From Bryobacteraceae bacterium (lineage in GTDB: Bacteria > Acidobacteriota > Terriglobia > Bryobacterales > Bryobacteraceae): DNA of 33,707 nucleotides. The notes beneath the pieces were generated by a model. It ran no database searches and was not told the origin of the DNA. It saw nothing but the letters and a program-made list of their open reading frames with translations. The stretch covers positions 1 to 33,707 of the forward strand of contig JASHNT010000062.1 of the NCBI GenBank assembly GCA_030041495.1, written 5' to 3'. Numbering within the stretch: the first letter of the stretch is position 1; each line of letters starts with the position of its first letter. Below are positions 1-33,707 of the stretch, piece by piece. The translations under genes were made by a program, and so were the position numbers.

Positions 1-2
1 GG

Positions 3-728
3 CCGGCCTATCAAGCTGTGGTTCTGGCGATGGGTGCCGAGCATCCCCGCGACTTGACCATCCCCGGGCGCGAGCTCAAAGGCATCCACTACGCCATGGA
101 TTTTCTGCCGCAGCAGAACAAGCGCGTGGCCGGCGATCATGTGCCCGATCACGGCGCGATTCTCGCCACCGGCAGGCGAGTGGTCATCATCGGCGGCGGC
201 GACACAGGGGCGGACTGCCTCGGCACCTCGCACCGCCAGAAGCCTGCCTCGGTCCATCAATTTGAGATCATGCCCATGCCTCCGGTGGAGCGCTCTCCGC
301 TCACCCCGTGGCCTCTGTGGCCTCTGCAACTGCGCTCGGAGAGCTCGCATGAAGAAGGCGGAAAGCGGGAATGGGCCGTTGCCACCACTCACTTCAGCGG
401 CGACGTTCACGGCAATGTCGAGAAGCTTCACGCCGTCCATGTCGGCCCTCCGCCGAAGTTCGAGGCGATTCCCGGCTCCGAGTACACGCTCGACGTAGAT
501 CTGATCCTGCTCGCGATGGGATTCACCGGACCGGTAAAGCAGGGCCTGATCGAAGAGGCCAAACTCAAGCTCGACCTGCGCGGCAACCTCGCCACCGAAA
601 ATTATCAGACCTCGATGCCCGGAGTCTTCGCCGCCGGCGACGCCCGCCGCGGCCAATCGCTCGTGGTCTGGGCCATCGCCGAAGGCCGCAAGGCCGCTGA
701 AGCCGTGGACGAGTATCTGCGCGGCTAA
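3..728 (+). CDS. gltD: Glutamate synthase small subunit, C-terminal part (5' end outside window)
   Basis: The frame is open to the window edge (first complete codon at base 3), so this is the C-terminal ~240 residues of a protein normally near 480. GltD passes electrons from NADPH through FAD and Fe-S clusters to the large subunit GltB for glutamate synthesis from glutamine and 2-oxoglutarate. Visible hallmarks are the start of the NADPH-binding Rossmann fold ([15 protein letters not shown]), the following [10 protein letters not shown] segment typical of GltD, and the C-terminal FAD motif [20 protein letters not shown]. The N-terminal Fe-S region is not in the window. It ends 7 bp from a convergent porin gene with no obvious terminator between. 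The gltB partner, if linked, lies upstream of the window. Other members of the GltD-like family (for example PreT-type reductases) are less likely given the HQFEIMP block. Confidence 0.93.
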
Positions 729-735
729 ATCCGCT

Positions 736-2136
736 CTACCGCGCCCCCCACGGCTTCACTCCGAGTTCCACGTGCAGCCGCACGCTGTAAATCATCACCG
801 GGCCGCGATCCTGATTGTAGGCCGGGTCAGTGTCGCGCTGCACATCGAAGCTCGCGAACAGTCCGTTATAAACCCGCGCTGAGTAAAAGCTTTCCCACAC
901 ATACTCCGGCGCGTAATTTAAGCGCCCGTCGCCGATGAGAAAATCGAATCCGCCCGCGGCCAGATACTGGCGATGAACCGCCGATAATCCGCCGGCGGTC
1001 AGCGACGTGCCCACCACGTCGTACTTTCTGTGCCAGCGCTTCCCCGTGACTGAAACACCGCCGCTCGCCAGCCGGTCGATCGCCGTAAAGGCGAAGCTTT
1101 GCGTCTTGCCGTCATTCCACCCCAGGCGAATGAACATGCCCACATCGCTGGTCACCGCCTGGTCGAAGCTGATCCCCGTGCCGTACTTGAGCGCGCCAAC
1201 CCGGTCCGTAAGCGAGACGTTGGGCGTCGCACCGGTCGCTGCCGCCAGCTTCAGCGCCTCCGCGTAATTGCCGCCCTGCTCGCGATTATCGTAAGCCAGC
1301 AAACGAAGTGCTCCGGTGCGCCTGCGCCACGAATAACGCCGCTCGAGTTCCCACACCTGCCCGTGATCGCGGAACAAGCGCCGGTCGAATTGTTGCCCGT
1401 TGGCGACTTTCGGCTCCGCCACGATTCCGTACCGGAAGCTCCAGTCGCGAGTGTTGGCCTCCTGCACAATCCCCCATGTGTAGCCGCGCGTATCGGCTGG
1501 ATAATCCCACGCCCCGTTGTACATCACTCCCCACGCCATGAACTGCGTGCGCGGGTCGTGCGTGTAATTGTTGTTATCGAAGTAATCGGTTATGGTGAAG
1601 CGACCCGCATAAACAGAATAACGGTTCACCGGACGATCCCCGGCGAGCTGGTTTTCGTCGCTTTCCTGGTGCTCCTTTTCGGAACCGAAGGCAAAATCGT
1701 GCTGCACCAGCAGCCGCGCGATGTAGGGCTTCGGCTCGGCACTGGCCACGCGCGGGATCTCTCCGTTGGGCTGATCCGCAATGCCGTTGACGCCGCTGAA
1801 TCCTCTTCCTCCCGCGATTTCCGGGTCGAAAATCAGAAATGTGTTCTGTTCCAATCGCCCCGTAAAAAACAGAGTCGTCGTGAGGGACACATCGCGTTCC
1901 TGGTAATCCTGAAGGCTCTCGGGACTCTCATAGGGTGAAGTAAAGGTCCCGTGATAGTCGCCGATCGAGGTTGCCTGATAGTACAAGTTCCAACGTTCGG
2001 AGCTAACTTCTGTACCGGACGCGGCTGGATCGGCGGCCGATGGTGAGGCGTCGTCAGCCGGAGCGTCTTCTGCACGCGCCCTTACGCACGCGGTCAAGAT
2101 CATCCAGATTGCCAAAGATATTTTGAGAGCCCTCAT
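736..2136 (-). CDS. OprB-like carbohydrate porin
   Basis: A 466-residue predicted outer-membrane protein. The N-terminus is a Sec signal peptide (basic start, hydrophobic stretch, likely cleavage after ARA near residue 22), followed by a Pro/Ala/Asp-rich linker. The mature part has the alternating aromatic/polar pattern of a beta-barrel. The segment AGRFTITDYFDNNNYTHDP matches the conserved region of the OprB carbohydrate-selective porin family, with the barrel continuing to the C-terminus (MIYSVRLHVELGVKPWGAR). It probably allows passive uptake of sugars or other small solutes; the substrate cannot be read from sequence. It is divergent from the PstS-like gene across a 123-bp gap that should hold both promoters, and converges on gltD. 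Confidence is good for porin, moderate for the carbohydrate specificity. Confidence 0.8.
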   Translation of the reverse strand: MRALKISLAIWMILTACVRARAEDAPADDASPSAADPAASGTEVSSERWNLYYQATSIGDYHGTFTSPYESPESLQDYQERDVSLTTTLFFTGRLEQNTFLIFDPEIAGGRGFSGVNGIADQPNGEIPRVASAEPKPYIARLLVQHDFAFGSEKEHQESDENQLAGDRPVNRYSVYAGRFTITDYFDNNNYTHDPRTQFMAWGVMYNGAWDYPADTRGYTWGIVQEANTRDWSFRYGIVAEPKVANGQQFDRRLFRDHGQVWELERRYSWRRRTGALRLLAYDNREQGGNYAEALKLAAATGATPNVSLTDRVGALKYGTGISFDQAVTSDVGMFIRLGWNDGKTQSFAFTAIDRLASGGVSVTGKRWHRKYDVVGTSLTAGGLSAVHRQYLAAGGFDFLIGDGRLNYAPEYVWESFYSARVYNGLFASFDVQRDTDPAYNQDRGPVMIYSVRLHVELGVKPWGAR

Positions 2137-2246
2137 CGTGGCTGTGAAGTCCGCATAGGGCGGAAGGAAAACCTCGGTCCAGTGTAGCGTCGCGGCCTCA
2201 AGTCTTGTGTTTCATTTCGATTACGGGTGGCAATGCGGCGGTAGCG

Positions 2247-2252
2247 TATAAT
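2247..2252 (+). promoter_or_regulatory. Consensus -10 element (TATAAT) for the PstS-like gene
   Basis: A perfect TATAAT lies 7 nt before the GTG start at 2260. Transcription starting 6-8 nt after the element would begin at or next to the start codon, giving a leaderless mRNA. No convincing -35 hexamer is seen at 16-18 nt spacing, so the promoter is suggestive only. Confidence 0.4.
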
Positions 2253-2259
2253 CGCGTGA

Positions 2260-3696
2260 GTGAGATCGCTCATCCAAGTCGCGTGTTATTGCTGCCTGGC
2301 CGCGCCTCTCCTCGCCGCGCAGGCCACGGCGAACGGCGGCAAACGCCTTTACATCGACGGATTCACCACCAAGGCTGGCGAGGAAGAGCTCCGCCAGGAC
2401 CTGACCGCGGAACTTCGCAAATTGAGTTCCGTGATCCTGGTTTCCAATCCCGCGAACGCTGATTTGATCCTCGACGGCGGCGGTGAAATTTGGATCAGAG
2501 GCTATCGCAGCTTCAGCCCGCGCTCCGAACTCAAGCTCTCTACCAACGGAACACCGGTCTACGGCGGCTTCATGTCCGTCGAACTCAAGAACAAGCAAGG
2601 CGTAACCATCTGGTCCGATCTGGTCACCCCCGGTGAAGCGTCGAATGACGTCTCCAAGGATCTGGCCAGGCGCATCGCCAAGCATCTTGCAGAGGGTTTG
2701 CTTCGCCCCGAAATCCCGCCCTCCGCTGCTCCGGACCGCGCTCCCGCTGTTTCACTTCATGGAGCCGGCGCGACCTTCCCGGAGCCGGTCTACCAAAAGT
2801 GGTTCACCAACTACGAAGCCGGGAATCCGGGCATACAGATCGCCTACGACGCCATCGGCTCCGAGGCCGGCATTCGCAAGCTTCTCTCGGGCGAAGCCGA
2901 TTTCGGCGCCTCCGATGACCCCGCAGGCATCCATGAGATCGCCCCCGGTCAAGAAAGCAACTACCTCTTCTTCCCCTCCGTGGTGGGCGCAGTCGTCCCT
3001 ATCGTCAACCTGCCTGGAGTCCCGGACGGAATCAAATTCGCGCCAGAGGCGCTCGCTGGAATCTATCTCGGAAAAATCACAAAATGGAATGATCCGATCC
3101 TCAAACAAGCCAACCGCGGCGTAGCTCTCCCGGACCTTCCCATCACCGTCATCCACCGTTCGGATGGGAGCGGCACCAGCTACGCCTTCGCCAGCTATCT
3201 TTCCCAAGTCAGCCCCGAATGGAAGTCGCAAGTGGGCGCAAGATTCGAGCCCAAGTGGCCGGTGGGCCGCGGAGCCTCGGGCAACGAAGGCGTCGCTGCC
3301 GAGGTAAAGGAATTGGGAGGTTCCATCGGCTACGTCGAGTTCATTTACGCTCTTCAGAATCACTTGAGCTACGGCAAAGTCCGCAACCAAAACGGAGAAT
3401 TCGTGGAAGCCAGCCTGGCGAGCATCGGCGCAGCCGTCAGCCACGCGATGGACATCAGCGACGATCTCACCGTATCGCTCGTGGATGCGCCCGGCCCAGG
3501 TTCCTATCCCATCGCTTCATTCACCTGGCTGGTCGTTCCCTCACATGTGGCCGACGACGCCAAGCGCAACGCCATCACTCTGTTCTTACGCTGGATGCTC
3601 GGACCGGGCCAGCAGCAAGCTGCGGCGCTCGGCTACCTGCCTCTTTCCCAGGACGTCGTTTCCCGCGAGGTCACTGCGCTCGCGCGGATTCGCTAG
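2260..3696 (+). CDS. PstS-like phosphate-binding protein with an additional N-terminal domain
   Basis: A 478-residue exported protein starting at GTG. Residues 1-22 form a signal peptide. Residues ~28-148 form an extra domain (YIDGFTTKAGEEELRQDL ... DLARRIAKHLAEGLL) not part of the usual PstS; the alternating strands and final amphipathic helix suggest a small alpha/beta fold, unassigned. From residue ~166 the protein is a PstS-type solute-binding protein: LHGAGATFPEPVYQKW, the ligand-loop segments ADFGASDDP and HRSDGSGTSYAFASYL, then GRGASGNEGV and GSIGYVEFIYA. PstS proteins bind phosphate outside the membrane and deliver it to PstCAB. No pstCAB genes follow, so this one acts in trans or as a sensor/scavenger. 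No Shine-Dalgarno precedes the start, and a TATAAT sits 7 nt upstream. A canonical lipobox is absent, so it is probably periplasmic. Confidence 0.85.
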   Translation: MRSLIQVACYCCLAAPLLAAQATANGGKRLYIDGFTTKAGEEELRQDLTAELRKLSSVILVSNPANADLILDGGGEIWIRGYRSFSPRSELKLSTNGTPVYGGFMSVELKNKQGVTIWSDLVTPGEASNDVSKDLARRIAKHLAEGLLRPEIPPSAAPDRAPAVSLHGAGATFPEPVYQKWFTNYEAGNPGIQIAYDAIGSEAGIRKLLSGEADFGASDDPAGIHEIAPGQESNYLFFPSVVGAVVPIVNLPGVPDGIKFAPEALAGIYLGKITKWNDPILKQANRGVALPDLPITVIHRSDGSGTSYAFASYLSQVSPEWKSQVGARFEPKWPVGRGASGNEGVAAEVKELGGSIGYVEFIYALQNHLSYGKVRNQNGEFVEASLASIGAAVSHAMDISDDLTVSLVDAPGPGSYPIASFTWLVVPSHVADDAKRNAITLFLRWMLGPGQQQAAALGYLPLSQDVVSREVTALARIR

Positions 3697-3792
3697 AACG
3701 CCGGTCCAAGATGCTTTCCAGGTGCTGAATCCTGTGCATGCTGCGTCTCGGCACATGGCGAAAAACCCGGCAGGCGCGGCCCGCCCCGCCCA

Positions 3793-4563
3793 CTATCTGT
3801 TCATCTCCTTGTCATCCGTGGCAGCGTCCATGTGCATGTCCATGCCAGCCCATACTTTGTCGGGCGAGCTTGCGTTCGGATACACATGCGTCATCCAGCC
3901 GAACACCACGGGAATCCAAAGCCCGCCCGCCTGCTTACAGGACTCCTCGTCGTGAATGCTCCCCTCTGGGCCAAACTCGGCGTGGGCTCCGAACTGCTCT
4001 GCCAGGGATAGGCTCCGCGGCCCGCCGCAAAAGTCCACATGCCGGTGCCACGTCGCGATACTGATCGGAGCTACCCCGTTCAGTTGCTCCGAAGTTGAGT
4101 CCTGCGGCGCCGTGTACATGACGCCGACCGCCTTCATTCCCTCCGGAGTGCGCTCATACAGGATGGATCCCGGACGGTCATAATCTACGCGACGCTGTTC
4201 CAGCCGTGCGTACCGGTAATTCGTGTAGTGCACCTCTTCGCCCATTCTGCCCGTTGGATGAAACGGTTTGTATCCATCCCTCAGCGCCGTGTTGACGTCG
4301 GCATAATGTTCCAGCACTCTGCGGGCCCTGGCCACGATCTGCTGACCGCGCTCTTCATCTCCTGCTTGCGTCTTTCCCCGCAGCGACATCTGCATGTGTC
4401 CCATGATCATCGTGGGCACCTGCGTCTGGTCCGACTTACCGCCGTAGTGCTGTAGCACCCGCTCCCACAATGGAAACTGCTGGCCGATCGCCGCCGCTGC
4501 CATAAGCGCCGCGACCATAAGAAAGACGAGCGAACCCACAATCAGAAATTTCAGATGCTTCAT
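3793..4563 (-). CDS. Conserved secreted or membrane-anchored His-rich protein of unknown function
   Basis: 256 residues, function not recognised. Residues 7-27 are strongly hydrophobic, a signal peptide or signal anchor; the rest is soluble and presumably periplasmic. The body contains motifs that look conserved rather than random: IMGHMQMSLRG, GEEVHYTNYRYA, AVGVMYTAP, ATWHRHVDFCGGP and FGWMTHVYPN. The repeated His, Cys and Met residues could bind a metal or heme, but this is inference; no CxxCH heme motif is present. The start has a plausible ribosome site (GGGTGAGG) a few bases upstream. A 156-bp gap separates it from the orphan permease gene ending upstream on the same strand, so it probably has its own promoter. 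It converges on the PstS-like gene with a 96-bp gap in which no strong terminator was seen. Confidence 0.7.
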   Translation of the reverse strand: MKHLKFLIVGSLVFLMVAALMAAAAIGQQFPLWERVLQHYGGKSDQTQVPTMIMGHMQMSLRGKTQAGDEERGQQIVARARRVLEHYADVNTALRDGYKPFHPTGRMGEEVHYTNYRYARLEQRRVDYDRPGSILYERTPEGMKAVGVMYTAPQDSTSEQLNGVAPISIATWHRHVDFCGGPRSLSLAEQFGAHAEFGPEGSIHDEESCKQAGGLWIPVVFGWMTHVYPNASSPDKVWAGMDMHMDAATDDKEMNR

Positions 4564-4719
4564 GATGGCCTCACCCTTTACAACGGCGGCTTGCGATGTT
4601 TTGTTCTGCCTTTTCAGCCTTAGACAAGCACCTAAACGGCGAGATTCGAAAGCCTTAATTGCGATCGTCCGGAGAATGACGGTCCACCGGGGGGCGGTTT
4701 CTGTGGAGACCGGTTCTAA

Positions 4720-7191
4720 CTATTCGGCCCGCAGAGCCTCGACTGGATCGACCGCCGTGGCCCTGCGCGCCGGAACGAAGCTGGCCAACGCGGCTGCGGC
4801 GAGCAGTAATACCGCCACCGTCGCGTAGGTCAGCGGATCCAGCGCCTTCACCCCGAACAGCAGCGCGCCCATCAGCCGCGTCAACCCGAACGCGGCGCCG
4901 AGCCCCAGCGCCGTGCCCAGCCCGGCCAGCAGCAGCGCCTGCCGCACGAACATCCCACCCAACGCGCCCGGCCGCGCGCCCAGCGCCATGCGGATGCCGA
5001 TTTCGCGCGTCCTCTGCGACACCGCGTAAGCGATCACTCCGTAAATCCCCACCACTCCCAGCAGCAGGGCCATCGCTCCCGCGATCGCCAGCAGCACCAG
5101 CGTGAAGGAAGTCCGCTGCATGGATGAATCGTAGAGGTCCTTCTCGGTTTCCGTCAGGAACACCGGAAAATTGCGGCCCACCGACCAGATGGCCTGCCGC
5201 GCGTCCGCGAGTAAGCTCTCCGTGCCTGCCCGGCTGCTGCGCAATATCAGCGCCGGACCTCGTATGATCGACACGCCGTCCTCGCCGAAGGGGCTCCGCC
5301 TCATCGGCGGCCAGTAAACGATGGGCGGTGCTGCCTCTTGCATCCCGTTGTCGTAAACGTCGCCGGCCACGCCGATGACCTCGCTCCACGGATCCTTTGC
5401 ACTCTCCCGAACGTGCTTGCCCAGGGCAGCGCGCGCATTGCCCCACAACTCGCGGGCAAGATTTTCAGAAATGATCGCTGTCGGGATTGTTTGATAGACG
5501 TCGCTCCAAGTGAAATCGTGGCCCGCGATTAAGGCCGTGCCGGTAGTCTTGAAAAATCCGGGACTCACGGAGCGGTATCGCCGCACCGGCGGCACTTTGC
5601 CCTCCGCAGCGTAGTCGTGGCCCTCGGCGCTCAGAACGTCGTTGGAGAAGAAAACGCTTTCAAGCGGCGCAGAGCTTGCTAAGGTTGCCGACTGCACCCC
5701 CGGAATCTCTGCCAGCTTGTCCAGCATATCATTCTCCATCCGCATCACCCGTTCATTCCCTTTCACCACAGTATCGGGAATCACGATTCGTAGAATCTGC
5801 AGTGCTTCCGGCTTCGAGAATCCCGCGTGCACCGATCGAAGAGCCTGGAAGGTGCGAATCATGAGCCCGGACCCGACTAATAGCACCAGCGCCAGACCCA
5901 CCTGTGCCACCACCAGCGTGTTCCGCGCGCGATGCCGCTCCCGGCTCTGGCTGAAGGATCGCCCTACTCCGCGCAGCGATATCGCCACATGCGGCCCCGC
6001 GTATTTGGCCACCGGAATGAGGCCGAACAGCACTCCGGCGAGCAAAGAAATCCCCACGGCGAAGGCCAGCACCAGAGGATCGATCCCGATATCGCTGATG
6101 CGCGGCAGCGCCTGCGGCCCTTTGGCTACCAATATCCGGGTTGCGGCGTAAGCCAGGCCGAATCCCAGTGCGCCGCCGAGCACGCCCAGTGTCACGCTTT
6201 CCAGCAGCAATTCCCCCGCGATCCTGCGCCACCCCGCGCCCAGCGCTGCGCGAATCGCCAGCTCATGCTGCCGCCTCTCTGCGCGCACCAGCAGCAGGTT
6301 CGCGACATTTGCGCAGGCGATCAACAGCACCAGGCCCAGAGTCCCCATGATTACCCACAACGTCGGCCCGATATCGCCCACTGCGTCTTGCTTCAAGGGT
6401 AGGACTTTGGGCCCGAAGTGCGCCTGCTCGAACAAGGTCTTGCTGAAGCCCGGCGGCGTCGGCCACGAGTTCAGCCAGATGGGGAGCATCCGGCCGACGT
6501 CGGCGTTGGCCTGCTCCAGCGTCACCCCCGGCTTTAGTCTGGCAACCCCCTGCGCGTTGAACATCCCCAGGAACAACTTCGCGCGATCGAGGCGCATCGG
6601 CATGATCAGTTGCTCGTCGAAGTTGCGGAAGCGAAAACTGGCCGGCATTACTCCGATCACCGTGCGCGGCTGCGAATCGACCGTGATGCTTCGTCCGATG
6701 ATGTTCCGGTCGCCCCCGAATTTGGTCTGCCAATAACCGTAGCCCAGCATCACGGTTTCCGGCGTACCCGGCGTATCGTCCGCTGGTGAAAACCACCGCC
6801 CCAGCACCGGCTTCACACCTAACGCGTCCAAGGCGCCGTAAGTCACCATCAACGCTCGAGCCTCATCCGGTTCGCCCGCGCCGGTGACCGTGCCGCCGCC
6901 GGCGGACCAGATCCCGAGCTGCTCAAACGTCCGGCTCTGCTCGCGATAGGTGAAGTACATCGTCGGGCAGATATTGATCTTGTCGCCGACTCCTGTGATC
7001 CCCGGCGCGGTGTGCCATAGGCTCACCAGAGACGCCGCCTGCGGATACGGCAGGGGCTTGATCAGCACGCTCTCGATCACGCTGAAGATCGCGGTGTTGG
7101 CGCCGATGCCCAAAGCCAGCGTCAGCAGTGCGACTGTGGAAAACATCGGTGCCAAGGCCAGCCGCCGGAAGACCTGTTTCAGGGATCCCAT
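4720..7191 (-). CDS. Orphan MacB/FtsX-type ABC transporter permease (duplicated, ADOP-like)
   Basis: 823 residues with two FtsX/MacB_PCD halves. The first transmembrane helix follows immediately (FSTVALLTLALGIGANTAIF), then a periplasmic domain, then a three-helix block (~residues 280-380, including GLVLLIACANVANLLLVRAERR and ELAIRAALGAGWRRI). The architecture then repeats and ends with a second block (GIYGVIAYAVSQRTREIGIRMALGARPG) and a C-terminal EALRAE. This is the pattern of the duplicated permeases numerous in Acidobacteriota, often encoded without an ATPase. This one lacks the extra N-terminal ~80-residue extension many relatives have. It may work with a separate MacB-like ATPase in lipoprotein, peptide or drug export, or act as a mechanotransmission membrane protein; substrate unknown. 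It lies 39 bp after the Mg2+ ATPase gene on the same strand. Confidence 0.88.
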   Translation of the reverse strand: MGSLKQVFRRLALAPMFSTVALLTLALGIGANTAIFSVIESVLIKPLPYPQAASLVSLWHTAPGITGVGDKINICPTMYFTYREQSRTFEQLGIWSAGGGTVTGAGEPDEARALMVTYGALDALGVKPVLGRWFSPADDTPGTPETVMLGYGYWQTKFGGDRNIIGRSITVDSQPRTVIGVMPASFRFRNFDEQLIMPMRLDRAKLFLGMFNAQGVARLKPGVTLEQANADVGRMLPIWLNSWPTPPGFSKTLFEQAHFGPKVLPLKQDAVGDIGPTLWVIMGTLGLVLLIACANVANLLLVRAERRQHELAIRAALGAGWRRIAGELLLESVTLGVLGGALGFGLAYAATRILVAKGPQALPRISDIGIDPLVLAFAVGISLLAGVLFGLIPVAKYAGPHVAISLRGVGRSFSQSRERHRARNTLVVAQVGLALVLLVGSGLMIRTFQALRSVHAGFSKPEALQILRIVIPDTVVKGNERVMRMENDMLDKLAEIPGVQSATLASSAPLESVFFSNDVLSAEGHDYAAEGKVPPVRRYRSVSPGFFKTTGTALIAGHDFTWSDVYQTIPTAIISENLARELWGNARAALGKHVRESAKDPWSEVIGVAGDVYDNGMQEAAPPIVYWPPMRRSPFGEDGVSIIRGPALILRSSRAGTESLLADARQAIWSVGRNFPVFLTETEKDLYDSSMQRTSFTLVLLAIAGAMALLLGVVGIYGVIAYAVSQRTREIGIRMALGARPGALGGMFVRQALLLAGLGTALGLGAAFGLTRLMGALLFGVKALDPLTYATVAVLLLAAAALASFVPARRATAVDPVEALRAE

Positions 7192-7230
7192 ACCGGCCTA
7201 TTACGCAGGTTTCCGCGGCATGGTTGCACT

Positions 7231-9825
7231 TCAAATCCACTTTTTTTTGAGCAGCCAGCCCTTGATCACCTGCGTCAGCGCCATGTATGCGAGCAGCGTC
7301 AGAGCCAGAATCGGCCAGTACAGCCAGGGCAGGGGAGTGAATCCCAGCGCGGACGCCACCGGAGAGACCGGCAGCAGCGCGCCTACAGCCATGATCCCCG
7401 CCGTGGTCAACATTAGCGGCCGGCTCGCGCGGCTCTGCAGGAATGGAATCTTGTTGGTGCGGATCACGTGGATGATCAGCGTCTGCGTCATCAGCGACTC
7501 GACGAACCATCCGGTCTGGAACAGAGATGCTCGTGACGGGTCCCAACAATGGAACACCCACAGCATTATGAAAAACGTGGTGTAGTCGAAAATCGAGCTC
7601 ACCGGGCCGAGGAACAGAATAAAACGCCGGATTTCCAAAATGTTCCAGGGCCGGGGACGCGCCACCTGCTCCTCATCCACTGCGTCGGCCGGGATGGGCA
7701 CTTGCGAAAAATCGTACAGCAGATTGTTGGTCAGCACCTGAATCGGCGCCATCGGCAGAAACGGCAGAAACGCGCTCGCGCCCAGCACGCTGAACATGTT
7801 CCCGAAATTTGAGCTCGCGCCCATGCGGATGTACTTGACGATGTTGGCGAACACCTTGCGCCCTTCCGTTACTCCGCCGTTCAACACCATCAGATCCTTT
7901 TCGAGCAGAATCAAATCCGCGGACTCCTTGGCGATATCCGTCGCCGTATCCACTGAAATGCCCACGTCCGCCGAGCGCAGAGCCGGAGCGTCATTGATTC
8001 CGTCGCCCATGAACCCCACCACGTGACCTTTGCCGCGCAGCGCTTGGATCACCCGCTCCTTGTGCGCCGGCGAGAGGCGCGCGAACAGCGTGGCCTTCTC
8101 CGCCGCGTCCGCCAGCTCCGCCTCCGCCATCCTCTCCACGTCCTCACCCAGCAGAATCGGCTCGGGCGGCAAATTCACTTCCCGGCAAACCTTGCGGCTG
8201 ATCAGCGGATTATCGCCCGTGAGAATCTTCACGCCGACTCCATTCTTCCGCAGCGCCTCCAGCGCGCTGTTTGCCGTCTCCTTGGGAGGGTCGAGGAATG
8301 CCACGTAGCCCCGCAGCACCAAGCCCGTCTCATCGGCTTTGGAGCACACTTGCTTGCCCGTCAGATCCTTGTTGGCTACCGCCAGAACGCGGAACCCGTC
8401 TTCACTGAGGCTCTCATATTCCTGCTTGAGATCCGTGATGAGACCCGGGTCCATTGGAGAGATTTGCCCGTCACGCTCAAAGTGCGAGCAGTGCCGGAAA
8501 ACCTCCTCTGGAGCCCCCTTGGTCAGCAGAGTCGCCTTGCCTTCCGGAGCCTCCACCAGCACGCTCATCATCCGCCGCGTGAAGTCGAACGGAATCTCGT
8601 CCAGCTTTTTGTACCGCTCCAGCACGGACTTTTCGCGAAAATCCGGGCTCTCCAGGATCGCCCGGTCCAGCAGATTCTTGAGGCCGGTCTGGAAGAAACT
8701 GATGAGATACCCATCCAGCAGCACGTCTTCGCTTTCTTCGCCCGTCACATCGCAGTGGCGCATCAGCACCACGCGGTCTTCGGTCAAAGTGCCGGTCTTG
8801 TCGGTGCACAACAAATCCATTCCGCCGAAATTCTGAATCGCGTTGAGCCGTTTCACAATCACCTTCCGACGGCCCATCGTCAGCGCGCCCCTGGACAAAC
8901 ACACCGACACGATCATCGGCAGCATCTCCGGCGTCAGTCCCACCGCGACCGCCAGAGCAAAGAAGAACGCGCTGGTCCAATCGTGTTTGGTGAAGCCGTT
9001 AATGAGGAATACCGTCGGCACCATCACGCTCATCAGGTGAATCATCAGCCAGGTGAACTTGCTCAAGCCGATGTCGAAGCTGGTCGGCGGAGGTTCTCCT
9101 ACAATCGAGCTGGCCATCGTGCCGAAGTACGTGCGCGGCCCCGTCACCACTACCGCGGCCGTCGCCGATCCGCTCTCCACGCTGGTGCCCATGAAGCAAA
9201 TGTTCTTGAGCTCGATCGGCGAAGCCGCGCCGCTGGTATCGGCGTCGTGAAATTTTTCCACCGGCAGTGATTCGCCTGTGAGACTTCCCTGCGTGACGAA
9301 GAGATCTTTGGACCCCAGCAGGCGTACATCGCCTGGAATCATGTCGCCCGCGGCAAGGCGAACGATGTCGCCCGGGACCAAATCGCGCAGTGGGATCTCC
9401 CGCTCTTTGCCTTCGCGCACCACCGTTGCGGTGACGTGAATCATGGCCTTCAGCTTGGCCGCCGCGGCATCCGCTCGAGCCTCCTGCACGAAGCGCAGCC
9501 CCGCTCCCAGCGCCACCATAATCGCCATCACTGTCCCGGCGCGCGCATCGCCCGTGAGGTAAGAGACCGTCGAGAGCGCTGCCAGCAGTACCACCAGCGG
9601 ATTGCGGACGATCTTCACCAGGCGCATCAGCCCGCTCTGCGGCTTCTCCCGCGCGACCTCATTCGGCCCAGCGGTCTCCGTCCGCTGTTCAGCCTCTTCG
9701 TGCGTGAGCCCGAGCGGCGAAGTTTTCAGCTCCCGTAGCAGCTCGTCGCCGTTTTTGCGTGCAGCATCCAGCACCGCGCTCGAAACCTGGATGCTGCGGC
9801 CCTTGGCGGGATGCTGGTTTGCCAC
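7231..9825 (-). CDS. mgtA: Magnesium-translocating P-type ATPase (type IIIB, MgtA/MgtB-like)
   Basis: 864 residues, close to the usual ~900 of MgtA. It imports Mg2+ across the inner membrane at the expense of ATP. Motifs in order: actuator TGES (~183-186), the cation-site helix GLTPEMLPMI (~297-306), phosphorylation site DKTGT (~342-346), nucleotide-binding KGAPE (~436-440), hinge GDGINDAP (~607-614), followed by the C-terminal helix bundle containing the family-typical NNLLYDFSQ segment. All catalytic residues are intact. The C-terminus ends with a lysine run encoded by an A8 tract at 7242-7249. It starts 6 bp after the pyrophosphatase stop, so the two are almost certainly cotranscribed. No M-box-like leader precedes it, and control probably rests with an upstream promoter. 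Confidence 0.93.
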   Translation of the reverse strand: MANQHPAKGRSIQVSSAVLDAARKNGDELLRELKTSPLGLTHEEAEQRTETAGPNEVAREKPQSGLMRLVKIVRNPLVVLLAALSTVSYLTGDARAGTVMAIMVALGAGLRFVQEARADAAAAKLKAMIHVTATVVREGKEREIPLRDLVPGDIVRLAAGDMIPGDVRLLGSKDLFVTQGSLTGESLPVEKFHDADTSGAASPIELKNICFMGTSVESGSATAAVVVTGPRTYFGTMASSIVGEPPPTSFDIGLSKFTWLMIHLMSVMVPTVFLINGFTKHDWTSAFFFALAVAVGLTPEMLPMIVSVCLSRGALTMGRRKVIVKRLNAIQNFGGMDLLCTDKTGTLTEDRVVLMRHCDVTGEESEDVLLDGYLISFFQTGLKNLLDRAILESPDFREKSVLERYKKLDEIPFDFTRRMMSVLVEAPEGKATLLTKGAPEEVFRHCSHFERDGQISPMDPGLITDLKQEYESLSEDGFRVLAVANKDLTGKQVCSKADETGLVLRGYVAFLDPPKETANSALEALRKNGVGVKILTGDNPLISRKVCREVNLPPEPILLGEDVERMAEAELADAAEKATLFARLSPAHKERVIQALRGKGHVVGFMGDGINDAPALRSADVGISVDTATDIAKESADLILLEKDLMVLNGGVTEGRKVFANIVKYIRMGASSNFGNMFSVLGASAFLPFLPMAPIQVLTNNLLYDFSQVPIPADAVDEEQVARPRPWNILEIRRFILFLGPVSSIFDYTTFFIMLWVFHCWDPSRASLFQTGWFVESLMTQTLIIHVIRTNKIPFLQSRASRPLMLTTAGIMAVGALLPVSPVASALGFTPLPWLYWPILALTLLAYMALTQVIKGWLLKKKWI

Positions 9826-9831
9826 GGCGTT

Positions 9832-10368
9832 CTAGTGGTTGCTTTGAGCCACGCGCTCGATCGATTCCATGATCAGGCGTTCGGACGCGGCTACGTCCAG
9901 CCACTTGCCGATCCGTGTCCACTTGCCTTCCTCTAAGTCCTTGTAATGCTGGAAAAAATGCGCAATCTGTTGCCGCAGGATTTCCGGCAGATCGAGGTAG
10001 GAATCGACGTTCGCATAGAATCCGTGCAGGCTATCCACCGGAACCGCGATGATCTTCTCATCCACACCAGCCTGATCTTCCATCAGCAGTGCTCCCACGG
10101 GCCGGCACCGGACCACGCACCCGGAGACCACCGCAACCGGCGCGATTACCAGCACGTCGCACGGGTCGCCGTCGCGGGCCAGCGTCTGCGGAATGAACCC
10201 GTAATTCCCCGGGTAGAACATCGCGGTGTGCAGGAACCGGTCGACAAACATCGCCCCGGAGGCTTTGTCGAGCTCATACTTCACTGGCGCGCCCCCGACC
10301 GGTATCTCAATCACCGCGTGCAGGTCGGACGGCGGATTCCGCCCGGCCGGGATCTTGGAGACGTCCAT
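9832..10368 (-). CDS. ppa: Inorganic pyrophosphatase, family I
   Basis: 178 residues, the normal length for the bacterial soluble enzyme that hydrolyses pyrophosphate to two phosphates using Mg2+. Recognised from KYELDK near residue 30, MFYPGNYGFIPQT, the metal-site signature DGDPCDVLVI, DEKIIAVP and the C-terminal helix FFQHYKDLEEGKW. All acidic metal ligands visible in these blocks are retained. The gene sits 49 bp downstream of csm5 and 6 bp upstream of mgtA on the same strand. The pairing with a Mg2+ importer is functionally sensible for a Mg2+-dependent enzyme. Whether it is also read through from the csm operon is open; a weak hairpin lies in the csm5-ppa gap. Confidence 0.96.
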   Translation of the reverse strand: MDVSKIPAGRNPPSDLHAVIEIPVGGAPVKYELDKASGAMFVDRFLHTAMFYPGNYGFIPQTLARDGDPCDVLVIAPVAVVSGCVVRCRPVGALLMEDQAGVDEKIIAVPVDSLHGFYANVDSYLDLPEILRQQIAHFFQHYKDLEEGKWTRIGKWLDVAASERLIMESIERVAQSNH

Positions 10369-10371
10369 TCA

Positions 10372-10395
10372 CCCAGCCTAGCAGCGCAAGCTGGG
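10372..10395 (-). terminator. Weak hairpin between csm5 and ppa
   Basis: A 6-bp perfect inverted repeat (CCCAGC / GCTGGG) with a 12-nt loop lies in the 49-bp gap after csm5. There is no following U-tract, so intrinsic termination would be weak; it could be a processing site or chance. Confidence 0.2.
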
Positions 10396-10417
10396 CCGTC
10401 GGCAATAGAGTTGGGGC

Positions 10418-11500
10418 CTACCCAATCTCCAGCACCACCCACCCCGGCAAACTCGTCGGCTGGCCGCCTTCGAAAATCACTCGACGAGTCTTGGGGAAGG
10501 GAAGCCCGGTTTGCAGCGTGCGCTCATACATCGGGTAATGCTTCATCACCGACCGGTAGGCCGTGTCTTCCGTCTCCAGGTACGGAACCTTCGAATGCAA
10601 GCCTCCGCCCCAGCCGATCGAGAGCATGCAATACTGCGGCGACGCGCTGACCTCCTTCAGCCGCTCCTCCAGAGCCTGCACCAGCGCGCTCACGCGACTC
10701 AGGCCCGCCGTCTGCGCATAACGCTTGTGCTTGGCGAGCTGATCGCCTGCGTACTTATTCGCCGCTTGAAACAGCCGCGTGCGATCCTGCGCGGAGCGCT
10801 CCGTCCACACGCCCTCGAACAACGTTCCGGGCGTGGCCATCTCCGCGAAAACCGGCGTGCTCTCTTCGATCCTCCGTGAATCCGCCGACCCGCGCACCGA
10901 TTTCCATCCCAACTCCAGTTTGCCCGCCCCGCGAGCCACCAGGGTCGCCACGCGCAGCAGGTAGACCTTCATCGCCGCATACGAGCCCTCGCGCGAATCG
11001 CCGGCCGAGACGCGCTTGGCTCGCGGAACGTCTTCGATCTTGACCGCCGGGTTGCGCGGCGCACGCTCGCCCTCTATCCTCTGCGCGAAATCCTCGAACG
11101 TCTTCGTGCTCCAGCGCTCATGCACCAGCCCCGTGCGCAGGGCCCCCTTGAGCGAGGTCGCGGGAAGATACGGACCGTTGAGCGAAGCCGCGAACGTCGG
11201 AATAAAAAGATGCTCAGCCTGCGCGCGCTGCCACACCGGAATCGCTGCCGGACTCTCGAACGGAATCCGCCGTCCCGCGAAATTCTGCGCGAATCCGCCC
11301 CAGCTCGCGAAATCCAGCCGATCGGCCTTCTTGAGCTGTGCCAAGTATCCATCCAAGCGCGGACCCTTGGCCAGCAGCTTGAAAATCCGCCGCTGGTCCA
11401 GCACGTTCACATGATCGCGCCACACCATGTAGTCGATCGGCGAAAGTTTCTGGCCGTCGCCCACCAGCGTCGGAGTTAGGCACATGACGCGATAATTCAT
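10418..11500 (-). CDS. csm5: Type III-A CRISPR RAMP protein Csm5
   Basis: 360 residues. Csm5 caps the crRNA 3' end of the Csm complex and belongs to the RAMP (RRM-fold) superfamily. The N-terminus has the family pattern CLTPTLVGDGQKLSPIDYMV, equivalent to the 'TPvhIGsG..l.pidYv' block, followed by RRIFKLL. The central GPYLPATSLKGALRTGL is the Gly-rich RAMP loop. The C-terminal third is basic with SIGWGGGLHSK, matching the conserved G-x-G-G-G region of Csm5. It starts inside the csm4 stop codon (ATGA, 4-bp overlap), implying translational coupling. Its place as last gene of a csm1-csm5 series supports the assignment. No Csm6-type gene follows; the next gene is ppa. Confidence 0.88.
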   Translation of the reverse strand: MNYRVMCLTPTLVGDGQKLSPIDYMVWRDHVNVLDQRRIFKLLAKGPRLDGYLAQLKKADRLDFASWGGFAQNFAGRRIPFESPAAIPVWQRAQAEHLFIPTFAASLNGPYLPATSLKGALRTGLVHERWSTKTFEDFAQRIEGERAPRNPAVKIEDVPRAKRVSAGDSREGSYAAMKVYLLRVATLVARGAGKLELGWKSVRGSADSRRIEESTPVFAEMATPGTLFEGVWTERSAQDRTRLFQAANKYAGDQLAKHKRYAQTAGLSRVSALVQALEERLKEVSASPQYCMLSIGWGGGLHSKVPYLETEDTAYRSVMKHYPMYERTLQTGLPFPKTRRVIFEGGQPTSLPGWVVLEIG

Positions 11501-12573
11501 GCGGCGTCTTCCTCCGCCGGCTCAACCCGCTCCGGTTCCGGCTCGACCGTTTCCTTGGGAGGAAATTGCGGCAGCTCCACCGGCATTTCCCGAGCCACAG
11601 GCCGCACGGGAATCGGAATCGCCAGCGCATAGCCGGCCCGGTACACCGGATGCGCGAATCTCTCTGGCGCAACGTCCACGACCGACCCGCGCGGCTCCGC
11701 GGACACCAGCACCACGGATCCTTCCGTGATCATTCTCGTCGGCCGCTTGAGGCCGCCCCAACCGGCATCGCTTTCGATCCGCCCGCTGCGCGTCACCACG
11801 GAATAATTCCCGCGAGTCCAATCCACGGCATCACCGGCAGCCGGATGATAGAGCGATAGCATCCACCAGGCCGCTTCCGCGGCTTCCCCCTTGCCGCCCA
11901 GAATGTTCCTCTCCTCGCTTACGCTCAACTCTGCGCGTCCCCATCCGCGCGACCGCTCGCCACCGAATCCCGAATCGGCCAGCAACCTCAGAGCCGCGGT
12001 CACGGGTCCTTGCCACTGCTCCTGAGCCTCGTCACCCGCGAACGCCGCAGCCAGCCAGAGGCCGGCGTTAGGCGCAAATTCCAGGCAAGCACTCGAATGC
12101 GGACTCACGCCCGCTCCTCCGCGATCCACTGCCGCGCTGGAGCGCACCGAGACGCGGAACGGGCCTTGCGTGCCCATCGCGATCAACGTTTCGCTGGCCC
12201 CGTCCACCGCCCATCCTTCTTCATTTACACCCTTGCCCTGCAGCATGGATTGAACCGTAGAAAGCGGCACGAACCGCGCGCCCTTCCATCGCACTTTCGA
12301 AGACGCCGGCGGAGGCCACACGCTGCGAGGCGGAATTACATACAAAGTCTCGCCATGAAACGGAAAGCAGGAACTGAACCGCACCGCTGGCTCGGTTGCG
12401 CGAACCGTCGCCTCCAGCCAGTCTTCCAACCTTCCCAGTCGCGCCATCGCACCTGTGACAGCGGAGTACAAAGCGTCGCTGTGATACACCCGCTCCACGC
12501 GATCACGATCACCCGAATCCGGGCCGATGCGCCACGGTCCGTTGGGGCGCAGGCGAATGAGCAATCCCTGCAT
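11497..12573 (-). CDS. csm4: Type III-A CRISPR RAMP protein Csm4
   Basis: 358 residues from the ATG at 12573, beginning MQGLLIRLRPNGPWRIG; a longer frame to 12702 exists but would run back through the csm3 coding region and its extra 43 residues look non-coding. Csm4 binds the 5' tag of crRNA and bridges Cas10 to the Csm3 backbone. Family features are the early RVYHSDALYSAVTGAMARLG segment, SSCFPFHGETLYVIPP, the glycine-rich DSGFGGERSRGWGRAEL loop, and the C-terminal KRPTRMITEGSVV block. It starts 7 bp after the csm3 stop and overlaps csm5 by 4 bp. Nothing appears truncated. Confidence 0.88.
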   Translation of the reverse strand: MQGLLIRLRPNGPWRIGPDSGDRDRVERVYHSDALYSAVTGAMARLGRLEDWLEATVRATEPAVRFSSCFPFHGETLYVIPPRSVWPPPASSKVRWKGARFVPLSTVQSMLQGKGVNEEGWAVDGASETLIAMGTQGPFRVSVRSSAAVDRGGAGVSPHSSACLEFAPNAGLWLAAAFAGDEAQEQWQGPVTAALRLLADSGFGGERSRGWGRAELSVSEERNILGGKGEAAEAAWWMLSLYHPAAGDAVDWTRGNYSVVTRSGRIESDAGWGGLKRPTRMITEGSVVLVSAEPRGSVVDVAPERFAHPVYRAGYALAIPIPVRPVAREMPVELPQFPPKETVEPEPERVEPAEEDAA

Positions 12574-12580
12574 GAATTCG

Positions 12581-13411
12581 TTACGAAAGCTTCTCGGAGA
12601 AGTCCGCCGCGTTCGCCGCGGCCTGAACCTTCGCGAGATCCGCCCCGGAAGCCAGCTCTGCTTCTTCGCCGCCCGAATAAAAGGCGCGATTGCGCCACGC
12701 AATTTTCAGATTCGAGAAGCGCACGCGCCCGCTCCCGCGCGAGCCTCCGCCGCCCAGCGCGTCGTCTTCCAGCAGCCGCAAGCCTTCGATCACCCTCGGC
12801 GCAAGAGCCTTGTCCTCGTCGCACAGAATGTCCAGGACCATCCGGACGCGGAATCGAGCGCCCGCCGGAACCCGCTCCAGAGTCCGCGGATTAGCCTGTG
12901 AAGTGATCCGGTCAATCGCGTTTTCGCTCTTGACCTCCGTGATCTCGTCATCCAGATTCTCGCGCATCTGCGCCGTGATGCTCTCCGGATCGAGCGGTGC
13001 GTCGTACACCGTCAGCCGCGCCGGGCTGGCCGTCTTCGATTCCACCGCCTCGCCTTCCACCCGTTCCATCCGGCCCGGATTGCGCCCGAACAGCAAGCAG
13101 ATTTCGTCGTCTGGACGGTCGCTCTGGTGAATGCGAACCTCCTGGCCCCGCCGCTTCGACAAATACACCAGCTCCGCCGGCGCAGTTAGTCCCAGCGCGT
13201 TTTCGAGCAGCGATCGGATCTTGCCCCGCAGCGAACTCCCCGGAATGTAGGGCAGTCCGAAGGCGTCCTTCACCACCGGATTGTCCGCGCCGCCAATTTC
13301 CAGCGACCCCTTGCCGGCTCCAATGTGCAAACCGGTTTCGCAATGCAGATCGCCCGAAAAAATCAATTTCCCCACCAGCTTCAGTTGTGTCTGAGCGGTA
13401 TGTGTGCTCAT
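12581..13411 (-). CDS. csm3: Type III-A CRISPR backbone ribonuclease Csm3
   Basis: 276 residues from the ATG at 13411 (MSTHTAQTQLKL); an upstream start at 13450 would overlap the csm2 stop and is less likely. Csm3 forms the repeated backbone of the Csm complex and cuts target RNA every 6 nt. The signature ETGLHIGAG...IGGADNPVVKD...LPYIPGSSLRGKIRSLLE is clear. The Asp in GGADNPV (residue ~43) aligns with the known catalytic Asp of Csm3, so target RNA cleavage should be intact. ENAIDRITSQANPRTLERVP and the closing LGGGGSRGSGRVRF loop are also canonical. It lies 10 bp after csm2 and 7 bp before csm4. Confidence 0.95.
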   Translation of the reverse strand: MSTHTAQTQLKLVGKLIFSGDLHCETGLHIGAGKGSLEIGGADNPVVKDAFGLPYIPGSSLRGKIRSLLENALGLTAPAELVYLSKRRGQEVRIHQSDRPDDEICLLFGRNPGRMERVEGEAVESKTASPARLTVYDAPLDPESITAQMRENLDDEITEVKSENAIDRITSQANPRTLERVPAGARFRVRMVLDILCDEDKALAPRVIEGLRLLEDDALGGGGSRGSGRVRFSNLKIAWRNRAFYSGGEEAELASGADLAKVQAAANAADFSEKLS

Positions 13412-13421
13412 AGAATTATGG

Positions 13422-14156
13422 TTACTCGTTGTAAGCAACGATGGCTTCAAACAGATCTTTAAAACGCTCGTACCCGCGCGGATCGTTCTTGCGCGTCACT
13501 TGTAGCAGCAACCTCTCCAAAGCGTCCAGGCTACGCAGCGAATGCCGGGCGATGGTATAGGCCAGCCTCGCGCGCAGCATCACAAACTGATGTTGCCGCT
13601 CGCTTTCCGGAGCCCGCACCGCCCGCCGCACCGCGTTGTACAAGCGCCGAAGCTGGCTCTTGGTGCCGCTGTCCATATCGCGCATGCGAGCGACAACGGC
13701 GTGCGCCTGGTTATCGAGATACAGGCTGTCGGAAATCAGCTTCTCGATCTCGATCTCCGGGCTCTCGAACGGACGCCGCTCGCCTCCACCCGGACGCCCG
13801 CCTTCGCGCCGGTCACCTCTGCGCTCATCGCGACCGCCTTCGCGACTACCCTCCCGGCCGCCTTCCGGGCGCCGTTCTCCGCCGCGACCCTGACCCTCCG
13901 GACGCGGCCCTCTTCCTTGCCCCTGCTGCTGTCCGCCTTCCCGAGGCGGTCGCTCGCCACGCGGCGGCCGTTCGGGTCTGGCTCCCTGTGGCTTGGCTTC
14001 TTGAGGTTTCGACTCGGCCGCCGCGGCTTCCGCTGGCTTAGCTTCAGCCGGCGCCGGAGCTTCGGTGGGCGCAGAAACTTCCACTGCCGCAGTGTCCGCG
14101 GGTGCGGCCGGCTCGCTGGTTGTTGTCTCGGCTTGAACTTCTTCTTCCATTGGCAT
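13422..14156 (-). CDS. csm2: Type III-A CRISPR small subunit Csm2 with a long acidic-then-RG-rich N-terminal extension
   Basis: 244 residues, about twice the usual 110-150 of Csm2. Residues ~132-244 form the expected all-helical core (IEKLISDSLYLDNQAHAVV ... QLRRLYNAVRRAVR ... VMLRARLAYTIARH ... GYERFKDLFEAIVAYNE); the closing FEAIVAYNE is very typical of Csm2, which lines the target RNA groove. Residues 1-57 are low complexity and acidic, rich in Ala, Pro and Glu. Residues 58-129 are rich in Gly, Arg, Glu and Pro with RGG/RGE/RRG repeats, and are predicted disordered. The SD-like AAGGA lies 5 nt before the second ATG (14150), so Met3 may be the true start. Csm2 assignment rests on the core and on position between cas10 and csm3. 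A 76-bp gap with tandem hairpins precedes it. Confidence 0.82.
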   Translation of the reverse strand: MPMEEEVQAETTTSEPAAPADTAAVEVSAPTEAPAPAEAKPAEAAAAESKPQEAKPQGARPERPPRGERPPREGGQQQGQGRGPRPEGQGRGGERRPEGGREGSREGGRDERRGDRREGGRPGGGERRPFESPEIEIEKLISDSLYLDNQAHAVVARMRDMDSGTKSQLRRLYNAVRRAVRAPESERQHQFVMLRARLAYTIARHSLRSLDALERLLLQVTRKNDPRGYERFKDLFEAIVAYNE

Positions 14157-14162
14157 CCTTAG

Positions 14163-14223
14163 TCACCATGGCGCGGACACGCCGCGCCAAATCAGTCCTC
14201 ACCATGGCGCGGACACGCCGCGC
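14163..14223 (-). repeat. Two tandem GC-rich hairpin repeats (36-nt period) between csm1 and csm2
   Basis: A 24-nt perfect direct repeat occurs at 14164-14187 and 14200-14223, separated by 12 nt. Each copy contains an inverted repeat (GGCGCGG / CCGCGCC, extended to 8 bp in the first copy) around the loop ACACG. In the csm transcript this gives two consecutive hairpins just before csm2. With only two copies and a 12-nt interval it is not a CRISPR array; a dispersed REP-like extragenic palindrome is the likeliest origin. Confidence 0.75.
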
Positions 14224-14232
14224 TATATCAGC

Positions 14233-15708
14233 TTACGCTTCGGCCGACAATCTGGCCCATTCTAACGCTACCCGGCCCGCGGGGCGCAACTTCACGGTCA
14301 CCGCGCTGCGGCCGATCAAATCCGCGATCAACGATGTCCGAGCCTTCTGAAACTCCGCCCGTTGCCGCGCCGGATCGTGCGGCCGAGCGGCACTTAATAT
14401 CCTGCGGATGCGCCGGTGATAACGCCACGGCCGCTCGCCTCCCGTCCTTCGAGCCTGCCTCCGCGACACCCGCGATTGCGACTCCCGGTAGATCCCGCAC
14501 AAATCCCGCAAATACTGCGGAGAGCATCCAAAATCCGAAACCATCCTCACCAGATTATCTTTGAGCTGCGACGCCTCGGTGAACTGCTTCCATTCAAGCG
14601 TCCGCCCCAGCAGCCAGATGCAATCCTTATCCGCGGATTTCGCCGCTTCCAGCCTTTGCCCCGCCTCTTCGAACACCGCGCCCAACGACGCATCCACCGC
14701 GGGCGCCAGAGCCAGACTCATGCTGATGGTTTTGCCCTCCGCTCCGGGATGATCCTTGAGATTCTGCTCCGCGAAGCGATGAAACAGCCGCTCCATCTCA
14801 GCCGCCGTGCCGAGTAGCGCATCCCATGCGCCATACACCGCAAAATCGTCCCCGCCGGCGTAAATCACCGTGACCTTGCGCCAGAACTCCGGCATCGAGC
14901 ACAGCACTTCCAGCTCGCCCGCGAAGAACTGCTTGTACAACACGGAAAGCTGGATATGTTCTTCGATGGTCTGCGTGCGCCGCATTCGGATTCCGAAATT
15001 ATCCACGTCTCCGCGCAGCACGCCCCAAGTTTCCAGTCCCGCCGACCGGGCCGCCAATGCGCTCGTCGCCGCCGGCTCCGCTCCGTCATCGCTCAACGCC
15101 GCCGCACGAGCCAGCGGCAAAGCCTCCGCCGACCCCGCCAGGCTCCAGAAATGTTTCCCTTGGCTGATCGAAACGCGCCCCGGATGCTCCGCCAACCACG
15201 CCACTGCTCCCGCTTCCCGCAGCCGCGCCGCGAGTTCGATGAAGTACGCATCGGCATCGGCCACTGGAGCCGCAGGCGCATCGAAAGCCGTCAAACCGGC
15301 CTGGTCCGCCGGAGCCCCGCGCCGCCGGTCCATCTCCTGCTGCAGCCTGCGCCGCACGTCGCTCCAATCGCCAAGGTTCTCGGTGATGCTCCACACCAGT
15401 TTCAGCACGCCCGCGCTCATCGAGCCGATCTCCGCCGCCGCGGCTTCCAGAAATGCCTGCGCCGAGGGACGAAATTCGTCCGGCAGAACCAGCAGGAACT
15501 GCCCTCCGCCACTCGATCCCAGCAGAATCTTGGCGAGCCCCAACTCGGCCAGCAGCGCCCTCGGCAGCACCTCGCTCAGCAGGCTGATCCAGTGTGAGCG
15601 TCCCAAAAACACCTGGTCTGGATTCGCTGCGCCGCCTTCACCGGCCGGTGAGAGCAGAAACTCGTCGATGCCGAGCAGTTTGCCTTCGAGAAAAATTTGA
15701 ACTGACAT
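14233..15708 (-). CDS. cas10: Cas10/Csm1, short form lacking the HD nuclease domain, cyclase motif intact
   Basis: 491 residues against about 750-850 for full-length Csm1. The large type III subunit makes cyclic oligoadenylates from ATP when target RNA is bound. The N-terminus enters directly into the first palm domain (LGSSGGGQFLLVLPDE, ~64-78, matching the 'ASGG.fy.LLP' motif of Csm1), so the N-terminal HD ssDNase is absent. The second palm has GVLRGDVDNFG (~229-239) and the catalytic YAGGDDFAVYG (GGDD ~285-288), both intact. The conserved EAAKSADKD segment follows. The middle region shows no CxxC pairs, so the usual zinc finger also seems missing. The C-terminal helical domain is basic. 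It is the first gene of the csm series and is divergent from the nitroreductase across 43 bp. Confidence 0.9.
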   Translation of the reverse strand: MSVQIFLEGKLLGIDEFLLSPAGEGGAANPDQVFLGRSHWISLLSEVLPRALLAELGLAKILLGSSGGGQFLLVLPDEFRPSAQAFLEAAAAEIGSMSAGVLKLVWSITENLGDWSDVRRRLQQEMDRRRGAPADQAGLTAFDAPAAPVADADAYFIELAARLREAGAVAWLAEHPGRVSISQGKHFWSLAGSAEALPLARAAALSDDGAEPAATSALAARSAGLETWGVLRGDVDNFGIRMRRTQTIEEHIQLSVLYKQFFAGELEVLCSMPEFWRKVTVIYAGGDDFAVYGAWDALLGTAAEMERLFHRFAEQNLKDHPGAEGKTISMSLALAPAVDASLGAVFEEAGQRLEAAKSADKDCIWLLGRTLEWKQFTEASQLKDNLVRMVSDFGCSPQYLRDLCGIYRESQSRVSRRQARRTGGERPWRYHRRIRRILSAARPHDPARQRAEFQKARTSLIADLIGRSAVTVKLRPAGRVALEWARLSAEA

Positions 15709-15751
15709 TGGCGGGGCGAAACCATCAGGGTATCACGGTACGATTGATCGA

Positions 15752-16318
15752 ATGAACAGAGTTCCTGACTATGCAATCGATTCCCAATTTGTCAATCGTT
15801 GGTCCCCCCGCGCCATGACCGGCCAGCCCGTCAGCACCGCGGACCTGATGCGCTTGTTCGAAGCCGCCCGCTGGGCTCCCTCTTCAGGCAATTTCCAGCC
15901 CTGGCGATTCGTCTACGCCCGCGCCGGGACGCCGCACTTTGATCGCCTGTTCGGTCTCCTCAGCGAAGGCAACCGGACTTGGTGCGCACACGCCGGAGCC
16001 TTGATTGTGGTGCTGTCCAAAACCGCCTTCGACGATGGCCGCTCGGCCCGCACCCATTCCTTCGATACCGGAGCCGCCTGGATGAGCCTCGCCCTGCAAG
16101 GCTCGAAGATGGATCTTGCGGTGCACGGTATGGCGGGTTTCGATCGCGACCGCGCTCGCGCCGAGCTCGGCGTGCCGGAAGGTTTCGATGTCGAAGCCAT
16201 GATCGCCGTCGGCCACCACGGCAGGCTTGAGAATCTGGACGAAAAGAATCGCGCCCGCGAAGCTCCCAGCGGCCGCCGGCCCGTCAGCGAGTCGGTGTTC
16301 GAAGGGAGGTTCTCTTAA
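15752..16318 (+). CDS. Nitroreductase-family FMN oxidoreductase
   Basis: 188 residues. Family features are the N-terminal RWSPRAM segment with the following LMRLFEAARWAPSSGNFQPWRFV, which holds the FMN-phosphate and substrate-side contacts, and the central FDTGAAWMSLALQGSKMDLAVHGMAGF helix typical of the small nitroreductase subfamily. Such enzymes reduce nitroaromatics, quinones or enones with NAD(P)H; the physiological substrate is not predictable. It is divergent from cas10 across only 43 bp, so the two promoters must lie close together or overlap coding sequence. No sign links it functionally to the CRISPR genes. No strong Shine-Dalgarno is seen before the ATG. Confidence 0.88.
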   Translation: MNRVPDYAIDSQFVNRWSPRAMTGQPVSTADLMRLFEAARWAPSSGNFQPWRFVYARAGTPHFDRLFGLLSEGNRTWCAHAGALIVVLSKTAFDDGRSARTHSFDTGAAWMSLALQGSKMDLAVHGMAGFDRDRARAELGVPEGFDVEAMIAVGHHGRLENLDEKNRAREAPSGRRPVSESVFEGRFS

Positions 16319-16440
16319 ACGCGTCTCCATCGGGTCGACGTCTGCCGCCACAGCCAAAGCAGCGATCAGCCCGTGCCCGCTTCTCGACCGGTCCCCGGCG
16401 AGCGATTCATTCAGCTCCAGAATCCCGCACCTTCCCAACC

Positions 16441-17040
16441 ACAGTGTACAAGGCTCGCGACACGTGGCTGGGGCGGACGGTGGCGATCAGGCAGTTGAAG
16501 AGGTCCGCATTCGGCGCGCTTCCAGCAGGAGGCCCGGGCGATTGCGGCGCTGAATCATCCGCACATCTGCACCCCGTACGACATCGGGCCGGACTACCTG
16601 GTGATGAAGTACGTGGAGGGCGAGTCGCTCAAAAGGACCCTGGATGCGCGAGGAGGCGCTCAGGTTAGCGGCGCAAATCGCGAGCGCGCTCGAAGGGGCG
16701 CACTTACGGCAGGATGTTGCACTGCGATTTTGAAACCGGCACACATTCTGATCACGTTGAAGGGAGCCTCGCTACTCGACTTCGGGCGGGCGAAGTTCAC
16801 CGTAGAATCGGACGGCGACGCGCCCGAGACCATGGAAGGAATGTTTGCCGGCACTGCGGCGTGCGTGAGTCCGGAGCAGACCAAGGGCGGGCAGGCGGAT
16901 CAGCGGTCCGGCGTGTTCAGCTTCGGCGCGAGTGCTCTACCACGTGCTTTCGGGCAGAAGGGCACTTGGCGGGAATTCAATGGCGGAGACGTTGAGCTCC
17001 GTGTTGCGCGATGAGCTGAGGGGGGCTGGACGGCGCCGAT
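16441..17040 (+). pseudogene. Decayed serine/threonine protein kinase
   Basis: Recognisable eukaryotic-type kinase sequence is spread over several frames. It begins without the glycine-rich loop (YKARDTWLGRTVAIRQLK), then continues in another frame (RFQQEARAIAALNHPHICTPYD, then VMKYVEGESLKRTL). It shifts again to EEALRLAAQIASALEGAH near 16643-16700, and shifts again so that the HRDLKPAN region reads as LHCDF in one frame and LKPAHILIT in the next. The DFG motif (LLDFGRAKF) and activation segment (FAGTAACVSPEQTKGG) follow. VLYHVLSG and AETLSSVLRDEL come after a further shift near 16930. Both ends are truncated. At least four frameshifts make it a clear pseudogene of the large Pkn-type family. 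Confidence 0.85.
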
Positions 17041-17243
17041 CCGTTGTCGGCTGGAGATGATCCGCGAATAAAATAAGAATCTGTACGGCCCGCTCCGTTG
17101 AACCGTCGGCGCTGACCCCAGTTTAGTTAGGAACTTGGCGGTGCGCTAGCGGTACCCGGAGTGTCACAAGCGATGATTCTCATGCCGTGATTTTACTTCC
17201 CTTTAGGCGAAAAATGGGGTATAGTCGGCCCAAAGGGGATTTC
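17041..17243. other. Intergenic region upstream of the Sel1-repeat gene
   Basis: About 200 bp between the kinase remnant and the Sel1 gene with no recognisable gene. A TATAGT at 17220-17225 could be a -10 element for the downstream gene, but no good -35 is visible. Confidence 0.4.
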
Positions 17244-18089
17244 ATGAAATTGCAACTTGTCAGATCCTCGCTGGGGATGGGTGCCTTGGCGATGGGTATG
17301 TTCGCTTCGAATGCGTTCGCGGCGGGCGGTTCCGTGTCGCCGGGCTTGGTTGCTTACCAGAAGGGCGACTACGTCACGGCATTTCGTGATTTTAAGGCCG
17401 CGGCCGACAGCGGCGACCTGGACGCGACCTATAATCTCGGCGTGATGTACTTCAAGGGGCAGGGAACGGATCGCGACCAAGACGAGGCATTTCGCCTGTT
17501 CCGGGCTGCGGCGGATCAGGGCCACGTGCAGGCGGAGTTTCGCGTCGGTGAGATGCGCGAAAAAGGCTGGGGTGCAGCGCCCAGTTTCGCTGAGGCCCAG
17601 CGCTGGTACCAGATGGCGGCGGAGGGCGGCGATCCCGATGCCGAGGAGGGCTTGGGGCAGCTCTACGAAGAAGGCTACGGAGTGGACAAGGATCCGAAGC
17701 GTGCGGTGGAGTGGTACCGGCGCGCAGCCGAGAAAGGCTTGGCCGACGCCGAATTCCGGTTGGCTCTGCTGACCGAGCGCGGGCAAGGAACCTCCAAGGA
17801 CCAGATGGAGGCGATCCGGTGGTACTTCGCGGCGGCCGATCAGGGCTACGCTCCCGCAGAGGCCCACGTGGGTGCATTGTATCTGGAGGGCAAAGCTTTG
17901 CCGCAGGACAACCAGAAGGCCTATTTCTGGTTAACGCTGGCCACCAAGCAGAACTTGCGCGGCGCGGAGCGGCAGCGCAACGAGCTGATCAAGAAGCTCA
18001 GCAAGGATGACATCACCAAACTGGAAGTGCAGGCCGCGGCGTGGAGGTCGAAGGCGCTGAGGCCGAGCAATCCGAACATTATTCAGTAG
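17244..18089 (+). CDS. Exported Sel1-repeat (SLR) protein
   Basis: 281 residues from the ATG at 17244, chosen because AAAGGGG lies 6-12 nt upstream and a proper signal peptide follows (MKLQLVRSSLGMGALAMGMF, cleavage likely after AFA near residue 27); an upstream in-frame start at 17187 has neither. The mature protein is a solenoid of five to six Sel1 repeats of about 36 residues, each with the A-x-x-x-L-G-x-x-Y-x-x-G-x-G pattern (for example ATYNLGVMYFKGQGTDRD, AEEGLGQLYEEGYGVDKD). Sel1 solenoids are protein-interaction scaffolds; in the periplasm they may take part in envelope assembly or signalling. The partner is unknown. It converges on epsI with a 9-bp gap. Confidence 0.9.
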   Translation: MKLQLVRSSLGMGALAMGMFASNAFAAGGSVSPGLVAYQKGDYVTAFRDFKAAADSGDLDATYNLGVMYFKGQGTDRDQDEAFRLFRAAADQGHVQAEFRVGEMREKGWGAAPSFAEAQRWYQMAAEGGDPDAEEGLGQLYEEGYGVDKDPKRAVEWYRRAAEKGLADAEFRLALLTERGQGTSKDQMEAIRWYFAAADQGYAPAEAHVGALYLEGKALPQDNQKAYFWLTLATKQNLRGAERQRNELIKKLSKDDITKLEVQAAAWRSKALRPSNPNIIQ

Positions 18090-18098
18090 GCTGACCGC

Positions 18099-18737
18099 TT
18101 AGCGGGCGAACAGGCGGCTCAAGACCGGGTAGCTCTGCTGTGCGAGCGTTAACGCGGCTGCAGTAGTCGCCTGATCGCTGCGGCCGGAGTTCCACACTAC
18201 CACTCGAACCAGCGAGGTATCGGTGCGCTGCTCCTTCAACCGGTCGACGATGACCCACCATTTGGCCGCCCACTCGCTGGCGATCACGCGGGCGCGCGTC
18301 TGATACCAGTACAGAACGACGACTTTGTCCTGGCCGAGATTCGCGATGTAACGGTTCACGGCGACGGGTCCGCCGGCCGCGTTCATCTCGATGCGGTCCG
18401 AGACGGTCGGCACCCAGCCGGCTGCGGGCAGGCAAACCTGAGGAGAATGCGGTTGGCTCGCGCCGCCGCGCTGGGATTGGAACCACGCTACGAACAGACT
18501 TCCCAGCCAACCATCTTTCGAGGCATAGATCGAGCCGAGGGTGCTGTCCGCGCCGAGTTGCTGCAGCGTCTCGGGCGGCACGGGATCGTCGCCGGTCTTG
18601 GTCCAGTTGCCCAACGTGGTTGGAAAGCTGGAAAAGCGCGGAGGCGCGGGAGGCTTCTCGGCGCGGGCGACCCAGACGGTCACACCGGTCTGCGCGGCCA
18701 GCACCAGCGGAGCGAGGATGGCGACGCGGCTAAGCAT
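18099..18737 (-). CDS. epsI: EpsI / exosortase-associated domain protein
   Basis: 212 residues from the ATG at 18737, which overlaps the exosortase stop in the sequence ATGCTTAG (8 nt), implying coupled translation. The N-terminus is one membrane-spanning or signal segment (VAILAPLVLAAQTGVTVWVA) followed by a periplasmic domain with FSSFPTTLGNWTKTGDD, the segment HSPQVCLPAAGWVP, RYIANLGQDKVVVLYWYQTR and RLKEQRTDTSLVRV. This pattern matches the EpsI family, often found next to or fused to exosortases in exopolysaccharide loci; its biochemical role is not established. The Cys in SPQVCLPAAGW is family-typical. It pairs with the exosortase and converges on the Sel1 gene. Confidence 0.85.
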   Translation of the reverse strand: MLSRVAILAPLVLAAQTGVTVWVARAEKPPAPPRFSSFPTTLGNWTKTGDDPVPPETLQQLGADSTLGSIYASKDGWLGSLFVAWFQSQRGGASQPHSPQVCLPAAGWVPTVSDRIEMNAAGGPVAVNRYIANLGQDKVVVLYWYQTRARVIASEWAAKWWVIVDRLKEQRTDTSLVRVVVWNSGRSDQATTAAALTLAQQSYPVLSRLFAR

Positions 18738-19566
18738 GCGGCCTCGCTTGTAGCGCCCCGTGGAGCGCGTTGAATGCGCCGCGCAAGGGAAGCAGTAGCG
18801 CGAGAGACAGAGCGAAGATCGCGACTCCCAACAACTCGTGCGGCGCTCCGGAATCGAACGCCGGGACCCAGGCCGACGCAGCGACGCGAAAGGCATTGGC
18901 GAGGATCGCGAGTGGGATGGTCGCGGCGAGCACGGCCGCGCGCATCCACGGCTTGGGATCGGCGAGGTACGCGAACAGGACGGCGACGAAGCCCAGCGGC
19001 AGCAGGTAGCGAATGCCGTTGCATGCCTCGGCGACTGCCACGCGGTGACCGTGCACGTCGAGGATGTTGCCCTCGCGAACCACTCCGATGCCGGCCGTGG
19101 TCAGGATGCCGGTGGCCAGCTTGCTCGCAGCCAGTTGGAGAGGCAGAGTGACCTGGTTGTAGACGATAGCGAGCTTGGGGAGCATGAACAGCGCGAGTAG
19201 GAGGGGAAAGCTCCAGGAACGCAGGAGACGCCAGCCGCCGAAACACACGACGAGTCCGGCGACGCTGACAAGAAACGCGACGGAGCTTGCGAATAATCCG
19301 ACGCCGAGGGTTCCTGCGACATGCATCGCCGCGCCGGCGGCCAGGAGCACGAGTCCCCATGCGCTGGGCTGGAGCGCGTGGCTACGCCAACGCTTGCGCT
19401 CGCGCCAGACGATCCAGAGGACGACGAACGGCACCGCCAAGCCGTGGCCCATGTCCTCATCGCTGATCCACTGCTGGAACATGCCATGCAGAGTGGACGC
19501 GTAGCAGCCCAGCAGAAGCACCATCGTGACGCCTGTCAGCGCCGTGCGCTTGTTGGGGATGGTCAT
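18730..19566 (-). CDS. Exosortase (multi-pass transpeptidase-like membrane protease)
   Basis: 278 residues, almost entirely transmembrane helices. Exosortases are believed to cleave and transfer proteins carrying a C-terminal PEP-CTERM-type signal at the outer face of the inner membrane. The catalytic triad is visible: Cys182 in EACNGIRYLLPL, Arg227 in ILANAFRVAASAW and His243 in APHELLGVAIF. The early HGLAVPFVVLWIVW and MLPKLAIVYN segments are also typical. Downstream epsI overlaps its stop codon. The exact xrt subtype cannot be assigned by eye. No PEP-CTERM substrate is encoded in this window, although the nearby nucleotidyltransferase at 29 kb would fit polysaccharide production. Confidence 0.9.
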   Translation of the reverse strand: MTIPNKRTALTGVTMVLLLGCYASTLHGMFQQWISDEDMGHGLAVPFVVLWIVWRERKRWRSHALQPSAWGLVLLAAGAAMHVAGTLGVGLFASSVAFLVSVAGLVVCFGGWRLLRSWSFPLLLALFMLPKLAIVYNQVTLPLQLAASKLATGILTTAGIGVVREGNILDVHGHRVAVAEACNGIRYLLPLGFVAVLFAYLADPKPWMRAAVLAATIPLAILANAFRVAASAWVPAFDSGAPHELLGVAIFALSLALLLPLRGAFNALHGALQARPHA

Positions 19567-19605
19567 GCCCGGTTACCTGCCATGGTAACAAGGGCGCGGT
19601 GGCCC

Positions 19606-19800
19606 CTAGGCCGCGTCCTTCGGCTTTACTGTGAGCTGAAAACTGAGACTGCTAAGTAATGCCCCGAGGCTGCGAAGGCTGGGATTGCCGCGCTTCGACA
19701 ACATGCGATAGAGGCCTTCCTGGTTCAGTTTGCTGCGGGCGGCGATTTTGGACAACCCGCGCGCGAGGGCCACGTTGTCGACCCCAGCTTCCCCTTTCAC
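19606..19800 (-). pseudogene. Truncated HTH antitoxin of the HigA/addiction-module antidote type
   Basis: A 64-residue frame (GTG start) preceded in frame by TGA at 19807-19809. It contains ALARGLSKIAARSKLNQEGLYRMLSKRGNP followed by LGALLSSLSFQLTV in order, which matches the helix-turn-helix half of the 'addiction module antidote' family paired with RelE/HigB-like toxins. The usual N-terminal part (about 25-30 residues) and any toxin gene are missing, so this looks like a remnant between the exosortase and tolC-like genes, though a minimal functional HTH protein is possible. Confidence 0.55.
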
Positions 19801-19815
19801 CCGGCGTCACACGCC

Positions 19816-21138
19816 TTACCGCAACTGCCCGGTGGTGTATTGGAGCACCGCGTATTGCGCTGCGTAGTCGTATTTCGCATTGAGGTTTTGGATCTGCGCC
19901 GTGGTGGCGTTCAATTGCGAAGTGGTCACTTCGACGATGGAGGCCAACTGCAGCCGGTAGCGGCCGTCAGCGAGGGTCAGGGCGAGATCGGCGGCGCGCT
20001 GGAGCTGTGCTGTAACGTCGATTTCCTGATAGGCGGTGATGGCGGCAGCCCAGACCTGGCGCACATCGCGGAAGATGCGCTCCTGCTCATCGCGCAGCTT
20101 TTGGTCAGCTTCGAGTGCGCGTTCCTGCGCCGCTACGCGCCGCGCGGCGAACAGGTGCCCGTTGAATACCGGAATGCTCAGGTTGGCTGCGACGCCTTCA
20201 TATTCGGCGGGAACGGGCGTGCTGCCCTCAGACTTGATCGCCGGAATAAATCCGCCGACGGCGACGGCGCTCAGCGTCGGCTTGGACAAATCTTTCTCCG
20301 CTTCGGCGAATTTTTTCGCGGCGTCACTGCTGAAGCGGAGGCTGGCGAGTTCGGGCCGGCTCGCGATGGCCTGCGTCAAGAGAGCGTCCACGATGGCGGG
20401 GGGGCTCGGAGGCAGAGGCACATCGGCAAGCTGATACGCGGCGGGCTGGTCGGAACCGAGTGCGCGGCCCAGTTCGGCTTGCGCTTCTTGAACGGCCTGC
20501 CGCGCGGCGAGTAAGAGTTGCTTGGCCTGCAACACAGTGACGTCGGCCTCAGAGACGTCCAGTTGCGACCGCAGTTGATTGCGGGCCATTTGCGTGACCT
20601 GATCGTCGAGGCTCTGGCGCGCCTCCACCGTTTTCTCCGCAACCTTCACCAGTTCCTGCGCGCGCAGGACGCCGAAGTAGGCGCGATTCACTGCCAGGAG
20701 CACGTCGTAGCGGGAGGTCTCGACGTCCTGCTGGCTGGCTTGGGCTTGGAGCTTCGCGCTGGCGACCAGACTGGGAGTGCGGCCGGAGTCGGTGATCAGT
20801 TGCGTCGCGATGACGCCGGGAGAGACGCGGTCGAACAGGCGCGAGGCCGCCAGAGTGCCTGCGCCGATGCGCGCGTTATCGTTGCCCTGCGATCCGGTGG
20901 CGTCGCCGGTGATCTGAGGATAATAAGCAGAGCGGTTGATGGTGATCTGCTGATTCGAATAATTAGCTTCGTGCTGCGCCGCTTGAATTTGCGGGTGATT
21001 GGCCAGCGCCATCTGTTCGGCTTGCTGGAGCGTGAGCACGGGCTGGTTTTGCGCGCAGAGGAATGCGGCGGCAAACGATCCAAGAACGAGGCTAGGAATG
21101 CTCCGGCGCAGGCGCCGGGGCGTTGGGTGTCGGGGCAT
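19816..21138 (-). CDS. TolC-family outer-membrane efflux protein
   Basis: 440 residues from the ATG at 21138, chosen for the strong purine-rich site GGAAGGAAGAAGAA just upstream. After a signal peptide (LVLGSFAAAFLCAQ) come the two OEP repeats of TolC-type proteins: LTLQQAEQMALANHPQIQAA near the start of the mature protein, long coiled-coil helices with Ala/Gln/Glu (VTQMARNQLRSQLDVSEADV) and the beta-strand segment VAANLSIPVFNGHLFAAR in the second repeat. It forms the outer-membrane channel of a tripartite pump. The gene is last in an adaptor-RND-TolC operon and overlaps the RND coding region by about 47 bp. Confidence 0.92.
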   Translation of the reverse strand: MPRHPTPRRLRRSIPSLVLGSFAAAFLCAQNQPVLTLQQAEQMALANHPQIQAAQHEANYSNQQITINRSAYYPQITGDATGSQGNDNARIGAGTLAASRLFDRVSPGVIATQLITDSGRTPSLVASAKLQAQASQQDVETSRYDVLLAVNRAYFGVLRAQELVKVAEKTVEARQSLDDQVTQMARNQLRSQLDVSEADVTVLQAKQLLLAARQAVQEAQAELGRALGSDQPAAYQLADVPLPPSPPAIVDALLTQAIASRPELASLRFSSDAAKKFAEAEKDLSKPTLSAVAVGGFIPAIKSEGSTPVPAEYEGVAANLSIPVFNGHLFAARRVAAQERALEADQKLRDEQERIFRDVRQVWAAAITAYQEIDVTAQLQRAADLALTLADGRYRLQLASIVEVTTSQLNATTAQIQNLNAKYDYAAQYAVLQYTTGQLR

Positions 21139-24100
21139 GGTTCTTCTTCCTTCCATAAACCAATAGATAGGCGGCCGGAACGATGAAGATCGTGAGCAGG
21201 ACCGACGAAGTCAATCCGCCAATGATGGCGCGGGCCATCGGAGTATACTGCTCGCCGCCCTCACCGAGCTTGAGGGCCATGGGCGCGAGTCCGATGATGG
21301 TCGCCAGCGATGTCATCAGGATGGGGCGCAAGCGAACGCGGCAGGCGGTGATCACGGCGTCTGTCACCGAATGGCCCTGCTCTTCCAGCTTGTGCGCGAA
21401 ATCGACGATCAAGATGCTGTTGGAATCCGCGATGCCGATCAGCATCAGTACGCCCACCAGACTCATCACGTTCAAGGTGGTGTGGGTGAGCGGCAGAATG
21501 ATCAGCACGCCGATGAAGCCCATGGGGATCGCGAGCATGATGAGGAACGGATCGATCCAGGAGCGGAATTGCGCCACCAGGATCAGGAACAGCAAGATGA
21601 AGGAAAGTCCGAATCCGATTCCGAAGCTCTTGAAGGACTGGTTCATGCCGTCGACCATGCCGCGCAAAGTGACGCGGATGTTGCCGGGGATGGTGGCCGT
21701 ATCGCCGGAGCTCAAATTGGACAGAGTCTGCTCACGGCAGGCGGCGTCCGGCCCGCACATATCGGCGATGGAGTTCTGGATGGCGCTGGTCAGCTTGGCC
21801 AAATCCTCGCCCACCGGAGTGACATAGACGTCGGCGACGCGCTGGATCTGGTAATGATCCACTTCCGTGGGCGATTGTTCACGCACCAGCTTGACCACGG
21901 AATCGAGCGTAGTGGGTTCTTTCAGGTTGGGCGCGCGCAAGGGGATTTGCCTCAGGTCGATCAAATCATGAATCGCGCCCTTGCCTTGCTCGGCATACTG
22001 CACGGAGAGGAAGTAGTCATTGAAGGTTTTGTAGTCAACCCAATAGTTCGGCGCGATCATGATATTTGAATTGAGCGCGGTGATGACGTTGTTGATGACG
22101 TCTTTCTGCGAAAGACCCAGCTCGCCGGCGTGGACACGATCGACATCCAGCCGCACCGAGGGATAGTTCATGTCCTGGGGAATGTAGATCTGCCCGACGC
22201 CTGGAAGCTGCCGGATGCCTGCGGCAATGGTCTGCGCGGTGTGATAGGTGATGTCGAGGTCGCGCGTGTTAACTTGCACGTCGATGGGAGCGGCCATGCC
22301 CTGATTGAGAATCGCGTCCTGCAACGCGCCGCTAGAAAAAAAGGACCGCACGTCGGGGAAATCCGCGTTGAGGCGTTCGCGGACCCGATTCATGTACTCC
22401 AGGCTGCTGACTTTATGGTCCTCGCTCAAAGCCACTTGAATCGTCGCGGTGTATTCGCCGGAGTTGGTGGTGTATAGCGAAGAGATGTCGTTGACCACCC
22501 CGATGTTGGACAGGATCATTTTGAGATCCGAAGGGGCGACCACCTGGCGGATCATGTTTTCGATGCGGGCGACGTAATCGTTGGTCACTTCAATGCGCGT
22601 ACCTGTGGGTACCTTGACATTCATGGTGAACTGGCCGGCGTCGGTCTGCGGGAAGAATGCCCGCCCCACGAACGGATAGATCAGCAGGCTTGCGCCGAAG
22701 ATGCAAACAATCACGAACATGGTCAGCTTCGGCACGCGTAGCGCCTTGCGCACGGCGAATTCGTACGCGTCGAGAATGTGAGTGAAACCGCGATTGAAGC
22801 CCCGGTTAAAGCGGCCGAACAGAGACAGACGCTGCGGTTCCGCAACGGCGTCCGCGCCGCCGTGCTCTCCATGTCCGCCATGGCCCGGCGCGGCCTTGAG
22901 GAAATTCGCACAGAACAGCGGGATCACCGTCATCGCGACGATATAAGAAGCCAGCATCGCCAGCACAAACGACAGAGCGAGAGCAGAAAACAAGAATTTA
23001 CTGACGCCGAACAGAAGTGTGACGGGGAAAAAGTCGACCACGTCGACCAGGGTGGCCGCCAGGACGGCCAGGTTCACTTCGGAACCTCCCATGGTGGCTG
23101 CGACGATGGGAGTCGCCCCCATTTCCAGATGACGGTAAATGTTTTCGAGCGAGATCACCGAGTTGTCGATGACGCGCGAAAAAGCCAGCGCCAGTCCGGC
23201 CAGAATCATGGTGTTGACGTTGCTGCCCAGTAGCGAAAGCACCACGAAGGTAGCCATGGTGGAAATCGGAATCGACAGCAACACGGCTCCGGTGGCGCGC
23301 CCGCTTCCCAGAAACACCAGAATGATCACCGCGATCAGAGCGAGCCCGGTAGCGCCCTCGCGAAACACCGTGTGGATGGCTTCTTTGACGAAGGCAGACT
23401 GATCGAAAACCACGTCGGTGACCAGCTCTTTGGGTAGATCGAACAGGTGCGCGCGGAGTTTGCGAACGTCGTTCACCACCTGGATGGTGTTGCTGTCGCC
23501 GCCGGACTTCATGATGGGGATGTAGGCGGATTTTTGGCCGTCGATGCGGACAATGTTGTATTGGAGCTGGCTGGCGTCCTTGGCTTCGCCCACGTCGCCT
23601 ACGGTCACCCAGCTCGAACCCACGGTCTTGACCGGGAGATTGTTCAGATCCGAGACGTTTTCGACCAAGCTGTTGGAGTAGACGTAGAAATCGGTGTTGC
23701 CGATTTTGACGTCGCCCGCAGGCAGAATCAGGTTGCTGTCATTGACCGCCTTCACGACGTCCATCACGCTCAACTGGCGCGAAAGCAGCTTGAAGGGATC
23801 GACGTAGACCATCGCTTCGCGGGACTTGCCTCCGAACACTGCGGGAATTTCCGCGCCGTTAACCACTGCGATTTGATTGCGGATCTGAAATCGCGCCAAA
23901 TCGTTAAGCTGCGTCTCGGTCATCCCTTGGCCCTTGACCGTGACCAGGGTGACGGGAAGACTGGAGGCGTCGAACTTCATCACCACCGGCGGAAGAGTGC
24001 CCGGAGGCAGACGCTTCAAATCGGCCAAGGAGAGATTGGATAGCTGCGTTACATCCGCGTCCGCGTTGGTGCCGGGCTGAAAGATGGCCTTGATGATGCT

Positions 24101-24358
24101 GACGCCCAAAAGAGAGCGCGATTCCATATGATCCAGGCCGCTGGCTTGGGTGAAAAATCGCTCCAGAGGATTGGTAATGTCGGTTTCGATGTCCACCGGA
24201 GGCATGCCGTTATAGAACGTCGCCACCACCACGACAGGAATATTGATCGGCGGGAAAAGGTCGATGGGTGAGCGCACGATCGCGGTGCCGCCCAGCACCG
24301 CCAGAGCCAGACACAAAACCACGATGAAGTAGGGATTTCGAATGGAGAAGCTGGACAT
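21092..24358 (-). CDS. RND efflux pump inner-membrane subunit (HAE/AcrB-like)
   Basis: 1088 residues, full length for an AcrB-type trimeric pump with two six-helix bundles and two large periplasmic loops. Recognised from SIRNPYFIVVLCLALAVLGG at the N-terminus, the early IDLFPPINIPVV motif, GLALAFSRVIDNSVISLENI (TM4) and GVLMLIGIADSNSILIVDFA (TM10). It exports small molecules using ion flux; substrate unknown. In TM4 the AcrB Asp407-Asp408 pair aligns with Asp398-Asn399, and in TM10 the AcrB Lys940 position aligns with Ser979, so the textbook proton relay is altered, as in some divergent RND subfamilies. The gene starts 2 bp after the adaptor stop. Confidence 0.95.
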   Translation of the reverse strand: MSSFSIRNPYFIVVLCLALAVLGGTAIVRSPIDLFPPINIPVVVVATFYNGMPPVDIETDITNPLERFFTQASGLDHMESRSLLGVSIIKAIFQPGTNADADVTQLSNLSLADLKRLPPGTLPPVVMKFDASSLPVTLVTVKGQGMTETQLNDLARFQIRNQIAVVNGAEIPAVFGGKSREAMVYVDPFKLLSRQLSVMDVVKAVNDSNLILPAGDVKIGNTDFYVYSNSLVENVSDLNNLPVKTVGSSWVTVGDVGEAKDASQLQYNIVRIDGQKSAYIPIMKSGGDSNTIQVVNDVRKLRAHLFDLPKELVTDVVFDQSAFVKEAIHTVFREGATGLALIAVIILVFLGSGRATGAVLLSIPISTMATFVVLSLLGSNVNTMILAGLALAFSRVIDNSVISLENIYRHLEMGATPIVAATMGGSEVNLAVLAATLVDVVDFFPVTLLFGVSKFLFSALALSFVLAMLASYIVAMTVIPLFCANFLKAAPGHGGHGEHGGADAVAEPQRLSLFGRFNRGFNRGFTHILDAYEFAVRKALRVPKLTMFVIVCIFGASLLIYPFVGRAFFPQTDAGQFTMNVKVPTGTRIEVTNDYVARIENMIRQVVAPSDLKMILSNIGVVNDISSLYTTNSGEYTATIQVALSEDHKVSSLEYMNRVRERLNADFPDVRSFFSSGALQDAILNQGMAAPIDVQVNTRDLDITYHTAQTIAAGIRQLPGVGQIYIPQDMNYPSVRLDVDRVHAGELGLSQKDVINNVITALNSNIMIAPNYWVDYKTFNDYFLSVQYAEQGKGAIHDLIDLRQIPLRAPNLKEPTTLDSVVKLVREQSPTEVDHYQIQRVADVYVTPVGEDLAKLTSAIQNSIADMCGPDAACREQTLSNLSSGDTATIPGNIRVTLRGMVDGMNQSFKSFGIGFGLSFILLFLILVAQFRSWIDPFLIMLAIPMGFIGVLIILPLTHTTLNVMSLVGVLMLIGIADSNSILIVDFAHKLEEQGHSVTDAVITACRVRLRPILMTSLATIIGLAPMALKLGEGGEQYTPMARAIIGGLTSSVLLTIFIVPAAYLLVYGRKKNHAPTPNAPAPAPEHS

Positions 24359-24360
24359 AG

Positions 24361-25608
24361 CTACGGTTGGTCTTTATACTCGCTTACCGCAACCACCTTG
24401 GGTGTCACTGTTTGGCCGGGTTTCAAGCCGCTGCGATCTCCCACTATCACCATGTCGCCCTCCTTCACGCCGGTGAGTACCTCAACGTCATCCGCGGTCT
24501 CGATTCCGGTGGTGAGATTGCGGGTTTCGATCTCGCCGGAGGAATCCACAACATCGACTGAGACCCGGTCGCCGGCCCGGTCCACAGCCTGCAGAGGAAT
24601 GGCGAGAGCGTCGTTTTTCTGCTGGAGACCGATGGTGGCGTTGGCGTAGAGTCCCGGTTTGAGATCACGCTCCTTATCGTTCATCACCTGAACTTCGGTG
24701 TGCATAGTGCGCGTAGCTTCGGCGACTTCCTCCGAGAAGCGAGCGATCTTGCCGGCGAAGGAGCGGCTCAGCGAGGGGATTTCGACGCTCACCGGATCGC
24801 CCACATGAATAAATCTCACGTAGGACTCCTCCACCGGAATCACCAAACGGAATACATCGTCTTCTGACAGCCGCACCAAAGGCAGGACGTTAGTGCTGGA
24901 GCTGGTGCCGGCCTGCATGAGCGTGCCGTAGTTGGCGTAGCGCTGGGTGACCACGCCGTCGAATTCGGCTTTGACGTTACGGTAATCGTACAGCACTTCG
25001 TCGCGCGCAAGTTTGGCGCGAGCCTGCTCGGCCTGGCTTTTGGCGGCTTCCACGTTGACTTCGGCGGCGTCCACGTCGGCTTGCGCGGTGAGAGCCCTGC
25101 CCTGCGCATCGTCCACTTCCTGTTGCACCACCAAGCCCGGGTTTTGCCGGGAAACGGTGTCCAGGCGTTTGTAATATTCCTGCAATGGAACCAGGCGAGC
25201 TTTCACGCTGTCGGACAGCTTGGCGAGCCGGCCCACTTGTTCATCGGCGGCTTGGATCGCGGCCTTATCGGCGTTGATGGTCTGCGCCATCTCCGGGATT
25301 TCGAGCACCGCCATGATATCGCCCTTCTTGACGTGCGTGCCGTAATCGACGTTGAGCTTGGTGACGTAGCCGGATTCCTTGGCGTAAACGTCGATCTCCT
25401 GATAGGGCACCAATTCGGAAGAGACGGTCAGGTGCTGCTGCATAGGCTTGCGGGTAGCTTTGGTAACGGCGACCGAAACGGGAGTGGCGGCCGCGGCCGA
25501 GTTGGTGGCGTTCACCTGTTTGCCGCCGCCGCAAGAGACTAACCCCAAGTCCGCGACCAGTCCCACACCTGCGAATAAACTGAGGATAGCGATTCTCGAC
25601 GACGGCAT
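24361..25608 (-). CDS. RND efflux periplasmic adaptor (membrane fusion protein)
   Basis: 415 residues from the ATG at 25608, preceded by GGAGGAA at 6-12 nt. The N-terminus is a lipoprotein signal with lipobox LVSC (Cys ~26 followed by Gly), so the protein is anchored in the inner membrane. Domains in order: barrel-sandwich half with LTVSSELVPYQEIDVYAKESGYV and YGTHVKKGDIMAVLEIPEM, a long alpha hairpin (~125-205), the second lipoyl half with DEVLYDYRNVKAEFDGVVTQR, beta-barrel and membrane-proximal domains (LKPGLYANATIGLQQ; VLTGVKEGDMVIVGDRSGLKPGQ). It links the RND pump to the TolC channel. It is first gene of the operon and is divergent from the two-component system. Confidence 0.93.
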   Translation of the reverse strand: MPSSRIAILSLFAGVGLVADLGLVSCGGGKQVNATNSAAAATPVSVAVTKATRKPMQQHLTVSSELVPYQEIDVYAKESGYVTKLNVDYGTHVKKGDIMAVLEIPEMAQTINADKAAIQAADEQVGRLAKLSDSVKARLVPLQEYYKRLDTVSRQNPGLVVQQEVDDAQGRALTAQADVDAAEVNVEAAKSQAEQARAKLARDEVLYDYRNVKAEFDGVVTQRYANYGTLMQAGTSSSTNVLPLVRLSEDDVFRLVIPVEESYVRFIHVGDPVSVEIPSLSRSFAGKIARFSEEVAEATRTMHTEVQVMNDKERDLKPGLYANATIGLQQKNDALAIPLQAVDRAGDRVSVDVVDSSGEIETRNLTTGIETADDVEVLTGVKEGDMVIVGDRSGLKPGQTVTPKVVAVSEYKDQP

Positions 25609-25679
25609 GATCCGTTCCTCCACTATAAGCAGCCCCATCCGCCCCCACCCATCCCGGAACTCCGGTATTTTTGTGCCGA

Positions 25680-27095
25680 ATGTCCGGTAGCGGTGCGCTA
25701 AAGCGTATTTTCTCAGTTAGTCTTGAAGATGTGGGGGAGCGTGTTCGCAGCCGTTCGGCCCTGATCGTGGGTCTGGGAAGCCTGTTGGCCATCATGGCCG
25801 TAGCGGGCGCCGGAGCCTTGCGCGTTCTGGCCAACGTGCGGGTCAAAGACGAAATGATCCGCAGCAAGTTTCTGTCGCGCAACCACGTTCTCAACGACAT
25901 TCGCTCGGAAGTTTACCTCTCCGGGACTCTGGTCCGCGACTACCTGCTGGAGCCGGAACCGGCGCGCGCGGAAACCTACCGCGCGTCGCTCGAAGATATC
26001 CGCCGCAAGATGGACGCAGCGCTGGAATCCTACGGGCAGCAAATTGGCCCGGAAGCGGTATCCAATTTTGCCGCTCTGCGAACGGAGTTGGCGGGGTACT
26101 GGAATACGCTCGCGCCGGTGTTCGAATGGAACCCGGATCAGCGCGGCCGTCTGGGTTATCCGTTTCTGCGCGACCAGGTGTATCCGCGGCGCCAGAACAT
26201 GCTGACCATTGCCGATCGCATCGCCGCGATCAATGAGCAGCAGTTGAACGCCGGCAATGCGCAAATCGCGGAGCTGCTGGCGGGCTTTCAGGACCGTCTG
26301 GCGGTCACGCTGCTGGCGGCGCTGGCTCTGGGGCTAGGCATGGCGGCGTTCAGCATCCATCAGATTTTGAAGCTGGAGGCCCGGGAACGGGCGCGGTTTG
26401 AGGAAGTGGCGGGGGCGCGGGCGCAACTGACCGATCTTTCCGCCAAGCTGGTGCAGGCCCAGGAAACCGAGCGGCGGGCGCTGTCGCGAGAGCTGCATGA
26501 CGAGGTCGGCCAATCGCTCTCCGCGGTGCTGGTGGAGTTGCGCAATCTCTCCGCGGGGCTGGGTTCAAGAACCCCCGAGGAGTCGCGCGGGCAGGTTGAG
26601 GAGATCAAGAGCCTGGTGGAGAGCACGGTGAGGGTGGTGCGCAACATGGCGCTACTGCTGCGGCCGTCGATGCTCGACGATCTGGGCCTGGTTCCGGCGC
26701 TGAAATGGCAGGCGCGCGAAGTTTCCAAGCGTACTTCGATGGACGTGATTGTGGCCGCGGAGCTGAGCTCGGACGATCTTCCGGACGACTACAAGACCTG
26801 CATCTACCGCGTGGTTCAGGAGGCGCTGCACAATTGTGCGCGCCACTCCCGCGCCGGCACGGTTCGCGTGAGGGTGCAACAAAGCGGGGAGCGCATCACG
26901 CTGACCATTCAAGACGACGGACTGGGTTTCGACACGACGCAAATGAAGGGTCTGGGCCTGCTGGGGATCCAGGAGCGGGTGAGCCGTCTGGGCGGCGTTT
27001 GCCGCGTGCATTCTTCTCCGGGACGGGGAACCGTTCTGACGGTGGAGCTGCCGGCACCCGCCGGAGCGCATGAATCGCAGGCGGTCTACACGTGA
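25680..27095 (+). CDS. NarL-type sensor histidine kinase with periplasmic four-helix sensor
   Basis: 471 residues from the ATG at 25680; a TTG three codons earlier is also possible and no strong Shine-Dalgarno decides it. Two transmembrane helices (~27-50 and ~207-227) flank a mostly helical periplasmic domain of ~155 residues that resembles a 4HB/CHASE3-like sensor. The cytoplasmic part has a short coiled coil, the HisKA_3 dimerisation box RALSRELHDEVGQSLSAVL with phospho-acceptor His273, then an HATPase_c domain (VQEALHNCARHS N-box, IQDDGLGFD G1 box, GRGTVLTVELP). It should phosphorylate the response regulator whose GTG start overlaps its stop. The gene is divergent from the RND adaptor, suggesting control of the pump. 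Confidence 0.93.
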   Translation: MSGSGALKRIFSVSLEDVGERVRSRSALIVGLGSLLAIMAVAGAGALRVLANVRVKDEMIRSKFLSRNHVLNDIRSEVYLSGTLVRDYLLEPEPARAETYRASLEDIRRKMDAALESYGQQIGPEAVSNFAALRTELAGYWNTLAPVFEWNPDQRGRLGYPFLRDQVYPRRQNMLTIADRIAAINEQQLNAGNAQIAELLAGFQDRLAVTLLAALALGLGMAAFSIHQILKLEARERARFEEVAGARAQLTDLSAKLVQAQETERRALSRELHDEVGQSLSAVLVELRNLSAGLGSRTPEESRGQVEEIKSLVESTVRVVRNMALLLRPSMLDDLGLVPALKWQAREVSKRTSMDVIVAAELSSDDLPDDYKTCIYRVVQEALHNCARHSRAGTVRVRVQQSGERITLTIQDDGLGFDTTQMKGLGLLGIQERVSRLGGVCRVHSSPGRGTVLTVELPAPAGAHESQAVYT

Positions 27096-27742
27096 GCCGG
27101 ATCCGGATTCTGCTGGCGGACGATCATACCGTCATGCGCCGTGGCTTGCGCTTTCTGCTGGAGAGCCAGCCTGATTTAACGGTGGTCGCGGAAGCCTCCG
27201 ACGGCCGCGAAGCAGTGCAACAGGCCGAAACCGCTCATCCGGACGTGGCCGTGATGGACGTGGCCATGCCCAACTTGAGCGGCATCGAGGCAGCCCAGCG
27301 CATCGCCGCGCAATCTCCCAACGTCGCGATCATCATTTTGAGCATGCATTCGGACGAAGGCTACGTCCTGCGGGCGCTGAAGGCGGGCGCTCGCGGCTAC
27401 CTCTTGAAGGATGCCGCGGAGGGGGACTTGATCGAGGCGATTCGCGCGGTCAGCCAGGGCAGGACTTTCTTCAGCTCCGAAATCAGCAAGATGCTGGTGG
27501 AGGATTATATTCGCGAAATCCGCACACGCGGCGTGGAGGACAGCTATGAGCTGCTCACCAGCCGGGAACGCGAGATCCTGCAATTGTTGGTGGAAGGCAA
27601 TTCGAATAAAGACATCGCGGCGCGGCTGAACGTCAGCCCGCACACGGTCGAAACCCACCGGCGAAATCTGCAGGATAAGCTCAATCTGCACAGCTTCGCG
27701 GAGCTGATCTTGTACGCGGTCCGCAAGCGCATCATTTCCTGA
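27092..27742 (+). CDS. NarL/FixJ-family response regulator
   Basis: 216 residues, GTG start in GTGA overlapping the kinase stop by 4 nt. The receiver domain (1-~122) keeps the acidic pair LLADDHTVMRRG, phospho-acceptor Asp56 in VAVMDVAMPNLSG, and the Lys in GYLLKDA. A short linker leads to a LuxR-type helix-turn-helix (LLTSREREILQLLVEGNSNK, then LNVSPHTVETHRRNL) ending DKLNLHSFAELILYAV. It is a DNA-binding transcription factor activated by the upstream kinase. Likely targets include the divergent RND operon or this gene pair itself, by position only. A long inverted repeat 35 bp after the stop may terminate the transcript. Confidence 0.95.
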   Translation: MSRIRILLADDHTVMRRGLRFLLESQPDLTVVAEASDGREAVQQAETAHPDVAVMDVAMPNLSGIEAAQRIAAQSPNVAIIILSMHSDEGYVLRALKAGARGYLLKDAAEGDLIEAIRAVSQGRTFFSSEISKMLVEDYIREIRTRGVEDSYELLTSREREILQLLVEGNSNKDIAARLNVSPHTVETHRRNLQDKLNLHSFAELILYAVRKRIIS

Positions 27743-27776
27743 AAGCTCAGAGCTGCTAGCTGAAAGCTCGGAGGGA

Positions 27777-27828
27777 GCAACAGGCGGGAGCTGTCTGTGC
27801 GAGGGATTGGAGGGAACCCGCCTGTTGC
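27777..27828 (+). terminator. 12-bp perfect inverted repeat after the response regulator gene
   Basis: GCAACAGGCGGG at 27777-27788 is exactly complementary to CCCGCCTGTTGC at 27817-27828, with a 28-nt loop. It lies 35 bp past the response regulator stop. There is no clear U-tract, so it could be a factor-dependent terminator stem, an mRNA-stabilising hairpin, or a dispersed palindrome. A short direct repeat CTGAAAGCTC lies just before it, near 27740 and 27760. Confidence 0.45.
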
Positions 27829-28010
27829 GTGGGGTCTTACTTGAACTCAGTATAGGGCGCGGGGTTCTGTTGGCCCATACCGTTTGGCTGGTAATTCCGG
27901 GGTGGTCGGTTTGGTAGAAACGCGGTTGACGGCTGCGACCAACTGCCGGCTTGCACGCCAAAATCACGACAAACCGGCATAGATTGAGCGACTTTCGCAG
28001 GTGGGTGCGC
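27829..28010. other. Intergenic region with no recognised feature
   Basis: Between the hairpin and the RraA-like remnant nothing gene-like was seen on either strand. Together with the 3' flank of the response regulator gene, this is part of a 268-bp non-coding stretch. Confidence 0.5.
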
Positions 28011-28317
28011 TCATTGTCCGCGGCGGGGCCAGGGCAAGTCGCAAAGCGCGCTCATCCGCTGTCTCCGTTCGCCCAGCTCTTCCAAGGTGAACTGCGGTGA
28101 CCGGCAGAACGCGATCAGGTCGCCCTCTTCGGCCAGAAGCTTGGCCGCTTCGGCGGGGATTTCGCAAGCGATAGAAGCGGGAAAGCTCAGCACCCCGTGG
28201 CGATCGCCGTGAAGCAGGTCGCGAACAGCGCCGTTGGTGACACAGCCCACGCATTTCAGAGCGAGCCCGATGTGCGGTTGCTGCGGGAAGCGGCAGTGGA
28301 CTGCGCCTAAATAAAGC
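28011..28317 (-). pseudogene. RraA-like (demethylmenaquinone methyltransferase-like) gene remnant
   Basis: Reading one minus-strand frame from the stop at 28011 back to an in-frame stop near 28318 gives YLGAVHCRFPQQPHIGLALK, then CVGCVTNGAVRDL joined directly to LHGDRHGVLSFP, then AFCRSPQFTLEELGERRQRM. The first part matches the 'cVG.VTNGAVRD' core of RraA/HMG-aldolase-like proteins, and the HGDRHGVL..P segment matches their C-terminal region. About 50 residues that normally separate these blocks are gone, and the N-terminal half is absent, so it is an internally deleted, truncated fragment. The family assignment is from motif memory and is moderate. Confidence 0.5.
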
Positions 28318-28355
28318 CTTCATTGTGCATCCGCACGTGGAGCCGCTCGATGGCG

Positions 28356-28439
28356 TTAGGAGACCGTGGAGGTGTCCAGCGCGCGGCTTGGCAAGGTCTG
28401 GCGCGGCAGATCCTTGGTCATCCCTTCTTTCGTGGCCAT
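28356..28439 (-). CDS. Possible 27-residue micro-ORF
   Basis: ATG at 28439 to TAA at 28356 encodes a short polar peptide beginning MATKEGMTKDLPRQTLPSRA. Most third codon positions (about 22 of 26) are G or C, as in real genes of this genome. There is no clear Shine-Dalgarno and no recognised family, and it sits among gene debris, so it may be a fragment of a lost gene or chance. Confidence 0.2.
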   Translation of the reverse strand: MATKEGMTKDLPRQTLPSRALDTSTVS

Positions 28440-28495
28440 CCCATCCAATGATTTCAAAACTTTAGATCTATCCGTGGATCCGGGGCGGAAGTGAT

Positions 28496-29099
28496 TCACC
28501 GGGCCTGGCTCACGTTCTCGCGCTTTTCGGTTTCGCGCTTTTTATGGTCGTGTTTTTCCACGCGGGCACACTCGCTGCGCCAGTAAGAGAGGGCCTGGGT
28601 GAGCGCGCTCGACTTCGTCCGCGCGCAAGGGCTTGCGTAGGACGTCGAATCCGCCGATCCGGAACAGCTCGTTCCACAGATATTCGTCGGCGACGCGGGA
28701 AATGAGAATAACCATCGGGCGATGCGCCAATGCCGAGAGAATTCCCAGCGCCTCGCGCCACTCTGTTTCCTAAATGTCACGGTCATACAGAATTACGGCG
28801 GCGCCAAACTGGTCCGCCAAGTGCCAGGCCTGCTCGCAAGAATTTACGATCTGGAGATCCCAGCGGGCGCCCTCGGCGGCCGCACTAAGAGTGGCGCGGT
28901 CGCCGCATCCGACCATGTTCCCACTGAGCACGGCGACTAAAGGGAGGCCGCGCTGGGTGAAAACGCCGGCTCCGTTTGTCTTTCGCCGCCAGGCTTTGGT
29001 GGACCGAAAGCGGATGGACCGGACGAATTTTGCCAGACCTCGGACAAACGTCATCAGCATGGAATGCTTCAACACTATCCTTGAGCTTATGACGCCCAC
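28496..29099 (-). pseudogene. Broken response-regulator-like (receiver) protein
   Basis: One frame from ~29099 gives an N-terminal stretch followed by receiver-like LPLVAVLSGNMVGCG and CEQAWHLADQFGAAVILYDRDI, then a TAG stop at 28770-28772. The same frame continues past the stop with ETEWREALGILSALAHRPMV, then ILISRVADEYLWNELFRIGG and FDVLRKPLRADEV, matching the end of a receiver domain including the Lys of 'KP'. Near 28603-28612 homology moves to another frame (SALTQALSYWRSECARVEKH), which ends at the stop at 28496. One nonsense codon plus one frameshift in otherwise well-preserved sequence points to a recent pseudogene. The N-terminal limit is uncertain. It resembles degenerate receiver proteins rather than a DNA-binding regulator. 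Confidence 0.6.
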
Positions 29100-29210
29100 T
29101 TCTCGGCTGGGATACCAGAGACCCGGTATTCCTCGATCTGGCGTTCGGATAAGCTGCGCGAGACAATCCGCGGCTCCTATCCCGGCTGTGTCGGAATTAC
29201 CGGATACCTT

Positions 29211-30173
29211 ATGGCGCGGCGATGGGCGGTGATTCTGGCGGGCGGCAGTGGCAAGCGGCTCGAGCCTCTGACGCGGAGGCTATTCGGTGAAGGGATCTCC
29301 GGGGAAGGCAGGCCAAAGCAGTTTTGCGCCCTGTTGCGAGGCAATAGGCCGGGAGGTAATACGCCGGGCGGCGATACGCTTTTGGGTCACACCCAGGCGC
29401 GCATCGCTCCCGTGATTCCGGCAGAGCGTACGGCTTACGTAGTCGTCGAGGCGCATGCGCCCTATTACAAGGAGGTTCTGGCGGACGTGCCTGCGGAGCG
29501 CCTCCTGGTGCAACCTGAGGACCGCGGAACCACTGCGGCGGTCGCCTATGCTTTAGCGAGCATTGCGGCGACTGATCCCGACGCAATCACCGGTTTCTTT
29601 CCAGCCGACCATTACTTCACCGACGAGGACGCGTTCGCTCACACCTTGGACGGAGCCTACCGCCTGGCGGCTTTGTACACCGACTCGCTGCTGCTACTGG
29701 GTGCGCAGCCAGAACACCCGGAAGTCGAATATGGCTGGATCGAACCGGGGCCGGCACTCGGCTCCCATGGCGGATATTGGCTGCGAAAGCCAGTTTTTCG
29801 GGTAAGACGTTTTTGGGAAAAGCCCTCCGTCGAGGTCGCGAGCGGCCTCCTAGATCGAGGGTGCCTGTGGAACACGTTCGTGATGATCGGACCTGTGCGG
29901 ACTTTTCTTAACGCGCTAAAGGCCTCGGTTCCCGTAGTGTTTCGCGTCTTTGAACAAATACACGCTGCGGGCCGTGCTACCGGACAGGACGTAATCGGCC
30001 CGGCTTATGCGGCGCTTCCCGCAGGCGATTTCTCCAAGCAAGTGCTCTCGGCGCTTCCGGACCGGCTTGCGGTTCTGCGACTGGACAACGTGGGATGGAG
30101 CGACCTGGGAACGCCGGAGCGCTTGATGGCAACCTGGTCACGATTCGGCGTCAAGCCTTTGACTGCCGCTTGA
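29211..30173 (+). CDS. manC: Mannose-1-phosphate guanylyltransferase (nucleotidyltransferase)
   Basis: 320 residues, matching the catalytic domain alone with no C-terminal isomerase/cupin domain. The enzyme makes GDP-mannose from GTP and mannose-1-phosphate for polysaccharides. Motifs: nucleotide loop VILAGGSGKRLEPLT (7-21), RPKQFCALL (34-42), VVVEAHAPYY, VQPEDRGTTAAVAYAL, the metal/sugar motif GFFPADHYF, ILxGAQP-like LLLLGAQPEHPEVEYGWIEPG, FWEKP and WNTFVMIG, and C-terminal NVGWSDLGTPERL. Between RPKQFCALLR and GDTLL there is a 10-residue insertion GNRPGGNTPG produced by a 15-nt tandem repeat. It converges on the next gene with a 6-bp gap. GDP-mannose versus another NDP-sugar is the likely but unproven specificity. 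Confidence 0.85.
   Translation: MARRWAVILAGGSGKRLEPLTRRLFGEGISGEGRPKQFCALLRGNRPGGNTPGGDTLLGHTQARIAPVIPAERTAYVVVEAHAPYYKEVLADVPAERLLVQPEDRGTTAAVAYALASIAATDPDAITGFFPADHYFTDEDAFAHTLDGAYRLAALYTDSLLLLGAQPEHPEVEYGWIEPGPALGSHGGYWLRKPVFRVRRFWEKPSVEVASGLLDRGCLWNTFVMIGPVRTFLNALKASVPVVFRVFEQIHAAGRATGQDVIGPAYAALPAGDFSKQVLSALPDRLAVLRLDNVGWSDLGTPERLMATWSRFGVKPLTAA
29340..29384 (+). repeat. 15-nt tandem repeat inside manC
   Basis: Three consecutive 15-nt units begin at 29340 (GGCAATAGGCCGGGA), 29355 (GGTAATACGCCGGGC) and 29370 (GGCGATACGCTTTTG, diverging after the ninth base). They encode GNRPG, GNTPG and GDTLL, the last being the ordinary family sequence, so two extra in-frame units have been gained. Confidence 0.75.
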
Positions 30174-30179
30174 GGGTCG

Positions 30180-31001
30180 CTACCTCTTCTTGCTCTCGTT
30201 GTACTGCTTGAGGATGTTGTCGAGGTGCTGGGCGTCCTTCTCATCCTCAGTGCAGATGTACTCCATCAGGTCGCCGGTGGTCATTAGCGGGGTCATCTCG
30301 GTGACCGACCACGGCCGTGTGTACATCACTGGATCTTCGATCGTGATGTCCCATTTGAGCGTTCCGTAATCCGGCCGGCTGTAACGCTCCGTCACATGCA
30401 ACTGGTCCGAGGTGGGATGGCCCGCCAGGTCCAGCCAAGTGAGACCGTTGAAGCCCACGGTGTCGACCACCAGAGTGTCGTTACCTTCCCAGTGCCCGAT
30501 CGAATCGCCCCACCAGGTCGGATTCAGATCCTTGGGATGTTCCTTGCGATCCAGGAAGATCTGACGGAAGCTGTGCAGGTTGCCTTCGAATAGGATCACG
30601 ACCTCGTTAGGAGTCTGGATGATTTTAGAAGGATAGGGGTCGCGGCGGGGAACGCCGGTGGGCAGGCAACGAGCCTCAGGGTCCTCGACGCCTTCGTTGG
30701 CCTGGCGCTCTTTGAATAATTTCTCGCCCAGGGTGGTGAAGGGTACGGGATGATCGGGGTCGTAGTTTTTGGCGATATCCGAAGTGTAGTTGGCGTAGCC
30801 CCACACGCCGCTTAGATCCACCTTGCCGTCGGCGGTACGCGGCACTGGCCCGGAAGGGCCCATCTTGATCTTGCGGCTCTTGCGCTGGTTGCGCGGGATG
30901 GTGCTCTCCGCCGGGAACTGTCCCTTGGCGGGCACAAAGGGAAGAAAGCCGGCCAGCAACGCGGCGGCGGGCAACAGAGCGCTCCAGAAATGTTTTCGCA
31001 T
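30180..31001 (-). CDS. Exported conserved protein of an acidobacterial-type family, function unknown
   Basis: 273 residues from the ATG at 31001, chosen because GAGGAGATC lies directly upstream and a good signal peptide follows (MRKHFWSALLPAAALLAGFL, cleavage near residue 27). The mature protein starts with RTADGKVDLSGVWGYANYTS, then ARCLPTGVPRRDPYPSKIIQ, EVVILFEGNLHSFRQIFLD, NPTWWGDSIGHWEGNDTLVV and HVTERYSRPDYGTLKWDITI, ending with a charged tail. These blocks recur in a large paralogous family of exported proteins in Solibacter-like bacteria, for which I know no biochemical role. The many aromatic and Asp residues would suit a beta-rich extracellular fold. It converges on manC and its promoter should lie upstream of 31001. 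Confidence 0.8.
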   Translation of the reverse strand: MRKHFWSALLPAAALLAGFLPFVPAKGQFPAESTIPRNQRKSRKIKMGPSGPVPRTADGKVDLSGVWGYANYTSDIAKNYDPDHPVPFTTLGEKLFKERQANEGVEDPEARCLPTGVPRRDPYPSKIIQTPNEVVILFEGNLHSFRQIFLDRKEHPKDLNPTWWGDSIGHWEGNDTLVVDTVGFNGLTWLDLAGHPTSDQLHVTERYSRPDYGTLKWDITIEDPVMYTRPWSVTEMTPLMTTGDLMEYICTEDEKDAQHLDNILKQYNESKKR

Positions 31002-31054
31002 GCGATCTCCTCTTGGAGTTCGTCGTTCCAAACCAGTCTAGCGCGGGCGCGGAA

Positions 31055-31432
31055 TCAGTGCGACTCGATGTGTTTGAGGCGGGCGTCGAGGATGTCCTCC
31101 ACGCGGCGGAGTTCGGAACGCCACAACTCGCGCATGTCCGTGAGCTGCTGGTCCACGGCATCGAAGCGGTCGTCTACGGCGTCCAGACGGGCATTGATCG
31201 CGTCGAACTTGGCTTCCATGATTCCAAGGCGGGTGTCGATTGCAGCGAAGCGTATCTCGATCGCGACGAAGCGTCTTTCGAAGCGGGCATCCATGGCGGA
31301 GAACTGGGCGTTAATCTCCGCCCGGAACGCATCCAGCTTTGAATTCATCAAGGCGATCAACAGCGCGATCAACGATGCGTTGAACAATAGCGGAATGCCG
31401 ATGGCGAGATAGAGCTGTTGGTTGGTCACCAT
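31055..31432 (-). CDS. Small membrane-anchored heptad coiled-coil protein
   Basis: 125 residues, no recognised function. Residues ~6-29 form one transmembrane helix (LAIGIPLLFNASLIALLIAL). From residue ~33 to the end is a continuous coiled coil of about nine heptads with the recurring pattern hydrophobic-D/E-A-R/K-F/L-D-A (IDTRLGI, MEAKFDA, INARLDA, VDDRFDA, VDQQLTD). The regularity suggests a rod-like homo-oligomer. Similar TM-plus-coil proteins occur in multiple copies in related genomes, but the role is unknown. It is divergent from pdxR across 111 bp. Confidence 0.7.
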   Translation of the reverse strand: MVTNQQLYLAIGIPLLFNASLIALLIALMNSKLDAFRAEINAQFSAMDARFERRFVAIEIRFAAIDTRLGIMEAKFDAINARLDAVDDRFDAVDQQLTDMRELWRSELRRVEDILDARLKHIESH

Positions 31433-31520
31433 GCTGTAAGTGAATTCCGCTACGGATTATTCTCGCACGGATTAGGAACAGGGCCACGCCGGAAACTTCT
31501 GGACGAAATGCCATCCAATA

Positions 31521-31550
31521 TGGTATGCTTCTGATGAATTGGTATGCTTC
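31521..31550 (+). promoter_or_regulatory. Direct-repeat operator candidate over the pdxR start
   Basis: The 11-mer TGGTATGCTTC occurs at 31521-31531 and again at 31540-31550, a 19-nt period, with the second copy spanning the pdxR start codon at 31544. The core TGGTAT is the reverse complement of ATACCA, the direct-repeat half-site reported for GabR, a MocR-family relative of PdxR. It is therefore a likely autoregulatory PdxR site. Confidence 0.5.
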
Positions 31551-33001
31551 CAGTGATCCATCTTGATTCCGACGCGGACATGCCTCTATACCGGCAACTG
31601 CATGAGAAAATAAAATCTGCCATTCTGGGCGGTGAAATTGGACGGGGCGATAGACTCCCACCAACTCGCGAATTGGCTGGCCTTCTTGGACTGAACCGGA
31701 CCACTGTTTCTGCGGCTTATGAACTGCTCGAATCGGAGGGGTTGATCCGCGGTCACGTGGGGCGGGGCAGTTATGTGGAAGGACCGGAGGAAAGGCTGGA
31801 TTGGCCAGCTCTGATGCAGCCCGCGGACACCGCGCCCGCCGGACACACGCTCGACTCCGCGCCGATCTCCTTCGCGTCGTCGCGTCCGTCGGAGGCATTG
31901 TTTCCTTTGGATGAGTTTCGCGCAACCTGCCGGGAAGTAGTCGATTCGGACGAAGCCGCGCAGATTCTGCAGCTCGGTCCGGCAGCGGGCTACGGTCCGC
32001 TGCGACGCTATCTGCTTAGGCAAGCTCGAAGGCGGGGCACCGCCGGGGAGGCTGACGACATTCTGATTACCAGCGGTTGCCAGCAGGCCTTCGATCTGTT
32101 GCAGCGCGTGCTGGCGGCGCATGGCGAAACTGTGCTGCTGGAGGATCCGGTATATCCGGGACTGCGCAACGTGTTTTTGCGCGGAGGCGCGCGCGTGACC
32201 GGAGTTCCGGTGGGCGAGCACGGCATCGAAGTCGAGCCTCTGGCTCGCGCAATTGAAAAGGAGCGTCCGCGGCTGATGGTGCTGACGCCGAATTTTCAGA
32301 ACCCGACTGGCACGACGATTCCCGAAATCGCCCGGCGCAATGTGCTCGCACTCGCGCGCAGGGCTGGAGTTGTGGTGGCGGAGAACGATCTGTACGGAGA
32401 GCTGCGCTATCGCGGCGGCGAAATCCCATCGCTTAAGCGGCTGGATCCCTCCGGCGATGCGATCTACCTGTCCAGTTTTTCCAAGATCGCGTTTCCGGGA
32501 TTGCGCGTGGGCTGGGCCATCGGCCCGCGGCACTTCATCGCGCGGCTGACCGAGGCCAAGCAACTGAGCGATCTGCATTCGGATCAGCTTTCGCAGGCGG
32601 TGCTGCTGCGCTTCGCGGCTTCCGGACGCCTGGCGACGCATCACCAGAAGATGTTGGCTCGGGGTAGGGAACGGCTGGAGGCGACGATCGAGGCCTGCGC
32701 GGCGCATTTGCCGCCGGGCAGCCGGTTCACGCGGCCAGAAGGGGGCATGAACATATGGATCCGATTGCCGGAGCCTGTGGATGCGGGGGAACTGGCCGCG
32801 CGCGCTTCTCGCGAAGGCGTGAGCTTCGTCGCGGGGAGCCACTTCGCGGTCTCGCGGCCGCATTCGCACTCTCTGCGTTTGAGCTTTGCCGGCCTCGATC
32901 CGGAGCAGATTCGTTCGGGATTGTCGATTTTAGGAAAAGTTGCGCGGAATAGCCTGGATCACGCACGAGAAAGGAACGGAGATACACATGTACTTGTCTG
33001 A
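31544..33001 (+). CDS. pdxR: MocR-family regulator, PdxR-like (GntR HTH fused to aminotransferase domain)
   Basis: 485 residues. N-terminal winged helix of the GntR type ([53 protein letters not shown]; ~14-78), a linker, then a fold-type I aminotransferase-like domain. This has [36 protein letters not shown] and the PLP-binding Lys314 in [17 protein letters not shown]. PdxR proteins sense PLP and control vitamin B6 synthesis; the assignment over other MocR regulators rests on the neighbouring pdxS. Here regulator and pdxS run in the same direction and overlap by 14 nt, whereas pdxR is commonly divergent. The short 5' region carries direct repeats overlapping the start codon, suggesting autoregulation. 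Confidence 0.85.
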
Positions 33002-33707
33002 GGAATTTCGATTAAAGACCGGATTGGCGGAGATGTTGAAAGGCGGCGTCATCATGGACGTCACCAACGTGGAGCAGGCCAAGATCGCCGAAAAAGCTGG
33101 TGCGGCGTCCGTGATGGCTTTGGAGCGCGTACCGGCGGACATTCGCAAAGAAGGCGGCGTGGCGCGCATGGCCTCTATCCGCATCATTCGCGAGATCATG
33201 GACGCGGTGTCGATCCCGGTGATGGCCAAGGCGCGCATCGGCCACTTCACCGAAGCGCGGGTGCTGGAAGCGCTGGGCGTGGATTACATCGACGAGAGCG
33301 AAGTCCTCACGCCCGCCGACGAAGAGCACCACATCGATAAGAAAGGCTTCAAGGTCCCGTTCGTGTGCGGGGCGCGCAATCTGGGCGAGGCTCTGCGGCG
33401 CATTGCGGAGGGCGCGGCGATGATCCGGACCAAGGGCGAGGCCGGGTCGGGCAACATTGTCGAGGCGGTGCGGCACATTCGGACCATCGTGAAGGAGATG
33501 AAGCAGCTCACCGTACTCGGCAAAGAGGAGTTGGTGCACGAGGCCAAGAATCTGGGCGCGCCATTGGAATTAGTGGAGTGGGTGGCGGAGCACGGCAAGC
33601 TCCCGGTGCCGAATTTTTCGGCCGGAGGGATTGCGACTCCGGCGGATGCTGCGCTGGTGATGCAGCTTGGCGCAGAAGCGGTGTTCGTCGGCAGCGGGAT
33701 CTTCAAG
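32988..33707 (+). CDS. pdxS: Pyridoxal 5'-phosphate synthase lyase subunit PdxS (3' end outside window)
   Basis: 240 codons from the ATG at 32988, open at the window edge, of about 290-295 expected. PdxS condenses ribose 5-phosphate, glyceraldehyde 3-phosphate and ammonia supplied by PdxT to form PLP. Catalytic residues are in their standard positions: Asp24 (VIMDVTN), Lys81 (MAKARIGH) and Lys149 ([10 protein letters not shown]). [18 protein letters not shown] and [21 protein letters not shown] are canonical. The purine-rich AAGGAACGGAG lies ~7-17 nt upstream as a ribosome site. It overlaps pdxR by 14 nt, so both are probably on one mRNA. PdxT is expected just beyond the window. Confidence 0.97.

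What the first reader, a model, noticed from the sequence alone, without database searches (positions are those of the whole stretch)
13422..14156. Csm2 small subunit carries a ~130-residue acidic plus Arg/Gly-rich disordered tail
The core (~132-244) looks like a normal Csm2, but it is preceded by an Ala/Pro/Glu block (1-57) and an RG/RGE-rich block (58-129). RG-rich segments bind RNA and promote condensates in other proteins. Several Csm2 copies line the Csm complex, so each complex would display several such tails. I know of no described type III small subunit with this layout. The tail could raise target-RNA capture, tether the complex to RNA or nucleoid, or cluster the cOA-producing complexes.
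Basis: partly seen in the sequence, partly recalled or inferred. Interest (0 to 1): 0.8.

Follow-up and report, generated by a model that had tools for sequence, protein, structure and literature searches.

The report
Family-wide Csm complex with RG tails
The RNA-binding-looking tail on this CRISPR protein is real, and it belongs to a CRISPR-derived complex that nearly all examined members of a soil bacterial family inherit like a housekeeping gene, with no CRISPR memory seen beside it, which suggests that an immune machine may have taken on another job.

Summary
ORF 13422-14156(-) has a Csm2 core (residues 134-244) behind a disordered tail: an acidic Ala/Pro/Glu part, then an Arg/Gly/Pro/Glu part. 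Translation probably starts at Met3.

The survey shows something larger. The core matches in 183 of 200 genomes of the window's family (Bryobacteraceae by record titles), 134 of 140 high-quality, and evolves about as slowly as RpoB. The tail is in 93 of 93 loci with a readable start (35-165 aa). The operon cas10-csm2-csm3-csm4-csm5 is complete and in one order in 80 of 94 loci; the other 14 end at a contig end. No partner gene is widely conserved beside it and no CRISPR array was recognised there. Cas10 lacks its HD nuclease but keeps both palms; GGDD is altered in 17 of 92 loci. The Csm3 catalytic Asp motif is intact in 94 of 94. Distances follow rpoB. A Cas6 relative elsewhere in the genome occurs in 115 of 140 high-quality genomes. 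In the window's own genome no Cas1 and no (T)GAAAC array was found.

Best reading: a type III-A effector fixed as a vertically inherited near-core ribonucleoprotein, each Csm2 adding an RNA-binding tail. Fixation and tail are shown; RNA capture, condensates and guide source are inferred. My searches found no description in print.

The parts
13422..14150 (-). csm2, likely true start at Met3 (the ORF as listed begins at 14156)
13758..14150 (-). disordered tail (residues 3-133): acidic Ala/Pro/Glu part to about residue 57, then Arg/Gly/Pro/Glu part
   Evidence: (pLDDT below 50 for 1-130)
13422..13757 (-). Csm2 core (residues 134-244), six helices; conserved about as strongly as RpoB
14233..15708 (-). 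cas10 without HD domain (491 aa; palm1, palm2 with GGDD, C-terminal helical domain)
12581..13411 (-). csm3, motif GGADNPVVKD with the catalytic Asp (assignment recalled); start inferred from the conserved alignment start
11497..12573 (-). csm4, with an acidic Pro/Glu-rich C-terminus; start inferred from where relatives' matches begin
10418..11500 (-). csm5

Best explanation
A type III-A Csm effector was fixed at or near the base of this family and is now inherited vertically as a near-core ribonucleoprotein. It lacks the HD DNase of Cas10 and has no CRISPR array or adaptation genes at its locus, and it kept the five subunits and the Csm3 RNase aspartate. It most likely binds and cuts, or sequesters, cellular or invading RNA. 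Several Csm2 subunits line a Csm complex (recalled), and here each would carry an acidic plus Arg/Gly-rich disordered tail; by avidity the tails would raise RNA affinity, hold RNA near the backbone, or let complexes co-assemble on RNA. In most genomes a Cas6 encoded elsewhere could make the guide. Shown: composition, fixation, vertical descent, HD absence, tail universality. Supported by few data: selection on the tail. Inferred: complex assembly, RNA binding by the tail, guide source, loss or reduction of the immune role.
For: Csm2 core in 183 of 200 family genomes, 134 of 140 high-quality, 69 of 76 genera, one match in 181 of the 183 (G090 and G148 have two); identity to the window 80-98% in the matches listed, the lists being cut off. 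Order: all listed hits are in this family; none in the 8 listed genomes of two other families; 12 more genomes without a match are not listed. Phylum: 24 of 347 genomes match Csm3, 3 of them in the window's genus; the other 21 show 34-48% identity over long matches, up to 58% over short ones. Operon complete and in one order in 80 of 94 loci; in the other 14 a contig ends inside the operon or within 0.9 kb of the last gene found. Median pairwise identity over 30 genomes: RpoB 0.85, Csm2 core 0.87; Mantel with rpoB 0.39-0.52 for csm2, csm3, cas10, csm5 (p 0.004 or less), csm4 0.23 (p 0.05). Eight csm-lacking genomes nest among csm-bearing ones on the rpoB tree. dN/dS for G119/G178: core 0.015, csm3 0.031, cas10 0.054, tail 0.064, csm5 0.071, csm4 0.082. 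Csm3 Asp motif 94 of 94. Longest cas10 open frame in 92 loci 612 aa, against 727-937 aa in 11 of 12 outgroup acidobacterial III-A loci (L275 is cut); outgroup Csm2 was found in 4 of 12 and has 136-152 aa. No CRISPR array recognised in 181 loci, 2.18 Mb: 4 loci gave repeat runs, of which L040, L065 and L138 read as head-to-tail repeats without differing spacers and L089 shows the same repeat as L040. G000: no Cas1, no (T)GAAAC triple, no array in 0.67 of 6.1 Mb. Tail in 93 of 93 loci, mean R 19%, G 21%, P 14%.
Against: GGDD is intact in 75 of 92 loci, and the second palm2 Asp of RGDxD in 91 of 92, so cOA signalling, hence defence, may persist in most species. A Cas6 relative is kept in 115 of 140 high-quality genomes, which argues for crRNA-like guides. 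Cas1 occurs in 68 of 121 family genomes and large arrays in some, so guides could come in trans. About 89% of the window's genome was not scanned directly for arrays, and arrays often break assemblies. Nothing here measures RNA binding, assembly or phenotype. The tail changes fast in length and sequence. Selection on the tail rests on one pair with moderate dS (that of the tail itself is 1.29) and two saturated pairs.
Confidence: 0.55

Rival explanations
1. It is still an ordinary type III-A immune effector that takes crRNAs in trans from other CRISPR arrays, as suggested for subtype III-G; the tail only aids target capture.
For: Cas6 relative in 163 of 200 genomes; Cas1 in 68 of 121; many pattern matches, i.e. 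large arrays, in G104, G028 and G027; GGDD in 75 of 92; [quoted passage not shown] III-G is thought to recruit crRNAs in trans (PMC12669027, passages).
Against: Kept in genomes with no Cas1 match and no (T)GAAAC triple, among them G000, G024 and G002; in G070 and G110 no Cas6 of PF10040 was found; conservation at RpoB level and vertical descent are unlike the patchy spread of CRISPR immunity.
Confidence: 0.3
2. An HD-less cOA signalling module: the complex senses RNA and makes cyclic oligoadenylate for an effector encoded elsewhere; tails cluster the cyclases.
For: Both palm domains are modelled, GGDD in 75 of 92, the second Asp of the palm2 RGDxD motif in 91 of 92 and the first in 84 of 92.
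Against: The tetrad is altered in 17 of 92 loci in eleven different forms while the rest of the operon stays; no gene is widely conserved near it. CARF effectors genome-wide were not searched.
Confidence: 0.2
3. The tail is neutral low-complexity filler from GC-rich repeat expansion.
For: Length 35-165 aa, low identity (mean 0.48), GDRGD-type repeats.
Against: In 93 of 93 loci with similar composition and at most 8.2% FILVWYC; dN/dS 0.064 in the G119/G178 pair, 0.108 and 0.170 in two saturated pairs.
Confidence: 0.1
4. The tail is not translated; Csm2 starts just before the core.
For: 30 of 93 loci have some ATG/GTG/TTG between 25 codons before the core and codon 8 of it.
Against: 63 of 93 have none; 61 of 92 have the upstream ATG within -8 to +25 nt of the cas10 stop; low dN/dS of the tail.
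Confidence: 0.02

Closest known systems
Type III-A CRISPR-Cas (Csm complex; e.g. L. lactis, E. italicus, S. epidermidis, M. canettii structures in the PDB)
   Same: Four subunits by curated HMM and all five by PADLOC models; the Cas10 model's best PDB hits are Csm1 chains, TM 0.74 by query length; Csm3 Asp motif.
   Different: No HD domain; no array or cas1/cas2 recognised at the locus; Cas6 elsewhere; near-fixed and vertical in one family; long RG-rich Csm2 tail.
Subtypes III-G, III-H, III-I (reductive type III variants)
   Same: Reduced type III effectors; III-G and III-H lack adaptation genes and no array was found in III-G loci (PMC12669027, passages).
   Different: That paper says III-G/H have apparently active HD and no conserved Cas7 aspartates; III-I has Cas7-11i and a diverged Cas10 without the N-terminal polymerase domain. 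Here HD is absent, the Csm3 Asp is kept and the csm2-5 set is intact.
Type III-A of Mycobacterium tuberculosis with proposed roles beyond immunity
   Same: Conserved III-A with little sign of spacer acquisition and suggested other roles (PMC13334790; search listing and start of abstract only).
   Different: As far as the start of that abstract goes it is one species' CRISPR-Cas system; here a family-wide trait with HD absence and a tail. The paper's body was not read.
RG/RGG-rich RNA-binding disordered regions (eukaryotic RNA-binding proteins)
   Same: Arg/Gly-rich, disordered, few hydrophobics; RG motifs are described as RNA-binding and condensate-forming (PMC12502372, start of abstract in the listing).
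   Different: Mixed with Glu/Asp and Pro, near-neutral net charge (median +0.04 per residue), hardly any aromatics; sits on a multi-copy CRISPR subunit.

Membership tests
Type III-A CRISPR-Cas effector (Csm) | Csm2, Csm3, Csm4, Csm5 by curated models | tested here: met
   TIGR01870, TIGR02582, TIGR01903, TIGR01899 all above cut-off
Type III-A CRISPR-Cas effector (Csm) | Cas10/Csm1 | tested here: inconclusive
   TIGR02578 165.1 bits against a cut-off of 170, best stretch at positions 491-748 of 753; the model's fold matches Csm1
Type III-A CRISPR-Cas effector (Csm) | HD nuclease domain in Cas10 | tested here: not met
   Aligns to Csm1 only from about residue 252-273 on; model begins with palm1; longest open frame among 92 loci 612 aa. 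A separate HD gene elsewhere was not sought.
Type III-A CRISPR-Cas effector (Csm) | palm2 GGDD | tested here: met
   present in the window; 75 of 92 loci
Type III-A CRISPR-Cas effector (Csm) | Csm3 catalytic Asp | tested here: met
   GG[AS]DNPV[VI]KD in 94 of 94 loci; residue assignment recalled
Type III-A CRISPR-Cas immune system | associated CRISPR array | tested here: not met
   none recognised in the window or 181 loci, none in 0.67 Mb of G000, no (T)GAAAC triple in whole G000; other repeat classes in the remaining 89% untested
Type III-A CRISPR-Cas immune system | Cas6 in the genome | tested here: met
   on another contig, G000:C26
Type III-A CRISPR-Cas immune system | Cas1 in the genome | tested here: not met
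   G000 has no match to PF01867; assembly 98% complete
Type III-A CRISPR-Cas immune system | cOA-responsive effector (Csm6 or other CARF) | not tested
   no genome-wide search; only that no gene family is widely shared beside the operon
Subtype III-G | active HD, Cas7 without catalytic Asp, inactive palm | tested here: not met
   HD absent, Csm3 Asp motif present, GGDD present (definition from PMC12669027 passages)
RG-rich RNA-binding disordered region | disordered and Arg/Gly-rich | tested here: met
RG-rich RNA-binding disordered region | binds RNA | not testable with these tools
   needs an assay

The most novel reading that the evidence does not exclude
A type III CRISPR effector has become a housekeeping ribonucleoprotein of a whole bacterial family, with no CRISPR memory, an RNA-cutting backbone loaded with non-CRISPR RNA, and multivalent RG tails that organise it with RNA: a bacterial RNP machine descended from immunity.
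Probability: 0.4. Interest if true: 0.95.

Novelty: new variant of a known kind. Interest (0 to 1): 0.82.

Why it matters
CRISPR effectors are usually patchy and fast-evolving. A Csm2 core in 134 of 140 good genomes of one family, inside the same five-gene operon in 80 of 94 loci examined (the rest cut by contig ends) and evolving as slowly as RpoB, would be a clear case of a multi-subunit CRISPR complex kept for something other than, or beyond, array-based memory. It makes testable whether guide-loaded complexes serve as ordinary RNA regulators, and offers HD-less Csm complexes with natural RNA-binding tails.

Tried and rejected
Palm1 loss: my early note took the short Cas10 to lack palm1. 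Searches show palm1 is kept and only HD is gone; corrected.

The 33-nt direct repeat 14163-14231 between cas10 and csm2 as a guide RNA: rejected, because relatives have a different spacer or only a few nt there, and Rfam finds nothing in the window.

A sixth operon gene: the most frequent neighbour, an ExeA-like ATPase (name recalled from its sequence), is in 29 of 94 loci and the next two families in 14 each (ORFs heuristic).

Repeat runs: one search flagged L040, L065, L089, L138. L040, L065 and L138 read as head-to-tail repeats without differing spacers; L089 shows the same repeat as L040 and was not read apart. The (T)GAAAC pattern matched 10 of 20 genomes: large numbers in G104 (91), G028 (79), G027 (159); 1-5 in G089, G119, G008, G144, G026, G094, G041; the reversed control gave one match in each of 7 genomes, so single matches are at chance level. 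G041, which is not among the Cas1-bearing genomes, has a ~79-nt head-to-tail repeat behind two of its four matches (L267).

Strict csm-Cas6 co-loss: not upheld. Over 200 genomes: csm+cas6+ 155, csm+cas6- 28, csm-cas6+ 8, csm-cas6- 9 (Fisher p 0.0008, confounded by incomplete assemblies). The sampled genomes of genera g44 (5) and g70 (3) keep csm without this Cas6 at E 1e-15; G044 and G099 have another PF10040 match. Some of the 163 matches are distant and may be other Cas6 (e.g. G007, 34%).

Absences: G129 and G084 have Csm3 fragments at contig starts, and 7 of the 15 csm-lacking family genomes searched for rpoB had no rpoB match either, so true losses are few. Deep branch supports of the rpoB tree are low.

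One search stopped with an error after the Csm3 motif count and the first identities; the identity part was redone, where csm3 and csm4 include badly framed rows, so their minima mean nothing. In one search the Csm3 column had 15 gap rows from the same framing problem; one search counts directly. csm4 dN/dS failed for two of three pairs.

The csm2 core has no match in phage records at E 1e-5. Csm3 matches in plasmid records are below 60% identity in all 23 records.

Full report
What was claimed and what is there. The ORF at 13422-14156(-) is 244 aa. Its last ~110 residues are Csm2 by Pfam, NCBIfam and PADLOC. Every 10-residue block of 1-130 has mean pLDDT below 50, and six helices lie at 137-243. 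The tail's densest 60-residue stretch is 62% Arg+Gly, the highest among 552 heuristic ORFs sampled from this genome, of which 6 reach 40% with few hydrophobics. Translation probably begins at Met3: AAGG lies 6 nt upstream of it, and close relatives start MDEEVQ or MADEEVQ.

The operon. On the minus strand lie cas10, csm2, csm3, csm4, csm5. The flanking genes are a pyrophosphatase downstream and a divergent nitroreductase whose start lies 43 nt from that of cas10. I recognised no CRISPR array in the window and no cas1, cas2 or cas6 among the window ORFs that I identified (the rest of the window was not annotated gene by gene); genome-wide, no Cas1 was found and Cas6 is on another contig.

How widespread it is. 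The tool names no family; record titles of 80 loci kept out of 173 relatives (Bryobacterales, Bryobacteraceae, Solibacter and broader labels) point to the Bryobacteraceae. In 200 genomes of the family the Csm2 core matches in 183; in 134 of 140 genomes that are at least 90% complete with at most 5% contamination; in 69 of 76 genera. All listed hits in the order belong to this family; the 8 listed genomes of two other families have none, and 12 further genomes without a match are not named in the output. Across the phylum, Csm3 at E 1e-6 occurs in 24 of 347 genomes, three of them in the window's genus and 21 distant. Of the six high-quality genomes without Csm2, G129 holds a Csm3 fragment at a contig start. 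On an rpoB tree eight csm-free genomes lie among csm-bearing ones, which fits an ancestral operon with later losses, though deep supports are weak and some absences may be assembly gaps.

Vertical and slow. From 121 candidate loci 94 non-redundant ones remained; 80 have all five genes in the same order and strand; the other 14 end at a contig end inside the operon or within 0.9 kb of the last gene found. Neighbouring genes mostly differ between loci. Over 30 genomes the median pairwise identity is 0.85 for RpoB, 0.87 for the Csm2 core, 0.74 for Csm3, and about 0.5 for Cas10, Csm4 and Csm5. Identities correlate with those of rpoB (Spearman 0.39-0.52, permutation p 0.001-0.004; csm4 0.23, p 0.05). 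dN/dS in the pair with the lowest dS (G119/G178) is 0.015 for the core and 0.03-0.08 for the other genes.

The tail. It is present in 93 of 93 loci with a readable start; length 35-165, median 67 residues; on average 19% Arg, 21% Gly, 14% Pro, 12% Glu; RG occurs in 88 of 93, RGG in 55; the first 12 residues are slightly acidic, the last 35 are 57% R+G (medians). Net charge is close to neutral (median +0.04 per residue), which tempers a simple polycation model. Its dN/dS is 0.064 in G119/G178 (tail dS 1.29) and 0.108 and 0.170 in two pairs with saturated dS. In 63 of 93 loci no start codon lies near the core, so the tail must be translated if Csm2 is. In 12 acidobacterial III-A loci from outside the family, Csm2 was recognised in 4, with 136-152 residues; one of these has a short Gly-rich start.

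What Cas10 lacks. The protein aligns with solved Csm1 chains from about their residue 252-273 on. The model (mean pLDDT 88.7) has two palm-like folds and a helical C-terminus (domain reading mine), and its best structural hits are Csm1 in Csm complexes. The longest cas10 open frame in 92 family loci is 612 aa, while outgroup Cas10 frames run to 727-937 aa in 11 of 12 loci, so the HD nuclease is missing in the loci seen. GGDD is intact in 75 of 92 loci and altered in 17, in eleven forms. The Csm3 motif with the catalytic Asp (assignment recalled) is intact in 94 of 94.

Guides. PF10040 Cas6 matches in 104 of 121 family genomes. Of the 20 loci fetched, 19 carry one related Cas6 family, away from csm and without arrays found beside it. 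With the window genome's Cas6 as query, 163 of 200 genomes and 115 of 140 high-quality ones match at E 1e-15. Csm without it occurs in 28 genomes; G070 and G110 have no PF10040 match at all. Cas1 is patchy, 68 of 121, and not found in G000. A triple (T)GAAAC pattern finds nothing in G000; 10 of 20 genomes match, three of them in large numbers and all three with Cas1. A III-type repeat occurs in 5 of 31 genomes. A direct scan found no array in 0.67 Mb of G000, while the detector recovered the arrays in five control loci. The remaining 89% of G000 was not scanned directly.

Mechanism. Best supported: a retained Csm ribonucleoprotein without its own DNA-cutting domain that relies on Csm3 for RNA cutting, with multivalent Csm2 tails that add RNA affinity. 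Whether its guide is a Cas6 product, a trans crRNA or a host RNA is open. Immunity with trans crRNAs remains a serious rival.

Literature. Ten searches of open-licence PMC papers showed no description of this complex or of an RG-tailed Csm2 in their listings. PMC12669027, PMC5294841, PMC6119699 and PMC11742911 were read only as found passages. The main text of PMC12669027 contains neither Acidobacter* nor Bryobacter*; its supplements were not seen.

Noticed in passing
window 14163-14231: Two 33-nt direct repeats (94% alike, 36-nt spacing) with a GC-rich palindrome between cas10 and csm2; not seen in the relatives printed, so probably a recent insertion.
   Followed up: partly
window 11497-11650: Csm4 ends in an acidic Pro/Glu-rich stretch, possibly a counterpart to the basic part of the Csm2 tail.
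   Followed up: no
window 18099-19566: Exosortase (Exosortase_EpsH) next to a DUF3485 gene, a likely exopolysaccharide or protein-sorting pair.
   Followed up: no
29 of 94 csm loci, e.g. L069 just downstream of csm5: ExeA-like AAA ATPase (name recalled), median 152 nt downstream of csm5, probably ancestral neighbourhood.
   Followed up: partly
L137: A metagenome bin with this operon is titled Bordetella parapertussis in its public record, apparently mislabelled.
   Followed up: no
G027:C19, G074:C9, G104:C4: Large ordinary CRISPR arrays coexist with the csm operon in some family members; spacers were not examined.
   Followed up: no
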